Shown piece after piece: positions 1 through 64,000 of a DNA stretch of 64,000 bases. Each line of letters starts with the position of its first letter. The stretch's first letter is position 1. The stretch is from Candidatus Gastranaerophilales bacterium (lineage in GTDB: Bacteria; Cyanobacteriota; Vampirovibrionia; Gastranaerophilales; Gastranaerophilaceae): the NCBI GenBank assembly GCA_944322725.1, contig CALUPU010000001.1, positions 124,001 through 188,000 of the forward strand, given 5' to 3'. The translations under genes and the position numbers were made by a program. The notes beneath the pieces were generated by a model. It saw only the letters and a program-made list of their open reading frames with translations, was not told the origin of the DNA and did no database searches.

Positions 1-429
1 CACGCAAAAGAAGAAGGTGTTATTTTCAAATTCTTACATGCTCCTGCAGAAATCATTGGTGAAGACGGATATGTGAAGGCAATGAAATTTGACCTTATGG
101 AACTCGGGGAACCCGATGCTTCAGGAAGAAGAAGACCTGTTCCGACAGGTGAATCTGTTACCATGGAACTTGATGCTGTTATTGTCGCTCTCGGTACAGG
201 TCCTAACCCTATAATTCAAACATCAGCAGAAAAAGAAGGTCTTGATTTGGAAACCAATAACAGGGGCTATATTATTGTAAACCAGGAAACCGGCGAAACA
301 TCTATACCCGGTGTTTATGCAGGTGGAGATGTTGCTCCGACAGGCGAGTCAAATGCTATTAATGCAATGGGGGCAGGAAAACGCGCTGCAAAAGCAATTG
401 ATGAGTATTTAAAAGAATTATGTAAATAG
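1..429 (+). CDS. C-terminal part of a GltD-like NADPH/FAD oxidoreductase (5' end outside window)
   Basis: The frame is open from the first base, so the gene begins upstream and only about 142 residues are visible. The conserved end of the glutamate synthase small-subunit/SudA flavoprotein family is present: an ALGTGPNP segment of the NADPH domain, then the FAD-contacting GVYAGGDV motif and the helix NAINAMGAGKRAAKAI. GltD proteins pass electrons from NADPH to glutamate synthase; NfnA/SudA relatives couple NADPH to ferredoxin. The visible part cannot separate these, so no symbol is given. It faces the ribosomal protein cluster tail to tail, with a hairpin between them. Confidence 0.8.
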   Translation, partial: HAKEEGVIFKFLHAPAEIIGEDGYVKAMKFDLMELGEPDASGRRRPVPTGESVTMELDAVIVALGTGPNPIIQTSAEKEGLDLETNNRGYIIVNQETGETSIPGVYAGGDVAPTGESNAINAMGAGKRAAKAIDEYLKELCK

Positions 430-466
430 ATAAATTGAACCTGTAAAACAAATTCTTTTTATAATA

Positions 467-494
467 AAAAAGCCCTCAAATATTTGAGGGCTTT
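467..494 (-). terminator. Terminator between gltD-like gene and rplA
   Basis: A perfect 12-bp stem (AAAGCCCTCAAA / TTTGAGGGCTTT) with a 2-base loop. Read on the minus strand it is followed by a T-rich tract, so it should mainly end the rplA transcript. It may also serve the + strand flavoprotein gene. Confidence 0.85.
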
Positions 495-511
495 ATGATA
501 TTAGATATTTT

Positions 512-1234
512 TTATACGTAATCTTTAACTTCTGCAGCCAGGTTTTTAGTATCAAGTTTGATACCGGGTCCCATTGTAGTTGTCAAGTATGCTGATTTAA
601 CATATACACCTTTTGCAACAGACGGTTTTGCTCTTAAAACAGCGTCTGCAAGAGTTGCATAGTTTTTCATCAAATCTTCGTAAGAGAATTTGATTTTGCC
701 GATAGGGCAGTGAATCATACCTTGTTTGTCTGCACGGAATTCAACTTTACCTGCTTTTGCATCTTTAACTGCTTTAGCAACGTCAAGAGTAACAGTGCCT
801 GTTTTAGGGTTAGGCATTAAACCTTTCGGACCTAAAACTTTACCTAATTTACCGAGCATACCCATGCAGTCCGGTGTTGCAATCAAAGTATCAAATTCAA
901 ACCAGCCGCCTGCAATTTTGTCGATAACTTCTTCCGCACCTGCTTCTTCAGCACCTGCAGCTTTTGCTTCGTCAGCTTTTGTACCTTTAGCAATAACGCA
1001 AACTCTTACGTCTTTACCAAGTCCTGCCGGTAAAACTACAGTTGAGCGGATTTGCTGGTCTGCTCTTTTTACATCTATACCGAGACGCATGTGGCATTCA
1101 ACTGTTTCGTCGAATTTAACTGTTGCTTCTGATATTTCCTGCAATTTTTTTAATGCATCAGCTGCGGATGAAGGCTGTACAAAACCTTCAAGCATTTCAG
1201 CCTGTTTTTGTTGTCTTTTAGTTAATTTACTCAT
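512..1234 (-). CDS. rplA: 50S ribosomal protein L1
   Basis: L1 binds 23S rRNA at the mobile L1 stalk and, in many bacteria, represses its own operon by binding a leader that mimics the rRNA site. The 240-residue product is close to the usual ~230 and contains the signature stretch [28 protein letters not shown] in shortened form around residues 118-145 (key words [10 protein letters not shown] and [10 protein letters not shown]). Start ATG 1234 is preceded by AGGAAA. It is last in the rplK-rplA pair; the 85-bp gap before it holds a candidate L1 site. Residues 1-30 are richer in charged/polar residues than most L1 proteins. Confidence 0.97.
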
Positions 1235-1248
1235 TTTATTTCCTTTCT

Positions 1249-1316
1249 GTGGTGATATCGGGTTCTAATCCGTTTCGGGCTAATAAAGGTTTGCCCCGTA
1301 CGGCATCCCCTTCCAC
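1249..1316 (-). promoter_or_regulatory. Candidate L1-binding leader before rplA
   Basis: On the minus strand the rplK-rplA gap begins three bases after the rplK stop with GTGGAAGGGG and ends with CCCGATATCACCAC just before the rplA Shine-Dalgarno sequence. GTGG pairs with CCAC and GGG with CCC, leaving an asymmetric internal loop. This resembles the rplK leader element and the L1 site of 23S rRNA, but the middle is longer and less regular, so it is weaker than the one upstream of rplK. Confidence 0.4.
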
Positions 1317-1319
1317 TAA

Positions 1320-1745
1320 TTATTCTTCTACTGTAACACCCATTGCTCTTGCTGAGCCTTTAAGCATTTTTACAGCTGCTTCCATAGTAGTTGCGTTTAA
1401 ATCGTTCATTTTTGTTTTAGCGATTTCTTCGAGTTGTGCTACTGTGATTTTGCCGACTTTAGTTTTGTTCGGTGCAGCAGAACCTTTCGGTAAATTGATA
1501 GCTTTTTTAATCAATACAGCAGCCGGAGGGCTTTTGATAATGAAAGAAAAGCTTCTGTCTTCATATACATCAATGATTACAGGAATAATGTAACCTGCCT
1601 GTGATTCTGTTTTAGCATTGAATTGCTTACAGAAATCCATGATGTTAACACCATGCTGACCCAGAGCCGGACCAACCGGTGGTGATGGATTTGCTTTGCC
1701 TGCTTCGATTTGAAGCTTAATTTTGCCTACTACTTTTTTTGCCAT
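1320..1745 (-). CDS. rplK: 50S ribosomal protein L11
   Basis: L11 sits at the GTPase-associated centre of the 50S subunit and contacts elongation factors and RelA. At 141 residues it has the standard length. The N-terminal domain carries [20 protein letters not shown] (residues ~21-40) and the C-terminal RNA-binding domain ends with GSARAMGV. The start ATG 1745 has a good AAAGGAG site upstream. It lies between nusG and rplA in the conserved secE-nusG-rplK-rplA order, and its leader carries a hairpin that looks like the L1 target. Confidence 0.97.
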
Positions 1746-1758
1746 TTTATTCTCCTTT

Positions 1759-1789
1759 CGTGGTATAGCGGGGCTTTGCCCCTTCCACC
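1759..1789 (-). promoter_or_regulatory. Candidate L1 autoregulatory site in rplK leader
   Basis: Minus-strand RNA reads GGUGGAAGGGGC, loop AAA, GCCCC, then GCUAUACCAC. Two stems form (GUGG/CCAC and GGGGC/GCCCC) separated by an asymmetric loop (AA against GCUAUA). The two flanks closely match the L1-binding region of bacterial 23S rRNA as I remember it (GGUGGGAGG ... AUACCAC). The position, just ahead of the rplK ribosome-binding site, is where L1 represses its operon in other bacteria. Confidence 0.6.
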
Positions 1790-1884
1790 TTATTTATCTT
1801 TTATCTGTTTCCGCCTGTCAAATCAAAGATTTGTTCGTTTCATTAACTTCATTAATTTCACAACGGCGGTATTGAACGGTTGCA

Positions 1885-1920
1885 GCTTAAGAGTCTTTCA
1901 GTTCTGAAAGCCACTTAAGC
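1885..1920 (-). repeat. Imperfect inverted repeat after nusG stop
   Basis: GCTTAAG and CTTTCAG pair with CTGAAAG and CTTAAGC, giving two 7-bp helices separated by a 3x3 internal loop and closed by a 2-base loop. It lies 12 bases beyond the nusG stop on the transcribed strand with no T-run, so it looks like an RNA processing or stability element rather than a terminator. Confidence 0.5.
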
Positions 1921-1932
1921 TTTCACACACAT

Positions 1933-2598
1933 CTATACTTTTTGAATTTGTTTGTATTCAAGTTCTACAGGTGTTTCACGTCCAAAGATAGAAACTGTAG
2001 CTCTGAGTTTAGACTTGTCAGGATAAACCTCTGTAATATCACCGATAAAGTCTGCAAACGGCCCTGAAATAATTCTGACTTTGTCACCGACTTTAACATC
2101 GAGTTCGATTTTAGTTGTCTGAGTTTGAACTCTGTGGATGATTTTTTTGATTTCAGAATCTTTAGCCGGAATCGGTTTTTTAGATGTACCTACGAATTTA
2201 GTAACACCTGCAGTATGTCTTACAACATACCAGCTGTCGTCATCCATTATCATTTCGACAAGAACATAACCCGGGAAGATTTTTTCTTCACGGTCTTGTT
2301 TTTTGCCGTCTTTAACTTTAGTAATCGTTTTTTGAGGAACTTCCACACGGAAGATTTTGTCACCCATATTCATATATTCAATACGTTTTTCAAGGTTTAC
2401 TTTAACCTTGTTTTCGTATCCGGAATAAGTGTGGACAATGTACCATTTTTTTTGCGGTTCTTTGCTGTGTGAAGCCTGTATATCAGCTTTTAATTTAGCG
2501 TCTTTTTCCTCAACGATCTGGTGTTTTTCGTTTTCGAAAACGCTGATATCATTTTGTTCAGCAGCTACTTCCATTTGGTCTTCGTTTTTTTCTGTCAT
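1933..2598 (-). CDS. nusG: Transcription elongation/antitermination factor NusG
   Basis: NusG binds RNA polymerase and links it to Rho or the ribosome. The protein has an NGN domain (about 50-160, starting KKWYIVHTYSGYENKV, with GYVLVEM and VRHTAGVTKFVG) and a C-terminal KOW domain (GDKVRIISGPFADFIGDI, ~170-190). At 221 residues it is ~40 longer than typical; the extra part is an acidic, lysine-rich N-terminal extension of about 48 residues. Start ATG 2598. It follows secE and precedes rplK, the standard order. Confidence 0.96.
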   Translation of the reverse strand: MTEKNEDQMEVAAEQNDISVFENEKHQIVEEKDAKLKADIQASHSKEPQKKWYIVHTYSGYENKVKVNLEKRIEYMNMGDKIFRVEVPQKTITKVKDGKKQDREEKIFPGYVLVEMIMDDDSWYVVRHTAGVTKFVGTSKKPIPAKDSEIKKIIHRVQTQTTKIELDVKVGDKVRIISGPFADFIGDITEVYPDKSKLRATVSIFGRETPVELEYKQIQKV

Positions 2599-2640
2599 TA
2601 TATTAATTCCTGTTAGTTGAATAATAAATCTTTTGTGAAC

Positions 2641-2862
2641 TTAATGAATCAAACCGAGCCCTTTAAATAAAGCATTGAATATTGTATCCACAGCCAGAAC
2701 ACCGATTGTAAAAATTGCTGTAATGATAACTACATATATAGTTTCTACAACAACCTGCTGTTTACCGGGCCATGTGATTTTTCCCCATTCAAGCTTTACT
2801 GACTTAAAGTAAGCAATTACAGCTTCTTTAAAATCTACTTTTTCTTTAGTCTGGTTAGCCAT
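2641..2862 (-). CDS. secE: Preprotein translocase subunit SecE
   Basis: A 73-residue inner-membrane protein. A soluble N-terminal part with the conserved KLEWGKITWPGKQQVV segment (residues ~23-38) leads into one hydrophobic helix (~39-62), the usual single-span SecE. SecE clamps SecY in the Sec channel. It lies between tRNA-Trp and nusG, the normal neighbourhood in many bacteria; start ATG 2862 is preceded by an AGAGGA-like site. Confidence 0.95.
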   Translation of the reverse strand: MANQTKEKVDFKEAVIAYFKSVKLEWGKITWPGKQQVVVETIYVVIITAIFTIGVLAVDTIFNALFKGLGLIH

Positions 2863-2886
2863 TATTTTCCTCTTTTTTATTTAAAT

Positions 2887-2959
2887 CGCGCCCTGAAGGA
2901 CTCGAACCCTCGACATCCGGTTTTGGAGACCGACGTTCTACCAACTGAACTAAGGACGC
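2887..2959 (-). tRNA. tRNA-Trp (CCA)
   Basis: A 73-nt cloverleaf on the minus strand. The acceptor pairs GCGTCCT with AGGGCGC (one G-U), the T-arm is GAGGGTTCGAGTCCTTC, and the anticodon loop CTCCAAA gives anticodon CCA. The discriminator is G73 and CCA is not encoded. It sits between rpmG and secE, the classic rpmG-trnW-secE-nusG arrangement, and is probably co-transcribed. Confidence 0.95.
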
Positions 2960-2984
2960 TCTTTAAATATTAATGTTTAAAATG

Positions 2985-3152
2985 TTACTTAGTTTCTTTG
3001 TGAACAGTATGTTTATTGCATCTTGGGCAATGTTTTTTAAGTTCCATTCTTTCTTTTAATGTTTTTTTGTTTTTAGTAGTTGTGTAGTTTCTTTCTTTGC
3101 ATTCTTCACAAGCGAGAACTACCATTTTATCTACTTTTCCTTTGATTCCCAT
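2985..3152 (-). CDS. rpmG: 50S ribosomal protein L33
   Basis: A 55-residue protein read from ATG 3152 to TAA 2985. It contains CEEC (residues ~15-18) and CPRC (~42-45), the zinc-ribbon pairs of the C+ type of L33, plus the family words RNYTTTKNK and LKKHCPRC. An AAGG site lies upstream of ATG 3152; an internal ATG at residue 10 is an alternative. L33 lies near the E site of the 50S subunit. It is the first gene of the cluster. Confidence 0.93.
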
Positions 3153-3251
3153 TTTTTACCTTCTTATCTAGCTTTACTAATTGTTATTTTTTACAAGCAA
3201 GATTTATAGAATGCGACTTTTTCCCTCATTCTATTCTTTCCGCTTTTTTAG

Positions 3252-3270
3252 TTGTAATAATATATTACAA
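3252..3270. promoter_or_regulatory. TTGTAATA-ATA-TATTACAA inverted repeat upstream of rpmG operon
   Basis: A perfect 8-bp inverted repeat with a 3-bp spacer, about 100 bp upstream of rpmG. The half-site TTGTAA/TTACAA is the same word clustered upstream of the RpaB-like gene at 25581-25648. It looks like an operator for the ribosomal-protein/secE/nusG cluster. Confidence 0.4.
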
Positions 3271-3307
3271 TAAACATAAAATAAGCAAAGTACTTATTTA
3301 ATATTTC

Positions 3308-3724
3308 TTATAATTTATGCTGCAGATTTTCTTCAAGCATTAAAAAATAAGTATCAGGATTGTTCACAAGACTTCTTTTGGAAAGATAGTTCACGCCCAG
3401 TGAGTGAGCAATAAATCCTATATTGTAAGTTGCTGATATTATTACAACAGGTGTATTTTTGTATTCACTATATCCGCGGATTTGTTTTACAAGCCATTCT
3501 CCTGCAAATTCAGGCAGAAAGTCTGTTTCCATTTGCAAATCCGTTAATATCAAATCATAAGGGTGTTTTATATTGTCCTGCACAAGTTTCAGTGCATCTT
3601 TGGCATTATCTGATATTATAAAATCCAGCTTTTCTTTTTCATAGCTTTTTAATAATTCACTGTGAAATTTTTGCCATTCTCTGCTGTCTTCTGCTATTAA
3701 TATTCTTTTTACATTTTTAGTCAT
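3308..3724 (-). CDS. Single-domain CheY-like response regulator
   Basis: A lone receiver domain of 138 residues (143 if a TTG five codons upstream, 3739, is used). Numbering from the TTG, it has acidic pair E17-D18, phosphoacceptor D67 in LILTDLQME, S102 in VVIISATYN and the conserved lysine K121 in NYLSKRS. There is no output domain, so it probably acts by protein-protein contact or phosphotransfer. A serine replaces the usual Thr. No kinase lies beside it. TATAAT lies six bases before ATG 3724 and no Shine-Dalgarno is visible, so the message may be leaderless; this also argues against the TTG start. Confidence 0.85.
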   Translation of the reverse strand: MTKNVKRILIAEDSREWQKFHSELLKSYEKEKLDFIISDNAKDALKLVQDNIKHPYDLILTDLQMETDFLPEFAGEWLVKQIRGYSEYKNTPVVIISATYNIGFIAHSLGVNYLSKRSLVNNPDTYFLMLEENLQHKL

Positions 3725-3840
3725 ATTTTTATTATACAAAAGATACTATTTCAGTCTAACTAAAATCAATGCTTTAGCATAATCAATTTTGAAAAAAATT
3801 CTGCAATTATGAGTATGAATATGTAAAAAAGTTAATCAAA

Positions 3841-4035
3841 ATGGGAATAATTGAGAAACTCAAAAATTTAATAAACAGAGTAGAAGAAATAGACGAAAAA
3901 TCTAAAAAAATGTCTAAGGATAAGTGCTATTCTTCAAATCCGTTTGCTTTTGCACAGAACAAAACCTATGTTTGGGTTGAGAAAGTAAAAGATTTTAACA
4001 AATGTGCAAGGTCAAATTTCAGGCGTAAAAATTAA
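3841..4035 (+). CDS. Small hypothetical protein
   Basis: A 64-residue basic, lysine-rich reading frame starting MGIIEKLKNLINRVEEIDEK, which looks helical, followed by SNPFAFAQNKTYVWVEKV. I do not recognise it. There is no strong ribosome-binding site. It is divergent from the response regulator and overlaps the aroA stop tail to tail by four bases. Codon use looks like its neighbours, but the small size leaves real doubt. Confidence 0.45.
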   Translation: MGIIEKLKNLINRVEEIDEKSKKMSKDKCYSSNPFAFAQNKTYVWVEKVKDFNKCARSNFRRKN

Positions 4036-5303
4036 ATCAAAGATTGCATCAAGGGTAGAAATTCCGGAAAAGAAATATCCACCCATTGAAATTCTTCTAT
4101 GCTGATAGGTTTTTCACATATAAGACCTGCTACGTACAAACTCATTGCCAGTCTGTGGTCATGATAGCATTGCGTAACAGAATTTCCTTTTAATGTTTTT
4201 TTGCCGTTAATTATGAAACCGTCAGGTGTTTCTTCAATATCTGAACCAAGTTTTATCAATTCAGTTACAAGGCACTTTATTCTGTCGGATTCTTTATTTC
4301 GAAGGTCTTGAGCATCTTTTACTATGGTTGTGCCATCTGCCTGCGAAGCCAGAACTGCAATAACAGGCAGTTCATCAATTAATCTGGGTATAATTTCACC
4401 TTCAATTGTTATTCCTTTTAAGTCAGATGTCTTTATTCTTATGTCACCTGATTCTTCGTTGCATTCAACGCGTTCGTCAAGAATCTCTATATCTGCACCC
4501 ATTTGCTTCAGCACATCAATTATCCCCGTTCTTGTCGGATTTAGTCCTACATTTTTTAATATAATGTCTGAGTTTGGAACAATAGCACCTGCAGCAAGGA
4601 AAAATGCCGCAGAGGAAATATCACCGCAAACACTAAGATTTTTCGGTTGGAGGTTCGATTTTTTTATTTTTGTAGTGCAGCGTTCTGTACTGATATTAGC
4701 ACCAAGATATTTTAGCATTCTTTCTGTATGATCTCGTGATACATATGGCTCTGTAACTCTGGTTTCTCCGTATGTATTTAAGCCGGCAAGTAATATACAA
4801 GATTTTACCTGAGCCGACGCAATCGGACTTTTATAATCAATGGGAAAAAGTTCTCTTCCTTGAATTATCAATGGCGCTTTGAAATTGTTATGCTTAATTT
4901 TAGCACCCATTAACTCTAAAGGAAGAATTACCCGTTTCATCGGACGTTTGCTCAAACTCTCGTCTCCAAAGAGTGTTGTCTCCATTTCTCTTGAAGCAAC
5001 AAGCCCCGAAAAGAGTCTCATTGATGTGCCGGAATTACCGCAGTCCAGATTGTATCTGTCTTTTTTAAATGCATTTTCTGCATTTATTTTTAGATGCTTT
5101 TCTTCAATAAATTCTGCATCACACCCGAGTTTTTTAATTATGTTTAATGTGCTTATACAGTCCGCACCCATTGAAAAATTTTGTATTTCGACAATACCGC
5201 CTGTTAAAGAAGCAAGCATTGCACACCTGTGGCTGATTGATTTATCAGAAGGTATTGTAATTTCGCCTTTTAATGCACGAACTTTATTAACCGTTAAATT
5301 CAT
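4032..5303 (-). CDS. aroA: 3-phosphoshikimate 1-carboxyvinyltransferase (EPSP synthase)
   Basis: This enzyme joins phosphoenolpyruvate to shikimate-3-phosphate in the sixth step of the shikimate pathway. The 423-residue protein carries PSDKSISHR (residues 18-26), LDCGNSGTSMRL (~84-95), SAQVKSCILLAGL, GDISSAAFFLA, the catalytic-aspartate region DELPVIAVLA, RNKESDR and DHRLAMSL, so all substrate-binding blocks are present. Three bases separate its start from the stop of the upstream symporter gene, so the two are probably co-transcribed. Confidence 0.97.
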   Translation of the reverse strand: MNLTVNKVRALKGEITIPSDKSISHRCAMLASLTGGIVEIQNFSMGADCISTLNIIKKLGCDAEFIEEKHLKINAENAFKKDRYNLDCGNSGTSMRLFSGLVASREMETTLFGDESLSKRPMKRVILPLELMGAKIKHNNFKAPLIIQGRELFPIDYKSPIASAQVKSCILLAGLNTYGETRVTEPYVSRDHTERMLKYLGANISTERCTTKIKKSNLQPKNLSVCGDISSAAFFLAAGAIVPNSDIILKNVGLNPTRTGIIDVLKQMGADIEILDERVECNEESGDIRIKTSDLKGITIEGEIIPRLIDELPVIAVLASQADGTTIVKDAQDLRNKESDRIKCLVTELIKLGSDIEETPDGFIINGKKTLKGNSVTQCYHDHRLAMSLYVAGLICEKPISIEEFQWVDISFPEFLPLMQSLI

Positions 5304-5306
5304 AAA

Positions 5307-6653
5307 CTAAATTATATCTTTATATGATTCTTCATTTGTCAGCATATCATAGTTAAGTTCATTTTCATTGTCTGCAATCACCGCTGTTACAACAGCATCT
5401 GACGTGATATTAAGCATTGTTCTGAACATATCTACTATTCTGTCTACTGCAAATAAGAAAGCAAAACCTTCTACCATCTGGGTCGGAGTTAAACCTAGTC
5501 CGTTCAATACAAGAGCAATTGTAATTATGCCGCCTCCGGGGATGCCTGCACAGGTGCTGGATGCAACTATTGCAAGTACTGCAATTTGAAGAATCTGCAG
5601 CGGTTCTACTGTGATGCCGTAAGCCTGTGTAAGGAATAAAACGGCAATAACCTGAAACATTGCTGTTGCGTCAAAGTTTAATGTTACGCCGAGAGGCAGT
5701 ACAAAGCTGCATACTTTATGTGATATACCTCTTTTTTCACAGCATGCAATGACTAAAGGAAGTGTTGCAGAACTGCTTGCTGTTCCAAAACCTACCATCA
5801 TTGCTTCTGCAATTGCCGCAAAAAATAATCTTATAGGAACTTTTGAGAATATTTTCATAATAAGCGGATAAACAATAAATAATTGAATTGCAAATCCTAT
5901 TAATATTGCAAGGAAATATTTGGAAATACTTGAAAATACGGATATTCCGAAAGAAGAAATAGCTGTAGCCGTCAATGCAAAGATACCGGGAGCCGCAAGA
6001 TACATTATCCCGTCCGTAACTTTCATTGTTGCTGCAAATATTGATTCAAAGAAAGAAACAACCGGTCTGTTAATTTCACCCACTTTTGCAAGTGCAATTG
6101 CAAAAATCATAATAAATATGATTATAGGAATCATTTCACCGTCAGCAAGCGCCTGCATCGGATTAGCAGGAATAAGGTTTATAAATAATTCTGAAATATG
6201 ACCTTTTTGATCTGCAATAGCCTGGCTTACAATCTGTTGTGTTTCTACTGCTGATTTCTGGCTGATAAAAGATTGTACTCCGTCGCCGGGGTGAATAGTC
6301 AGAGCAAGTGTGGTGCCAATTATAACAGCAGCAATTGATATAATTGAATAGTACGTTATCATCTTTATACCAAATGCACCGAGTTGTTTGTTATCACCTA
6401 TGCTGGATATACCGATAATTATTGCACTGAATACCAAAGGAATAATTACCATCTGGATAAGTCTGATAAAAGCCTGTCCGATAAAGTTTAATATTGCATA
6501 AAGAGCATTATATATTGCTGTCGGTTCATGAGATGCATTATAAGAATGCATTAATATCCCGAGAATTATACCGGCAATCAGTCCTAAGAAAATATGCCCG
6601 TTACGCTTAATTCCAAGACCAAGCGCAATTAATATCTGCATGTGTAATTTCAT
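5307..6653 (-). CDS. Dicarboxylate/amino acid:cation symporter (DAACS family)
   Basis: A 448-residue inner-membrane protein of the GltP/DctA glutamate-dicarboxylate carrier family. It shows about eight hydrophobic spans, the serine-rich hairpin FGTASSSATLPL, the cation site NFDATAMFQV (counterpart of NMDGT), the second hairpin STCAGIPGGG and the substrate-contact helix AVDRIVDMFRTMLN with a following D. It should import glutamate, aspartate or C4-dicarboxylates with Na+ or H+; the substrate cannot be read from sequence. Located directly upstream of aroA on the same strand. Start ATG 6653 follows an AGAGAGGA site. Confidence 0.93.
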   Translation of the reverse strand: MKLHMQILIALGLGIKRNGHIFLGLIAGIILGILMHSYNASHEPTAIYNALYAILNFIGQAFIRLIQMVIIPLVFSAIIIGISSIGDNKQLGAFGIKMITYYSIISIAAVIIGTTLALTIHPGDGVQSFISQKSAVETQQIVSQAIADQKGHISELFINLIPANPMQALADGEMIPIIIFIMIFAIALAKVGEINRPVVSFFESIFAATMKVTDGIMYLAAPGIFALTATAISSFGISVFSSISKYFLAILIGFAIQLFIVYPLIMKIFSKVPIRLFFAAIAEAMMVGFGTASSSATLPLVIACCEKRGISHKVCSFVLPLGVTLNFDATAMFQVIAVLFLTQAYGITVEPLQILQIAVLAIVASSTCAGIPGGGIITIALVLNGLGLTPTQMVEGFAFLFAVDRIVDMFRTMLNITSDAVVTAVIADNENELNYDMLTNEESYKDII

Positions 6654-6753
6654 ATCATATCCTCTCTTTATCAGTTTTTAACAGACAAGTATACTAATTT
6701 TACTATTTTTTATAAGATATGACAACAATTCATATGAATGAGTTTAAATCTTT

Positions 6754-7653
6754 TTATTGCTTTATACCGCTTCTTGCGAATTCTTTGATGTTAATGAGAT
6801 AATCTATATCATTATTAGAAAAGTTTTGGCTGTATCTCACTGGGCATATATCAATGCCGCCTCTCCTTGTATAAAGAGCGCATACCATCAACTCATCGTC
6901 CTTGCCTAGCAGATCGTATAATCTCTTATAAATCATTTCACAGCACTCTTCATGAAAATGGTATTCCGACCGAAATGAACAAAGGTATTTTATGATGCTG
7001 TCTTCTTTAATATGTGTTTTTGATTTATAGTAAATAAAAACATCTCCAAAATCAGGCTGGTGAGTTACTCTACAGTTTGAACGAAGAGAATCAAATTTAA
7101 AATAATATTCTGATTTGTTTTCGGTTTCTTCTGCTTCAAGGAGTTGTGGTGCTTCTTTAAATTGTTCAATTTTTAGTTCTGATTCGTTTACTTTATTCAA
7201 TATATCTTCGTATTTAGAAAATATTTGTATTATTGGGGCGTGGTTGTTTATAAAATTGATTTTAACTTCTGTTTTCAGGCAATTACTCAAATCTTTTTCA
7301 ATTTTTTCTCTGCATATATCAAGACATTCTTCTATATTTCCGCCATTGCGTGTCATATTAAAAGAGTTCAGGTAAAGTTTCAGCGATTTTGACTCCACTA
7401 TAAATTTACTTTCACAGCTGTAATTCATTTTCATTAAACGTGTTACCGGAACTCCGCTGTTTGTTAATGATGAGAATTCGTAAGCATGCCATATGTCTTT
7501 GCCCGTAAATGGCAGTTTGTTTTCATATATATTGTATTGTGTGCGGTTTTCCTGCCTTGGTACAGCAACAAGAAAAGAAGGGGTATATGTCTCTGTTGAG
7601 GCAATTTTTTTGCCGAGATATTTTGAAGCTTTTTTATCTGTTTCATTCATCAT
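6754..7653 (-). CDS. queF: NADPH-dependent 7-cyano-7-deazaguanine reductase (QueF, long type)
   Basis: QueF reduces preQ0 to preQ1 in queuosine biosynthesis. The ~299-residue length and tandem T-fold layout match the E. coli-type QueF. The substrate motif ESKSLKLYLNSFN is in the first half; SNCRVTHQPDFGDV in the second contains the nucleophilic Cys (~194 from ATG 7653) and the catalytic Asp, then FHEECCEM and TRRGGIDICPVR. An upstream TTG at 7674 would add MCIIIIV, but TATAAT lies seven bases before ATG 7653, favouring that start. queC is at 49343 in this window; queD and queE were not seen. Confidence 0.95.
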   Translation of the reverse strand: MMNETDKKASKYLGKKIASTETYTPSFLVAVPRQENRTQYNIYENKLPFTGKDIWHAYEFSSLTNSGVPVTRLMKMNYSCESKFIVESKSLKLYLNSFNMTRNGGNIEECLDICREKIEKDLSNCLKTEVKINFINNHAPIIQIFSKYEDILNKVNESELKIEQFKEAPQLLEAEETENKSEYYFKFDSLRSNCRVTHQPDFGDVFIYYKSKTHIKEDSIIKYLCSFRSEYHFHEECCEMIYKRLYDLLGKDDELMVCALYTRRGGIDICPVRYSQNFSNNDIDYLINIKEFARSGIKQ

Positions 7654-7660
7654 AACAATT

Positions 7661-7666
7661 ATTATA
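7661..7666 (-). promoter_or_regulatory. -10 box of queF, seven bases before its ATG
   Basis: TATAAT on the minus strand, directly downstream of the clpX terminator. A transcript starting ~7 bases further on would begin at or next to ATG 7653, giving a leaderless or nearly leaderless message. No good -35 box is seen. Confidence 0.5.
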
Positions 7667-7672
7667 ATACAC

Positions 7673-7704
7673 AAAAAAGTCCTCCCTAAAGAGAGGACTT
7701 TTTT
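7673..7704 (-). terminator. clpX terminator
   Basis: Twelve-base arms (A6 GTCCTC and GAGGAC T6) around an 8-base loop, ending in a run of T on the minus strand 14 bases after the clpX stop. Strong intrinsic terminator of the tig-clpP-clpX operon. Confidence 0.92.
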
Positions 7705-7717
7705 ATTAACTATTAAT

Positions 7718-9040
7718 TTATGCTATTTCTTCCTGTTCTTCAGGTACATGTGATGATTTTTTCTGAGGAAGCTTGATTAAATCTGCAACTTTATCGCGTT
7801 TTTTTACCATTTCTGCAGTAACTGTGAATTCGTGTACATCCTCTTGAGAAGGAACTTCATACATAATATTGAGCATAAGTTCTTCCACAATTGAACGTAA
7901 TGCACGTGCACCTGTTTTTCGTTTAATAGCTTCTTTTGCAATAAGTTCTATTGCTTCAGGTTCGAATTTAAGGTCAACATTGTCCATTTTTAGCAAGCAC
8001 TGATACTGTTTAATGATAGCATTTTTAGGCTCTGTAAGGATCATTTTCAAAGTTGCTTCATCAAGCTGGTCTAAAACTGCATATATAGGAACACGACCGA
8101 TAAATTCAGGAATTAAACCAAATTTGAGTAAATCTTCAGGCTGCAATTTTTTGAGCATTTTCTGTGCAGCAATTTCTTTTTCTGCGGCAGTTGCAGGTGC
8201 TTTTGCTCCAAAACCTAAAGATGTGCCTTCATCAGCTCTTCTTTCAACGATTTTATCCAACCCGACAAATGCTCCGCCCACAATAAACAGAATATTTTTT
8301 GTATCTATCTGGATAAATTCCTGATGAGGATGCTTTCTTCCGCCCTGAGGAGGAACATTTGCAACAGTACCTTCAATCATTTTTAAAAGTGCCTGCTGTA
8401 CACCTTCTCCGGAGACATCTCTTGTAATGCTTGGATTTTCTGATTTACGTGCAATTTTATCTATTTCGTCTATATAAATAATTCCTCTTTCAGCCTTTTG
8501 TGCATCAAATTCAGCACTCTGATAAAGACGAAGAAGAATATTTTCTACGTCGTCACCCACGTAACCGGCTTCTGTTAATGTTGTTGCATCAGCAACAGCA
8601 AAAGGTACATCCAGCATTTTTGCCAGAGTTTGAGCCAGAAGAGTTTTACCTGAACCGGTCGGACCGACAAGCAGGATGTTACTTTTCTGGATTTCAATAC
8701 CTGTGTTATCTTTTTCTGTAGAGTTGTGAGCAATTCTTTTGTAATGGTTGTATACTGCAACTGAAAGAACTTTTTTTGCATCATCCTGACCGACAATGTG
8801 CTCATCAAGATATGCTTTTATTTCATGCGGTTTTGGAACTGATGATATATCAGCTTCTTTTACCTCTTCTTTTTCGCCTTTTTCTTTATTCTCAAAGAAT
8901 TCTTCGTCTAATATTTCGTTACACAATTCTACGCACTCATCGCAGATATATACTTCGGGTCCGGCAATAAGTTTTTTTACCTGATCCTGAGTTTTTCCGC
9001 AGAACGAGCATTTTAAGCGGCTGTCATCGTGTTTAACCAT
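7718..9040 (-). CDS. clpX: ATP-dependent Clp protease ATP-binding subunit ClpX
   Basis: ClpX is the AAA+ unfoldase that feeds proteins to ClpP. The 440-residue protein has an N-terminal zinc finger (CSFCGK and CDECVELC, residues ~11-40), Walker A GPTGSGKT (~126-133), Walker [12 protein letters not shown], the pore loop YVGDDVE, sensor RALRSIVEE and the IGF-type ClpP-docking loop (seen as LGFGAKAP, so a variant). It ends in a glutamate-rich tail (EEQEEIA). Third gene of the tig-clpP-clpX operon, with 29 bases after clpP. Confidence 0.97.
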
Positions 9041-9069
9041 TACATTATCTCCTGATTTTTGTCGGACAA

Positions 9070-9669
9070 TTATTCAGCTTTTTGAATTTTGTCCATAGAA
9101 ACAACTTTATCAATCATACCGTATTCAAGAGCTTCTTCCGGTGTCATGATATAGTCTCTGTCTGTGTCTTTTTCTATTTTCTTAATTGACTGGCCTGTGT
9201 TTGAAGCCAGAATTTCATTTAAAGATTTTTTGATTCTTAAAATTTCCGCAGCTTGAATTTCAATATCCGTAGCCTGACCTTGAGCTCCGCCTAAAGGCTG
9301 GTGAATCAAAACTCTTGAGTGAGGTAAAGCGAGTCTTTTACCTTTGGTACCTGATGATAACAGGAACGCACCCATAGAAGCTGCCTGGCCAAGACATATT
9401 GTAGATACATCAGAGCGAATGTGCTGCATTGTATCGTAAATTGCAAAACCAGCTGTTACGCTGCCACCCGGTGAATTGATGTATAACATAATGTCTTTTT
9501 CCGGATTTTCTGAATCAAGAAGAAGCATCTGTGCTACAACAAGATTTGCTACCATATCATCAATCGGTGTGCCTAAGAAAATGATTCTTTCTCTAAGCAG
9601 TCTTGAAAATATGTCAAAAGCGCGTTCTCCGCGGCTGGATTGTTCTACAACTGTTGGTACAAAACTCAT
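9070..9669 (-). CDS. clpP: ATP-dependent Clp protease proteolytic subunit ClpP
   Basis: A serine protease forming the 14-subunit degradation chamber. At 199 residues it has the catalytic triad at Ser98 (GQAASMG), His123 ([10 protein letters not shown]) and Asp172 (TDRDYIMT), matching the E. coli numbering of the mature region. The N-terminus [20 protein letters not shown] has a normal propeptide/axial-loop form. It lies between tig and clpX on one strand. Confidence 0.98.
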
Positions 9670-9717
9670 ATTTATTTGCCCTTTCGCTCTTAATGTAATA
9701 CTACTATATATTATAAA

Positions 9718-11025
9718 CTACTTTTTGTCCCCTGCAACGAATTTGATTTTGTTGTTATCAAGGAGGAATTTAGTAACCTTCTGGCTCAATGCCTGCTGTG
9801 ATAAAGATTGTATCATTGCAGTATTTTTTGCTATTTCTTTAAATATAGTACCTTTGTCTGTTTGATACATCATAGCCAGTTCAGCTATTTTTTGTTCCAA
9901 ATCTTGAGGTGTCACCTGAATATTTTCAAGTTTTGCTATTTCTGACATCATCAAAGAATTTTTGATTCTGTTAAGTGCTTCTTTTTTCAATTCTTCATCG
10001 ATTTTTTCAGGGCCGTCTTTTTTCATTACTTCATCCCAGTTTACGCCTGACTGCGCAAGCTTTTGTTTGAAGTCTGCAACAAGTACCTGTTTTTCTCTTT
10101 CAACCATTGACGGCTGAATGTCTGCTGACATTTTTTCAAGAATTACTTCAAATAGTTTTGCAGCACTTCTTTTGTCGTTTTCTACTTTTGCTGTGTCATC
10201 AAGATATTTTTGAATATCAGCTTTTAATTCATCAACGGTTTTAAAGTTGCCCACTTTTTTAGCAAGTTCATCATTCAATTCAGGTTTTACTTTTTCTTTG
10301 ATTTCGTTGAGTTTTATTTTGAATTGAGCCGGTTTGCCGTTTAATTTTTCGTCATGGTATTCTTCAGGGAAAGTTACATCAATTGTAAATTCTTCACCTG
10401 TTTTGTGACCAACAAGCTGTTCTGCAAAACCGGGGATAAAATTGCTGTGTTCCAAGTCAAGCATATAATTCTTTGCAGAACCGCCTTGAATAGGCTCACT
10501 GTCAACAAAACCATCAAAGTCCATCATAACAACATCTTTATCGGTTGATTCTCTGTCTTCAACTGTTTTTAAAGTTGTGAATTTTTCAAGAAGTTCGTTA
10601 ATTTCTTTTTCCATTGCATTTTCAGCTGTTTTAAATTCTTCAACTTCTACTTCTAAATCTTTGTACTGTTCAAATTTAACTTCCGGTTTTAATTCCATTT
10701 TTGCTACAACTTTAACCGGTTTTCCAAGTTCAAAGTCATATGATTCCAATGATGGTTGAGTTATTAAATCTAATTTGTTCTCTTCAATTGCCTGAGAAAA
10801 TATATTAGGCAGTAAATAGTCAAGCACATCGTGCTTAATAGCCTCTGCACCGATATTTTTTTCAAGTATTGCTTTGGGTGCTTTACCTTTTCTGAATCCG
10901 GGAATATTTACTCTTTGAGCAAGTCTTTTGCAGGCTTTGTTATATTCTTTTTCTGCTGTATCAGCGTCAATCTCGATATTGAGTTTAACTGTATTATGCT
11001 CTAATTTTTCTACTGTTGTTTTCAT
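9718..11025 (-). CDS. tig: Trigger factor (ribosome-associated chaperone)
   Basis: Trigger factor binds ribosomal protein L23 at the exit tunnel and shields nascent chains. The 435-residue protein has the ribosome-binding signature GFRKGKAPK (residues ~41-50), the PPIase domain (~160-240; VDSEPIQGGSAKNYMLDL, GHKTGEEFTIDVTFPEEYH) and a helical C-terminal arm rich in K/E. Start ATG 11025 has an AAGGAT site. It heads the tig-clpP-clpX operon. Confidence 0.96.
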   Translation of the reverse strand: MKTTVEKLEHNTVKLNIEIDADTAEKEYNKACKRLAQRVNIPGFRKGKAPKAILEKNIGAEAIKHDVLDYLLPNIFSQAIEENKLDLITQPSLESYDFELGKPVKVVAKMELKPEVKFEQYKDLEVEVEEFKTAENAMEKEINELLEKFTTLKTVEDRESTDKDVVMMDFDGFVDSEPIQGGSAKNYMLDLEHSNFIPGFAEQLVGHKTGEEFTIDVTFPEEYHDEKLNGKPAQFKIKLNEIKEKVKPELNDELAKKVGNFKTVDELKADIQKYLDDTAKVENDKRSAAKLFEVILEKMSADIQPSMVEREKQVLVADFKQKLAQSGVNWDEVMKKDGPEKIDEELKKEALNRIKNSLMMSEIAKLENIQVTPQDLEQKIAELAMMYQTDKGTIFKEIAKNTAMIQSLSQQALSQKVTKFLLDNNKIKFVAGDKK

Positions 11026-11138
11026 TTTTGTTTATCCTTATTTCTCTTTAACGACATATTATCCTAATCTATAGAATAATTATATTATAAAAGAAACAGA
11101 AATAAACCATGAGCGCCAAATATAGTAAATTTGATGTA

Positions 11139-11170
11139 GAAAAAGACCCTCTTTTTAAGAGGGTCTTTTA
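11139..11170 (-). terminator. Terminator after the GT35 gene
   Basis: An 11-bp stem (AAAAGACCCTC / GAGGGTCTTTT) with a 7-base loop, ending in T-rich sequence on the minus strand, ~20 bases after the GT35 stop at 11191. Confidence 0.9.
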
Positions 11171-11190
11171 TATTTATTATTAATCCGTGC

Positions 11191-12903
11191 TTATTTAATA
11201 TTTGAATAAGTCCAGGCGTCCATGTTAGGTTCTTCTTTTTGGGAAGGATCCATTGTCATGTCTTGTGCATTGGTGTTCAAGCCGCCTTCTTTCGGATTTT
11301 CGTGAGCAATAGGTTTATAGATTCTGTTAAAGTATTCTATAACCATTCTGTCAGAGTTAAAGTAAGCTTCTGATGTTCTTACTGCCTGTCTCATCATTCT
11401 TGCCCATTCCATCTTATTGTCGTAATAAGTAGGAATAATCTGGTTTTCAATTATATCCATGATGCAGTCATGGTCTTTCCAGTGACGTTCTTCCCAAGGA
11501 ATATCATCGTCAAGACCCGGATATTCAACTGTGTATCCGTTAATGCCCGGGAATGTACCTTCAACAGTCCATCCGTCAAAGATAGAAAGGTGAAGCGCAC
11601 CATTTGCGTTAGCAGACATGCCGGAAGTACCGGAAGCTTCAAGCGGTCTGATAGGTGTGTTCAACCAAACATCAGTAGCTCTTTTTAATTTTCCGCTTAA
11701 TTCAAGTTCATAGCCAGCCAGTACCGCAACATTCTTAATTTTATACGATTTGTGCAGAATATTATTGAACATTTCACGACCCATTGCATCATCAGGGTGA
11801 AATTTACCTGCAAAAATCAACTGTACTTTGTCTGCATTTAACAGTTTTAAAATTCTGTCCATATCCATGAAAATTAACCATGCACGTTTGTAATCGGCAA
11901 ATCTTCTTGCCCATGTGATAGTCAATACATTCGGGTCGAATCTTTTACCGGTAGTATTTGCAATATAGCTGAATACTTCTTTTTTCATTTCAACTTTTGC
12001 ATCAAGAAGCTGCTGCAATGTCTTTGCATTGGCAATTCTTTCATCCTGCCAGTAATGGAGGTTTACTGCATTTGTAATAGCTCTGATCGGACATCTGCCT
12101 TGAACCCAGTTCCACATTTTATTAGAAACAAGACCGTGAAGCTGAGATACGGCGTTAGCAATACGGCTCATTCTTAAAGCTGCAACTGTCAGAGAGAAAT
12201 GTTCTCCGCCGAGTTCAACAGCGCGTTCTCTTGAGCATCCTGCGAAGAATCCGCCTTCTAACAGTGTATCAACCCAGTGAACTTCGTTACCTGCTGCAAC
12301 AGGTGTGTGAGTAGTGAATACAACCTGTCTTTTTGTCTTTTCAAGATCGCCGTTGTTCTGCTGCAATAATTCAAATGCGGCAGGAAGTGCATGACCTTCG
12401 TTCATGTGAACACACTCAAAGTCGTATTTAATAGCTTGCAGCAGTCTGATACCGCCTACACCCAGAACGGTTTCCTGTGCGATTCTGATTTTTTCGTTTC
12501 CGTCATAAAGTTTATGCGAAATTGAACGTGCCCAATCAGAGTTTCCGTCAACATCGGTTGTCAAAAGATAAACAGGACAGGAGCCGAACAAATCAGGGTC
12601 TACTCTGTATGCTTTAACAATAACTTTTTCTCCGAAAATATCGAGTACTACCTGTGCGTCAACATCTTGTAAAAAGTCATAATGTTTTCTTATATATGCA
12701 ACATCAACGTTGCCTTCTTCGTTAATTCTCTGGTTATAATAGCCGTAAGACCATAACATTGTCACACCGACCATAGGAAGCTGTAAATATCCTGCAGAAA
12801 GCATGTGCGAACCGGCCAGAAATCCTAAACCGCCTGAATATGTGCTTAAGGATTGGTCCAATGCTATTTCCATTGAAAAATATGCTACTTTAGGTAATCC
12901 CAT
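11191..12903 (-). CDS. GT35 alpha-glucan phosphorylase-like protein lacking the PLP lysine
   Basis: The 570-residue protein matches the short alpha-glucan phosphorylase family (glycogen/maltodextrin + phosphate to glucose-1-phosphate). It begins with the family opener VAYFSMEIALDQSLSTYSGGLG (key words YFSMEIAL, YSGGLG), and has HMNEGHALPAAFE, FTTHTPVAAGNE, WARRFADYKR and PLEASGTSGM. In the family the residue after TSGM is the lysine that binds pyridoxal phosphate; here it is Ser430 (codon TCT at 11616-11614), followed by ANANGALHLS with no lysine nearby. Activity as a phosphorylase is therefore doubtful. Good GAAGGAG site before ATG 12903. No other glycogen genes nearby. Confidence 0.85.
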   Translation of the reverse strand: MGLPKVAYFSMEIALDQSLSTYSGGLGFLAGSHMLSAGYLQLPMVGVTMLWSYGYYNQRINEEGNVDVAYIRKHYDFLQDVDAQVVLDIFGEKVIVKAYRVDPDLFGSCPVYLLTTDVDGNSDWARSISHKLYDGNEKIRIAQETVLGVGGIRLLQAIKYDFECVHMNEGHALPAAFELLQQNNGDLEKTKRQVVFTTHTPVAAGNEVHWVDTLLEGGFFAGCSRERAVELGGEHFSLTVAALRMSRIANAVSQLHGLVSNKMWNWVQGRCPIRAITNAVNLHYWQDERIANAKTLQQLLDAKVEMKKEVFSYIANTTGKRFDPNVLTITWARRFADYKRAWLIFMDMDRILKLLNADKVQLIFAGKFHPDDAMGREMFNNILHKSYKIKNVAVLAGYELELSGKLKRATDVWLNTPIRPLEASGTSGMSANANGALHLSIFDGWTVEGTFPGINGYTVEYPGLDDDIPWEERHWKDHDCIMDIIENQIIPTYYDNKMEWARMMRQAVRTSEAYFNSDRMVIEYFNRIYKPIAHENPKEGGLNTNAQDMTMDPSQKEEPNMDAWTYSNIK

Positions 12904-12997
12904 AATTCTCCTTCGTATATCACTAATCTACCATCTGCACAAAGGTGCCTTTTTTTTATACCAATAATATACCATAAATGCAACACTAAAGTCAGTA

Positions 12998-13390
12998 TTA
13001 TTTACAACCTGTCTCAAACGGTACTATATCAACGGGAAAGGTGGAACAGCTGTCTACTCGGTAGACTACAAGTTTAACAGGTTCTTCAGCTTTTGCGTCT
13101 TCCATGCATTCAAAAAAAGATTTCACATTGTTAATTTTGCAGCCGTTGACTTTAATTATTCTGTCTCCGGGTTCCAGTCCTGCATTTTTTGCAGGGGTAT
13201 AGTCCAGTACATCGATAATTTTTACCCTGCCTTTAAAATCTTCAACATATAAACCAAGAGGAGAAGAAGCTTCTATAGGCTCATTTAGAATCCTTTGTTC
13301 TTCAACGTAGTCATGAACTTTTTTAAAATCTATGCTTAAAATAAGGCATATTACAAGTAATATGCCCATAAATATTCTTATTGCATCCAT
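12998..13390 (-). CDS. Membrane-anchored PDZ-domain protein
   Basis: A 130-residue protein with one N-terminal hydrophobic helix (residues ~4-20, IRIFMGILLVICLILSI) and a PDZ domain (~45-125) with the carboxylate-loop region SPLGLYVED and the conserved block PAKNAGLEPGDRIIKVNG. There is no protease domain, so it is probably an envelope scaffold or a partner of a separate protease. It starts 12 bases after the glyS stop on the same strand. C-terminal cysteines (CSTF, GCK) have no known role. Confidence 0.8.
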   Translation of the reverse strand: MDAIRIFMGILLVICLILSIDFKKVHDYVEEQRILNEPIEASSPLGLYVEDFKGRVKIIDVLDYTPAKNAGLEPGDRIIKVNGCKINNVKSFFECMEDAKAEEPVKLVVYRVDSCSTFPVDIVPFETGCK

Positions 13391-13402
13391 ATTTGTTTCT
13401 TG

Positions 13403-15430
13403 TTAGATTACTAATTTTGAGAAATCAGCAATTTTTTCAAATTTCTTTTTAATCGAATAAAGAAGAGCAAGTCTGTTTTGTTTTATTTTTTCGTCTTTAT
13501 CCATAACAAGAACTTTGTCGAAAAACTCGTCAATCGCACTGACTGCTTTTGTGAGTTCGTTGTATAGTTCCTGATAACTTAACTTATCAGAATCAATTGA
13601 TTTTGTGCATTCCATAAGCTGTTGTTCAGCAGGATTATTAAACAATGCACTGTCGGGCAATTGTTCTGTCTTATAATCTTTTGTTATTCTTACTATTCTG
13701 TTTGCTGCTTCATTCATCGTATTGAAAGCGGGTTCGTTGATTTTTTGCGATAAAAATTCAACTCTGTCTGAAAAATCTTTTAAGTTTGATAAGACAGCTT
13801 TATTTGATATACAAGCGTCTACAACGTCATGCCTGTATTTTTCCATATAGAAAATGCTCAGTCTATTTTCAAAGAAGTTTTGAACCTCTTTAAACAATTC
13901 ATTTTTATCATTGATTTCAACAGGCATTAAATCAATTGATTTTTTGATTAAATCTTCTAAATCAATATTTAAACCTTTTTGAATAATGGTTTTAATAATA
14001 CCGAGAGTTGCTCGTCTTACGCCGAGAGGGTCTGCAGAACCTGTAGGCTTTTTGCCTTCTGCAAACACTGCAACAATTGTGTCTATTTTATCTGCAATAC
14101 CGACAATCTGACCTTCGATGCCTTCTGCAAGTTCAGAATCAGCACCCAGAGGATAGTAATGTTCTTTTATACCTTTTACGACAGCGGGTTTTTCGCCTGC
14201 ATTAAAAGCATAGTCAGAGCCGATAAAGCCTTGAAGTTCCGTAAATTCAAAAACAAGGCTGGTGACAAGGTCAGCTTTACATAAGAGCGCTGTTCTTTTT
14301 ACAGTTTCACAGGGCGCATTAAGTTTTTCTGCAAGAATTTCTGACAGCTTAACGATACGCTTTGTTTTGTCATACATTGAACCCATGCCTTTTTGGAAAG
14401 TAATGCCTTTAAGTTCTTCAACATAGCTTTCAAATGGCTTTTTAGTATCTTCGTTAAAGAAGAATATAGCGTCATCAAGTCTTGCTACAACAACTCTTTC
14501 ATTCCCTGCTTTAATATTCTCAAAATTATTTCCAATATAATTTGTGATTGTAATAAAGCTGTTTAATAATTTCCCTTCTTTATAAAGAGGGAAGTATCTC
14601 TGATGTACAGCCATAACAGTTACTGTTACTTTTTCAGGGATATTTAAATACTTTTCATCAAAATTGCAAATAACAGGAACAGGCCATTCGCAGATATTTG
14701 TTACTTCTTCAAGAAGCCCGTCTTCCATGTAGACCTGTGCACCAATTTTTGCAGCTTCTTTTTTTGCTGATTCAACAATCATTGCTTTTCTTTTCTCAGA
14801 ATTAACAACTACATTGTTATTAAAAAGAGCCTGCTCATATGCATCAGCATTTTTAATCTCTACTCTGTCTGACTTAAATCTGTGCCCTCTTGAGTATCTT
14901 GATGATTCTACATCTGCTATTTTGATTTTAAGTTCATCATCGTTTAAAAGGGAAACAACCCATCTTATAGGACGCTGGAATTTTACATCCAAATCAGCCC
15001 ATCTCATAAAGTATGGTCCTTGCATTTTCAGAACAATTTTTTCAACATTCTCCTGCAGAATATCTTTTATGGATTTGCCTTTTTGTTCGACTTTTGCCCA
15101 CACATAGTTATCTTCTTTATAAAGTGCAGATTCGTCCACGCCGTTTTTCTTTGCAAAGCCTTGGCCTGCTTTTGAAAGATTTCCGTTTTCGTCGTATGCA
15201 ATATTTAAAATCGGTCCTTTTACCGTTTTGACTGTATCAGGCTGTTTTGCTTCAAAACCTTCTATTATCAATGTTAATCTTCTCGGTGTAGAAAAAGATT
15301 TTATATCCGTAAAAGAAATTTGATTTTCTTTTAAAAGCTTTTCAAAAGCTTTTTTTAATTGTTCAAGACCTGTATTTACAAATTTATAAGGTAATTCTTC
15401 AGTTCCTATTTCCAACAAATATTTATTCAT
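13403..15430 (-). CDS. glyS: Glycyl-tRNA synthetase beta subunit
   Basis: The beta subunit of the two-subunit glycyl-tRNA synthetase binds tRNA-Gly; the catalytic alpha subunit (glyQ) is not in this window. The 675-residue protein starts with YLLEIGTEELPYKFV (residues 4-18) and includes GPILNIAYD, RPIRWVVSLL, CEWPVPVICNF, HQRYFPLY, LDDAIFFFNED, GMGSMYDKT, FTELQGFIGSDYA and a DPLGVRRA block (~470). A C-terminal anticodon-binding DALR-like region follows. Start ATG 15430 has AAAGGAA upstream and a TATAAT further up. Confidence 0.96.
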   Translation of the reverse strand: MNKYLLEIGTEELPYKFVNTGLEQLKKAFEKLLKENQISFTDIKSFSTPRRLTLIIEGFEAKQPDTVKTVKGPILNIAYDENGNLSKAGQGFAKKNGVDESALYKEDNYVWAKVEQKGKSIKDILQENVEKIVLKMQGPYFMRWADLDVKFQRPIRWVVSLLNDDELKIKIADVESSRYSRGHRFKSDRVEIKNADAYEQALFNNNVVVNSEKRKAMIVESAKKEAAKIGAQVYMEDGLLEEVTNICEWPVPVICNFDEKYLNIPEKVTVTVMAVHQRYFPLYKEGKLLNSFITITNYIGNNFENIKAGNERVVVARLDDAIFFFNEDTKKPFESYVEELKGITFQKGMGSMYDKTKRIVKLSEILAEKLNAPCETVKRTALLCKADLVTSLVFEFTELQGFIGSDYAFNAGEKPAVVKGIKEHYYPLGADSELAEGIEGQIVGIADKIDTIVAVFAEGKKPTGSADPLGVRRATLGIIKTIIQKGLNIDLEDLIKKSIDLMPVEINDKNELFKEVQNFFENRLSIFYMEKYRHDVVDACISNKAVLSNLKDFSDRVEFLSQKINEPAFNTMNEAANRIVRITKDYKTEQLPDSALFNNPAEQQLMECTKSIDSDKLSYQELYNELTKAVSAIDEFFDKVLVMDKDEKIKQNRLALLYSIKKKFEKIADFSKLVI

Positions 15431-15539
15431 ACGTGCTTTATTCCTTTAAAAGTGTTATATGTGAGTTAATTATAATACAAACACATTATGTTTTTCATGA
15501 AATTTTTGATGTTATAATATCTTTTGTGGGAGAAACAAT

Positions 15540-15842
15540 ATGGAAAACAAACGCTGGTACGATAAAGAACCTACTGTGAGTTTGGCGGTAAGTCTTATTA
15601 AAAATTCCAAGGAAGATACCCAAAAAAAATGTGCGGTTTTTATTAAAGAAAAGGCACAGGATTACGGAGTGGTTTTAAAAACGAATCTTCTTGGTGCATT
15701 TAATTATGTTCTTAACAGGTGGTATGACTCTTCCCAGCAGCTTGCAGAGGCTTTTGACTATTTAAAGGATGCCGATGAAGAAACAAGAAAACAAATAGCA
15801 ATTGATGTGATTGCATTTCTCGAAAAAGCAGAAACATGCTGA
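15540..15842 (+). CDS. Small helical hypothetical protein
   Basis: A 100-residue soluble, predicted all-helical protein (KRWYDKEPTVSLAVSLIK..., ending DVIAFLEKAETC). GTGGGAG lies before ATG 15540 and TATAAT 20 bases further up, so it has its own promoter. Its TGA is one base from the ATG of the SpoIID-like gene, suggesting coupled translation. I do not recognise a family; similar small proteins accompany SpoIID/HU genes in this lineage as far as I recall, which is uncertain. Confidence 0.75.
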   Translation: MENKRWYDKEPTVSLAVSLIKNSKEDTQKKCAVFIKEKAQDYGVVLKTNLLGAFNYVLNRWYDSSQQLAEAFDYLKDADEETRKQIAIDVIAFLEKAETC

Positions 15843-15843
15843 T

Positions 15844-16734
15844 ATGAAAAAATTTAACAAAATATTATTAATAATTTTATTAGCAGGATTTTTTCCTTTC
15901 TTTGCTGCGCAAAAGGCTGAAGCAATTAAAATAGGTATAATAGACGGTGCTGAACAGGTTAGTATCGGTTCAAGCAAAGAGGCACAGCTTATAAGTCCTC
16001 TTCATAACAAATCATTTTATACTTTAAAAGCAATGAAACCTTATGCTTTTAAAGCTTCGGGCGGAACTATTTCCATAGAACTGAATGACCAATGGTTTAA
16101 TCTTAATATCTCAAGGATAGTAATTAAACCAGGAGAAAAAGGTTTTATTTCAACTAAAAGAAGATGGTATAGAGGCGAATTTATTGTTGAAAACAGAGGC
16201 GGAGAACTTGTGGTGGTCAATAATTTACCATTAGAAGATTACATGCTCGGGGTAGTGCCTTCTGAAATGCCGTCAAAATGGAACTATGAAGCATTAAAAG
16301 CACAGGCAATTGCTGCACGCAGTTATGCTATAGCTAACAGAGGCAAAAGGGCTTCGCGCGGTTATGATCTCAAAGATACACCAGAGGATCAGGCATACGG
16401 CGGTGCATCCTCAGAAACTGCAACAACAAACAGTGCTGTTCTTGAGACAAAAGGCATAGTTATAACATATAACCAGAAAGTTATCCCCGCATATTATTCT
16501 GCGTCTGCAGGCGGACATACCGTCAATGCAGGTGCTGTCTGGAACAAGGATTTACCTTATTTAAAATCAGTTCCTTCTTTTGACGAAGGCGTGAAAAAAA
16601 ACGGGCATGGTCTCGGCATGAGCCAGCATGGTGCTAACAATCTTGCAAAACAGGGGTATAACGCGTATCAAATATTAACTTATTATTACAATAATGTAAA
16701 ATTTGGTCGACTTGATCCGGCATGGAATCTTTAA
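15844..16734 (+). CDS. SpoIID/LytB-domain protein, short form
   Basis: A 296-residue exported protein. The signal peptide (residues 1-27) is hydrophobic and ends AQKAEA. The SpoIID domain includes LPLEDYMLGVVPSEMPSKW (residues ~129-146), where Glu141 matches the catalytic glutamate of SpoIID lytic transglycosylases, then LKAQAIAARSYA, AYYSASAGGHT and GHGLGMSQHGA. Family members digest peptidoglycan glycan strands. The region between YLKSVPS and GHGLGMS is only ~11 residues, where relatives usually have 60-100 more, so an internal loop/strand module is missing. Start chosen at ATG 15844, which directly precedes the signal peptide. Confidence 0.88.
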   Translation: MKKFNKILLIILLAGFFPFFAAQKAEAIKIGIIDGAEQVSIGSSKEAQLISPLHNKSFYTLKAMKPYAFKASGGTISIELNDQWFNLNISRIVIKPGEKGFISTKRRWYRGEFIVENRGGELVVVNNLPLEDYMLGVVPSEMPSKWNYEALKAQAIAARSYAIANRGKRASRGYDLKDTPEDQAYGGASSETATTNSAVLETKGIVITYNQKVIPAYYSASAGGHTVNAGAVWNKDLPYLKSVPSFDEGVKKNGHGLGMSQHGANNLAKQGYNAYQILTYYYNNVKFGRLDPAWNL

Positions 16735-16838
16735 TTCTTTTTGCTGTAAAACCTTTGTATGACACCGTTTTAGTAACTGCTACCGGTGTAAAACCTAGCT
16801 ATATTTTCGTATTCTTTCTATTTTTATATTAAAAAAGC

Positions 16839-16866
16839 TTGCTAAAATGCTAAAAATATATATAAT
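16839..16866 (+). promoter_or_regulatory. hupB promoter
   Basis: TTGCTA (16839-16844), a 16-bp spacer, then a perfect TATAAT (16861-16866). The expected start near 16873 gives a ~22-base leader carrying the AAAGGAGG site of the HU gene. Upstream, TGTAAAACCT is repeated directly at ~16745 and ~16786. Confidence 0.65.
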
Positions 16867-16894
16867 ATTCTTTGTTAACAAAAAGGAGGTTCTT

Positions 16895-17167
16895 ATGAAC
16901 AAAGAAGAATTAGTAAAAGAAGTTGCAAAAAAAGCTAAAGTTTCACAAAAAGCTGCTGCTGATGTTATTGCTGCTACTTTAGAAACTGTTACAAAATCTG
17001 TAGCTAAAGGTCAAAAAGTTACTTTAGTTGGTTTCGGTACTTTCGAACCCAGAAAAAGAGCTGCTCGTTCCGGTCGTAACCCGCAAACTGGCGCTACAAT
17101 CAAAATTGCTGCTAAAACAGTTCCTGCTTTCTCAGCTGGTAAAAAATTCAAAGAAGCTGTTAAGTAG
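16895..17167 (+). CDS. hupB: DNA-binding protein HU
   Basis: A 90-residue nucleoid protein starting at MNKEELVKEVAKKAKVS; the upstream ATG at 16847 is rejected because AAAGGAGG sits just before ATG 16895. It has the HU signature GFGTFEPRKRAARSGRNPQT (residues ~46-65), including the RNPQTG proline that kinks DNA. The lysine/alanine-rich sequence is normal for HU. It has its own promoter and terminator. Confidence 0.97.
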   Translation: MNKEELVKEVAKKAKVSQKAAADVIAATLETVTKSVAKGQKVTLVGFGTFEPRKRAARSGRNPQTGATIKIAAKTVPAFSAGKKFKEAVK

Positions 17168-17183
17168 TTCTTTAAATTTTTAT

Positions 17184-17223
17184 AAAAGAGAGTCCTTAGC
17201 TTACTGTTAGGGGCTCTTTTTTT
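17184..17223 (+). terminator. hupB terminator
   Basis: Imperfect stem AAAAGAG-AGTCCTTA / TAGGGG-CTCTTTT followed by a run of seven or more T on the + strand, 17 bases after the hupB stop. Confidence 0.85.
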
Positions 17224-17310
17224 ATGTAAATTCGGCAATCCGTACGATACGATTATTGTATTATTCGCTATAATTTGTTATAAGGGAATTTTATTTTATA
17301 GAAAGAGTTT

Positions 17311-20300
17311 ATGTTACAAGAAGCAACAAAGATTATTCAATCGGCATTTCATGACAGTTTTATAAAAAGATTGAGTCTGTATCTCCATGACTGTGTGCGT
17401 GAAGAAGTACAGAGTTCTACATTTAGAAATCTTAAACAGGACAAAGATAACAAATGGATTTTTTTGAAAGGTCAAGAGCAGCTTTTTGCTCATTTTGACC
17501 AGCCTCTTTTGCTGGACGGTTCTGACAGTGATTTGACTGAACTCATGATTCAAAGTGAAATGAGTCAAAAAGACAAGTATCTTATTTACGGTCATTTATT
17601 TCTTGTAGGTAAAAATTCCCGCTCAAAACGTAAAAATGAGTTTTTAACTCCTCTTTTGTATACGCCATGCAAGCTGGAAAGAGAAGGTGTTAATATTACA
17701 TGCACATTGCAGGATGATGTTTTATCTTTGAACACAGGTGCATTAACCGCTCTTATGAGAAAAAGTGATGACGAAGATGAAATGGAACATATGCTGGATG
17801 GACTTCTCGAAGTGGTGCCTGAATTACCATTGACTCAGGATGGTTTAAACATCTTTTTAACAACTTTAAAATCTATTCTTCCTGATGTTGAAATTTCTCT
17901 TGAACACGAAGATGATGATAACGAAAACTTTGTCAAAGATGATGCTGCAGATAATTTCTATCAAAGAATTGATTCGGAAAATATAGATGAGTTTGTGGAT
18001 GATGCTCAAGATTCCAGACCGGCAATGAAACTTGATAAAGTTTCTGTTACAGACCAGAGTGCTGTTATTCTTACCAAGCGCCCGTCTGTTACGGCAGGTG
18101 TTTTGCATGAATTAACACAAATTTCTGAAAAACCGAGCGGTTATTTTAGAGAGTCCGCACTTTCTGTTGTTAATGAAGAATACCTACGCGGAGTAGGCAA
18201 ATTATTTGATAAATCAAATAAGGAAAAGAAAGAACTTAAAGACTTTGCTGCGTGTACACCTTTGGCTTTAAGCGATTCACAAGAAGATGTAATAAGAAAA
18301 ATCGAACAAAATCCTCTTCTCGCCGTATATGGACCTCCTGGGACAGGTAAATCACAGACTATTGTGAATCTTGTTGCGCACCTTGTTGCTAACGGCAAGA
18401 CAGTTCTTGTTGCATCAAGAATGGACAAGGCTGTGGATGTTGTAGCACAAAGGCTCAATGAACTCGGTGCACCGTTTCTTGCCTTAAGAGCAGGAAGGTT
18501 GAATTACCAAAAACAACTCAGCTTCAAACTTCAAGATTTGATTGCCGGTAAGGTGGATATTGATACAGGATATGATGATTCGATTCTTGTTGATGTTGAC
18601 GATATGCATCAGCTTTTAAAAGCTATAAAAGAACTGGAAAACAAATGCGAAAAAATCATCTCACTTGAAAACGAATGGCAGCAAATTTTTATAAAGAAAC
18701 AAGCACTTGAAGCTGATTTAGGACAAAGAAACTTTATAACAAGAAAACTTAAAAAAGATGAAGTTGACGAAATAAAAAAAGTACTCTCAAATGTAGAAAA
18801 AAATCTTGAAAAATCAGGGATTTTTACAAGTATTTCAAATTCTTTGAGTGCATTAAAACTCAAAAAAATATTAAACCTTTCTTCTCTGCCTTCTGATGCG
18901 GAAACAATTATGAGGCTTTCTCTTGAACTGCAGGCGGAAGAGATGGATTGTGAAGCCAGAATTGTAGAGACAAGAATTCATAAAATCGGAAATATTCACC
19001 AGCTTCTGTCACAAATTAAGCAGCTTAAGAAAAAACAAAAAACACTTGCAGTAGATATTCTTAAAAACAAAAGACGCGAATCTTTAAAAGGACTTTTGAG
19101 AGATCAGATAAAAAGACAGCGTTTAATTATTCACACAAAAGCTATTGTTGAAAGAAAGAAAAATCTTCAAAACAGGCTTCTTGAAGAAGAAGATTTTACA
19201 CCGTTGCTTGAGGCTTTTCCGTGCTGGTGTGTTACAACATATGCTGTTTCAGGATCTTTGCCGATGAAATCCGGGTTGTTTGATGTGGCGATTATTGATG
19301 AAGCTTCTCAGTGTGATATAGCAAGCTGCTTCCCTATTCTTTTCAGAGCCAAAAAGGCGGTTATTGTAGGTGATGATAAACAGCTTCCGCACCTGTCCTT
19401 CCTTGAAAAAGCAAAAGAACAGTCTTTCTTAAGCCAGTACAATATTCCTGATAAATATCAGCTTATGTGGAGATTCAGAACAAACTCCATGTTCGACCTT
19501 GCTAATTATTATTCCACTAATCCTGTACTTCTGGATGAACATTTCAGAAGCTATTATCCGATAATTCAGTTCAGCAATCAGGAATTTTACGGCAACAGAA
19601 TCCGCATTATGACAAAGGATTCCGGTACAAATGATGTGCTTGAACTTCACCATGTTAAAGACGGTAAAGTTGATTCCGATGCAACTAGAAACATGCCTGA
19701 AGTCGAGGCTGTTGTAAAAAGAATACACGAAATTATTCTTGATGATTCAGATAATGACGAAAATCCTGTATCTATAGGGGTTGTATCTCCGTTTAGAGGG
19801 CAGGTTGACCTGATAGAAAAAGCTATTCGTCAGGTATTGTCAGAATCTACAATAAGGAGACATCAGATTGAAGTAGGTACAGCACATACGTTTCAGGGTG
19901 ATGAACGAGATGTTATGATATTCTCGCTTGCAGTTGCAGACAACAGTTTTGCGCAGAGTTTGACATTCCTTCAAAAGCCGAATCTGTTTAACGTAGCAAT
20001 AACGCGTGCGCGTAAAAAACTTATTACTTTCATCTCCAGAGACCCGAAATCACTCCCTCCGGGGCTTTTAAAAGATTATATTGAATACACTCAAAACTAT
20101 ATTGATTCTGCCAAAGAAGATGAGTTTTCAAGCAGGAATAAATACAAAAATGTTTTTGAACAAACAGTTGCTCAAGCATTTATAATGGAAGGCTTTGATG
20201 TAAAAGCAGGCTTTGAAGCGGCAGGTGTAGTTCCTGATATGCTCGTTAAAGACCCGGACGCTGAATCAGGTTCAGGTGTAATTGTCGAGATTGACGGTGT

Positions 20301-20454
20301 TGAAGATAATAAAAAATCAACTATAAATGACATCAAAAAACAGACAATACTTGAACGTGCAGGATACAAAGTCGCAAGAATATCTTTCCGTGAATGGGAG
20401 CACAGTTCACAGGCCTGTATAGACAGAGTAAAAAAACTTTTGATACAAGTTTAA
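17311..20454 (+). CDS. Large SF1 (Upf1/Dna2-like) helicase with C-terminal nuclease domain
   Basis: A 1047-residue protein. Residues 1-310 are an unrecognised N-terminal region with an acidic stretch (~198-235). The SF1 helicase core has Walker A GPPGTGKSQ (341-349), Walker B IIDEASQCDI (~661-670), motif III IVGDDKQLPHLS, a coiled-coil insertion (~430-610), GTAHTFQGDERDV and motif VI NVAITRARKK. The last ~100 residues resemble the Vsr/DUF559 endonuclease fold: P975-D976 (VVPDML) and E993-I-D995 (VEIDG). Helicase-Vsr fusions occur in DNA repair and in anti-phage defence, so either role is possible. It lies among housekeeping genes with no visible partner. Confidence 0.88.
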   Translation: MLQEATKIIQSAFHDSFIKRLSLYLHDCVREEVQSSTFRNLKQDKDNKWIFLKGQEQLFAHFDQPLLLDGSDSDLTELMIQSEMSQKDKYLIYGHLFLVGKNSRSKRKNEFLTPLLYTPCKLEREGVNITCTLQDDVLSLNTGALTALMRKSDDEDEMEHMLDGLLEVVPELPLTQDGLNIFLTTLKSILPDVEISLEHEDDDNENFVKDDAADNFYQRIDSENIDEFVDDAQDSRPAMKLDKVSVTDQSAVILTKRPSVTAGVLHELTQISEKPSGYFRESALSVVNEEYLRGVGKLFDKSNKEKKELKDFAACTPLALSDSQEDVIRKIEQNPLLAVYGPPGTGKSQTIVNLVAHLVANGKTVLVASRMDKAVDVVAQRLNELGAPFLALRAGRLNYQKQLSFKLQDLIAGKVDIDTGYDDSILVDVDDMHQLLKAIKELENKCEKIISLENEWQQIFIKKQALEADLGQRNFITRKLKKDEVDEIKKVLSNVEKNLEKSGIFTSISNSLSALKLKKILNLSSLPSDAETIMRLSLELQAEEMDCEARIVETRIHKIGNIHQLLSQIKQLKKKQKTLAVDILKNKRRESLKGLLRDQIKRQRLIIHTKAIVERKKNLQNRLLEEEDFTPLLEAFPCWCVTTYAVSGSLPMKSGLFDVAIIDEASQCDIASCFPILFRAKKAVIVGDDKQLPHLSFLEKAKEQSFLSQYNIPDKYQLMWRFRTNSMFDLANYYSTNPVLLDEHFRSYYPIIQFSNQEFYGNRIRIMTKDSGTNDVLELHHVKDGKVDSDATRNMPEVEAVVKRIHEIILDDSDNDENPVSIGVVSPFRGQVDLIEKAIRQVLSESTIRRHQIEVGTAHTFQGDERDVMIFSLAVADNSFAQSLTFLQKPNLFNVAITRARKKLITFISRDPKSLPPGLLKDYIEYTQNYIDSAKEDEFSSRNKYKNVFEQTVAQAFIMEGFDVKAGFEAAGVVPDMLVKDPDAESGSGVIVEIDGVEDNKKSTINDIKKQTILERAGYKVARISFREWEHSSQACIDRVKKLLIQV

Positions 20455-20455
20455 T

Positions 20456-21577
20456 CTAAAAGCCTATAAGCATAGATAGTTCAGAATGCGGATATCCTAA
20501 GGATTTTGCAATTATAGGATCTGTCAGCTTGCCTTGAAAAGTGCTTACTCCTTTATATAATTCCGGCATAGATTTAACAGCTGCAATAAATCCTTTTTCA
20601 CATAATCGTTGAATATATGGCAGTACATAATTATTGAAAGACACTGTCGCCGTTCTTGCAACACAGCTTGGAATATTGGGGATTGCACAGTGTATTACTC
20701 CGTACTTTTCAAAAGACGGCTTTTCAAATGAAGTAGGTTCTTTTATTGTCTCAACAATTCCGCCCTGATCAATTGAAACATCTATTATTACGGCACCTTT
20801 GCGCATTGTTTTTACCATATCTTCCGTTATAATATGAGGTGCTACTGTACCGGGAACCAAAACAGACCCAATGACAAGATCAGCTGTTTTTATAAATTTT
20901 TCAAGATTATATTTGTTAGACATTGCTGTGTTAACACGTCCTTGGAATAATTTTGCCGCGTTTCTCAATTTTTCAGTTGAAATATCAAGCATAGTAACAA
21001 TTGCACCCATTCCAAGAGCAACTTTGGCTGCGTGTATTCCTACCACACCTGCACCTATTATCAATACTTCACTCGGGTAAACTCCGGGTACTCCTCCAAG
21101 CAGTTTCCCCGCACCTCCGTAAGTGTTTTCTAATAATCTTGCGCCTATTTGAATTGAAACGCGTCCCGCAATTTCACTTACAGGCATCAATAAAGGCAGG
21201 CTGCCATCAGTCATTTGAATTGTTTCATAGTCAATAGTTGTAACTTTTTTCTTCAAAAGAACATCTAAAAGCTGAGGCTCTATTGCCAGATGTGCGTAAG
21301 ATAATACGGTTTGTCCGTTTTTGAGAAGAACATATTCTTCCTTTTGCAGTTCTTTTACCTTAACTATTATTTCAGATTTCGCATATATTTCTTCTGCTGT
21401 ACCAAGAATTTTAGCGCCTGCTTGTTCATACATTTCATCTGAAAAGCCGATTTTTTCTCCGGCACCTTTTTCAATGTATACCACGTTTTTACTTTCGGTA
21501 AGAGTTTTAACGGATGACGGGATAAGAGACACTCTGTTCTCACAGTTTTTAATTTCCTTGGGCACGCCGATAATCAT
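20456..21577 (-). CDS. ald: Alanine dehydrogenase
   Basis: A 373-residue NAD-dependent enzyme that interconverts L-alanine and pyruvate plus ammonia. The N-terminus IGVPKEIKNCENRVSLIP carries the family's substrate arginine; KKKVTTIDYE and SYAHLAIEP line the active site, and the NAD fold starts at VLIIGAGVVGIHAAKVALGMGA (~173-194). DVSIDQGG with the catalytic Asp is at ~270. GGAGGTT precedes ATG 21577. It is downstream of pyrF (35-bp gap) and meets the helicase gene tail to tail with one base between them. Confidence 0.96.
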   Translation of the reverse strand: MIIGVPKEIKNCENRVSLIPSSVKTLTESKNVVYIEKGAGEKIGFSDEMYEQAGAKILGTAEEIYAKSEIIVKVKELQKEEYVLLKNGQTVLSYAHLAIEPQLLDVLLKKKVTTIDYETIQMTDGSLPLLMPVSEIAGRVSIQIGARLLENTYGGAGKLLGGVPGVYPSEVLIIGAGVVGIHAAKVALGMGAIVTMLDISTEKLRNAAKLFQGRVNTAMSNKYNLEKFIKTADLVIGSVLVPGTVAPHIITEDMVKTMRKGAVIIDVSIDQGGIVETIKEPTSFEKPSFEKYGVIHCAIPNIPSCVARTATVSFNNYVLPYIQRLCEKGFIAAVKSMPELYKGVSTFQGKLTDPIIAKSLGYPHSELSMLIGF

Positions 21578-21612
21578 TGATAACCTCCGTTATATATTTA
21601 TTTGATGCAGTT

Positions 21613-22371
21613 TTATACCTGTAAGGATTTGGATGCTTCTTCTATTTCATCAATTATGAGATTTGCTGCTGCAATAGGATCTTCTGCAGCTGTGATAGGA
21701 CGTCCTACAACCATATAATCTACACCTGAGCGTATTGCATCAGCAGGTGTAACAACACGTATCTGGTCGTTAACTACTGACCATGTAGGGCGTATTGCAG
21801 GACAAAGAATGATAAATTCATCGCTGAATTCTTTTCTTATTTTTCTTGCTTCAGATGCACTTGCAATTACTCCGTCAATTTTAGATTCTTTAGCAAGATA
21901 AGTAAGATGAGAAACATACTCATCAATATTCATTTTTACGTTTAACTCTTCAGTCAATGTTCTTTGTCCAAAGCTTGAAAGAAGTGTTACACCAAGAATT
22001 GTAGGTTTTGGCATATCGTATTTTTTTGCTGTTTCTCTTGCAACTTTGACTGTTGTGGTGAGCATTTTTGTGCCGCCTGCAAGATGTGCGCTGAAGGTTG
22101 TAACACCGCGTTTAATAAGGTTTGATGCTGTTTTTGCAACTGTAGAAGGAATATCATGAAATTTACCGTCAAAATAGACATGTCCTCCGGCATTTTTTAT
22201 TAATTCAATCGCTTCATATCCGCAGGAGGTGAATAATTGAGGTCCTACTTTAAAGCAGCCCACATAATCTTTGAGCAGAGTAACCAGACGTTCTACTTCT
22301 TCCATTGAATCTGTATCCAGCGCCAGAACTATTCTATCTTTGGCTGATAAATTAGTATTGTTAAAACCCAT
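21613..22371 (-). CDS. pyrF: Orotidine 5'-phosphate decarboxylase
   Basis: The last enzyme of UMP synthesis. The 252-residue TIM barrel starts RIVLALDTDS (substrate Asp), has the catalytic Lys-Asp tetrad DGKFHDIPST (~76-85), GVTLLSSF, and the phosphate loop GVDYMVVGRPIT near the end. Of the two PyrF types this is the shorter bacterial one. It sits upstream of ald and 88 bp after tsaD on the same strand. Confidence 0.96.
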   Translation of the reverse strand: MGFNNTNLSAKDRIVLALDTDSMEEVERLVTLLKDYVGCFKVGPQLFTSCGYEAIELIKNAGGHVYFDGKFHDIPSTVAKTASNLIKRGVTTFSAHLAGGTKMLTTTVKVARETAKKYDMPKPTILGVTLLSSFGQRTLTEELNVKMNIDEYVSHLTYLAKESKIDGVIASASEARKIRKEFSDEFIILCPAIRPTWSVVNDQIRVVTPADAIRSGVDYMVVGRPITAAEDPIAAANLIIDEIEEASKSLQV

Positions 22372-22459
22372 ACTTTATCCCATATATTGATATTGCAATC
22401 ATTAAAATATAGCATTTTTCGTGATATATAGCAAGTAATTTAATAATTTTCGGTAAATA

Positions 22460-23518
22460 TTAACATCTTGAAAATACTTCGATTTCCAGTGAATCCATTG
22501 TATTGGCTAAAAAGTATGCTGAACTTGCTATCATAGAGGCGTTATCCGTACAGTATTTCATTGCAGGGGCAAAAATTTTGTAGCCCTTGTCTTCAAGAGA
22601 AAAGAATTTCTTTCTTATTTCTGAATTTGCCGCAACACCGCCTCCCAGCACTATCTGTTTAATTCCGAATTTTTCAGCTGCTTTAAGTGTTTTTTTAAAT
22701 AAAGTAGAAGTTATGCACTCTTGAAAACTTGCGGCTACATCTTCCTTGGGAATTGCACCGAGTTCTTTTTCAAGCTTTCTTGTGAGATTTAAAACAGCTG
22801 TTTTTAAACCGGAAAAGCTGAAATCAAACTCTCCCTGAACTTTTGCTTCAGGGAGTTTGTAGGCTTTAGGATTTCCGTTTGGAGCCATTCTATCAAGGTT
22901 TAAACCTCCGGGGTATGGAAGCCCTAAAAGTCTTGCAACTTTGTCATAAGCCTCACCTGTAGCGTCATCAATGGTTTCACCGATTATTGTCTGATTTAAA
23001 TAGTCATTAACCATAATAATCTGGGTATGACCTCCGCTTACAAGAAGAGCAATCATAGGCGGCTTTAAGTCCGTATCAATGTAATTTGCACAAACATGCG
23101 CATTCAAATGATTTACCCCTATGAACGGTTTATCATAGGTAATTGCAAGTGCTTTTGCAGCATTAAGACCAACCAGTAATGAGCCGACCAGACCAGGCCC
23201 GACTGTTGCTGCAATTGCTGTTATATTATCAGGTTTAAGACCTGATTGTTCAAAAGCCTCCTGTATAATCAGATTAACTGCATCAAGGTGTTCTCTTGCT
23301 GCAACTTCCGGTACAACTCCGCCAAATTCACGGTGAGTTTTTATTTGAGAAGCAACAACATTAGCAAGAACTTCTCTGCCGTTTTTTACAATTGCGCATG
23401 CTGTTTCGTCACAACTTGACTCCAGTGCCATGATGATTACATCTTCATCAGCATCAGGCCCAATAAAAACAGATTCACCGGATATTGGCTTTTTGAATTC
23501 TTTAATAAGTTTGCTCAT
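22460..23518 (-). CDS. tsaD: tRNA N6-threonylcarbamoyladenosine transferase TsaD
   Basis: TsaD with TsaB and TsaE makes t6A at position 37 of ANN-decoding tRNAs. The 352-residue protein has MALESSCDETACAIV (~31-45), the metal-binding histidines in NHLNAH (family usual HLxGH, so a small variation), LVSGGHTQI, FSFSGLKTAV, GGVAANSEIRKKF and CTDNASMIA. A ~30-residue N-terminal extension (MSKLIKEFKKPISGESVFIGPDADEDVI) precedes the usual start. Six bases separate it from thrS. Confidence 0.95.
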   Translation of the reverse strand: MSKLIKEFKKPISGESVFIGPDADEDVIIMALESSCDETACAIVKNGREVLANVVASQIKTHREFGGVVPEVAAREHLDAVNLIIQEAFEQSGLKPDNITAIAATVGPGLVGSLLVGLNAAKALAITYDKPFIGVNHLNAHVCANYIDTDLKPPMIALLVSGGHTQIIMVNDYLNQTIIGETIDDATGEAYDKVARLLGLPYPGGLNLDRMAPNGNPKAYKLPEAKVQGEFDFSFSGLKTAVLNLTRKLEKELGAIPKEDVAASFQECITSTLFKKTLKAAEKFGIKQIVLGGGVAANSEIRKKFFSLEDKGYKIFAPAMKYCTDNASMIASSAYFLANTMDSLEIEVFSRC

Positions 23519-23524
23519 TTCAGT

Positions 23525-25474
23525 TTATACTCTGTTTTTAATTTCTTCGTGAAGCATTGCTTCAAATTCGTCTACAGATTTTGTACCAACTGGGCCTTCG
23601 CCTCTTTTTCTTATAGAGACAGTGCCGTCAGTCATTTCTTTATCGCCGACTACTACTACATAAGGAATCTTTTTATCCTGTAAAGCTTCTCTTATTTTGT
23701 AGTTCATTGACTCTGAACGGTCATCAAGAGTTGCTCTGATACCTGAATTTCTGAGTTGTTTGTATACCTTTTCTGCATAATCCGTATGTTTGTCGTTAGA
23801 AACAGGAACTACAGCAACCTGACAAGGTGCAAGCCAGAGCGGGAATGCACCTGCATAGTGTTCAATCAATATGCCATGGAAGCGTTCCATAGAACCGAAT
23901 ATTACGCGGTGAAGCATAACAGGAGTTTTTAATTGACCGTCTTTGTCCTGATATTTGATATCAAATCTTTCAGGCAGGTTAAAATCTAACTGGATAGTTG
24001 CACACTGCCATGTTCTTCCGATTGCATCCTTAACTTTGAAGTCGATTTTCGGACCGTAGAAGGCACCGTCGCCTTCATTGATTTCATACTTCATACCACG
24101 TCTGTCCATTGCTTCTTTCAAGCCGGCTTCTGCTCTGTTCCAGTTTTCTATTTCACCTACATAGCTTTCGGGACGTGTTGAAAGTTCAACCTCAAAGTCC
24201 ATTTTGAATATAGCCATTGTATCTGCTACGAAATCTATAATTTCATTGATTTCATCAACAAGCTGCTCAGGAGTGCAGAAAATATGTGCATCATCTTGAG
24301 TAAATCCTTGAACACGAGTTAGTCCTGACAATGCACCTGAGTGTTCTTTTCTGTATACTGTGCCGAGTTCCGCCATACGTAAAGGCAATGAACGGTAAGA
24401 GTGTCTGTTTGCCTGATAAATCAGGATATGGAACGGGCAGTTCATAGGTTTAACAATATACTGATCATCTTCTTCGTTTTCTTTTTGGATAAAGAACATA
24501 TTTTCCTTGTAGTGATCAATGTGACCGGACAATTCCCACAATTTGGATTTTGCAATTTGCGGAGTATTTACGATTACATAGCCTCTTTTTCTGTGTTCTG
24601 TTCTCCAGTAGTTTTCGATTTCCTCTCTTACTACAGCAAGATTCGGATGCCACAGCACAAATCCGGAACCGATTTCTTCTCTTACCGAGAATAAATCCAA
24701 TTTTGTTCCAAGTTTTCTGTGGTCACGTTTTTCTGCTTCTTCAAGCATTGTAAGATAAGCTTTTAAGTCATCTTTTGTCCAGAATGCTGTAGCATAAATT
24801 CTCTGAAGCATTTTGTTTTTAGCGTCACCTCTCCAGTACGCACCGGCAACTTTCATTAATTTAAATGCTTTGATAAATGAAGTATTCGGCAGGTGAGGAC
24901 CGGCACAAAGGTCATTAAATAAAGACTTTCCGTCTTTGTCTTTTGTTAAAAACAGAGTCGGCTTATGGTTTCTGTGTTCTTCGAGCAATTCTGCCTTATA
25001 GATTTCGCCCTGTGTTTTAAATTCGTTAATTTGTGCGTCAACATCCGGCACAAGATATTTTTCAAATGTAAGATTTTCTTTAACGATTTCTTTCATTTTT
25101 TCTTCGATTTTAGTAAGGTCATCTTCTGTAAATGTATGACCTTCCAAATCAAAGTCATAATAAAATCCGTTTTCGATTGCAGGACCGATAGCCAGTTTTG
25201 CCTGAGGGAACAGGGCAATAACAGCCTGAGCCATTACGTGAGATGTAGAGTGTCTCAATATGGCAAGAGTTTCCGGGTCTTTCGCTGTCAAAATTTTAAC
25301 TTTGTCATTATTTGAGAGGGTCGTTCGAATGTCTTTTACTTCTCCGTTAATTTCTAAAGCAACAGCATTTTTTAACAAACCTTCACTGATTGTTTTAGCA
25401 AGGTCAAAACCGTTTGCACCTTCTTCTAAAGAAATTTTTGAATTGTCGGGTAAAATTACCTCAATTTTAGACAT
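23525..25474 (-). CDS. thrS: Threonyl-tRNA synthetase
   Basis: Charges tRNA-Thr. The start is taken at ATG 25474 (MSKIEVILPD), because GAGAGG lies eight bases before it; the longer frame from 25534 adds 20 residues with no signal. The 649-residue protein has a TGS domain (1-60), an editing domain (HSTSHVMAQAV and GPHLPNTSFIKAFK), the catalytic core with zinc-binding MNCPFH and LSGLTRVQGFTQDDAHIF, and the anticodon-binding domain at the C-terminus. First gene of a thrS-tsaD pair. Confidence 0.97.
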   Translation of the reverse strand: MSKIEVILPDNSKISLEEGANGFDLAKTISEGLLKNAVALEINGEVKDIRTTLSNNDKVKILTAKDPETLAILRHSTSHVMAQAVIALFPQAKLAIGPAIENGFYYDFDLEGHTFTEDDLTKIEEKMKEIVKENLTFEKYLVPDVDAQINEFKTQGEIYKAELLEEHRNHKPTLFLTKDKDGKSLFNDLCAGPHLPNTSFIKAFKLMKVAGAYWRGDAKNKMLQRIYATAFWTKDDLKAYLTMLEEAEKRDHRKLGTKLDLFSVREEIGSGFVLWHPNLAVVREEIENYWRTEHRKRGYVIVNTPQIAKSKLWELSGHIDHYKENMFFIQKENEEDDQYIVKPMNCPFHILIYQANRHSYRSLPLRMAELGTVYRKEHSGALSGLTRVQGFTQDDAHIFCTPEQLVDEINEIIDFVADTMAIFKMDFEVELSTRPESYVGEIENWNRAEAGLKEAMDRRGMKYEINEGDGAFYGPKIDFKVKDAIGRTWQCATIQLDFNLPERFDIKYQDKDGQLKTPVMLHRVIFGSMERFHGILIEHYAGAFPLWLAPCQVAVVPVSNDKHTDYAEKVYKQLRNSGIRATLDDRSESMNYKIREALQDKKIPYVVVVGDKEMTDGTVSIRKRGEGPVGTKSVDEFEAMLHEEIKNRV

Positions 25475-25563
25475 TATTATATCCTCTCTTTCTATACATA
25501 TTAATTTTATAGCACCAGCATAAATGTAATGCAATTTTAATACCCTAACAGTATGCCTCCAAG

Positions 25564-25592
25564 TTGACTAAGTTAAGGAGTTGTAATATAAT
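25564..25592 (+). promoter_or_regulatory. rpaB-like gene promoter
   Basis: TTGACT (25564-25569), a 17-bp spacer and a perfect TATAAT (25587-25592). The start point would be near 25599, giving a ~96-base leader. One TTGTAA element (25581-25586) abuts the -10 box. Confidence 0.7.
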
Positions 25593-25648
25593 TTAAAAAA
25601 AATCAATATTTTGTAATATTGTTTACGTTACAAAATAATTTGTTACAA
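25581..25648 (+). promoter_or_regulatory. TTACAA/TTGTAA repeat array (HLR1-like)
   Basis: Four copies of one 6-base word lie in this stretch: TTGTAA at 25581 and 25611 (30 bp apart) and the reverse TTACAA at 25628 and 25643 (15 bp apart); GTTTAC at 25621 is a near match. Cyanobacterial RpaB binds HLR1, a pair of (G/T)TTACA(A/T)(A/T) repeats with two bases between them. Here the words match but the spacing differs, so this is an operator candidate, possibly for autoregulation. Confidence 0.5.
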
Positions 25649-25694
25649 AAGAATGTGGTTTATGACATAGGGTAAAGAAAGATAGGTTTTTAAC

Positions 25695-26447
25695 ATGTGT
25701 CCAAATAGTGAAATTCCTAATGAACAAGGTGAAGCAAAGCAAAAGATTTTAATTGCAGACGATGAAGCCAGTATCAGAAGAATCCTTGAAACAAGACTCA
25801 GTATGATAGGCTATGATATTGTTACTGCAGCAGATGGTGAAGAAGCTGTTGCTGTATTTAATAAAGAAAATCCTGATTTAGTAGTTTTAGATGTTATGAT
25901 GCCTAAAATGGACGGCTACGGCGTTTGCAGAGAAATCAGAAGAACATCAGATGTTCCTATTATTATATTGACTGCTCTCGGTGATGTTTCTGAAAGAATC
26001 ACAGGTCTTGAGCTCGGTGCTGATGACTATGTTGTCAAACCGTTTAGCCCTAAAGAACTCGAAGCACGCGTTAAATCCGTTTTAAGACGTGCAACAAACA
26101 GAGAAATAGCACCTTCTACAGGTAAAGTAACTAAAAACGTTATTACAACAGGAAATATAAAAATTGATACTGCAAGAAGACAGGTGTTCAGAAAAAATGA
26201 ACGTATCAGATTAACAGGTATGGAATTCAGCCTTCTTGAACTTCTCGTAAACAATTCCGGTCAGGCATATTCAAGAAACGAAATTCTTCAATATGTTTGG
26301 GCTTATCCGCCGGATCACAGAATTGATACAAGAGTTGTTGATGTTCATATTTCAAGATTACGTTCAAAACTCGAAACAGACCCGGCTAATCCGGAATTAA
26401 TCTTGACAGCTCGCGGTATCGGATATATGTTCCAGAGAATCAATTAA
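25695..26447 (+). CDS. OmpR-family response regulator, RpaB-like
   Basis: A 250-residue DNA-binding response regulator. The receiver domain (17-130) has acidic ADDE (21-24), phosphoacceptor Asp66 in VVLDVMMPKMDGYG, Thr93 and Lys115 in DDYVVKPFSPKE. The winged-helix output domain spans ~147-250, with LTGMEFSLLELLV, VWAYPPDHRIDTRVVDVHISRLRSKLE and RGIGYMF. The receiver strongly resembles cyanobacterial RpaB (remembered as SIRRILETRLSMIGY and ITGLELGADDYVVKPFSPKELEAR, here cut to key words), the regulator of light and redox response. No kinase lies beside it. Start ATG 25695 with AGATAGG upstream. Confidence 0.95.
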   Translation: MCPNSEIPNEQGEAKQKILIADDEASIRRILETRLSMIGYDIVTAADGEEAVAVFNKENPDLVVLDVMMPKMDGYGVCREIRRTSDVPIIILTALGDVSERITGLELGADDYVVKPFSPKELEARVKSVLRRATNREIAPSTGKVTKNVITTGNIKIDTARRQVFRKNERIRLTGMEFSLLELLVNNSGQAYSRNEILQYVWAYPPDHRIDTRVVDVHISRLRSKLETDPANPELILTARGIGYMFQRIN

Positions 26448-26478
26448 TAAAAAGACTCCTTTTAAGGAGTCTTTTTTA
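26448..26478. terminator. Bidirectional terminator containing the fumarase stop codon
   Basis: Perfect stem AAAAGACTCCTT / AAGGAGTCTTTT with flanking A and T runs, directly after the RpaB-like stop. The minus-strand fumarase stop (26476-26478) lies in its far arm/T run, so the two convergent genes share one hairpin. Confidence 0.92.
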
Positions 26479-27840
26479 TATCTCAACTTTTAGCGGTAAT
26501 TTTTCGACATATAGTTTTCTTATTGCTTCTGTATCAAGTTCTTCGTAAAGAATTATCTCTGATTTTTTTATACATTTTGACAAAAGACATGCAATACCTC
26601 CCTGTGCACTAAAATATCTGCCTCTATGGCTTTCTATGGCATTTTGTGCTTCAAAAGAGCGCTCTCCTTTGCCGATTGTTGCAAGCAGCCCATTAGAATA
26701 CAATAAATCACAGTATCTGTCCATTCTTGCAGACGTAGTAGGTCCGATAGGACCTATAATTTCGTCTTTTCCTGCAGGACATGGACCGGCATAAAATATT
26801 ATCTTATCTTTAATATCAAATGGCATATTACCAGTCTGCTTATAATATTCATTAATGCGTTTGTGAGCTGCGTCTCGTGCTGTATAAATCTCTCCTGTTA
26901 ATAAAACTCTTTCTCCTTTTTTTAGAGTTCGAATTTTTTCAATGTCATTTGTGTGGATTTCAGGATGCGTACCTTCTGTGTCGGAAATTTCATTATATTT
27001 CTCATTATTTTCTTTATATGTTATTCCAGATTCGTTGATTGTGCATTGAGCGTGTCTTGTGCTGTGGCAGTTTATTGTTATTGCGCAGGGAAGACTTGCT
27101 ATATGTGTTTGTTCGCTTAAAATCTTAATATCAATAATCTCTTTATTTATTTCTCCCAGATATTTTTTTAGTTCTGTTATAAATTCAGCTTCCTTATCTG
27201 TTTCATTTTGTTTAAAAAAAGCTTTTTTTGATAAAACGGCAGCTCCGTCCATTGTTTCACCAAATCCAATGCCAAGCACAAGCGGGGGGCAGCTTTTTTC
27301 TCCTGCATTTGCCACAGTGTCTTTTATAAATTTATAGATTTCTTCTTTTGGGGTTGAAGGTGAGAACATTTTTATATTACTGTAATTTTCAGACCCCGCA
27401 CCTTTTATAAGAATATTAATTTTTACCTCATCGCCTTTTGCTATATCTGTATATATTATTGACGGTGTGTTCGTGCCCGTATTATTTCTGTCAAATAATG
27501 CATCTTTTGCAACGGATTTTCTAAAAAAGTTCTCTTTATATGCTTTTTCTACAGCTTTGTTAACGGCGTCATTAATAAAACCTCCGCTGAGATGTACGTT
27601 TTGACCTATTTCCATAAAAACCATAACCTGACCGGTATCTTGACATAATGGTCGTCGGCTTTTACTGGCAAGTTGTATATTTTTCAATATGCAGTATAAT
27701 CTGTATTTTTCTTCACGGTTAGAAGCCGTATTGTACATATGTGTGAGAATATTGTATAATTTGCTGTTATATTCTGTATTAGCCCTGATACAGAGGTTGT
27801 ATACTGCTTCTTCAATTAAATTTGTATCGATATTTATCAT
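26476..27840 (-). CDS. Class I (iron-sulfur) fumarate hydratase, fused alpha-beta form
   Basis: Class I fumarases hydrate fumarate to malate using an oxygen-sensitive 4Fe-4S cluster; the family also includes L(+)-tartrate dehydratase. The 454-residue chain joins the alpha part (residues ~1-285; cluster cysteines in RPLCQDTGQ, EKSCPPLVLG and the TINCHSTRHAQC region; GAGSENYSNIKM) with the beta part (~300-454; GEIYTARDAAHKRI, IFYAGPCPAGKDEIIGPIGPTTSARMD shown as key words YAGPCP and GPTTSARMD). Promoter TTGCAA-17-TATCAT ends six bases before ATG 27840, so the mRNA may have no leader. Substrate preference is not decidable. Confidence 0.93.
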   Translation of the reverse strand: MINIDTNLIEEAVYNLCIRANTEYNSKLYNILTHMYNTASNREEKYRLYCILKNIQLASKSRRPLCQDTGQVMVFMEIGQNVHLSGGFINDAVNKAVEKAYKENFFRKSVAKDALFDRNNTGTNTPSIIYTDIAKGDEVKINILIKGAGSENYSNIKMFSPSTPKEEIYKFIKDTVANAGEKSCPPLVLGIGFGETMDGAAVLSKKAFFKQNETDKEAEFITELKKYLGEINKEIIDIKILSEQTHIASLPCAITINCHSTRHAQCTINESGITYKENNEKYNEISDTEGTHPEIHTNDIEKIRTLKKGERVLLTGEIYTARDAAHKRINEYYKQTGNMPFDIKDKIIFYAGPCPAGKDEIIGPIGPTTSARMDRYCDLLYSNGLLATIGKGERSFEAQNAIESHRGRYFSAQGGIACLLSKCIKKSEIILYEELDTEAIRKLYVEKLPLKVEI

Positions 27841-27846
27841 TAACTT

Positions 27847-27875
27847 ATGATAAACTTTTCACGATTTAATTGCAA
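27847..27875 (-). promoter_or_regulatory. Fumarase promoter abutting the start codon
   Basis: On the minus strand, TTGCAA, 17 bases, TATCAT, then AAGTTA and the ATG at 27840. This is a complete promoter whose predicted start point falls at the start codon. Confidence 0.55.
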
Positions 27876-27959
27876 ATTCGTTATTGATTGTCACTCTTAC
27901 ACTTAATATTGTCACGAATATATCATTTGATGTCTTGTGTATAAGTTTTTGTATTAAAT

Positions 27960-28114
27960 AAAAAAAAGCCACTCAGATTATTAATGTCCGGGTGGTTTGT
28001 TTTCTGCATCCTAATGGTCTCTTTTGTGTTTATTATTTAGGAGTTTATATGTGTTCGGGGTTATTAATGTTTTCAAAAATGTTATTTAGTGTTTCGACTA
28101 CACTTAAACCTTAC
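27960..28114 (-). ncRNA. Candidate small RNA between fumarase and radical-SAM genes
   Basis: The 350-bp gap 27841-28189 holds a self-contained unit on the minus strand: promoter with TTGACA (28148-28143) and CATAAT (28126-28121), then ~150 bases without a convincing gene, ending in a hairpin (CCAC-C-CGGA / TCTG-A-GTGG) and eight T. The RNA contains a short hairpin (AGTGT-7-ACACT) and an unpaired AACTCCTAAAT, complementary to Shine-Dalgarno sequences. A short frame from ATG 28006 (MQKTNHPDINNL) could be a leader peptide instead. Confidence 0.4.
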
Positions 28115-28124
28115 ATTTTTATTA

Positions 28125-28147
28125 TGACATTAAGAAAAATAATGTCA
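28125..28147. promoter_or_regulatory. Inverted-repeat operator inside the small-RNA promoter
   Basis: TGACATTA - 7 bases - TAATGTCA, a perfect 8-bp inverted repeat that covers most of the -35 box, the spacer and the edge of the -10 box. This is the typical placement of a repressor site. Confidence 0.55.
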
Positions 28148-28161
28148 ACCCTTTTTAGTCT

Positions 28162-28187
28162 AAAAAATAAGTGTTAAATTTACACTT
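28162..28187 (-). terminator. Terminator of the radical-SAM operon
   Basis: AAGTGT / ACACTT stem with a 7-base loop and a T-rich tail on the minus strand, three bases after the stop codon at 28190-28192. The stem is short and AT-rich, so moderate strength. Confidence 0.6.
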
Positions 28188-28189
28188 TG

Positions 28190-29779
28190 TTACAATGTGC
28201 CCAAAAGCCTGTTATATTCATTAATTAAAACATCTTTAGACGGAGGTATTTGTATAAAGTCCCAAGGTAGAACTTCATTTAATTCTCTTTTTTTCAGAGC
28301 AAATGAATCTGAAGAAGGAAGAAGTTTTTCTTTTTTCATGCTTTTATAAATCTGTTTAAAAGAACCAAGATTGGCTCCGTTTTTATAAACATTAATCAGA
28401 TAATCACACAAACGTCTGTCTCCGCGGGAAATAAGCGCCTGCCAGTAATCCCATTTTACACTTGAGGTTCTTATTTTTACCCCGAGTTTATGAAATTCTT
28501 TTTTCAGATATTCGTATTTTTTTTCTAATGTTTTTATTGATTCTCTTTCACAAAACTGAAACGGAGTGTGTGATTTGGGTACAAATGTTGCAAACGAAAA
28601 AGTGAAATCAAAAGTTTTGAAAGTTGTTTTGAGCCTTTTCGCGAGAGATATCATCTCATCTATATCTTCCTGCGTTTCTGTAGGATGTCCTATCATTGCA
28701 TAGATTTTCAGACCTTTCAATCCGTTTTCATAAGCAGTTTTTACTGTTTCAAATATTTGTTGTTCCGTAAGATTTTTGTTTATTAGTTTGCGTAATCTTT
28801 CTGAGCCGGCTTCTATTGCAATTGTAGAATGTTTTTGACCGCATTCAACAAGTGTCTTTATTATAACGGGCGATATTGAATCTGCACGAAGAGAGGATAC
28901 TGATAATTCCAGTTCTGGAATATCCTGTTTCCTCTTTAATATGTGCGCACATATTTCATCGAATCTCGGATGTGCTGTAATTAATGCTCCCAGAAGTGCA
29001 ATTTTGTTTGTGTATTGTAATCCAAAATCAATACTTTCAATGATCTTATCAAAATCGCAAAAACGTGCAGGCAAATTGAGGTATGATGCAAGGCAAAAGC
29101 CGCATCTTTGAGGGCATCCGCGTACTATCTCAATAACATAAGTATTTGAAAAAAAGCTTTTTTCTGACAATACAGGTGTACTTATACATTTAGTTAGTGA
29201 TGAGGATATTTTTTCTACCTTTAGAGGTATTCCGTTTAAAGATGTTACTCCTTTTTTTTCGTCGAAATTTGTCAAAGACGGTACATATATCCCTCTGACT
29301 TTGGATAATTCCATTAGAATATCCTTTTTGGGAAGATGTTTATTATTTTTGATAACATCAATAATGTTTACGTCTATTTCTTCAGCATCACCGATTATTA
29401 TAAAATCAAAAAATTCGCAATAAGGTTCGGGATTGGCTGTTAATACCGGTCCTCCTCCAAATATGAGCGGATGGTTTTCTGTTCGTTCTTTTGTTTTATA
29501 TGGTATGGAATAATTATCAAAAATATTGAATATACCGAGAAAATCTATTTCAAAAGAAACAGAAAAGCCCATGACATCAACTTCTGAGGGCATAAGTCTT
29601 GTTGTTTTTGTGTCAGTAAAAATTTTTTCAACAAAGTAGTCTTTTCTTGAGTCCAGTGTTTTTACAATTGACATATAACCTAATGACGACATACCGAAGG
29701 ATGCCATTGCAGGAAATGCAAGCCATATATTAATTTCAGGTTCTTTCTCCGGTATTTTGTAAAGTGTTATGTCTGACAT
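28190..29779 (-). CDS. B12-binding-domain radical SAM protein
   Basis: A 529-residue protein. The N-terminal part (~15-200) resembles a cobalamin-binding fold (LAFPAMASFGMSSLGYMSIV, DVMGFSVSFEIDFLGIF, IFGGGPVLTANPEPYCEFFDFIIIGDAEE, here as long words cut to PLIFGGGPVL and EFFDFIIIGD). The radical SAM core (~220-430) has RGCPQRCGFC, a CxxxCxxC cluster site, then IAIEAGSERLR. Its layout resembles the uncharacterised family of radical SAM proteins present in cyanobacteria and many anaerobes (TIGR03960-like); reaction unknown. Its ATG overlaps the stop of the upstream permease by one base (TAATG). Confidence 0.85.
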   Translation of the reverse strand: MSDITLYKIPEKEPEINIWLAFPAMASFGMSSLGYMSIVKTLDSRKDYFVEKIFTDTKTTRLMPSEVDVMGFSVSFEIDFLGIFNIFDNYSIPYKTKERTENHPLIFGGGPVLTANPEPYCEFFDFIIIGDAEEIDVNIIDVIKNNKHLPKKDILMELSKVRGIYVPSLTNFDEKKGVTSLNGIPLKVEKISSSLTKCISTPVLSEKSFFSNTYVIEIVRGCPQRCGFCLASYLNLPARFCDFDKIIESIDFGLQYTNKIALLGALITAHPRFDEICAHILKRKQDIPELELSVSSLRADSISPVIIKTLVECGQKHSTIAIEAGSERLRKLINKNLTEQQIFETVKTAYENGLKGLKIYAMIGHPTETQEDIDEMISLAKRLKTTFKTFDFTFSFATFVPKSHTPFQFCERESIKTLEKKYEYLKKEFHKLGVKIRTSSVKWDYWQALISRGDRRLCDYLINVYKNGANLGSFKQIYKSMKKEKLLPSSDSFALKKRELNEVLPWDFIQIPPSKDVLINEYNRLLGTL

Positions 29780-30816
29780 TAGTTACTGCTTTCATTGTCA
29801 TCATTCATAGTTTTAACATAAATTTCTTCAAATAGTGTGACAAAAACCGCTGCTATAGCAGGAGCTATCAAAACACCTATTACACCGAGAAATTTTGCCG
29901 CCACTACAAAAGAAAATATTACGACAAGCGGATGTAAATCCATATATTTGGAGAAGAAGTACGGCTTTGCCCAGTTATTTTCAATAAACTGACCAAGCAA
30001 TAACGAGCCTATTGCCAGTATGCATATAAGCCATCCTTTGGGAAAAGCTATTAAAAGAATCAATACGCCCGACAAAACCGGCCCTACAATAGGTACAAGG
30101 TCAAGTATTGCAGATATAAATCCTAAAAATACTGCATATTCAACTCTCATTACCAATAAACAGATTGCAACCACAATACCTACGATAGAAATTGATAGTA
30201 TCTGTGCTGTTACATAACCCCCAACTTTTGTTTCAAGGTCATCAATTACCTGAGAAGCCCGTCCTCTGATTGCTTTAGGAAAGAGTTTCAACGAAAAATC
30301 TTTGATTTCATCTCTGTCATTTGACAGGAAGAAAACAATGATACCTATAGTAACAAGAATGGTTATTACACCGACAATACCCAGCGTGAAGTTTATTGAT
30401 TTGTCTATAATTTCTTTTGCAATATTTGCCGAGTTGTCCAGAACAGTATCAATATTAAGATATTGAGAAATATCCTGTCCTCCTATTTTAAAAGTGTCAA
30501 GGAAATGCTGTATATTTTGAATCTGATAAGGGAGCTGGTTTAAAAATTCCTTTATTTCATTCACGGACATTACAATTATAGGAATAAACACCCCCAGTGT
30601 TACCAGTGTAATCAATGTAATCATTATCAAAACAGCGGCTGTTCTGGGCATTTTTTCAGACATTTTGTCGACAAACGGATTAATAGCGCTTGCTATAATG
30701 TAACTTACAAATAAAAGCAGAGCTATATCCGTCATTTTTATAAGAAGGAATATTATAAATAATACAAGAAGCATGAAACTTATATTTTTAGCAGTAAAGC
30801 ATGTTTTAAAATCCAT
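29779..30816 (-). CDS. AI-2E family (PerM/YhhT-type) membrane transporter
   Basis: A 345-residue protein with about seven hydrophobic spans and the family's long periplasmic segment (residues ~85-150). Signature patches include ASAINPFVDKM, GGYVTAQILS, DLVPIVGPVLSG and HPLVVIFSFVVAAKFLGVIGVLIAPAIAA (key word GVIGVLIAPAIAA). Family members export diverse small molecules or ions; the autoinducer-2 role is proven only for a few, so no substrate is assigned. AGGGGA precedes ATG 30816. Coupled to the radical SAM gene. Confidence 0.88.
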   Translation of the reverse strand: MDFKTCFTAKNISFMLLVLFIIFLLIKMTDIALLLFVSYIIASAINPFVDKMSEKMPRTAAVLIMITLITLVTLGVFIPIIVMSVNEIKEFLNQLPYQIQNIQHFLDTFKIGGQDISQYLNIDTVLDNSANIAKEIIDKSINFTLGIVGVITILVTIGIIVFFLSNDRDEIKDFSLKLFPKAIRGRASQVIDDLETKVGGYVTAQILSISIVGIVVAICLLVMRVEYAVFLGFISAILDLVPIVGPVLSGVLILLIAFPKGWLICILAIGSLLLGQFIENNWAKPYFFSKYMDLHPLVVIFSFVVAAKFLGVIGVLIAPAIAAVFVTLFEEIYVKTMNDDNESSN

Positions 30817-30929
30817 ATTTTCCCCTTTTCTGCGGATTTTTGTTTACCCTGTGATTTTACTATAAATTTGTATATATTGAAATAGCCGTTTTTTATATAT
30901 AATTAGGTTAAGAGAATGAGAGGTGTACA

Positions 30930-32159
30930 GTGATTCAAGCACAAAAGGGTACAAAAGATATATTGCCGGAAGAAGTATCTGACTGGCAGAAGATGGAGAA
31001 TATTGCAAAAAAAGTTTTTTCTAAAGCTAATTTTAAAGAAATAAGAACCCCGATATTTGAAGCAACTGAATTGTTTGCAAGAGGTGTAGGCGATTCTACG
31101 GATATTGTAAACAAAGAAATGTACACTTTTGAAAAAAGCGAGCGTTCTCTAACTCTGCGTCCGGAAAATACGGCAGGTGTTGTAAGAGCATATATTGAAC
31201 ATGGCTTTTCAAGACTTCCTCAGCCCGTAAAACTCTGGTATAAAGGTCCGATGTTTAGATATGAAAGACCTCAGGCAGGCAGGCAGAGACAATTCCATCA
31301 GGTAGGTGTTGAGATGTTCGGTTCTGCAGAACCTTCTGCAGATGCGGAAGTAATAAATCTTGCAGTGAAATATCTTAACGAACTTGGCTTGAATGATTTA
31401 GATATTGAGATAAATTCTCTAGGCTGCCCGGAATGCAGAAAAAAATACAGAGAAGCAATCAAAGAAGTATTAAAGCCTTATTTGAAGGATTTGTGCGAAG
31501 ACTGCAATTTCAGATATGAAAAAAATCCTCTCAGAATACTTGATTGCAAGGTTGAATCATGCAAAAAAATATTTGAGAAAGAGGAAATACAAAAAGTTAT
31601 TCTCGGTGATTTTATTTGTGAAGACTGTAAAGAACATTTTGACAAAGTAAAAGAATATCTGACTGCTTTAAATATACCTTATAAAATAAATAAGCTTCTT
31701 GTAAGAGGGCTTGATTACTATAACAGAACTGTTTTTGAGATAAAATCAAACAATCTTGGCTCTCAAAATGCAGTTTGCGGTGGCGGAAGATATGATTCTC
31801 TGGTGGAAACATTGGGCGGTGTGCCTACTCCTGCTGTCGGCTGGGCAATGGGTATGGAAAGGCTTAATTCTCTGATAGAAAAAACGGCTGATGAAAGGCT
31901 GGATGTTTTTGTTATTTCTGAGAATCTCGCAGAAACATTTAAAATTATTGATGAATTAAGAAATGCAGGTTTTTCTGCGGAATTTGATTATGCTAACCGA
32001 AAATTTAAAAAACAGATTGATAAAGCTGCCAAAACAGCAAAGTATGCACTGATTTTGATGGCTGATGAGTTAAAATCAAATACCGTTACTTTGAAAAACC
32101 TTGATACTTCAGAGCAAATTAATGTCTCAAGAACTGATTATCTTGATAAAATCAACTAA
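30930..32159 (+). CDS. hisS: Histidyl-tRNA synthetase
   Basis: A 409-residue class II synthetase. The start is GTG 30930 with GAGAGG upstream. It has AQKGTKDILP (4-13), TLRPENTAGVVRAY (motif region), motif 2 YKGPMFRYERPQAGR.RQFHQ (key words MFRYERPQ and RQFHQVG), the histidine-specific GLDYYNRTVFE (~263-273), and GWAMGMERL (motif 3), plus a C-terminal anticodon domain. Its last four bases overlap the tail of the convergent barrel gene. Confidence 0.97.
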   Translation: MIQAQKGTKDILPEEVSDWQKMENIAKKVFSKANFKEIRTPIFEATELFARGVGDSTDIVNKEMYTFEKSERSLTLRPENTAGVVRAYIEHGFSRLPQPVKLWYKGPMFRYERPQAGRQRQFHQVGVEMFGSAEPSADAEVINLAVKYLNELGLNDLDIEINSLGCPECRKKYREAIKEVLKPYLKDLCEDCNFRYEKNPLRILDCKVESCKKIFEKEEIQKVILGDFICEDCKEHFDKVKEYLTALNIPYKINKLLVRGLDYYNRTVFEIKSNNLGSQNAVCGGGRYDSLVETLGGVPTPAVGWAMGMERLNSLIEKTADERLDVFVISENLAETFKIIDELRNAGFSAEFDYANRKFKKQIDKAAKTAKYALILMADELKSNTVTLKNLDTSEQINVSRTDYLDKIN

Positions 32160-33115
32160 AATTTAAATGAAGTTGAAAATTTTAATCTCTGCCTTGTAAC
32201 CACATTCTGTGATTGGTAGTTTGCTGCGGTTACTTCCATTTGGAGTCTGTCAGTATCTTTTAGCGGGTTTAAAACAAGCCCTACTTCACCCTGTGCTTCA
32301 TCAACATCAAAATTCTGCACGATTTTATTTTTTAATGTGAGATGGTTGTTGACTTTGTATTTAGTAATAAGGTGTGCTTTGCTGTATTGAGCGTATCCGC
32401 TTTTTGAATATGAAGAATTGGAAATTTGTGTTCCTACTGAAAGTTTATCTCTGTTGTACTGTAGAAATGCTCCTGTAGTCGTAAAATTTAAATCACTCAT
32501 CAGAGTTGAAAATACCCCTGTACCGGCATAAAATTTACCTTTTGAATTAAGTATGCTTCTTGGCTTTGTCGCCACAATAGCAGCAAGCTGCTGGTTCATT
32601 GTATCGGTTTCATTGAATGCACCTAGGCTGTAGTTTATGTTTTTGCCCTGATGATCAAGTCTTGAGCCCATACTGTAGTATGAGTAATTCTCGTAAGCAA
32701 AGTTTACTTTATCTCCGTTTATTGTGTCAATTCCATCCTGTCCTATCATTGCGCTAGTGTTTTCATCAAGCTGTGTTGAAACAAAGCTTCCTATTGAGCC
32801 GTAGCTTGGGAGTACCCGCAGATTTGTATCATCGGAATAGAAGTTATAGCGAAACAGCATGTTTTCATCCCAAACCATTTTTTCATTTTTAACAAAAGAT
32901 GGCTTTCCTTCTTTTTCTGCGCTCAATTTGAATTTTTTGTTCTGTTTATTTAGATATGTATAATCGGTTAAATCCAATTCAACAGGGGCAAACATGTCTT
33001 CTTGAGTAGAAATTGCAGCCGGGGAATCACTTGAAATTTCTTCACATAGAACAATGTTTGTCGGATTTGAAGCAAATAAAAAAAGTATTGCCAGTATTAC
33101 CGATAATTTTTTCAT
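32156..33115 (-). CDS. Putative outer-membrane beta-barrel protein
   Basis: From ATG 33115 the product is ~319 residues with a signal peptide (MKKLSVILAILFLFA... to about residue 24). An ATG at 33166 would add 17 residues, MLRKSFEIDFQMNENIY. The body is rich in alternating polar/hydrophobic stretches (YSYYSMGSRLDHQGK, LQMEVTAANYQSQN) and the chain ends in LKFSTSFKF with a terminal phenylalanine, the mark of proteins folded by the BAM complex. No family is recognised. A cysteine in VLCEE near the cleavage site could alternatively suggest a lipoprotein. It overlaps hisS tail to tail. Confidence 0.7.
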   Translation of the reverse strand: MKKLSVILAILFLFASNPTNIVLCEEISSDSPAAISTQEDMFAPVELDLTDYTYLNKQNKKFKLSAEKEGKPSFVKNEKMVWDENMLFRYNFYSDDTNLRVLPSYGSIGSFVSTQLDENTSAMIGQDGIDTINGDKVNFAYENYSYYSMGSRLDHQGKNINYSLGAFNETDTMNQQLAAIVATKPRSILNSKGKFYAGTGVFSTLMSDLNFTTTGAFLQYNRDKLSVGTQISNSSYSKSGYAQYSKAHLITKYKVNNHLTLKNKIVQNFDVDEAQGEVGLVLNPLKDTDRLQMEVTAANYQSQNVVTRQRLKFSTSFKF

Positions 33116-33271
33116 ATAAATATTTTCATTCATCTGAAAATCTATTTCAAAAGATTTTCTTAACATTTATTAATATTATATCATTTTTGTCAATTTTTTA
33201 CACCAAATTTACTTTATAAATATAAGGGATATTATCAATATATTTTATGGGAAGAATTCAGGAGAAAAGAT

Positions 33272-34054
33272 TTGACAATAGATAGTTTAAATTTTCTAAA
33301 TTTATATAATACGCAGGGGACTGGAGCAGGATTTTCGTCCAATGCTTCACCTTCGATAGATTCTTTGGGTCTTTTTTCTAATAATTGGAGTAATTTCAAT
33401 TTTGATACAAGTCAAAATTTATTTCATTCTCAATTTGGTACTCAAACATATGATTTTAATAATCTTGATTTTAACTCATTGCTGGGCTGTTCATTTTCAA
33501 CTACATCGCCTTTTGGTAATTTTCAATCAGCTAATGTTAATATAGGTGCTTTGTACGATAATTTTACAGCTGAACTTAATGCAAATATGCAGAATAAGTT
33601 TTTGCAAATACAGCAGTTAATCGGGGCGTTTACAAACTGGAATACAAAACCGACAGAAAGTCTTAAAGATATTAATTTTGATGAAAGTACAGCAAAAAAA
33701 CTAGCTCAAAATATAGTTGCACATGCAGGCTCAAGATCTAAGTCAGCCTGTGCTGAATATGTAAGCAATGCAATAGAAAACTCTGGAATATCAATCGTAA
33801 GAGGTCATGCTTATCAAATGGAAAACAACTTGCGAAATAACCCTAATTTTAAAGAAATTACTGTATCAAAAAATGAATTAGCTAGTCTTCCGGCGGGATG
33901 TATCCTTGTATATCCTAGATCGTCAGCGGGTTATAGTTCTAAATACGGGCACATAGAAGTAACATTAGGTAATGGAAGAACCGGCAGTGATTTTATTAAT
34001 TCGAATCCTAAATATTCAAGTTCTATGAAAGTGTTTGTACCTGTAATAGCTTAA
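33272..34054 (+). CDS. NlpC/P60- or CHAP-like cysteine hydrolase with N-terminal low-complexity region
   Basis: A 260-residue protein starting at TTG 33272 with AGGAG upstream. Residues 1-130 are rich in Ser, Asn, Phe and Gly, with no signal peptide or membrane segment. Residues ~140-250 resemble small peptidoglycan amidases/endopeptidases: Cys160 in SKSACAEYVSNAIENSG and His227 in YSSKYGHIEVTLGNGR, with D240 a possible third residue. Such domains cut cell-wall peptides or act as toxins. The lack of a signal peptide suggests export by another route or action on the cell itself. Confidence 0.65.
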   Translation: MTIDSLNFLNLYNTQGTGAGFSSNASPSIDSLGLFSNNWSNFNFDTSQNLFHSQFGTQTYDFNNLDFNSLLGCSFSTTSPFGNFQSANVNIGALYDNFTAELNANMQNKFLQIQQLIGAFTNWNTKPTESLKDINFDESTAKKLAQNIVAHAGSRSKSACAEYVSNAIENSGISIVRGHAYQMENNLRNNPNFKEITVSKNELASLPAGCILVYPRSSAGYSSKYGHIEVTLGNGRTGSDFINSNPKYSSSMKVFVPVIA

Positions 34055-34113
34055 TATTTTTATGTCTTATAAAATTAATGGTTTTGAGATAAGAGTTTTG
34101 TAATAAAATTGCA

Positions 34114-34139
34114 ATAAAAAAGGGCTCTTTATAAAGCCC
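34114..34139 (-). terminator. Hairpin with T-run (minus strand) in the 34.1-34.4 kb gap
   Basis: GGGCT / AGCCC stem with an AT loop; on the minus strand it is followed by six T. No minus-strand gene ends close by (mlaE stops ~300 bases upstream), so it may end an mlaE 3' tail or a separate RNA. Confidence 0.65.
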
Positions 34140-34436
34140 CGTGTAAATACCTATTCCCGTTCCATTTATGTTTTAAGTTTATTAAAATCAATTAGTCCAG
34201 TTTTTTGTCTTTATTTTTGTTTATCTCTTATGTTTATATAAAGTATATAAATTTGAAATAATTGCCTTTTCAAATTTAACTGTATTTTGGAATTATTAAG
34301 AAATATTGCAAAAATTCAAAATAAGTATATACTTTTTTGAGTTTCGGCTGCCTGAAATGAAAAATTGTATATACTCTTTGTATAAAAAAATTAATTGTAA
34401 CAGATTGTTAAGGTACTGCAAATTTTGACGTGACTA
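34140..34436. other. AT-rich non-coding region with GTATATAC sites
   Basis: This ~300-bp gap between convergent genes has no credible frame. It contains AGTATATACT (34324-34333), TGTATATACT (34366-34375), an AGTATATAA half-copy (34242-34250) and a perfect 10-bp inverted repeat AAATTTGAAA...TTTCAAATTT (34249-34277). The paired sites recur at 44902-44942. It may hold promoters of a short minus-strand RNA ending at the hairpin at 34114-34139. Confidence 0.4.
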
Positions 34437-35180
34437 CTATATTCCGACATGCACGTAAAAAATTATATTTATTATAAAATCAGCAACCAGAAGATAAAAA
34501 GTAGATAATATGGCGGATTTTGTAGTAGAGATACCTACATCTTTTGCTCCGCCTCGTGTTTTGTAGCCCTGTGTTGCACATACCAGAGTAATTAATGTAC
34601 CGAATATAAATGCTTTAAATATGCTGATATATATGTCTTTTGCCTGTAATAACAGCCATACTGTGTTCATAAAACGGTTTGGATGAAGTCCGATTGCAAA
34701 ATATGCAACCATCATACCGCCTACAATTCCTATGAATTCAGCAAGTATAACAACCATTGGCACTGTCAGTGCCGAGGCAATAAGCCTTGGTGCAAAATAA
34801 TAACCTACAGGGTCAACTCCCAGAGTCTTTATTGCATCGACCTGCTCTGTTACTCTCATATTTGCAACTTCCGCACAGATTGCCGTGCCTGCACGAGCAC
34901 CTATTGCAAGTGCTGCAAAACCGGGTGCGATTTCTCGAACAAGTGCAACTGCTATAAATCCTCCAACGTAACTTTCTGCTCCGCTCATAAGAAACTGTTT
35001 TGATACCTGCAAAGAAATAACTGCTGCTGCAATAAATACGATTGTCAAAGAAATTGACAGAGAGTCGTAACTAATCATTGCAGCTTGAGTGATGACAGAA
35101 CTGAATTTTGTTCGTCCGTCAAATATATATTTAACAGTTCTTATTAAGTTTTGAACGCATTCGCCAAGAAATTTTATCAT
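34437..35180 (-). CDS. MlaE-type ABC transporter permease (lipid transport)
   Basis: A 247-residue inner-membrane permease of the MlaE/TGD1 family, which moves phospholipids between the two membranes of Gram-negative bacteria and chloroplasts. The signature ALVREIAPGFAALAIGARAGTAICAEVANMRVTEQVDAIKTLGVDP (key words GARAGTA, RVTEQVDAIK, GVDP) is intact, with about five membrane spans. The ATPase (MlaF) and substrate-binding MCE protein (MlaD) are not in the window. It follows ilvE by 25 bp on the same strand. Confidence 0.92.
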   Translation of the reverse strand: MIKFLGECVQNLIRTVKYIFDGRTKFSSVITQAAMISYDSLSISLTIVFIAAAVISLQVSKQFLMSGAESYVGGFIAVALVREIAPGFAALAIGARAGTAICAEVANMRVTEQVDAIKTLGVDPVGYYFAPRLIASALTVPMVVILAEFIGIVGGMMVAYFAIGLHPNRFMNTVWLLLQAKDIYISIFKAFIFGTLITLVCATQGYKTRGGAKDVGISTTKSAILSTFYLLVADFIINIIFYVHVGI

Positions 35181-35205
35181 TTTTCAGGTTTTATATTAAT
35201 CTAAA

Positions 35206-36126
35206 TTAGTCATATATAGGCGTGCACCATTTTTTGTATTTTTCCACTTTACCTTTTACTACGTCAAAGTAAAGTTTTTGGAGTTCTTTTGTATGTTCTC
35301 CTACAATACCTTTGCCAACCGGTCTGTTATCAATTGAGGTAATAGGACTTACCTGTGCACCTGTTCCGCAATAGAATGCTTCATCCGCAATGTAGAGTTC
35401 TGTTCTTGAAATTTCTCTTTCTGCAATTTTTAAGCCAAGAACATCTTTACCCAGTTCAATAATTGTGTTTCTGGTTACACCGACAAGAATATTATCTGTA
35501 GTCTGTGTTGTTACAAGAGTATCACCTTCTACAAGGAAAAGATTCATTGCGGAACCTTCCGTAACTTTGCCTGCCTGATCAAGAACAATAGCATCGTCAA
35601 AACCTGCCAGTCTTGCATCTGTAACAATCAATGCAGTATTTGCATAAGAGCCGGAAACTTTTGCTCTGGGAGGAATGGCATTGTCGTCATTTCTTCTCCA
35701 GTTGGAAACACATACGCTCAAACCTTTGCTTAAATCAATATAGTCACCCATTGCAAATGAAAAAATTAAAACAGCATCAGGATTGTCTATTAAACCGGGA
35801 CCGATTTTGAGAGCATTTTTATAAACCTGCGGTCTTATATAGGCGTCTGTTTTGTATCCGTTTTTCTTTAATAATTCTTTTGTAAGAGAGCAGAATTCTT
35901 CAACGGTAAATTTCGGATCCATATGCATAATTTTGCAGCTGTTAATAAGTCTTTCAAAGTGTTCTTTCATTCTGAAAGCGTAAAGCTGATCTTCTTCTTT
36001 ATTATAATATGCTCTGATACCTTCAAATACCGATGTGCCATATAAAAATGCGTGGTTTCTTACCGGTATTGAGGCTGTTTTTGCATCTACAAATTCGCCG
36101 TCTAAATATACATATTCTGTTGTCAT
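35206..36126 (-). CDS. ilvE: Branched-chain amino acid aminotransferase
   Basis: A PLP fold-type IV aminotransferase that makes or breaks down Val, Leu and Ile. The start is set at ATG 36126 ([12 protein letters not shown]), which has AAGGAGAG nine bases before it; the longer frame to 36153 lacks such a site. The ~306-residue product has [36 protein letters not shown] (with the PLP lysine in the AKVSG region), [17 protein letters not shown] and [10 protein letters not shown]. All family landmarks are present. Divergent from glyA. Confidence 0.95.
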
Positions 36127-36289
36127 CTTAACTCTCCTTTTCGGCTGTGACATATTTTTGAATTTTATTTATCTTATTATGGCGATTTTTGTGTGCTTTG
36201 GCAAGAAATTTTATAAATTATTAATAAATTTTGTATTTATTCTTTGCTGTTGTAAAATTAATAATATCAGACTAGGGAGATTATGCGAG

Positions 36290-37540
36290 ATGGAATTAGA
36301 AGTTATAAAAAAAGTTGACACAGCCGTAGCAGAGGCAATAGAAAAAGAACTGGACAGACAAAGAAATACAATCGAACTTATCGCGAGTGAAAACTTTACT
36401 TCACCTGCTGTAATGGCTGCTTGCGGCTCTGTTTTGACAAACAAATATGCAGAAGGCAAACCCCATAAAAGATTTTATAACGGCTGTGAAAACGTTGATG
36501 TTATCGAAGAATTGGCGCAAAAAAGAGCGTGTGAACTATTTAAAATGGACCACGCAAATGTTCAGCCCCACAGCGGTGCGCAGGCTAATATGGCAGTATT
36601 TATGTATGCCTTGAATATTGGTGATACTGTTCTTGGCATGGATTTGTCTAACGGCGGCCACTTAAGCCATGGCTCACCTGTTAACTTTTCAGGTATTAAT
36701 TACAACATTGTAAGCTACGGTGTAAATGATAACGGCGAAATTGACTATGATGAAGTTGAAAAACTTGCAAAAGAACACAAACCCAAAATGATTATTGCAG
36801 GTGCAAGCAACTATTCTAAAATTATTGATTTCAAACGTTTCAGAGAAATTGCTGATATGGTCGGGGCTTATCTGATGGCAGACATTGCTCATATTGCAGC
36901 TCTAGTTGCAGGCGGTGTTCATCCTTCTCCTGCAGGATATGCGCATTTTGTCACAACAACAACACACAAAACATTAAGAGGTCCCAGAGGCGGTATTATA
37001 ATGTGTGATGAAGAACACGCAGCCGGTATTGATAAGGCTGTATTTCCCGGTATGCAGGGCGGTCCTCTGGAGCATATTATTGCGGGTAAAGCAATTGCTT
37101 TAAAAGAAGCTCTTGACCCTTCATTCAAAGAATATGCCGCTCAAATTGTTAAAAATGCTAAAGCTCTTGCTAACGGCCTTATGGATGAAGGGATGGATAT
37201 TGTTGGCGGCTGTACAGAAAACCACCTTATGACCTTGGATTTAAGAAAATTCAATAAAACAGGTAAAGACATTGCAAATGTGCTTGAAAAAGTTGGTATT
37301 ACCGCTAACAAAAATACCGTACCAAATGACCCTCAAAGCCCGTTTGTAACAAGCGGTGTAAGACTTGGTGCAGCTGCTGTAACAACAAGAGGTTTTAAAG
37401 AAGATGATATGGTTGAAGTTGCAAAAATTATTGCAGGTGCGGTCGTTGCTTTTGACAATGAAACAGCACTTGAAAACCTTAAAGAACGTTCTTTAAAATT
37501 ATGTAAAAAATACCCGTTGTATGAAGGAATGCATGTATAA
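36290..37540 (+). CDS. glyA: Serine hydroxymethyltransferase
   Basis: Interconverts serine and glycine while making 5,10-methylene-THF, the substrate of MetF. The start ATG 36290 ([13 protein letters not shown]) is preceded by AGGGAGA; the open frame begins earlier at 36035 inside ilvE, which is not used. The 416-residue protein has [41 protein letters not shown], the PLP lysine in [24 protein letters not shown] and NAKALANGL. Stop and the next start overlap as TAATG. Confidence 0.97.
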
Positions 37541-38583
37541 TGATTTCGCTAAAACTGTCTGATGCACATATTCTCGGCATGATAATGGCATATCTTTTAG
37601 GCTTTTTTATAATGCCGTTTGTTATTTATTTTGCTAAGAAGAACAATCTTATTGATAAGCCGAATGAAAGAAAAATTCACCATGGTCAGATTGCCCGTCT
37701 CGGCGGTATGGCAATTTGGTCAAGCGCAATGTTGTCTTTCCTTTTGCTTGTTATATTGAGTTATTATCCGTACGGAAAACTCTTGTCCGGTATTCTTCTT
37801 GGCGGCTCTTTAATGTTTCTTTTAGGGCTGATTGATGATATTTACGGACTTAATGCAAAATTCAAATTAATGATACAAATTGCTATAGCTTCTATTGTAT
37901 TTTTCCTTGGAATAAGCGTTGATACAATATACAATCCGTTTGGTGCACCGATTCATCTGGGACTTATACTTTCTTATATTGTAACAATACTGTGGATTGT
38001 GGGTATTTCAAATGCACTTAACTTTATTGACGGTGTGGACGGTCTTGCCGGTTCAATTGTAACAATTTCGTCTGTAACTCTCGGATTGATTGCTGTAGCT
38101 ATGACGCCGACAAATGCTATCAGTGCATTGATTGCGTTTATACTGGCAGGTTCTATGCTTGCATTTTTAACTTATAACTTCCATCCGGCAAAAATATTCA
38201 TGGGTGATTCCGGCGCTTTGTTTGCGGGATTTTTGCTTGCTACGCTTTCTATAACAAGTGTTATGAAGTCACCGGAATTAACAATGTTTGTTCCGTTCTT
38301 TATTTTGTCTGTGCCGATTATTGATATTACGTTTTCTTCTTTGAGAAGAATTGCAAAAGGGGTTTCTCCCTTTACTCCGGATGCAGAGCACCTTCATCAC
38401 AAACTTTTGCATGCCGGGTGTTCTCAAAATCAGACTGTATTAATATTGGCAACAGTTGCTGTTATTTCAGGTGCAATTGCCAGCTTTATTGTCGGCACTC
38501 CTTTAAAATTCTTTGTTTATGCGATTTTGATTTCTGTTATAATGCTGTTATTAAGCTTTATGGCAAGCAAAAATAAAGAATAG
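37540..38583 (+). CDS. WecA/TagO-type undecaprenyl-phosphate sugar-1-phosphate transferase
   Basis: A 347-residue polytopic enzyme of the MraY/WecA family, which loads the first sugar phosphate on undecaprenyl phosphate for O-antigen, capsule or teichoic-type polymers. Family motifs are all present: HHGQIARLGGMA, GLIDDIYGL (catalytic Asp pair), NALNFIDGVDGLAG, FMGDSGALFAGF and the EHLHHKLL histidine box that marks WecA/TagO rather than MraY. About 10-11 membrane spans. Starts one base inside the glyA stop. Confidence 0.93.
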   Translation: MISLKLSDAHILGMIMAYLLGFFIMPFVIYFAKKNNLIDKPNERKIHHGQIARLGGMAIWSSAMLSFLLLVILSYYPYGKLLSGILLGGSLMFLLGLIDDIYGLNAKFKLMIQIAIASIVFFLGISVDTIYNPFGAPIHLGLILSYIVTILWIVGISNALNFIDGVDGLAGSIVTISSVTLGLIAVAMTPTNAISALIAFILAGSMLAFLTYNFHPAKIFMGDSGALFAGFLLATLSITSVMKSPELTMFVPFFILSVPIIDITFSSLRRIAKGVSPFTPDAEHLHHKLLHAGCSQNQTVLILATVAVISGAIASFIVGTPLKFFVYAILISVIMLLLSFMASKNKE

Positions 38584-38603
38584 GGATGCTTTAATTTTAC
38601 AGT

Positions 38604-38846
38604 ATGGGTAAGGCTAAAAAACGTAACTTTAAAACTTGTATAAATCAGGGCGGTGCAATGGGTTCATTGCCTTCTACAATTACACGTGAAGAAGCTGTTG
38701 CATTTGTTATTGATAAAATTAAATCAAATAATCTTGGAGCCGAAACAAAAGATATAATAACCCTTTTCGGTATAAAGGCAGAGGAATTATCGGAAGCAGG
38801 TGCAAGTTATGAGGACTTGCTCGCATTAAAATCAGTTTTAAGATAG
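38604..38846 (+). CDS. Small hypothetical protein
   Basis: An 80-residue soluble basic protein (KAKKRNFKTCINQGGAMGSL..., then TREEAVAFVIDKIKSNN and ETKDIITLFGIKAEELSEAG), looking helical in the second half. It lies 20 bases after wecA/tagO on the same strand, likely the same transcript. No strong ribosome-binding site is seen before ATG 38604. Family not recognised. Confidence 0.65.
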   Translation: MGKAKKRNFKTCINQGGAMGSLPSTITREEAVAFVIDKIKSNNLGAETKDIITLFGIKAEELSEAGASYEDLLALKSVLR

Positions 38847-38868
38847 CAAAAAGAGAAAATTAAAATCT

Positions 38869-39045
38869 ATGTTTTACATAATTAATCCGGATTCACTTTT
38901 AGTAATATTGCTTATTTTAAATTGGCTTATATTTGGCATGTCAAAAACTAATACTGACGCATCAAGTCTGAATATTTGCATTATAAACACAATTTTTATT
39001 CTTGTTCTTTGGATACTGTACAAAATTTATGGGAAAAAATCTTAA
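38869..39045 (+). CDS. Small two-helix membrane protein
   Basis: A 58-residue frame from ATG 38869 to TAA 39043. It has two hydrophobic segments (DSLLVILLILNWLIFGM, residues ~8-24, and ICIINTIFILVLWILY, ~37-52) separated by a short polar loop (SKTNTDASS) and a basic end (KIYGKKS). Such an arrangement fits a small membrane peptide. There is no clear ribosome-binding site, so expression is uncertain. It follows the 80-residue gene by 22 bases and runs tail to tail into the acsE-like gene. Confidence 0.5.
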   Translation: MFYIINPDSLLVILLILNWLIFGMSKTNTDASSLNICIINTIFILVLWILYKIYGKKS

Positions 39046-39051
39046 TATTTT

Positions 39052-39978
39052 TTAAATATCCAGATAACTGTTAGAATAAACTTTTTTATTCAAAAGAATT
39101 TCTGCTGTTTTAAATATTTTTATTTGTTCAATATCTGTTTTGTTATATTCAATGGATTCTGTATCTTCAAAAGATTGCATCATATTGAATAAATCAATAT
39201 AAATTTTGTCATAGCTGTTTTGCGTTGTTTGTGTTTCTATGACATTGTTTACTCTTATAAGTTCTGCATCGAATGAATCAACAATCGCACTGTCAAGTCC
39301 GCAGCCCATAGCCAGTACCATAAATACCCTGTTTATTAAAGGTCTTAATTCTTTAGGACATCCGTTAGATACATTTGATAAACCGATTGTTGTCATAGCC
39401 GCAGGGTCAAAGCTTTCTTTGAGCATTCTTATTGTGTTTAGCGCTTCTACTGCCTGTGTCTGGTCAACACATACAGGAAGTATTAACGGGTCAAAATAAA
39501 TTTTGTTATTTTCTATGCCTTTTTCATCTGTAACAGCGGAAATTTCAAAAGCCAGTTCCAGACGTTTGTCAGCTTCTTTGGGAATGCCCAGTTCACTATT
39601 CATTGTAAGGGCTATTATATTGCATCCGTATTGAGCAGCAATGTCTGTTACTCTGTTTAATCTTGCTTCATCTGCGTTTGTACTGTTTATTATCCATTTA
39701 GAAGGCTCTTTTGCCAAAGACATTCCGAGTTCTATCTCGTCTGCATTTGTACTGTCAAGAGACAGTGGAATGTCCGTCATATCCTGTGCCAGAGATACAA
39801 GCCACTGCATTGTTCCTGCAAAAGCACCTCTTGCGGGTCCTATATTAAGATCTATCCAGTCGGGAGAGGTTTCTATTTGCTTTTGTAAAAGATTTTTTAT
39901 ATAAGCTTCATCTCTGTTTAAAACAGCTTCTTTAGTGCTTTTTGATATTATGTGCAAATTTTCTGATATAAGTTTCAT
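39052..39978 (-). CDS. AcsE-like methyltetrahydrofolate:corrinoid methyltransferase
   Basis: A 308-residue pterin-binding TIM barrel. It follows the AcsE family in blocks: DWIDLNIGPA, MQWLVSLAQD, LSLDSTNADEIE, WIINSTNA, IIALTMNSELGIPK, YFDPLILP, TIGLSNVSNGCP and GCGLDSAIVDSFD, ending with TAEILLNKKVYSNSY. A ~40-residue insertion (~245-285) precedes the last block. AcsE moves the methyl of methyl-THF to a corrinoid protein in acetyl-CoA synthesis. Here it is coupled to metF (TAATG overlap) with no CODH/ACS gene in the window, so methionine synthesis or another methyl acceptor is possible. Confidence 0.88.
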   Translation of the reverse strand: MKLISENLHIISKSTKEAVLNRDEAYIKNLLQKQIETSPDWIDLNIGPARGAFAGTMQWLVSLAQDMTDIPLSLDSTNADEIELGMSLAKEPSKWIINSTNADEARLNRVTDIAAQYGCNIIALTMNSELGIPKEADKRLELAFEISAVTDEKGIENNKIYFDPLILPVCVDQTQAVEALNTIRMLKESFDPAAMTTIGLSNVSNGCPKELRPLINRVFMVLAMGCGLDSAIVDSFDAELIRVNNVIETQTTQNSYDKIYIDLFNMMQSFEDTESIEYNKTDIEQIKIFKTAEILLNKKVYSNSYLDI

Positions 39979-40856
39979 TAGTTTGTCCTTGTATATAAGA
40001 TATTTTTCAAGATTTCAGATACTGCATAAGACTTGTTTAGTGTATAAAAATGCAGTCCTTTGACGCCGTTTTCTATAAGTTTTTTGCATTGAATACCGGC
40101 ATATTCTATCCCGTATTTTTTTATGTATTCTTTGTCGTTTTTGTGTTTTTCCAGTGTTTCTAACATTTTATGCGGGATTTCTACCTTGCATAGAGAAGCC
40201 ATTTTTGAAAGAGTTGTGTAATTAGTTACAGGAAGTATACCCGGAATTATCGGGATATGTATCCCCTGTTTATTGCACTTTTCAACAAATGTGAAATAAT
40301 GTTCATTGTCGAAAAATAGCTGTGTATAGATAACTTCAGCGCCTTTATCAACTTTTTGCTTTAAGTATTCTATATCTTTATCAATAGATTCACATTCTTT
40401 ATGCCCTTCAGGGTAGCCTGCAGCAGCTGTACTAAGATTGCTCTCCTGTTTTATATATTCAATAAGTTCTGAGGCGTATTTAAAATCATGACATATCTCT
40501 TTGTTTTCAGGCATGTCTCCTCTTAACGCCAGAATATTTTTTACACCCAGTGCGGAAAGTGTATTCAGATATATTTTTATATTGGCTCTGCTTGTTGATA
40601 CACAGGTAAAATGAGGCATTGGTGTTACTTTTAAATCATTTTTTATTCTTTTAATTATTTCAACTGATTCATTCCGATTGGATCCGCCTGCCCCGTAGGT
40701 AACGGATATAAGAGAGGGGTTAAATATTAGAAGTTTTTTCAGTTCAACAAAAAGATTTTCAAGTTTTGTTCCGTCAACGTCATCTTTTGGTGGAAAAACT
40801 TCATAAGAAATAGCCGGTTCTTTGTTTTCTGTTGAATAAATCTCTCTTAGGTTCAA
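39978..40856 (-). CDS. metF: 5,10-methylenetetrahydrofolate reductase
   Basis: Reduces methylene-THF to methyl-THF. The 292-residue FAD-binding barrel has SYEVFPPKDD (~18-27), SVTYGAGGSNR, LALRGDMPENK, EVIYTQLFFDNEHY, IPIIPGILPVTN and GLHFYTLNKS. The protein is slightly larger than the ~290 average and complete. It hands methyl-THF to the acsE-like enzyme encoded directly after it. It lies nine bases after xerC. Confidence 0.95.
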   Translation of the reverse strand: MNLREIYSTENKEPAISYEVFPPKDDVDGTKLENLFVELKKLLIFNPSLISVTYGAGGSNRNESVEIIKRIKNDLKVTPMPHFTCVSTSRANIKIYLNTLSALGVKNILALRGDMPENKEICHDFKYASELIEYIKQESNLSTAAAGYPEGHKECESIDKDIEYLKQKVDKGAEVIYTQLFFDNEHYFTFVEKCNKQGIHIPIIPGILPVTNYTTLSKMASLCKVEIPHKMLETLEKHKNDKEYIKKYGIEYAGIQCKKLIENGVKGLHFYTLNKSYAVSEILKNILYTRTN

Positions 40857-40865
40857 TGTATCTTC

Positions 40866-41735
40866 CTACTTGTTGATTGAAAAATAAACTTCTTTAAGCC
40901 TTTTTTTGCTTACGTGTGTATAAAGCTGTGTTGTTGAGACATCGCTGTGTCCGAGAAGTTCTTGAACTACTCTTAAATCAGCCCCGTTTTCCAGCATATG
41001 CGTAGCAAAGCTGTGTCTTAGAGTATGAGGGGAAATGTGTTTTTTTAACAATTCTCCCTGCTTTCTTATAAAAACATAAATATCCTGCCTTGTCATCAGG
41101 TGTCCGTTTTCTTTTATTAAAAGACGTTTTGTGTCTAGTCTGTACTTTTTTATATATAAATCTCTTATTTTTAGGTATTTTTGAATAGCCTTTTTTGCCT
41201 TATTCCCTATGGGAATAAGTCTTTCTTTTGAACCTTTGCCAATACATCGTACATATCTTGAAGACAATTCTATGTTATTAAGTTCAAGTGCAGATAATTC
41301 AGAAACTCTCAAACCTGCGCCGTACAACAACTCAAGCATTACGGTTTCTGTTTCATTAAGGTTGTTTTTGAGAATTTTTTCTATTTCTGAAACACTCATC
41401 ACTTTAGGCAGTTTTTTTACTAGTTTGGGAAGTTCCACTCCAAAACTTGCATCCTGAGTTATAAATTCTTCTGCACACAACCATCTGAACCAGCCTCGTA
41501 TTGCAGCAATTTTTCGGGTAACACTTGTCGGAGTATAGTTTTTGTCGTGTAATTCCTTTATATAGTAATTGATATGCTGTCTTTTTATTTTTTCAAGGTC
41601 ATCAATATCTTCCAGTGTATTTAAAAAATCGCTGAATGATGACAGGTCGCGTCTGTATGCATCAATGGTGTTTTGTGCAAGTCCCCGCTCTGCTTGAAGA
41701 TATTCCAGATATTCTGCTATATATTGTATAAGCAT
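40866..41735 (-). CDS. Tyrosine recombinase XerC/XerD
   Basis: Site-specific recombinase that resolves chromosome dimers at dif. The 289-residue protein has an N-terminal SAM-like core-binding domain (1-95) and catalytic residues Arg143 (GAGLRVSEL), Lys167 (GKGSKER), His237 and Arg240 ([11 protein letters not shown]), His263 (LGHSDVST) and nucleophile Tyr272 (LYTHV). This set and length fit Xer proteins rather than phage integrases. It cannot be assigned to XerC or XerD without its partner. Same strand, 14 bases after recN. Confidence 0.93.
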
Positions 41736-41749
41736 GTCTTGACTGTCTT

Positions 41750-43405
41750 TTAATTATAAATAAGTTGTTTTGCAAAATTTATAGAATCGTCGTTAATCTC
41801 ACCTGCAGCAAGCATCGCAATTGCTTTGACTTTGTTTGCTTCATCAAGAGTGTAAACTTTTACGCTTGTTGTTTCCTCCTGCGTTTTTGCAACGTAAAAA
41901 TGTCTGTCTGATTTTGCCGCAATAATAGGCTGGTGAGTAATTGAGATGATTTGATGGGTTTTTGCAAGTTCTTTGATGGTCTGTGCTACCGCCTGACAAG
42001 CATTGCCCGAGATTCCAGTATCAATTTCATCAAAAATTACCGTATTTATGTTATCTGATTTTGCAAAAATTGTTTTTAGTGCAAGCATCACTCTTGATAT
42101 TTCACCGCCTGATGCTATTTTAGCAAGCGGTTTTGGTGTCTCTGAAATATTTGTGGAAATCAAGAACTCTACATTATCCATACCTGTCAGACAAAAATCC
42201 TGTAATTGTGTAATACTGATGTCAAATCTGACTTTTGGCATATCTAGTTTTTCCAATTCTGTCTGTATTTTTTCAGACAAAGAAATTGACATGTTTGCTC
42301 TTGATTGTGTGAGTTCTTTTGCTGCGGTCTGTGCTTCATTATATTTTTCATTGTATAGCTGCTGCAGTCTGTCAATCTCGTCCTGTGCAAATTCTATGGA
42401 ATTATATTCCTGTTCAAATTTAGTATAATTCTCCAGTACCTGTTCAAGTGTTGAACCGTATTTTCTTTTAATTTTATCTAAAGTATCAAGACGTTCCTGT
42501 ATTTCATTGAGCCTTTGCTCATCAAGTTCCATTGCTTCCGCATAGCTTCTTAATGAAGAAGAGAGTTCCCGAAGTGACTCCTGTGCATTTATAATTTCTG
42601 ATTCATAATCACTTAAATTACTGTCCATTTCGGTCGCTTTCGTTATATTTGTTTTAACTTTTCCGAGTGCGTCCAGTATACATCCGTCTTCGCCGTATAG
42701 AGTCCAGTAGCTTGAGTATGTTAATTCTTTAAGCTTTTCAAAGTTAGTAAGAACATTCAGTTCTTCTTCGAGTTTTTTGTCTTCTTCTGTATTTTCTATG
42801 TTTGCAGCTGCTATTTCGTCAATTTGGAACTTTAAAAAGTCTATCTGCTGCTGTGAAAGCTGCGATTTGTTTTTTGCCTGTTCAAGCTCTTTTTCTGTAT
42901 TTCTAAGTTCAGCATAGCAAGATTTATACTTGTTCAACAAGTCTGTATGATGTTCATCGCCGTAGGAATCGAGAAGTGTAATATGATATTTTGGCTGGAT
43001 ATAGGTGTAAGTCATATGCTGGTTATGAATATCAATAAGCATTTCTCTCAAAAGTTTTATCATATCTTGGGTAACCAGCGTGCCGTTAACACGTGAGCGT
43101 GAACCTGATTCCGTAATTTCTCTTGATATAATGAGTTCCTTGCCATAGTCTTCAATTCCGTATTCATCAAGAAAATCTGATGGCAAAGACCCTTTTAAAT
43201 CCAGAGATAATTCAATAATTGCACGTGTTTTTCCTGTTTTTATTAAATCCTTGTTAGCACGTGCACCAAAAGCAAGGTCAATTGCATTAATCATTATGCT
43301 TTTGCCTGCACCTGTTTCACCTGTAATGACATTAAAGCCTTTGTCAAAAGTAAGTTCAAGTTCATCAATAATTATAAAATCTTTTATTCTGAGTGATTTA
43401 ATCAT
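41750..43405 (-). CDS. recN: DNA repair protein RecN
   Basis: An SMC-like ATPase in double-strand break repair. The 551-residue protein opens with [17 protein letters not shown] and Walker [14 protein letters not shown] (~29-41), continues through a long coiled coil (~160-370), and ends with the signature [16 protein letters not shown] and Walker [13 protein letters not shown]. Length matches the family (553 in E. coli). Three bases separate it from nadK. Confidence 0.96.
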
Positions 43406-43408
43406 AGC

Positions 43409-44242
43409 TTAACGTTCCGGTGCAACTCCCCATTGCAGTTTCTTTCTTAATATTGAATAAAATTCGTTATTTTCTTTTTTTAGTACTACAAGTTTTGCAT
43501 TTATACTGCTTTTTCTTATAAGTATTTTATCATCAGGGCTTATATCTATTGTATCCTGACCGTCAGCAGACATTTTTAACCTGTTGCAGGTCTTACAGCT
43601 TGTAATTGCTATTTTTTCGTCCGCAGGTATTACAAGGGGTCTTGCAGTCAAAGTGTGCGGGCAGATAGGTACAATTACTACTGCCTGTAAATCAGGTGCG
43701 ACAACAGGTCCTCCTGCAGATAGGGTATATGCTGTTGAGCCTGTTGGTGTTGATATAATAATTCCGTCTGCAAGATAGTCACATACAACCTTGTCATTGA
43801 TGGATAAAAAAAGTTTTGATGTTCTTGAAAAGCTGTCTCCTTTTATTACTATATCATTCAGAGCAAGAACCCTGTCCTCAAATGATGACAGCATCATTCG
43901 TTTTTGTATGGTAAATTCATTTGCCAGCAGTTTATCAACTGATATCTCGATTTCTTCGGGATTTGCCTGTGCAAGAAAACCGAGACGTCCAAGATTTATA
44001 CCCAGAATAGGCGTACCTTGAGGTGCATATAAACGTGCTGCCTTGAGCAGCGTTCCGTCTCCGCCTATGGTGATGACAAATGAGGCATCACTGTCAAAAT
44101 CTGATGAAGAAACAACTCTTGAGTCAAAGCCTCTGCTTTTTAGAATATCTTTTGTGTAATTCGCCAGAGTGAGTGATTCTTTTACATCGTCGTTGAAGAC
44201 AATAGAAATATTTTTTAATGACAGCAAATCTTCGTTTTTCAT
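43409..44242 (-). CDS. nadK: NAD kinase
   Basis: Phosphorylates NAD to NADP. The 277-residue protein has the catalytic GGDGTLLKAAR motif (~58-68), GINLGRLGFLAQ, NDIVIKG, TPTGSTAYTLSAGGPVV and SADGQDTI. Nothing upstream resembles a Shine-Dalgarno site: TATAAT, six bases (TTCGTT) and ATG, so the message may be leaderless. First gene of a nadK-recN-xerC-metF-acsE-like run on the minus strand. Confidence 0.96.
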   Translation of the reverse strand: MKNEDLLSLKNISIVFNDDVKESLTLANYTKDILKSRGFDSRVVSSSDFDSDASFVITIGGDGTLLKAARLYAPQGTPILGINLGRLGFLAQANPEEIEISVDKLLANEFTIQKRMMLSSFEDRVLALNDIVIKGDSFSRTSKLFLSINDKVVCDYLADGIIISTPTGSTAYTLSAGGPVVAPDLQAVVIVPICPHTLTARPLVIPADEKIAITSCKTCNRLKMSADGQDTIDISPDDKILIRKSSINAKLVVLKKENNEFYSILRKKLQWGVAPER

Positions 44243-44281
44243 AACGAAATTATACTATAACAGAGAAAAACAGACTATTTC

Positions 44282-44656
44282 TTAATTATTTTTAGCATAA
44301 GCTGCATCACAAGAACCGCAGCAAGATTTTTCATACGGATTTTCTGCGCCCATTGCTTCTAATAATTCATAAGCATCATCACCTGATTTAACACTTGCCT
44401 GTGCAAGCTGAGGATTGTTAACGTAAAATTCCAGAGCATCCTGCACAGTTTTTATCATTTCAGGATTTTCTGTTTTCCCTGCAGCTTTAACAAGTATACG
44501 TCCGTATGATTCTGCAGCTTTAGTCCCGTCATTTAGTGACTCGATAGCGGTATTTTCTTCAGGCTTTACCTGTTGTTTAGCCTCTTCACCTTTTTTTATG
44601 CTGCGGTGATAGGCTCTGCCTGCGTTATTTATATTTACATTATCTAAGTTTGACAT
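44282..44656 (-). CDS. Hypothetical protein with C-terminal cysteine cluster
   Basis: A 124-residue soluble, mostly helical protein. Start chosen at ATG 44656 (MSNLDNVNINNAG) because GGAGAG lies eight bases before it; a longer frame reaches 44692. It is charged and helical through residues 20-105 and ends in NPYEKSCCGSCDAAYAKNN, a CCxxC cluster that could bind metal. No family recognised. It lies upstream of nadK on the same strand but ~40 bases apart, and faces the large non-coding region. Confidence 0.75.
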   Translation of the reverse strand: MSNLDNVNINNAGRAYHRSIKKGEEAKQQVKPEENTAIESLNDGTKAAESYGRILVKAAGKTENPEMIKTVQDALEFYVNNPQLAQASVKSGDDAYELLEAMGAENPYEKSCCGSCDAAYAKNN

Positions 44657-45066
44657 ATTTACTCTCCAGAAATTTTTATCGTGTCTTTTCATGCTTTAAA
44701 ACATGGACAAAAATTTTTTTGCTAGTTTTGTGAAAAAAATTTTTTTAATATATACAAATTTCTAAAAATTTTAGTCTTTTTTTGTTTTAAAGTCAAGTAT
44801 ATTAAGAAAAATTGTTTTAAGTGTGTGATATATACTTTATTAATATTTCTTAATAAAAGTATTTTATATGCAAAATTATATGTAATGTAAAGAAATGTAA
44901 CAGTATATACTCGTGTCTGCAATTTTTGATTTTGTATATACTTTATATATATGTAAGCATAAATAAACTGAAAGATAAAAACATACACAATAAACAAATT
45001 AAATAAGACGAGACTTTCACACTAACCTACCTAACTTCCTAACCTTCCCTTCCTATTAAAAGTATT
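44657..45066. other. AT-rich non-coding region with GTATATAC sites and CU-rich tract
   Basis: No credible frame. Contains AGTATATACT (44902-44911) and TGTATATACT (44933-44942), copies of GATATATACT (~44827) and AATATATAC (~44748), an ATTAAGAAA.ATTG block similar to one in the 34.3 kb region, and a pyrimidine-rich stretch (45018-45052). Confidence 0.45.
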
Positions 45067-45094
45067 GCTCTAATGAAAATTAGAGCTTTTTTTT
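44949..45094 (+). ncRNA. Candidate CU-rich small RNA
   Basis: -10 box TATACT (44937-44942) with no good -35, but the palindrome AGTATATACT is centred ~42 bases upstream of the expected start, an activator position. Transcription would run through an A-rich leader, then CCTACC, TTCCT, CCTTCC and TTCCT motifs (45025-45052) and end at a terminator at 45067-45094. The total is ~145 bases. The C/U blocks could pair with Shine-Dalgarno sequences (AGGA, GGAAGG) of target mRNAs. Confidence 0.5.
45067..45094 (+). terminator. Strong intrinsic terminator ending the candidate small RNA
   Basis: Perfect 8-bp stem GCTCTAAT / ATTAGAGC with a GAAA tetraloop, then eight T on the + strand. No protein gene on the + strand ends here, so it must end a non-coding transcript. 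Confidence 0.93.
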
Positions 45095-45129
45095 GCCTTC
45101 TTTTCTTAGCGAGCTGGAGCGAGCTAAAG

Positions 45130-45185
45130 AAAATGGCGTCACGAAAAAACAATAAATTGCCAAAGCAGCTAGGATAAAGAAATAG
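45130..45185. repeat. Direct repeat copy 1 (56 bp)
   Basis: Begins AAAATGGCGTCACG and continues through CAATAAATTGCCAAAG to AAAGAAATAG. Copy 2 at 45283-45338 differs at two positions. The copies are 153 bp apart. Upstream of copy 1 is a short tandem GCGAGCT-GGA-GCGAGCT (~45109-45125). Confidence 0.9.
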
Positions 45186-45282
45186 TGACCGAATTTTTGC
45201 CAGTGTGGAGTCGACCGCAGGGAGCGAACACGTCCTGTGAGGCAAAACCACGCTTTTGCCGAACTGCAAATAATTCGAATAC

Positions 45283-45338
45283 AAAATGGCGTCACGAAAC
45301 AACAATAAATTGCCAAAGCAGCTAGGATAAAGAAACAG
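45283..45338. repeat. Direct repeat copy 2 (56 bp)
   Basis: Same sequence as 45130-45185 with two substitutions. It ends just before the start region of the interrupted winged-helix gene. The 97 bp between the copies are GC-richer than the surroundings. Confidence 0.9.
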
Positions 45339-45347
45339 AGACAGCTT

Positions 45348-45761
45348 ATGGATGAAAAAATTAAAGTTTTAAAAATTAATACCGATATACTGTATATGAA
45401 TGAAGATAATGACGACACAATAACGTAGTATGAAACAATGGATATGTATGGTATCGAAAACGAGGATAAAGCTTTAAAAGATGTCGGATTGGAACTGATG
45501 TTTCTGACACCTGAAAAATGCAGCCATGATGACGGCATTACTGCTGTTGAATTGAGCAAACATCTTGATATGCCGCTCGACACAGTTAAGAAAAAACTTA
45601 AAATTCTGTTTGATAAAGGAATTGTACAGGTGAAAGGTATTAATCCGAAAATCTGGCGTTTTAACGAATATAACTTTCAAAGAATGCCCGAAGATGATGA
45701 GGTCTATATGCTTTTATGCAGCTTTGACGATGTTGATTTCGATAAATATTTTTCTTATTGA
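45348..45761 (+). pseudogene. Winged-helix protein gene interrupted by an in-frame TAG
   Basis: One frame runs from ATG 45348 (MDEKIKVLKINTDILY...) to a TAG at 45426-45428, then continues without shift through YETMDMYGIENEDK to 45761. The long part (from ATG 45438) is 107 residues with a winged-helix segment TAVELSKHLDMPLDTVKKKLKILFDKGIVQVKG (key words AVELSKHLDM and LFDKGIVQV). The acidic N-terminal part and the rest read as one protein, so a nonsense mutation is likely. Alternatively translation restarts at ATG 45438, but it has no ribosome-binding site. The tail overlaps tmk by seven bases. Confidence 0.65.
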
Positions 45762-46390
45762 TTTAGAAAATCATCCAAAAGTTTTTTAGTGTCGTCAAAA
45801 ACTTTTTCAATAGAGTTGTCTGCATTAATAACCTTAACTCTGCGCGGTTCTTCCTGTGCTATTTTAATATACCCTTCGCGTACTTTTCTGTGAAACTCCA
45901 TGCCTGCTGATTCCATTCTGTCTTTTTCAGCACCTACACGTGTTTGGGCAACTTCCGTAGATACGTCAAAAACAAAAGTTAAATCCGGCTTTATATCACC
46001 TGTTGCAAGGTTATTGAGGTATTTAAGCTGTTGGATATCTTCTCCTCTGCCGTATCCCTGATATGCTATTGTAGAGTCAGTGTGGCGGTCGCATAAAACT
46101 ATTTTTCCTGCTTCAACAGCAGGTTTTATTGTGTGCTCAATATGCTGGGCTCTATCTGCCAGAAAAAGAAATGCCTCACATCTTGGTGCAACATCACCAT
46201 CATAGTGCAGAAGCAGTTCTCTTATTTTTTTGCCAAGACCCGGGGAGCCGGGTTCTCTTGTCCAGATAGTCTGATAGCCTTTATTTTCAAGGTATTGTTT
46301 TATCAGTTCTGATTGTGTTGTCTTTCCGCAGCCGTCAGCACCTTCAAAAGTTATAAAAAAGCCTCTGTCCAATTTTTTTGATTCTGTCAC
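45755..46390 (-). CDS. tmk: Thymidylate kinase
   Basis: Phosphorylates dTMP to dTDP. The 211-residue P-loop protein has FEGADGCGKTTQSELI (~14-29), the dTMP-binding TREPGSPGLGKKIRELLL, RCEAFLFLADRAQHIE and DRHTDSTIAYQGYGRG (LID region). Start is GTG 46390 with no strong ribosome-binding site; an AAGG lies 13 bases up. It follows serS by 11 bases, so it is probably co-transcribed and coupled. Confidence 0.95.
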   Translation of the reverse strand: MTESKKLDRGFFITFEGADGCGKTTQSELIKQYLENKGYQTIWTREPGSPGLGKKIRELLLHYDGDVAPRCEAFLFLADRAQHIEHTIKPAVEAGKIVLCDRHTDSTIAYQGYGRGEDIQQLKYLNNLATGDIKPDLTFVFDVSTEVAQTRVGAEKDRMESAGMEFHRKVREGYIKIAQEEPRRVKVINADNSIEKVFDDTKKLLDDFLNQ

Positions 46391-46401
46391 AATATAAAAC
46401 C

Positions 46402-47667
46402 TTATATTCTGTCAAAACCTGTGTATTTTTGAAGAACCTCCGGAATAAGGATGGTTCCGTCTTCTTGCTGGAAGTTTTCTACAATAGCTGCAAAGGTTCT
46501 GCCAACAGCCAGACCTGAACCGTTCATTGTGTAGCAGTAGTTGACTTTGCCCGTTTCTTTACTTCTGTATTTTAAACCTGCGCGGCGTGCCTGAAAATCA
46601 CCGAATACAGAGCAGCTTGAAATTTCTTTGTAATCATTGTAAGAAGGCATCCAGACTTCAAGGTCATAGCATTTTCTTGCAGAAAATCCAATGTCTCCGG
46701 AACTGAGTTCAACGCGTCTGTAGGGCAAACCGAGCATTTCAAGCATTTCTTCAGCATCTCTTGTGAGTTTTTCGTGTTCTTCCGGTGCCTGCTGCGGTGT
46801 TGTTAATTTAACAAGTTCAACCTTATTAAACTGGTGAACACGTATCAGACCTCGTGTATCTTTACCTGCGGAACCTGCTTCTCTTCTAAAGCACGGGGTG
46901 TAAGCCGTCATACATTTAGGAAGGTCATCTTCAGATAATATTTCATTACAGTATATGTTTGTAACAGGCACTTCTGCAGTCGGTATAAGGTATAAATCTT
47001 CATCCACGCATTTGTACATGTCTTCTTTAAATTTCGGAAGCTGACCTGTACCTGTCATTGCCATACCGTTTACAAGAACCGGCGGAAGGATTTCTTCGTA
47101 TCCGTGTTTTGATGTATGTACATCTAAGAAAAAGTTGATAATTGCACGTTCGAGTTTAGCACCTTTTCCTTTGTAAATATAAAATCTTGATTGAGAAATT
47201 TTTACCCCTCTTTCAAAGTCTACGAGGTCTTTTTCTACTGTTAAATCCCAGTGAGGTTTTTGTTCAAAAGAAGGTTTTATTACTTCACCTACTACTTTTT
47301 TTACGACATTTGCACTGTCATCAGCTCCTATAGGCGTTGTTTCACAGGGCATATTGGGAATGCTTAAAAGCAAGTTTTTTTGTTTTTCGTTTAATTCAAC
47401 TTCTTTTTCTTCGAGTGCTTTTATTTCGTCACCGAGAACCCTTACTTCTTCCTGTATTGCATCTGTGTTTTCACCATTTTTTTTCATCATACCGATTTTT
47501 TGGGATTCTGATTTTCTTTTTGCACGTAATTCATCAGCTTGAGTTTGAATTTTTCTTCTCTCAACATCTATTTCAAGAACCTCATCAATACTAAGTTCCG
47601 GATTTCTTCTTTTTAAAAGTTCGTTAACTTTTTCTGGATTTTCTCTGATGATTTTAATATCTAACAT
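46402..47667 (-). CDS. serS: Seryl-tRNA synthetase
   Basis: Charges tRNA-Ser (and tRNA-Sec). The 421-residue protein has the N-terminal coiled-coil tRNA arm (~30-105), motif 2 TPCFRREAGSAGKDTRGLIRVHQF (key words CFRREAGSAGKDT and RVHQF), TAEVPVTN, and motif 3 TMNGSGLAVGRTFAAIVEN. Active-site Arg and Glu are present. Related context: a tRNA-Ser (UGA) lies at 61803-61890. Confidence 0.97.
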   Translation of the reverse strand: MLDIKIIRENPEKVNELLKRRNPELSIDEVLEIDVERRKIQTQADELRAKRKSESQKIGMMKKNGENTDAIQEEVRVLGDEIKALEEKEVELNEKQKNLLLSIPNMPCETTPIGADDSANVVKKVVGEVIKPSFEQKPHWDLTVEKDLVDFERGVKISQSRFYIYKGKGAKLERAIINFFLDVHTSKHGYEEILPPVLVNGMAMTGTGQLPKFKEDMYKCVDEDLYLIPTAEVPVTNIYCNEILSEDDLPKCMTAYTPCFRREAGSAGKDTRGLIRVHQFNKVELVKLTTPQQAPEEHEKLTRDAEEMLEMLGLPYRRVELSSGDIGFSARKCYDLEVWMPSYNDYKEISSCSVFGDFQARRAGLKYRSKETGKVNYCYTMNGSGLAVGRTFAAIVENFQQEDGTILIPEVLQKYTGFDRI

Positions 47668-47754
47668 TTTTTAACTCTTTCTAATACTAGTCTATGTGCC
47701 TTAATTTTATAAAAAACGCATTGAAAAATCCAGAATATTAATTAAAATAAATAT

Positions 47755-48321
47755 ATGAAAAGATTTTTAATACTGTCATTAATATTTTTATTCTCTATGA
47801 CAACTGTAATAGCAGAGACTGCATTGAGAAATTATAAGCCTATAAGTATAGCAAAGGGTTCGTTTTTGAAAGCAATAAGCCAGAGAGACATTTCTACTTC
47901 CACTGTAAAAGTTGGTGATGTACAGTATTTTATAAATCCTGCTGATGTTTTTATTGGAGAATCGAATGTTATTCCAAAAAATTCCGTGTATTTGGGGGAA
48001 GTTCAGGAGGTTCTGGAGGCTGTTGAAGGCATCAATGCAGCAATGAAAATAAAAATATATAAGGTTATTACCCCTGACCGTAATGAGTTTTTGCTTGATG
48101 CAAATGTATACTGGAAAGGCTCTACCACAATAGGAGGGGATTTGGCATCTGTTGCTTATTACACAAAAATGCCCCACTATCCGGGTGATTGGAAACGAGG
48201 TGCCTTGCAGCTTGTGCCCACAACCATACGCCAAATGGGACAGCCGACCGTTATCAGAGCAGGAGATGAGGTCACTTTTATTATCAACAGTGATTTAAGT
48301 TTATACAAGCCTGTAAATTAA
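47755..48321 (+). CDS. Exported protein of unknown function
   Basis: A 188-residue protein with a clear signal peptide (residues 1-20, KRFLILSLIFLFSMTTVIAET). The mature part (~168 residues) is beta-rich (SVYLGEVQEVLEAVEG, AMKIKIYKVITPDRNEFLLD) and has no metal or catalytic motif that I can see. A weak -10 (TAAAAT) lies six bases before ATG 47755, another possible leaderless case. Role unknown; envelope-associated. Confidence 0.8.
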   Translation: MKRFLILSLIFLFSMTTVIAETALRNYKPISIAKGSFLKAISQRDISTSTVKVGDVQYFINPADVFIGESNVIPKNSVYLGEVQEVLEAVEGINAAMKIKIYKVITPDRNEFLLDANVYWKGSTTIGGDLASVAYYTKMPHYPGDWKRGALQLVPTTIRQMGQPTVIRAGDEVTFIINSDLSLYKPVN

Positions 48322-48390
48322 AATTAAAACTATGTATTAATTAATTGATATCTTTTTGTTTTTTATTTATAAATAACATTAACAAACAAG

Positions 48391-49353
48391 ATGAATAAGG
48401 TCATGTCTGATAATAATGCACTTGATTTTAATATTATCGCGTCTGACTGTCTGATAGCTACAAATACTGACAGTACAAAAGTTTTTGACCTTTTGCAGAA
48501 ATTGAAAAATAAATACTCCGAGATGGAGTTGATTGCCATATTTAATTACTTTCTTAAAATTGAATACAGAGCAGATGTTTTATGCTGGCTTATAAGAGAA
48601 CTTGACAGATATCGCGATTCTTCTTCTCTTGCGCCTTTAACAGAACTATTACTTATGCGGGACAGAACACCCAATGCTGATTACCACAGAGATTATTACA
48701 CAAATGTTCGTGTATTGTGTGCAAAAGCAATATCCAATCTCAAAGACCACAATTCTGTTCATGCACTTTTGTATTGTCTTAATGATAAAAACGAGAATTA
48801 TAAGATACGTCTCAGCTGTGCGGATGCACTGGGTAAACTCGGAGATAAATATGCTGTTACATCTCTAATGGATGTTGTTTCTGATGAGGATGAAAAGTCT
48901 GTTTATATTCGAGAGTCTGCAGCGGTTGCTCTCGGTCTTATCGGCGATATGAGAGCGGTTGATTCTCTTGTTAAGGTATTGGAAAATCAAAGCGGGATAA
49001 TGGATAAGTTTTCATACCTTAAAGAGAAGGCAATTGAGGCATTATGCCGTTTAAATCCTAACAATGACAGAACCTTTAATGCCTTAAAAAAATCACTTAA
49101 TGACGAAAATCCTCAGGTTCGTATAAATTCTATTGAAGCTTTGATGGATTATGAAACGCAAGAGGCTGAATCTTTAATTAAAAATATGCTTTTTGATGAG
49201 GATGAAGAGGTGCAGAGAAATGCTGTCATTGCAATGTATAATATAAAGGGAGAGTCTGTTCTTAAAGAGATTCTTGCCGAGGGTAAATACTCTGTAATCT
49301 GTAAAGAAGAGGCTCAAAATATACTGGATAACGAAAAAGACTATGAAGAATAA
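48391..49353 (+). CDS. HEAT-repeat protein
   Basis: A 320-residue helical-repeat protein. From ~80 onward it is built of repeats such as VRVLCAKAISNLKDHNSVHALLYCL, KIRLSCADALGKLGDKYAVTSLMDVV and IRESAAVALGLIGDMRAVDSLVKVL (each about 31-37 residues), the PBS-lyase/HEAT type. These are protein-interaction scaffolds; in photosynthetic cyanobacteria related repeats act as phycobilin lyases, which is unlikely here. ATG 48403 (MSDNNAL) is an alternative start. The stop codon lies 11 bases inside queC. Confidence 0.88.
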   Translation: MNKVMSDNNALDFNIIASDCLIATNTDSTKVFDLLQKLKNKYSEMELIAIFNYFLKIEYRADVLCWLIRELDRYRDSSSLAPLTELLLMRDRTPNADYHRDYYTNVRVLCAKAISNLKDHNSVHALLYCLNDKNENYKIRLSCADALGKLGDKYAVTSLMDVVSDEDEKSVYIRESAAVALGLIGDMRAVDSLVKVLENQSGIMDKFSYLKEKAIEALCRLNPNNDRTFNALKKSLNDENPQVRINSIEALMDYETQEAESLIKNMLFDEDEEVQRNAVIAMYNIKGESVLKEILAEGKYSVICKEEAQNILDNEKDYEE

Positions 49354-50026
49354 AGCAATAATATTACTTTCCGGGGGATTGGACTCAGCTGTGTCTCTTG
49401 CGGTTTCAAAGGACAAAGATTTTAAGCTTGCTCTGACCTTTGATTACGGACAAAAGGCTTTTAACAAAGAATATGAAGCATCGAAAAATATTGCTGATTT
49501 TTATAATATCAGGCACGAATGCATAAAATTGGACTGGCTTAAAAACATAACTTCTTCCTCTCTTGTTTCTGCTGATTCTGTTCCTGATATTGGGATTGAA
49601 TCTCTCGATGATTTGGCAGTTACCGATGACAGTATGAAAAGCGTGTGGGTTCCAAACAGAAATGGGGTTTTTATAAATATTGCCGCCTGTTATGCTGATT
49701 CGTATGAATATGATTATATAGTAATCGGTGCAAATAAAGAAGAAGCTGCAACTTTTTCGGATAATTCAAAAAAGTTTATCAGCGATATGAATCAAGTGTT
49801 AAAAACATCAACAAATCATGATATAAGTGTCAGTGCTCCTTTGATTGATTTTGACAAAAATCAAATAGTAAAAATGGCAGTAGAACATAAAGTACCTCTA
49901 AATCTTATTAACAGTTGTTATAACAATACACAAAAACATTGCGGCAAGTGTGAATCATGCAGCAGATTAAAAAGAGCACTTGCACATAACGGTTATTTAA
50001 ATATAATAGAAGAACTCTTTGAATAA
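49343..50026 (+). CDS. queC: 7-cyano-7-deazaguanine synthase (QueC)
   Basis: Makes preQ0 from 7-carboxy-7-deazaguanine. The 227-residue protein has the PP-loop LLSGGLDSAVSLAVSK (~8-23), the GANKEEAATFSDNS segment, and the zinc-binding cysteines near the C-terminus (SCYNN and KHCGKCESCSRLKRAL, ~190-210). Queuosine genes are not clustered with queF (6754) in this window. Its start overlaps the HEAT gene. Confidence 0.96.
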   Translation: MKNKAIILLSGGLDSAVSLAVSKDKDFKLALTFDYGQKAFNKEYEASKNIADFYNIRHECIKLDWLKNITSSSLVSADSVPDIGIESLDDLAVTDDSMKSVWVPNRNGVFINIAACYADSYEYDYIVIGANKEEAATFSDNSKKFISDMNQVLKTSTNHDISVSAPLIDFDKNQIVKMAVEHKVPLNLINSCYNNTQKHCGKCESCSRLKRALAHNGYLNIIEELFE

Positions 50027-50041
50027 ACGGGGATGAGGAAC

Positions 50042-50617
50042 ATGAAATCGTTATTTATTAAAGATGAAATTAAGTATATAGGAAGCCAGCTGGCACCGCA
50101 CTGGATTTACAAAAATTTTCATATTCTGGGTGATGCCGTTGTTGCTTTTATCGGAGAAATGGATGTTAAAATTACGGAAATGGTCGATATTGAAGATGTA
50201 ATATCAAATTCTCCGATTTACAGCAAAAAAATGGTTAGCTTTATTATTGAACAGTTTGGAATAAGTCTTTCCGAATGTGTTCTCAGACAGAGATTTTTGA
50301 TTTGCATTATCATTGAAGAGTTGAGAAAAATTCTCGGTGATAAATACTCTATAAGAAGAAGCGGTGATGACATCTTTGTTAATATAAATGGCATTGATAA
50401 AAAATTATCTGTTTCAATTGCAACAAAATCGACAACATCAGGTCTTATTCATACAGGGCTTAATATTGACCCCTCAGGTGCTCCCGTTGATGCCTGCGGG
50501 CTTACAACAGATTTGGGTATAATTGATATTGAAACATTTGCCAAAAATGTCATGAACCGTTATATTGAAGAAGATATGGAAATTTTAGAGGCAACTTGCA
50601 AAGTCAGGGGAGTATAA
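50042..50617 (+). CDS. DUF366 family protein
   Basis: A ~191-residue protein of the DUF366 family, recognised by GSQLAPHWIYKNFHILGDAVVAF, RQRFLICIIIEELRK, RRSGDDIFVNINGIDKKLSVSIAT and HTGLNIDPSGAPVDACGL (cut to key words GSQLAPHWI, RRSGDDIFV and HTGLNIDP). The function is unproven. Start at ATG 50042 has GAGGAA just before it; ATG 50033 is possible but worse placed. It follows queC by 15 bases and is probably in one transcript with it, which may hint at nucleoside or tRNA metabolism. Confidence 0.85.
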   Translation: MKSLFIKDEIKYIGSQLAPHWIYKNFHILGDAVVAFIGEMDVKITEMVDIEDVISNSPIYSKKMVSFIIEQFGISLSECVLRQRFLICIIIEELRKILGDKYSIRRSGDDIFVNINGIDKKLSVSIATKSTTSGLIHTGLNIDPSGAPVDACGLTTDLGIIDIETFAKNVMNRYIEEDMEILEATCKVRGV

Positions 50618-50618
50618 T

Positions 50619-51284
50619 ATGGCTCGTTCAAGAAAAGTTAAACAAACATGGGTGTTATTTATCGTAACATTTCTTGTTTCTTTGATTATCATTACTTATT
50701 TTATAAAGAGCATGTCTCCGGATGTTGATGTTGAAATAGGCGGAGATGAAACACAGACTACCGTTGAAGAGTCTTCTGAAAGTGATATAAAACAGGCAAT
50801 AGATGACCGCTTGAGATGGATTCAGATGGAAGATAATATGCCGGGAGTATCCAAAAGAGAAGATGGCGCTGTATCTGAAGAGGTTAATTATGAACCTTCG
50901 GATAAGGATAGAATTAATAATAAATCTGATAAGCCATCTCCCCGCAATGAAGAACAGACAGAAGGCGGAAGCGAACTTGCGCCTATTGAATATGTAAATC
51001 CGCAGCAGCATAAATCTGTAGTTCAGCCGCCAATACCTGTACAACAATCAGCAGAACCATTTAAGATGTCAAAAGTATATGTTGGTTCATATCCGACAAT
51101 TGAACAGGCTATTCAGGCTCAGAATAAACTTATGAATACGAGCCTTTCTGTAAGTCCCTTTGTAAAAGAGGTTAACGGAAGCTATGTACTGCAGGCGGGT
51201 TCTTATGCTAATGCCGCAAAAGCAGACTCTGTAGCAAAAGAAATAAGTGCAGCAGGCTTTCATGCAAGGGTTGTCAAAGAATAA
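50619..51284 (+). CDS. Single-pass membrane protein with SPOR domain
   Basis: A 221-residue protein: a short cytoplasmic N-terminus, one transmembrane helix (~12-29, WVLFIVTFLVSLIIITYF), an acidic/disordered linker (~30-145) and a C-terminal SPOR domain (~148-221: MSKVYVGSYPTIEQAIQAQ, GSYVLQAGSYANAAKADSVAKEI). SPOR domains bind denuded peptidoglycan at the division septum. It starts one base after the DUF366 stop region and ends before a strong terminator. Confidence 0.88.
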   Translation: MARSRKVKQTWVLFIVTFLVSLIIITYFIKSMSPDVDVEIGGDETQTTVEESSESDIKQAIDDRLRWIQMEDNMPGVSKREDGAVSEEVNYEPSDKDRINNKSDKPSPRNEEQTEGGSELAPIEYVNPQQHKSVVQPPIPVQQSAEPFKMSKVYVGSYPTIEQAIQAQNKLMNTSLSVSPFVKEVNGSYVLQAGSYANAAKADSVAKEISAAGFHARVVKE

Positions 51285-51314
51285 AACGCTTAAAAACTTT
51301 ACTATATCTTAATA

Positions 51315-51350
51315 AAAACCTGATGTCAGCGTTGACATCAGGTTTTGTTT
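51315..51350 (+). terminator. Terminator after the SPOR-protein gene
   Basis: Perfect 14-bp stem AAAACCTGATGTCA / TGACATCAGGTTTT with a GCGT loop, ending in a T-rich tract. The longest stem in the window. Confidence 0.95.
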
Positions 51351-51352
51351 AT

Positions 51353-51517
51353 ACAATTATATAATTGTATCTCTATCGGGAGTACAGGTTTGTGCTGAAT
51401 TCTGATTTCCGAAAAAGATATGACGCACAGGACGTCGTTGCAAATCCTGTACATTAGGCTAAGGTGTGTTACCTAACCTGAAATAACAATAAATAAATTT
51501 ATATACAAGGAGAAATC
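51353..51517 (+). promoter_or_regulatory. Structured leader and palindromic promoter of the rpsL operon
   Basis: A perfect 16-bp palindrome ACAATTATATAATTGT (51353-51368) contains TATAAT. Downstream, GTACAGG-TTTG pairs with CAAATCCTGTAC around a ~45-base internal region, and AGGCTAAGGT pairs with TACCTAACCT just before the AAGGAG site of rpsL. No frame is visible. This looks like a ribosomal-protein leader RNA. Confidence 0.5.
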
Positions 51518-51892
51518 ATGCCAACAATTGCACAATTGGTAAGAAAAGAACGTAAAAGTTCAGTTGATAAAACTAAATCACCGGCTCTTACAAACTGCCC
51601 TCAAAGACGCGGCGTTTGCACAAGAGTTTATACAACTACACCGAAAAAACCTAACTCAGCTTTGAGAAAAGTTGCAAGGGTTAGATTGACTAACGGTTTT
51701 GAAGTTACATCTTATATTCCCGGTATCGGACACAACCTTCAGGAACACAGTGTTGTTCTTATCAGAGGCGGCAGGGTAAAAGACCTTCCGGGTGTTAGAT
51801 ATCACATCGTAAGAGGCACATTGGATACAGCAGGTGTTGCTAACAGAGCACAGAGCAGATCCAAATATGGTGCTAAAAGAGCTAAAAAGTAA
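51518..51892 (+). CDS. rpsL: 30S ribosomal protein S12
   Basis: Part of the decoding centre. The 124-residue protein has the family words [42 protein letters not shown] (key words RGVCTRV and [14 protein letters not shown]), and [15 protein letters not shown]. The lysine equivalent to K43 (TPKKPNS) is wild-type, so no streptomycin-resistance change at that site. AAGGAG precedes ATG 51518. First gene of the str operon; rpsG follows by 19 bases. Confidence 0.98.
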
Positions 51893-51911
51893 ATAGAAAA
51901 GGAATATAAAG

Positions 51912-52382
51912 ATGTCAAGAAGAAATAAACCGCCGAAAAGAATACCGGCACCGGACGCAATTTATAACAGTGTAGATATCGCTAAGTTCATCAACAGATT
52001 GATGAGACGCGGTAAAAAATCAATTGCAGAAAAGATTTTCTATGCAACTATGGAAAATATTGAAGCAAAAACAAAAGAAGATCCTATCGAAGTTTTCAAA
52101 AAAGCTTTGACAAATACTACTCCTTTGCTTGAAGTTAAAGCAAGAAGAATCGGTGGTTCTACTTATCAGGTTCCTGTTGAAGTTAAACCCGACAGAGGCA
52201 TGGGTATGGCTTCTACATGGATGATTGAAGCTGCTAAGAAAAGACACGGTAAATCAATGATTGAAAAATTGACTGCCGAATTATTAGATGCCTCAAACGG
52301 TCAGGGTGCAGCTTGCAAAAAACGCGAAGACACTCACAAAATGGCAGAAGCTAACAAAGCATTTGCTCACTACAGATATTAA
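51912..52382 (+). CDS. rpsG: 30S ribosomal protein S7
   Basis: S7 nucleates assembly of the 30S head and binds 16S rRNA. The 156-residue protein has the standard length and blocks: RRNKPPKR, KFINRLMRRGKKSIAEKIFYATME (key words INRLMRRGKK), ARRIGGSTYQVPVEVKPDR and MAEANKAFAHYRY at the end. fusA and tufA do not follow in this window; a terminator and clpB do, so the usual str operon is split. Confidence 0.98.
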   Translation: MSRRNKPPKRIPAPDAIYNSVDIAKFINRLMRRGKKSIAEKIFYATMENIEAKTKEDPIEVFKKALTNTTPLLEVKARRIGGSTYQVPVEVKPDRGMGMASTWMIEAAKKRHGKSMIEKLTAELLDASNGQGAACKKREDTHKMAEANKAFAHYRY

Positions 52383-52406
52383 TAAATTAAGTTATCTGAT
52401 AATAAT

Positions 52407-52435
52407 AGAAGCCCTGATTTTTCAGGGCTTCTTTG
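52407..52435 (+). terminator. rpsG terminator
   Basis: Stem AGAAGCCCTGA / TCAGGGCTTCT with a TTTT loop, followed by T-rich sequence, 25 bases after the rpsG stop. Confidence 0.88.
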
Positions 52436-52538
52436 TGTTTGAAATTATAAATCATTAAATAAAGATTAATTTTTGCTGATTTTTGAAAAAAACTCATTAA
52501 AATAAGAATATAAAAAATTATTAAGTGAGGTATATACT

Positions 52539-55145
52539 ATGATAGATTTCAATAAACTAACAAATCAGGCTCAGGAGATTATGTTTTCATCCCAGCAGCT
52601 TATGGCAAAGTTCCAGAATACACAATTGGAACCTGCTCATATTATTATGGCAATGCTGGAGGCTAAAGAAGGTATTTCAAAAGACTATATGTCTGCTTTA
52701 AAACTTGACCGTCCGCAATTTGTTGATGCAGTTATGTCAGAATTGAATAATCTGCCGAGAGTGGAACAGCCTGTTAATACACAACAGCTTTATCTGTCTC
52801 AGGATACAATAAAACTTCTTGATATTGCTCAGGCAGAATCAGAAGCTTTAAAAGATACTTATATCAGTATAGAACATATGCTTCTTGCTATAACTGCTTT
52901 TGACGGTTCTAAAGCTAAAGAATTATTTGAGCGTTTCGGCGTTACAAGAAACAAAATTTTAAATGAAATGAAAAAAATAAGAGGACAAAATAAAGTGGAT
53001 TCAAAAGATTCCGAAGAAAAATTTAAGGCACTTGAAAAATACTCTCAAAACCTAACAAAACTGGCTCAAAGAGGCAAGCTTGACCCTGTAATCGGACGTG
53101 ATGAAGAGGTGAGACGTGTTATTCAGGTCTTAAACAGACGTACAAAAAACAACCCTGTTTTAATCGGTGAACCGGGTGTAGGTAAAACAGCAATTGTAGA
53201 GGGGCTGGCTCAGAGAATCGTAAGAGGCGATGTACCGGAAAGCCTAAAAGATACTCAGCTTATCGCATTAGACCTCGGTGCGTTGGTTGCAGGTGCAAAA
53301 TTCAGAGGTGAATTTGAAGAACGTTTAAAAGCCGTTTTAAAAGAAGTTGAGGCTTCTGATGGTGAGATTATTCTGTTTATTGATGAATTGCACACAGTAA
53401 TAGGTGCAGGCGCTACAGAAGGTTCTATGGACGCAGGCAACCTTTTAAAACCAATGCTTGCAAGAGGTGTATTAAGAACTGTTGGTGCTACAACTATCAA
53501 CGAATATAGAAAATACATTGAAAAAGACGCAGCATTGGAAAGAAGATTTCAGCCCGTAATGGTTGATGAACCGTCTGTTGAAGATACCATAAGCATTTTA
53601 AGAGGCTTAAAAGAACGTTATGAAATCCACCACGGAATCAGAATAAAAGATGCTGCTCTTGTAGCTGCTGCAAAGTTGTCCGATAGATACATAACTGATA
53701 GATTCCTTCCTGATAAGGCAATTGACCTTATTGATGAGGCTGCTTCCGCGTTAAGAATTGATATTGATTCTATGCCGGAAGAAATAGATTCTCTTGTACG
53801 TCAAAAAATGCAGCTTGAGATTGAAAGAAAAGCTATCCAAAAAGAAGAGCAGACAGAAGACAATATCAAAAAAATTGACGGTTTGAATAAAACTATTAAT
53901 GAGCTTGATGAAAAAATTACTAAACTCAAAACCCAGTGGGAACTTGAAAAAAACAGTATTATGGATGAGGCTCAAATCAAAGAAGAAATCGAAAAAACAA
54001 AAGCCCAGATTGATATTGCAGAACGTGACGCTGACCTTGAAAGAGCTGCGGAATTAAAATACGGCAAGATGATTGAACTTCAAAAGCGTTTAGAAGATGT
54101 ACAAAAAAATGTGAAAGAAAAACCTAAAAATCAGCTTTTGAAAGAAGAAGTTGACGAAGATGACATTGCAGAAATTGTAAGCAAATGGACAGGTATTGAA
54201 GTTTCAAGACTTGTTGAAAGCGAAAGAGACAAACTGCTTCGAATGGAAGACTTTTTGCACAAACGTGTAATCGGTCAGGATGAAGCTGTTGATGTTGTCT
54301 CTGACGCAGTAAGACGTGCACGTTCAGGCTTAAAAGACCCGAAACGTCCGATTGGTTCATTTATCTTTTTGGGACCTACCGGGGTTGGTAAAACTGAACT
54401 CGCTAAATCACTAGCGGAATTCCTGTTTAACGACGAAGATGCCCTTATCAGGATTGATATGTCCGAGTATATGGAAAAACACTCTGTTGCAAGACTAGTC
54501 GGAGCTCCTCCCGGTTATGTCGGATATGATGAAGGCGGACAGTTAACGGAAGCAGTCAGAAGAAAACCATATTCGGTTGTACTTTTTGATGAAATAGAAA
54601 AAGCTCATCCGGATGTATTCAACATTATGCTTCAAATCCTTGATGACGGTCGTTTGACAGATTCCAAAGGCAGAACAGTGGACTTTAAGAACACACTCAT
54701 TATTATGACAAGCAACATAGGAAGTTCAATAATTTTGGAAAACAGTTTGAATTCAATGCTTTCAGAAAAAGACTTTGAACAGACAAAAGACAAAGTTATG
54801 GATTTGATGAAGGAGCATTTCAAACCCGAATTCTTAAACAGAATCGATGAAATTGTGTTCTTCAAAGCATTGACTCTTTCTCAATTGCAAAAGATTGTTG
54901 ATATCTACTTTAAAGGACTTGAAAAATTGTTTGCAGACAGAGATTTGAAACTGGAAATAACAGATGACGCAAGAGAAGTGCTTGCAACACAGGGCTTTAA
55001 CCCTGTATACGGTGCAAGACCTCTGAAACGTACAATCAGGCAGCTTGTTGAAAACCCTCTTGCAAAGAAAATTCTTGCAGGTGAGTTCAAGGCTGGTGAC
55101 ACAATTACTGTTGATGCAGACGGTGATGAGATTATTTTTAAATAA
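52539..55145 (+). CDS. clpB: Disaggregase ClpB
   Basis: A hexameric AAA+ chaperone that rescues aggregated proteins with DnaK. The 868-residue protein has a Clp N-domain (~1-140), first AAA+ domain with GEPGVGKT (Walker A ~206-213) and [11 protein letters not shown], the middle coiled coil (~400-530), second domain with GPTGVGKTE (Walker A ~612) and [13 protein letters not shown], and arginine finger region. Both nucleotide sites look intact. GTATATACT lies directly before ATG 52539, with a GTGAGG site just upstream. Confidence 0.97.
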
Positions 55146-55761
55146 TCCGTAAAATTTCAGTTAAATCTTTTTTATAAACAACAAGGGTTGCTTCTTGTAT
55201 AAGACACTGTTTGGCACAAAATGCAACCCTTGTTTTTGCATATTTAAACATGCTCAGGTCGTTTGCTCCGTCACCTACTGCGATTGTGTTTTCATAGTTT
55301 ACTCCAAGCAGTGTCTGCAGTTTTTGTAGCATTTGCCCTTTGCTGTCAGAAAACATCATCTCGCCGCCGACCTGTCCTGTGAGCATGCCGTCTTTGGAGT
55401 GCAGGATATTTGAAAAATCTGCGTCATATCCTAGTATATCTTTTGCATATTCAGTAGCATTCTTAAATCCGCCAGAAAAGCATACTACAGTGTATCCTTT
55501 ATTTTTCAAGGCTGAAATTGTTTCTTTAGCACCGGGCATGTAAGGCAGATTATGACAGATGTCATTAACTCTGGTTTCTTTCAACCCTTTTAATAAAGAC
55601 ACGCGGTATGTAAGGCTGTCAAAAAAGTCCAACTCCCCTGCCATTGCACGCTTTGTGATTTGAGCAACCTGTTCTTGCAGTCCTATTTCAGAGGCTATAA
55701 TCTCTATAGTTTCTCCGTCCATTAATGTCGAATCAAAGTCAAAGACTGCAAGTTTATTCAT
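55138..55761 (-). CDS. serB: Phosphoserine phosphatase
   Basis: Last step of serine synthesis, feeding glyA. The 207-residue HAD protein has the nucleophile motif [17 protein letters not shown] (~6-22; Asp9 and Asp11), motif [17 protein letters not shown] and motif [13 protein letters not shown]. It lacks the N-terminal ACT domains of longer SerB proteins, so it is the short type. It overlaps the clpB tail by eight bases. Confidence 0.93.
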
Positions 55762-55783
55762 ATATTAGCCTCTTATTTTTTCT

Positions 55784-56230
55784 CTAATTTTTACCGGTTG
55801 AGCCGAAACCGCCTTCACCTCTTTGAGTATCAGATAATTCTGTCACAACAGAAATTTCAGCTTTTGTTACTGGTGCAATAATCATTTGTGCAATTCTGTC
55901 ACCGTTTTGTATTGTAAATTCTTCTGTAGAAAGGTTTATAACAGGTACACAGAGTTCTCCTCTGTAGTCTTCGTCAATGGTTCCTACACAGTTAACAAGA
56001 GTGATACCATGTTTAATGGACATGCCTGAGCGTGGTCGTACCTGCGCTTCATATCCGTGAGGCAATTCCATTTTTAAGCCTGTCGGGATTAGCTTCCTTT
56101 CCAGAGATTTTAGAGTTACAGGTTCCTTTAAAAATGCGCACAAATCCATACCAGCAGCACCTTCTGTCTGATAGCAGGGTACTGTTACTTTTTCATCAAG
56201 TTTTTGTATTTTTAAATTAATCTTTTGCAT
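55784..56230 (-). CDS. dut: dUTP diphosphatase
   Basis: Removes dUTP and supplies dUMP for thymidylate synthesis. The 148-residue trimeric dUTPase has all five motifs: GAAGMDLCAF, RPRSGMSIKHGI, GTIDEDYRGELCVPVIN, GDRIAQMII and RGEGGFGSTG. Same strand as ftsZ and serB; the gap to ftsZ holds the ftsZ terminator, so it may start its own transcript. Confidence 0.95.
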   Translation of the reverse strand: MQKINLKIQKLDEKVTVPCYQTEGAAGMDLCAFLKEPVTLKSLERKLIPTGLKMELPHGYEAQVRPRSGMSIKHGITLVNCVGTIDEDYRGELCVPVINLSTEEFTIQNGDRIAQMIIAPVTKAEISVVTELSDTQRGEGGFGSTGKN

Positions 56231-56267
56231 ATTATTAAACTTTCTCTTTTGTATTCAATTTTTATTA

Positions 56268-56300
56268 AAAAAGACCTGATTGATGTAATCAGGTCTTTTT
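56268..56300 (-). terminator. ftsZ terminator
   Basis: Perfect 14-bp stem AAAAAGACCTGATT / AATCAGGTCTTTTT with a 5-base loop, T-rich on the minus strand, directly after the ftsZ stop. Confidence 0.9.
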
Positions 56301-56314
56301 GTTATCATCAACCG

Positions 56315-57523
56315 TTACTTTTGTAAGAACGGAGGGATATCAATTATACTCATCAAATCAGATTGTGATTTTTGAGGAGATATAGCCGGTTTGGGCTGAG
56401 GAACCGCACCGGGTACTGCAGAAGGTGCAGGATTTAGAGGGCTGCCTGTGTTAAATGAACCGGAGAAGAAATCTGCTGCGCTTAATGATTTTGCAGTTTC
56501 TTTTTTAGTATTCATTTCAGGTGTTTTCATTTCAAAGCCTGTAGCAATAACAGTAATCTGGATTTCTCCCTGAATTCTGTCATCAATAACAGAACCAAAT
56601 GTAACAATAGCATCTTCAGCAACAGCGTCATGGATAACCTGAGCAGCTTCTGTAACTTCATGCAGAGTCATGTCTGAACCGCCTGTTACATTCATTATGA
56701 TACCGGAAGCACCATTGATTGAAGTTTCAAGAAGAGGAGAATTGATAGCCAGTTTAGCAGCTTCCATTGCTCTGCCTTCTCCCGTTCCTCTTCCTATACC
56801 CATCAATGCTGAACCGCTGGACTGCATAACTGCCTTAACATCAGCAAAGTCAACGTTAATAAGTCCAGGAACTGTAATTATATCAGAGATACCCTGGACA
56901 CCTCTTAAAAGAACTTCGTCAACAACCTGAAAAGCTTCTTTCATCGTTGTTCTTCTTTCAACAACTTCAAGGAGTTTGTCGTTAGGTATAACAATAAGAG
57001 CATCGACTGTTTCTTTTAATTTTTCAAGACCCTGCTGAGCCTGATTCATTCTTCTTTTGCCTTCAAAACTGAAAGGTTTTGTAACAACACCGATTGTTAA
57101 AGCACCTAGTTCTTTAGCAATTTTGGCAATAACTGGTGCTGCACCTGTACCAGTACCGCCGCCCATGCCGGCTGTGACGAATACCATATCAGCCCCGTCA
57201 AGTGCTTGTACAATCTGATCTCTTGTTTCTTCAGCAGCTTTTTCACCTACAGAAGGGTCACCGCCTGCGCCCAGACCTTCTGTTAATTTGCTGCCTAATT
57301 GAATTTTGTTATCAGCCAGAGACATTTTGAGCACCTGGGCGTCGGTATTCATTGCCCAGAAGTCAACGCCTGTTAATCCGGCTTTAATCATTCTGTTAAC
57401 AGCATTACCGCCGCCTCCGCCGGCACCGATAACTTTAATATCAGCTACGTTTGAAGACTGTGTATTTTCTGAATTTTGTTCATTTTCTCTTCTTCCGAAG
57501 ATATCCGGTCCGAAATTTTCCAC
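56315..57523 (-). CDS. ftsZ: Cell division protein FtsZ
   Basis: A tubulin-like GTPase that forms the division ring. The 402-residue protein has [14 protein letters not shown], the G-box [16 protein letters not shown] (~117-132), NPLLE and LEVVERRT, and the conserved end [10 protein letters not shown] that binds FtsA/ZipA-type partners. The start is GTG 57523 with AGAGGT upstream. It has a ~70-residue flexible C-terminal linker (~330-390). FtsA is not adjacent. Confidence 0.97.
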
Positions 57524-57815
57524 TTATTGACCTCTTTCAATCTAAACTTTTACTGGAAAGGTTATTTTTTCTTATAACTAATCATTATACTATTTTAAAA
57601 ATACTAAATAGTAAAGAAAATTAAGATTTTTTAATAAATTTTTTAATATAAGTTAAAAATTCGCTTAACAAATTTTTTGTCTGATGTAATATGAAATTAA
57701 GTCATCTATTCATGATTTTTTTTGTTTTAATATAACTTAACAAATCAGGGGATAATGCGCAATTTTTATTTTGTTGGACTTTTTGTCTATATAGAAGTGT
57801 GTTTAAGGTGGGAAA
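57524..57815. other. Divergent AT-rich intergenic region
   Basis: 292 bp between ftsZ (minus) and the lineage-type trio (plus), with no credible frame. It contains several T-rich runs and an AACAAATTTTTTGTCTGATG stretch, but I see no clear operator. The ribosome-binding site for 57816 is AAGGTGGG. Confidence 0.5.
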
Positions 57816-59240
57816 ATGAAGGTAAATACAGATTACGAAACAGCTTATAGGATGCGACCGGCATCTAATGTAAATGTTGCAAACAAACCTGCTTTTAAGG
57901 CAAATTATACAAAAATCAGGTCTTTGTCCGATGCTATTTACGAAAATTCACATGGTTCAAGAAAAATTCTGCTTTATCTTTACAGAAAAAGCGGTGAGAT
58001 GTTAAACAACTGGGTTACTTTTTTCGGAACTGCAGCTATAGCTCCTATTTTTATTGCTTTCAACCCCATGTCTAAAGAAGATAAAGACAGTAAATATTAT
58101 ACTTCTTTAAGACAGCCTATATCTGCAGGTATTACAATTGCAACTCAATATTGGGTCATGACAAAATTTAATAATTTATTAGACCGTCATGCAGCAAGCT
58201 TTGGTGTCGATGAAATTGATCTTTCTGCAAAACCTCCCAAAGCAGCACTCTTGCCACGTCTTAAGCAAGAATACCGTACTTATTATGCTGATTGTATAAG
58301 AAATGGTGAAGAACCCGAAAAGAAAAAGGACTGGATAAATAAAAAAGTCAGAGAAATGCAGGATAGAGCTTTTTATGATACTTTATCTGAGCGCCGTAAG
58401 ACGATGGATGTAAGTAAGATTAAAACAAAAGATTTAGTAAAACTGGATATGCTGAATGATAAACGTAAAGCATGTTATAAAGATGTTTTGAAAAATGACT
58501 TCGGATTTAATGAAGAAGCTTTAAAAGTATTGCCTGAAAAAGATTATAATGAATTTGTCAAATACCATGTTAAAAAAGTCGCAAAAGCAAGAAATCTTGA
58601 TTATCATACAATTCTAGATAAAATTGATGCAAAAGCAATGGAAAAAGCTGTAAAAGAATTAGATGCTCAGATTGAATATGAGGCACACGTAAAATTAGAA
58701 ACCTCTAAGATTAGAGCAGAACTTCTTGAAAAGTATAATAATGAAGTTGCTTCAAAATCGTTGAGTCCATCAGAGTTACATTCTAAAAAATTAGAGATAT
58801 ATAAAAATAAACTTAATAATTTGAAAAGAGAATATGAAAGTATCTTGCGTGTTAAGGCTGTTCCTTTAAGTGAAGAACAAAAAATAAAGAAAGATGTTTA
58901 TGAAAAACTTCTTGCTCATATTCATGAACCCATAGTCGGATTAAAAGATCACGGTCTAACACTAGATTCAGCCAGAAGAAGTGTTATTATTAAAAAAGAT
59001 TTGATAAATCATATCAATAAAGCCGAAGCAAAATTTAAAGGGTTTAAAGACAGAGCAGGCGTAATTGTCGGGTTGTTAATACTTCCTGCAACATGCGGGA
59101 TTCTTAACTGGGCATATCCAAGGATAATGGAGAAATTATTCCCAAAACTCAGTGCTGCTAAGGCTGCTTCAAAAGCAAAACAATTAGGAATTCAACAACC
59201 GGCCTCAGATGCGGATAAAAAAGCAAAGGAGGTTAAATAA
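57816..59240 (+). CDS. Lineage-type membrane protein with PAFKAN motif, gene 1 of trio
   Basis: A 474-residue protein not matching a known family. It starts MKVNTDYETAYRMRPASN and has the motif NKPAFKANYTK at residues ~26-36. Hydrophobic segments lie at ~65-85 (WVTFFGTAAIAPIFIAF) and ~405-425 (AGVIVGLLILPATCGILNWAY). Between them is a long charged region, mostly helical (~115-390), with lysine/glutamate patterns. It should therefore sit in a membrane with a large soluble part. AAGGTGGG before ATG 57816. Its stop overlaps the next start (TAATG). Confidence 0.75.
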   Translation: MKVNTDYETAYRMRPASNVNVANKPAFKANYTKIRSLSDAIYENSHGSRKILLYLYRKSGEMLNNWVTFFGTAAIAPIFIAFNPMSKEDKDSKYYTSLRQPISAGITIATQYWVMTKFNNLLDRHAASFGVDEIDLSAKPPKAALLPRLKQEYRTYYADCIRNGEEPEKKKDWINKKVREMQDRAFYDTLSERRKTMDVSKIKTKDLVKLDMLNDKRKACYKDVLKNDFGFNEEALKVLPEKDYNEFVKYHVKKVAKARNLDYHTILDKIDAKAMEKAVKELDAQIEYEAHVKLETSKIRAELLEKYNNEVASKSLSPSELHSKKLEIYKNKLNNLKREYESILRVKAVPLSEEQKIKKDVYEKLLAHIHEPIVGLKDHGLTLDSARRSVIIKKDLINHINKAEAKFKGFKDRAGVIVGLLILPATCGILNWAYPRIMEKLFPKLSAAKAASKAKQLGIQQPASDADKKAKEVK

Positions 59241-59941
59241 TGGCTCCTGTGATAAATACAAGAAATCTTTATAAGAATATATTAAATAACAAGTTTATGA
59301 AAAAATGGATCCCTGAAGATCCTATGAAAGCTGCAGCAACTCTGGCATTGGTTTCTACTGTTACAAAAGATGCTTTGAATTGTGGTTATTATACATATCA
59401 AAGTTACAACAATAAGAGAATTCCTGAAGATAAAAGAAAATTTGTTGCAGCAAACGATTTATCAAACGGATTTTATAATGTTTTAATTCCTATATTGCTT
59501 AAAAGACCTATAGATAAAACTAATAAGAAAATGTTTGAAAAATACTTTGAAAAGTATTTCAATGATGATGCTGCTAAAACAATATATGAAAAATTGAAGG
59601 ATGCAAATCCTGATTATACACTTGATATGGTTAAGCATAGTCTTGGCAAAAAATCAAAAACAGCTGCAAAAGCAGGTTTAGGGGTAATATTTACTCTGGT
59701 AGTTTCTCAGATTATTTGCAAAAGAATCATTACTCCTACTTTAGCCACTCCTTCTGCTGACTATGTTAAAAAAGTAATGGAAAAAATGGAAGCCTCTCGT
59801 GCTAAAAAAGCCGAAGCAAAAGATATGACGGAAAATGGTTCTGTTGAAGATAATTTTAAACCTTCTGTATATATTATTGATTCTAAAACATTTGAACCAT
59901 TTGACACTTTAGTTAAAAAATCAGTAAATTACAAAGCATAA
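59240..59941 (+). CDS. Lineage-type hypothetical membrane protein, gene 2 of trio
   Basis: A 233-residue protein. It has moderately hydrophobic helices at ~30-47 (KAAATLALVSTVTKDALN) and a strong one at ~150-170 (AGLGVIFTLVVSQIICKRII). It ends in acidic and polar sequence. No family recognised. The TAATG overlap with the previous gene suggests matched expression, so the two products may form one complex. Confidence 0.7.
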   Translation: MAPVINTRNLYKNILNNKFMKKWIPEDPMKAAATLALVSTVTKDALNCGYYTYQSYNNKRIPEDKRKFVAANDLSNGFYNVLIPILLKRPIDKTNKKMFEKYFEKYFNDDAAKTIYEKLKDANPDYTLDMVKHSLGKKSKTAAKAGLGVIFTLVVSQIICKRIITPTLATPSADYVKKVMEKMEASRAKKAEAKDMTENGSVEDNFKPSVYIIDSKTFEPFDTLVKKSVNYKA

Positions 59942-59966
59942 CAATACTAATATAAGGAGATATAAA

Positions 59967-60380
59967 ATGCGTCTATCCCCAGTTTCTTTTAGTAATTTTT
60001 CAAGAACAATTAATCAAAATAAACAACAACCAGTATTTAATAATCCTGTTAAAAACTTGCAGACAGATGTAGTCAGTTTTGGTGCAGCATCAGAAGAAGA
60101 AAAAGAAATACAACCTTCAAATACTTCGAAAATAGATGTATATTATGACGAGGCAAAAGAAAAAGCATGGGAAGAATATAAAAAATCTATGCGTAACTTG
60201 GTAATGAGTGACGAATCAATAGCAGCTTCTGTTCGCAAAACAGCATGGGCTAGAGAAAATCATATACCAGATCCTTCTTTATATGACACCCGGGATTTTT
60301 GGAGAAGCGAAGAAGAAATTTTTGCTTCTTTAAGAGAAACATTTGAAGAAATGTATAATGATGATGATGTTTGGGACTAA
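59967..60380 (+). CDS. Small protein with VSFGAA motif, gene 3 of trio
   Basis: A 137-residue soluble, acidic protein. The N-terminus LSPVSFSNFSRTINQNKQQP and the VSFGAASEE motif at residues ~36-44 resemble motifs seen at the N-terminal part of gene 1 (PAFKAN). The rest is helical (EKAWEEYKKSMRNLV, EEIFASLRETFEEMYNDD). AAGGAGA precedes ATG 59967, 25 bases after gene 2. No family recognised. Confidence 0.7.
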   Translation: MRLSPVSFSNFSRTINQNKQQPVFNNPVKNLQTDVVSFGAASEEEKEIQPSNTSKIDVYYDEAKEKAWEEYKKSMRNLVMSDESIAASVRKTAWARENHIPDPSLYDTRDFWRSEEEIFASLRETFEEMYNDDDVWD

Positions 60381-60383
60381 GAT

Positions 60384-61739
60384 TTATTTATTCGATTTTT
60401 TCCAAATATGAAACACAGGTATACCGGCGATTGTAATAAGCAGTCCCGGTATTGTGTATAAAGGCTTATATATCGAAAGACAAATAATTATGTAAGTTGC
60501 GAGTATAAGAAAAGTAATAGGAAAAAAATTATTTATTCGGAATTTTTTATTTGCGTGAGGATATTTGCTTCTGTATACAAAGATACCTGCTGTTACCAGT
60601 ATATAGAACAGTAAAGAAGCGTATATTACAAAGTCCAATAATTCAGAGTAATTGCCCCACAAAATCAATATACAAATCCAGGCACATTGTGCCCATAAAG
60701 AATTTACAGGGACTTTTGTTTTTCTGTTTATTAATGCGAGAGGTCTGAAAAATGCTCTGTCTTTAGCCATTTTATAGTATACGCGCGAACCAGTTAAAAT
60801 CATTCCGTTTGCACATCCAAATGCAGATATCATTATTATTACAGCAATAATATCTCTGCCTGTATTCCCGAATATAGATCCGATTGTCTGTGCTGCAACT
60901 ATATCCTGAGGCGCTGTCTGAATTTCGTTCAGAGGCAATACTCCCAGGTATATTAGATTCATAAGAAGATAAAGCGAAACAACAAGCGCTACTCCAAAGA
61001 CAAGCGCTTTAGGTATATTTTTTTGCGGATGTTTGACCTCTCCTGCAATAAAAGTAATATTATTCCAGGTTATCGAAGCAAATAAAGCACCTACAATTGC
61101 AACCGCCATTATATTAATTGTCTCAAAGGTAAAATGTACCGGCATGTGCAAATTGGCTTGTAAAATATGTGCATTGAATCCAAATAACAAGCCTACTATA
61201 ACCAGCCCAGCAAGAGATAAAACTTTTGTTACCGTAAAAATATTTTGGGTTAAAACACCGTACTTTATTCCCTTTGAATTTATATAACTCAAAAAGATTA
61301 CAGTACAAATTGCAAACATCTGCTGTGTAGAAAAATTAAAACAACCCAGCCTAAAAAGTATATTTTCCGTACTTATATAGGGTATAAGTATTCCGAAAAA
61401 TTTTGCAAATGCTACGCATACGGCAGCTATTGTTCCTGTTTGTATTACAAGAAAAAGTGTCCATCCGTACAGAAACGCAATTTTTTCATTAAAAATCTTT
61501 TTAAGATAAACATACTGTCCGCCTTCTTCTGTAATGTTGGCTGCCAGTTCGCATAATGACAGACCTCCGCATAAGGTTATAAATCCTGCAAGAATCCAAG
61601 TGAATATTAATAAGAGTCCTGAATTCACCTGTCTTGCTATATCGGCAGATACAATAAATATTCCGCATCCTATCATTGAACCGGCAACGATAGACACTGC
61701 ATCAGAAAGGGATAATGTTCGTTTTAAATTTTGAGTCAT
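60384..61739 (-). CDS. Amino acid permease (APC superfamily)
   Basis: A 451-residue protein with 12 predicted membrane spans. The family start is clear: SDAVSIVAGSMIGCGIFIVSADIARQV (residues ~12-38, substrate helix with GSMIGCGIF), then GFITLCGGLSLCELAANITEEGGQYVYL. It resembles the amino acid transporter/LAT-like branch of APC. The substrate is not clear. Tail to tail with the trio, three bases apart. Confidence 0.92.
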   Translation of the reverse strand: MTQNLKRTLSLSDAVSIVAGSMIGCGIFIVSADIARQVNSGLLLIFTWILAGFITLCGGLSLCELAANITEEGGQYVYLKKIFNEKIAFLYGWTLFLVIQTGTIAAVCVAFAKFFGILIPYISTENILFRLGCFNFSTQQMFAICTVIFLSYINSKGIKYGVLTQNIFTVTKVLSLAGLVIVGLLFGFNAHILQANLHMPVHFTFETINIMAVAIVGALFASITWNNITFIAGEVKHPQKNIPKALVFGVALVVSLYLLMNLIYLGVLPLNEIQTAPQDIVAAQTIGSIFGNTGRDIIAVIIMISAFGCANGMILTGSRVYYKMAKDRAFFRPLALINRKTKVPVNSLWAQCAWICILILWGNYSELLDFVIYASLLFYILVTAGIFVYRSKYPHANKKFRINNFFPITFLILATYIIICLSIYKPLYTIPGLLITIAGIPVFHIWKKSNK

Positions 61740-61802
61740 AATTCTATCTTAGTATATAAATATATAAATAAAAGTTCCACTATAAGTGGAACTTTTAAAA
61801 TC

Positions 61803-61890
61803 AGGAGGAGGTGGGATTCGAACCCACGGTACGCTACAAACGTACGACAGTTTTCAAGACTGCTCCAATCAACCGCTCTGGCACTCCTCC
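61803..61890 (-). tRNA. tRNA-Ser (UGA)
   Basis: An 88-nt class II tRNA on the minus strand. The acceptor pairs GGAGGAG with CTCCTCC, the anticodon loop CTTGAAA gives UGA, a long variable arm (GTACG...CGTAC) is present, and the T-arm is GTGGGTTCGAATCCCAC. The base after the acceptor stem is T (U73) instead of the usual G73, and CCA is not encoded. Confidence 0.93.
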
Positions 61891-61979
61891 AATGAGTAAG
61901 ATTCAAATTGATTAGAGTATGTTTATATTAATCAAAAAATAATTAATTGTAAAGCACTTATTGTTTAAAATTTTTTCGG

Positions 61980-62007
61980 TTGCATGAAAATATTTATATG
62001 CTATAAA
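61980..62007 (+). promoter_or_regulatory. tRNA-Arg promoter
   Basis: TTGCAT (61980-61985), 16 bases, TATAAA (62002-62007); start expected near 62014, about 24 bases before the tRNA. Confidence 0.6.
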
Positions 62008-62037
62008 TAAAGTATAGATTGAATATTTTGTTTAAAT

Positions 62038-62111
<74 letters not shown>

Positions 62112-62394
62112 TTTTTCTTGACAAGAAGCCGAAATTTATGAAGTATGAGAAGGGCAAATTATACGTATAGCTTGATTTTACATTAATTAAGAAAATGTTC
62201 GAAAGTAGAATTTAGCTTATTATAGGCTCTTAACTATTCTCAGATAGTCTTTCATAGATTCCAAAACCGTTCCAGATATGAAATTTGTAAAAAGTTCACA
62301 GTTGCCAGTTGTTTGTGCTTCTCAAATTGAACTAATGTAATCCGTTCAAACCACAGGCGGAATGATAATAACAGAAAAGCCGCTTGAAATATTG
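62112..62394. other. Non-coding gap after tRNA-Arg with possible gene remnant
   Basis: No intact gene. A + strand frame from ATG 62279 reads MKFVKSSQLPVVCASQIELM, hits TAA at 62339, and continues in frame as SVQTTGGMIITEKPLEI; this could be a decayed coding fragment. Position next to a tRNA gene is where integrated elements often leave scars. No att repeat was found by eye. Confidence 0.3.
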
Positions 62395-63441
62395 CTAAGC
62401 ATAAGAAGGACTTTGGATAACTATTTTAAAACAGTTGTTATCTTTATTCTCAAAAAAGTTGTATGCATTGACGATGTCGTTTAGAGTATACTTTTTGCTT
62501 ATTAACATGTCAGTGGAAATCTTTCCTTCTTCTATCAAATTTAAAAGCTTTTCACAATGTATAGCATCTACACCGCCTGTTTTAAATATTAAATTTTTCC
62601 CATACATTTGAGGCAAAGGCAGAATCTGAGGTTCTTCATACATTGCTACTATTCCTACAATTGAATTTGGACGTGCTATTTTCCATGCAAGAGCCAGTGT
62701 GTTACTTCCGCCTGCTGCTTCTATGACTCCATCTGCGCCTCTTTTATTTGTCTCATTATTTACTATATTTTCGACATTTTCCGTCTTTGAATTAATATAT
62801 ATATCTGCAAGGTTATTATTTTGAACAAAATCAAGACGCCATTGATTAATATCAATTGCTATAATTTTTTTTGCACCGAGTATTCTTGCACATTGCATTG
62901 CGCAGATTCCTACTGGACCGCATCCGATTACTGCAATAGTGTCCCCTGATTTGATTTCACATAATTCTGCACCAAAATATCCGCTTGAGAGTATATCTCC
63001 GACAAAAAGTGCATCTTCATAGCTGACTTTGTCGGGTATTTTAGTCAAGCCCGTATCCGCATACGGTACACGTACATAATCTGCTTGGCATCCGTCAATT
63101 TTGCATCCTATTTCCCAGCCGCCTTTTTCGCAGTTATTTATAAAACCTTGTCTGCAAAACCAGCACTCACCGCAAAAAGTTATACAATTAGCAGCTACTC
63201 TGTCATTTATTTTCAAGTTTTTAACCGCAGAACCTATTGCGACGACTTTACCCACAAACTCATGCCCTAGTGTTGTATTAGGTACAGCTGAAGGTACAGC
63301 ACCGTGAATTATGTGTAAATCACTTGTGCAGATAGATGATAATTCAACTTTTACTATTGCATCTCTTTCATCTTTAATCTTTGGAAAAGGCTTTTCTTCA
63401 AGCTTAATTTTTCCGTTATCATTCCAGATTAGTGCTTTCAT
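62395..63441 (-). CDS. Zinc-dependent alcohol dehydrogenase (MDR superfamily)
   Basis: A 348-residue NAD(P)-dependent enzyme. Catalytic zinc ligands Cys38 and His60-Glu61 (TLGHEFVG); structural zinc cysteines at 90, 93, 96 and 104 (CGECWFCRQGFINNC); the nucleotide fold starts AVIGCGPVGICAMQCARILGA (key GCGPVG). The family includes alcohol, threonine, sorbitol and formaldehyde dehydrogenases; the substrate is not decidable. GGAAGA precedes ATG 63441. Confidence 0.92.
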   Translation of the reverse strand: MKALIWNDNGKIKLEEKPFPKIKDERDAIVKVELSSICTSDLHIIHGAVPSAVPNTTLGHEFVGKVVAIGSAVKNLKINDRVAANCITFCGECWFCRQGFINNCEKGGWEIGCKIDGCQADYVRVPYADTGLTKIPDKVSYEDALFVGDILSSGYFGAELCEIKSGDTIAVIGCGPVGICAMQCARILGAKKIIAIDINQWRLDFVQNNNLADIYINSKTENVENIVNNETNKRGADGVIEAAGGSNTLALAWKIARPNSIVGIVAMYEEPQILPLPQMYGKNLIFKTGGVDAIHCEKLLNLIEEGKISTDMLISKKYTLNDIVNAYNFFENKDNNCFKIVIQSPSYA

Positions 63442-63517
63442 AAATCTTCCTTATCGGTTTATTTTTGCATTTTATCGCAATCATGTTTTGTTAACTAAAA
63501 AAGTAATTTTAAATTTA

Positions 63518-64000
63518 TTATTTATATATATGACTTTTTATGATGTTTTGTTTAACATCAAGATATTTGATTTCTCTTTGTTGAGCAAGTTCCATATATA
63601 TCTGTTTTGCTTTTTCTACAAGTTTAAGACTGTCTTGCGGATGTTTACGCATAAGCAAATCAGCGAGATTTGTATATGCGTATGCAAGTTGTATTTTTAT
63701 ACTGTTTTTGGTTGCAGGTGTTTTAGTCAGTGTATCAAAATTTGATGCGTAATGTTCGTAATTCTTAATTACTTCTTTCGAGTATTTTATTTTATCTTTT
63801 AAAACACCATACAGTTTTTTCTTGTCGCCGCAATCCTTGTATAAAAATTCTAAATCAGTCAGGCGTGCTAGCACATGTAATTTGTCGTCCATAGTTCTAC
63901 TTATCTCTAAAGATTTATTCAGTGCTCCTTCTGCAAGATGAATATTGCCGCTTCTGGCATAAATTTTTCCGAGTTCACCGAGTAAAATATTAGATAATTT
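63518..64000 (-). CDS. TPR-repeat protein, C-terminal part (5' end outside window)
   Basis: The minus frame is open to the window edge, giving at least 160 residues. It has TPR-type helices LLGELGKIYARSGNIHLAEGALNKSLEI (key words LGKIYARSGN and AEGALNKSL) and further helices ending in AYAYTNLADLLMRKHPQDSLKLVEKAKQIYMELAQQ (key words AYTNLADLL and DSLKLVEKAK). TPR proteins are interaction scaffolds. An internal ATG at 63892 is not the true start. Confidence 0.85.
   Translation of the reverse strand, partial: KLSNILLGELGKIYARSGNIHLAEGALNKSLEISRTMDDKLHVLARLTDLEFLYKDCGDKKKLYGVLKDKIKYSKEVIKNYEHYASNFDTLTKTPATKNSIKIQLAYAYTNLADLLMRKHPQDSLKLVEKAKQIYMELAQQREIKYLDVKQNIIKSHIYK

Follow-up and report, generated by a model that had tools for sequence, protein, structure and literature searches.

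A strongly conserved small RNA gene of gut Melainabacteria and the promoter class that it shares with other small RNA and protein genes

Candidatus Gastranaerophilales are gut-dwelling, non-photosynthetic relatives of cyanobacteria (Melainabacteria). Positions 44953-45094 of the window (the whole 64,000-nucleotide stretch of Gastranaerophilales DNA that was analysed, C1:124001-188000 of its genome) hold a unit, here termed sRNA A, that is strongly supported by genome comparison as a strongly conserved small RNA (sRNA) gene of these bacteria. The support comes from four observations taken together: (i) the absence of a conserved open reading frame (ORF), (ii) the absence of an Rfam match, (iii) the conservation of the unit and its core and (iv) compensating changes in the stem of its terminator. 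Read as a whole, sRNA A is probably a trans-acting regulatory RNA that is driven by an OmpR-type regulator, most likely RpaB, and that forms one output of a regulon found throughout the lineage.

The mechanism proposed for this reading has several steps. A promoter with a weak -35 element would depend on a response regulator of the OmpR type, for which the RpaB equivalog is the likeliest candidate. The regulator would bind a tandem HLR1-like box that lies about 60 bp before the start. Transcription would stop at the 45067-45094 terminator to release a mostly unpaired product that exposes an invariant pyrimidine core, and the core would either bind a protein or act as a seed that pairs over short stretches with several purine-rich target sites. 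A second gene copy, kept near-identical by gene conversion, would double the dose, and sRNA A would be one output of a lineage-wide regulon that makes sRNAs B-E and orphan proteins. The features are collected in Table 1.

Table 1. Positions of sRNA A, sRNA E and associated elements (window coordinates unless a genome and contig are named).
Feature	Position	Strand	Basis or remark
sRNA A, copy 1	44953..45094	+	142 nt expected; conservation and covariance model
sRNA A, copy 2	G000:C8:54010-54208	-	
HLR1-like box (GTTACATTTCTTTACA on the minus strand), predicted RpaB-type site	44886..44901	-	motif match
Palindrome AGTATATACT	44902..44911	+	31 bp upstream of second GTATATAC; possible second operator
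-35-like element GCAATTTTT (class consensus GGCAATTWTT)	44919..44927	+	alignment of related promoters
-10 block GTATATACTTTATATATAT; expected start near 44953 (GTAAG)	44934..44952	+	promoter alignment
Conserved unstructured pyrimidine region ACTTTCACACTAACCTACCTAACTTCCTAACCTTCCCTTCCTA	45013..45055	+	alignment A3; largely unpaired in fold
21-nt invariant core CTTCCTAACCTTCCCTTCCTA	45035..45055	+	genome search
Intrinsic terminator: 8-bp stem, GAAA loop, T8	45067..45094	+	fold and shuffle test
RpaB equivalog, 250 aa, candidate activator of the promoter class	25695..26447	+	NCBIfam NF045944
sRNA E, own terminator	34116..34231	-	transcript conserved in same-genus genomes
sRNA E promoter, same class	34223..34270	-	R1 37.9 bits, E 3.4e-10

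The sRNA A unit, its terminator and its two loci

The initial annotation had proposed an sRNA at this place, and a re-reading of 44902-45094 finds all of the features that it named where it had put them. Its statement that the plus strand carries no protein gene is borne out: the unit is overlapped by ORFs of at least 60 aa only on the minus strand (44722-44997, 45039-45305 and 45080-45583). A coding reading of shorter frames was considered and rejected, as the AUG-led frame AUGAGACUUUCACACUAA (5 codons) of some copies starts with ACG in the window genome. The AT-rich leader between the start and the core varies in length, and a conserved reading frame is ruled out by indels of varied length upstream of the core, which break any frame. 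Rfam, searched at curated and at lax thresholds (up to E 5), yields no family for sRNA A; the lone sub-threshold match up to E 5 is a CRISPR repeat on the opposite strand. By comparison, the unit has its own promoter, its own terminator and a conserved non-coding sequence, as a trans-encoded intergenic sRNA gene does.

The terminator consists of the perfect 8-bp hairpin with a GAAA loop described initially (GCTCTAAT-GAAA-ATTAGAGC at 45067-45086), followed by eight T residues (45087-45094). Terminators of this kind occur at two sites (one hairpin, counted on both strands) versus 0.1 expected in shuffles of the region. The stem pairs covary between genera, with changes such as G-C to A-T and T-A to C-G, while no covariation is found inside the genus because the stem is invariant there. 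Of the transcript first expected (44949-45094, ~145 nt), the end at 45094 is retained, whereas the predicted start moves to ~44953, which gives an RNA of ~142 nt.

Genome comparison also upholds the proposal that the gene, with its promoter and intrinsic terminator, is kept in near relatives. A query of 44880-45110 matches all 40 genomes searched at E<=0.001, covering promoter and transcript in the same genus but mostly the promoter in the other genera of that set. The ~142-nt unit itself is present in 22 of the 22 same-genus genomes searched; absence from near relatives had been named as one of the findings that would speak against the gene. Genomes nearly always carry two copies of the unit, at two fixed loci. 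The same-genus copies align at 80-89% identity between sharp edges, from TGTAAAGAAATGTAACA upstream to the T-run downstream, and nothing alignable lies in the flanks beyond. One of the two syntenic loci adjoins the NAD kinase gene and the other adjoins ffh. Loci retrieved with the neighbouring NAD kinase belong to metagenome-assembled genomes of Candidatus Gastranaerophilales, apart from one distant Prochlorococcus match. Transcripts of the two loci are on average 96.9% identical within a genome (eight genomes; 78.7% in the window genome and 98.6-100% in the seven others), and between genomes the mean identity is 81.7% when the same locus is compared and 81.8% when the loci differ. By this comparison the two loci evolve in concert, which implies that selection or conversion acts on the transcript.

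Duplicated units of this type could also be mobile or repeated elements (MITE-like) rather than functional RNA genes, as the two near-identical copies per genome and the interspersed repeat directly behind the terminator might indicate. This origin is very improbable, given that the copies are confined nearly always to two syntenic places, that the conserved edges are a promoter box and a T-run instead of repeat ends, and that other genera keep the core, the promoter and a covarying terminator amid different flanks; the signs that would favour such an element, copies in changing numbers at unrelated places and flanked by target duplications, are not seen. The interspersed repeat (GCCTTCTTTTCTTAGCGAGC...AAAATGGCGTCACGAAAAAACAA) occupies 45095-45189 and 45283-45342, beginning directly past the T-run, and also follows sRNA B terminators at L063, L141 and L252. 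Another repeat, GCGGATTTTGAGCGG, is located behind the sRNA A terminators in L008, L047, L050 and L055.

Promoter class, upstream box and candidate regulator

The sRNA A promoter belongs to a class with a common layout: a box, ~16 bp, GCAATT and then ATACTTTATATATAT. GCAATT (44919-44924) and ATACTTTATATATAT (44938-44952) are the parts that remain constant across related promoters, and on this basis the -10 element probably lies in TTTATATATAT with the start near 44953. The initial annotation had placed the -10 box in TGTATATACT, which is found at 44933-44942, yet its TATACT is probably not the -10 element. Twelve consecutive columns (ATACTTTATATA) are invariant in an alignment of 14 promoters, and the window genome has about a dozen sites with the GTATATACTTTATATATAT block. 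These aligned sites (GGCAATTWTT then ATACTTTATATATAT, with the upstream box excluded) were used to build a core-promoter model, R1, which detects 6-16 strong sites per genome in 48 of 48 family genomes tested and also matches in G030, which belongs to a different family of the same order. By contrast, R1 at E<=1e-4 finds zero sites in 69 other genomes of the phylum, a scan with stricter filters in which weak sites may be lost; among the genomes sampled, the core promoter of GCAATT and ATACTTTATATATAT is confined to the order. R2, the covariance model built for the RNA, matches 44 of 192 genomes of the order (17 of 45 genera). R1 and R2 are built from different parts of the unit, and an R1 match stands directly upstream of ~24 of 28 sRNA matches taken from other genera. 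The promoter of sRNA A, judged by its sequence, is probably activator-dependent.

The same promoter class drives at least five sRNAs: A, B (two copies), C, D and E, of which B, C, D and E are each genus-conserved and each furnished with their own terminator. Two GTATATAC palindromes (34325 and 34367) are noted just past sRNA E, on its other side. The class promoter also precedes protein genes, including those of a 21-aa peptide (MRALLVRFLNRNKKFSPADLI), a 54-55-aa protein and longer orphan proteins, three of which have no domain by Pfam. At L065, L130, L179 and L183, the class promoter is followed first by the ORF of this conserved 21-aa peptide, in the form given or in a closely similar one.

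The box upstream of the core promoter is a tandem repeat of period 10 that in sRNA A reads TGTAAAGAAATGTAACA and, on the opposite strand, GTTACATTTCTTTACA. It is a perfect 16-nt match to KTTACAWWNNKTTACA (KTTACAWW-N2-KTTACAWW), the only one in the window (0.05 expected), and this pattern is HLR1, the site of RpaB (PMC13421787; PMC9241938). With the start at 44953, as the alignment suggests, the box spans about -67 to -52; in cyanobacteria, the HLR1 sites from which phosphorylated RpaB activates lie at about -66 to -45 (PMC13421787). Allowing up to two mismatches, the box is present in 45 of 71 non-redundant promoters versus 3.9 in dinucleotide shuffles (largest 12), and in 28 of the 54 promoters that do not drive sRNA A versus 2.4 in shuffles, the 54 having been collected by R1, a model without the box. 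Homologous promoters are not independent, such that these counts overstate the significance, but the sites other than those of sRNA A drive unrelated genes. Counted from the first base of the -10 block, most boxes begin at -47 or -48.

A palindrome had initially been assigned to the activator position. The palindrome is indeed present, but the element conserved there across genera is the HLR1-like box at 44886-44901, whereas AGTATATACT is invariant only within the genus and mostly absent from the sRNA A gene in other genera. At L060, L124, L134, L148 and L190, the promoters of unrelated protein genes likewise carry a second GTATATAC at this place or close to it, ~31 bp ahead of the -10 block; it is possibly a second operator. 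Separately, a TTAAGAAATATTAA box at 44838-44860 (minus strand) lies upstream of a sigma70-like promoter (TTGACT-17-TAAAAT, 44796-44768) that serves a divergent 136-aa ORF (44282-44692), and thus this ORF may answer to the same regulator as sRNA A.

Four full-length OmpR-type regulators are encoded in the window genome. The RpaB equivalog (L088) scores 371 bits with NF045944, the only one to exceed the cut-off of 330, and the other OmpR-type regulators of the genome score 169-217. Its gene is ~18 kb from sRNA A, inside the window. RpaB is the predicted binder of the 44886-44901 box and the putative activator from this site. The sRNA gene could be the same and the box be bound by a different OmpR-type regulator, L089 or L090, an assignment that is unlikely overall. 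It draws on the RpaB model being the best or near-best NCBIfam match for three regulators and on the many boxes of the class that are nearer to TTAAG-N5-TTAA than to HLR1 (TTAA rather than TGTAA), a divergence for which one regulator of loose specificity and two related regulators are both possible explanations. The sRNA A boxes of the genus, however, fit HLR1 perfectly or nearly so, and L088 alone passes the RpaB cut-off. Among other transcription factors, eight sigma-70 family members (L093-L100), including SigF-like and FliA/WhiG-like proteins, are noted in the 1.9-Mb genome G000.

The pyrimidine core and its candidate partners

The four C/U blocks listed in the initial annotation (CCTACC, TTCCT, CCTTCC and TTCCT) are all present, within 45020-45056. 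The 21-nt core CUUCCUAACCUUCCCUUCCUA is identical in about ten genera of its own family, differs at two positions in one more genus and has near-matches in two other families. With up to two mismatches, CTTCCTAACCTTCCCTTCCTA is found in 46 of 382 genomes of the class (11 genera by tally, all inside the order), while the reversed CTTCCTAACCTTCCCTTCCTA control gives stray single matches only in the same 382 genomes. More distant genera carry a different run of tandem TTCCT repeats before the terminator (weaker matches, 38-48 bits). In the predicted fold, sRNA A is mostly unpaired apart from the terminator and the C/U blocks lie outside hairpin loops.

The C/U blocks had been read as able to pair with Shine-Dalgarno (SD) sequences, in the manner of the CCUCC-type anti-SD RNAs of Alphaproteobacteria. 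This reading is not sustained by the pairing test: at the starts of 58 genes of the window, 299 of 300 shuffles of matched composition pair as well as the core or better, with means of -4.9 kcal/mol at gene starts, -6.0 for the shuffles and -5.1 in mid-gene positions. Because the first ATG was used as the gene start, and because shuffles may come to contain CCUCC-like runs, the test speaks against a special fitness for these sites, not against all pairing. The likeness to the alphaproteobacterial RNAs fails too, in that the host belongs to the Gastranaerophilales and the CCUCC motif is absent from the sRNA A transcript. The Rhizobiales anti-SD sRNAs SmelA075 and SmelA099 are C/U-rich as well, but present CCUCCUCCC in several hairpin loops (PMC3927594), whereas sRNA A has no such loops and no pairing advantage at gene starts. 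A general anti-SD function is, therefore, improbable, even though the C/U-rich blocks are single-stranded and AAGGAA and AAGGAG are among the ribosome-binding sites of the window.

Searches for specific partners give the following picture. Complements of the core (12 nt, up to one mismatch) outside sRNA genes are no commoner than those of the reversed pattern, and no 10-mer core complement is found at the window gene starts. A single long antisense target is rejected, since outside sRNA genes no complement exceeds the control counts. Against sRNAs B-E and the regulon mRNAs, no duplex of sRNA A is clearly better than shuffles, the best partner being sRNA E (-18.9 versus -16.1 +/- 3.1 for shuffles). 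The sRNAs B, C and D (L063, L067, L069, L140 and L176) share a ACGAGGAA-like, SD-like motif, to which the UUCCU blocks of sRNA A are partly complementary; in duplex tests the pairing does not rise above that of shuffles.

The mode of action of sRNA A remains either that of a short multi-target seed or that of a protein-binding site. The seed reading is slightly favoured by analogy with Yfr1, the ultraconserved 11-mer of which was read both ways by its discoverers (PMC2190773). In a different version, the UUCCU/CCUUCC repeats would act as a decoy that titrates a single-strand or pyrimidine-binding protein, with no mRNA targets at all. Such titration is a tentative alternative. It would suit an unstructured RNA with a core that is invariant over many genera yet has no long genomic complement, a dose raised by two near-identical copies, and divergent genera that retain only tandem TTCCT repeats before the terminator; but a candidate protein is lacking, and a strictly ordered 21-nt sequence exceeds what most repeat decoys need. 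Hfq was sought by PF17209 with none detected in 21 genomes, using a model that also misses the S. elongatus control.

Relation to cyanobacterial systems and biological meaning

In photosynthetic cyanobacteria, RpaB is a master regulator of light and redox responses; it also controls the sRNA PsrR1 (PMC13421787). PsrR1 of Synechocystis thus resembles sRNA A as a small RNA of the same phylum under RpaB control, which for sRNA A is predicted. The two differ in that (i) sRNA A has no Rfam match of any kind (Rfam may not include a PsrR1 model), (ii) Melainabacteria have no photosynthesis genes to regulate (PMC3787301), (iii) the sRNA A box is upstream at what would be an activating position, given the start suggested by alignment, and (iv) the sRNA A gene is duplicated and one of at least five sRNAs. 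The cyanobacterial Yfr1/Yfr10 RNAs are comparable as short RNAs with an ultraconserved, unpaired, pyrimidine-rich motif ahead of an intrinsic terminator, and ACUUUCACAC of sRNA A faintly recalls ACUCCUCACAC of Yfr1. Yfr1 is, however, 54-69 nt with two stem-loops around ACUCCUCACAC (PMC2190773), whereas sRNA A is ~142 nt with one conserved stem and another, 21-nt core, and is devoid of ACUCCUCACAC.

The closest regulatory parallel is the cyanobacterial RpaB/HLR1 regulon, with which the promoter class shares period-10 tandem repeats, a box upstream of the promoter and an encoded RpaB equivalog. It differs in its targets, which are orphan sRNAs and proteins, and in the distinctive promoter of GCAATT and ATACTTTATATATAT. 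Literature searches, which covered open papers, found neither a small RNA nor this promoter described for these gut bacteria. Homologues of RpaA, RpaB and NblS were noted in non-photosynthetic Melainabacteria in 2013 with their role left open (PMC3787301). One tentative proposal is that RpaB may have an older, non-photosynthetic job, namely the control through HLR1 of an sRNA and small-protein network in Gastranaerophilales, in which the core of sRNA A would act on a kind of partner not described so far. The promoter class provides a concrete candidate regulon for one of the Melainabacteria RpaA/RpaB/NblS homologues, with boxes, promoters and genes that are directly testable.
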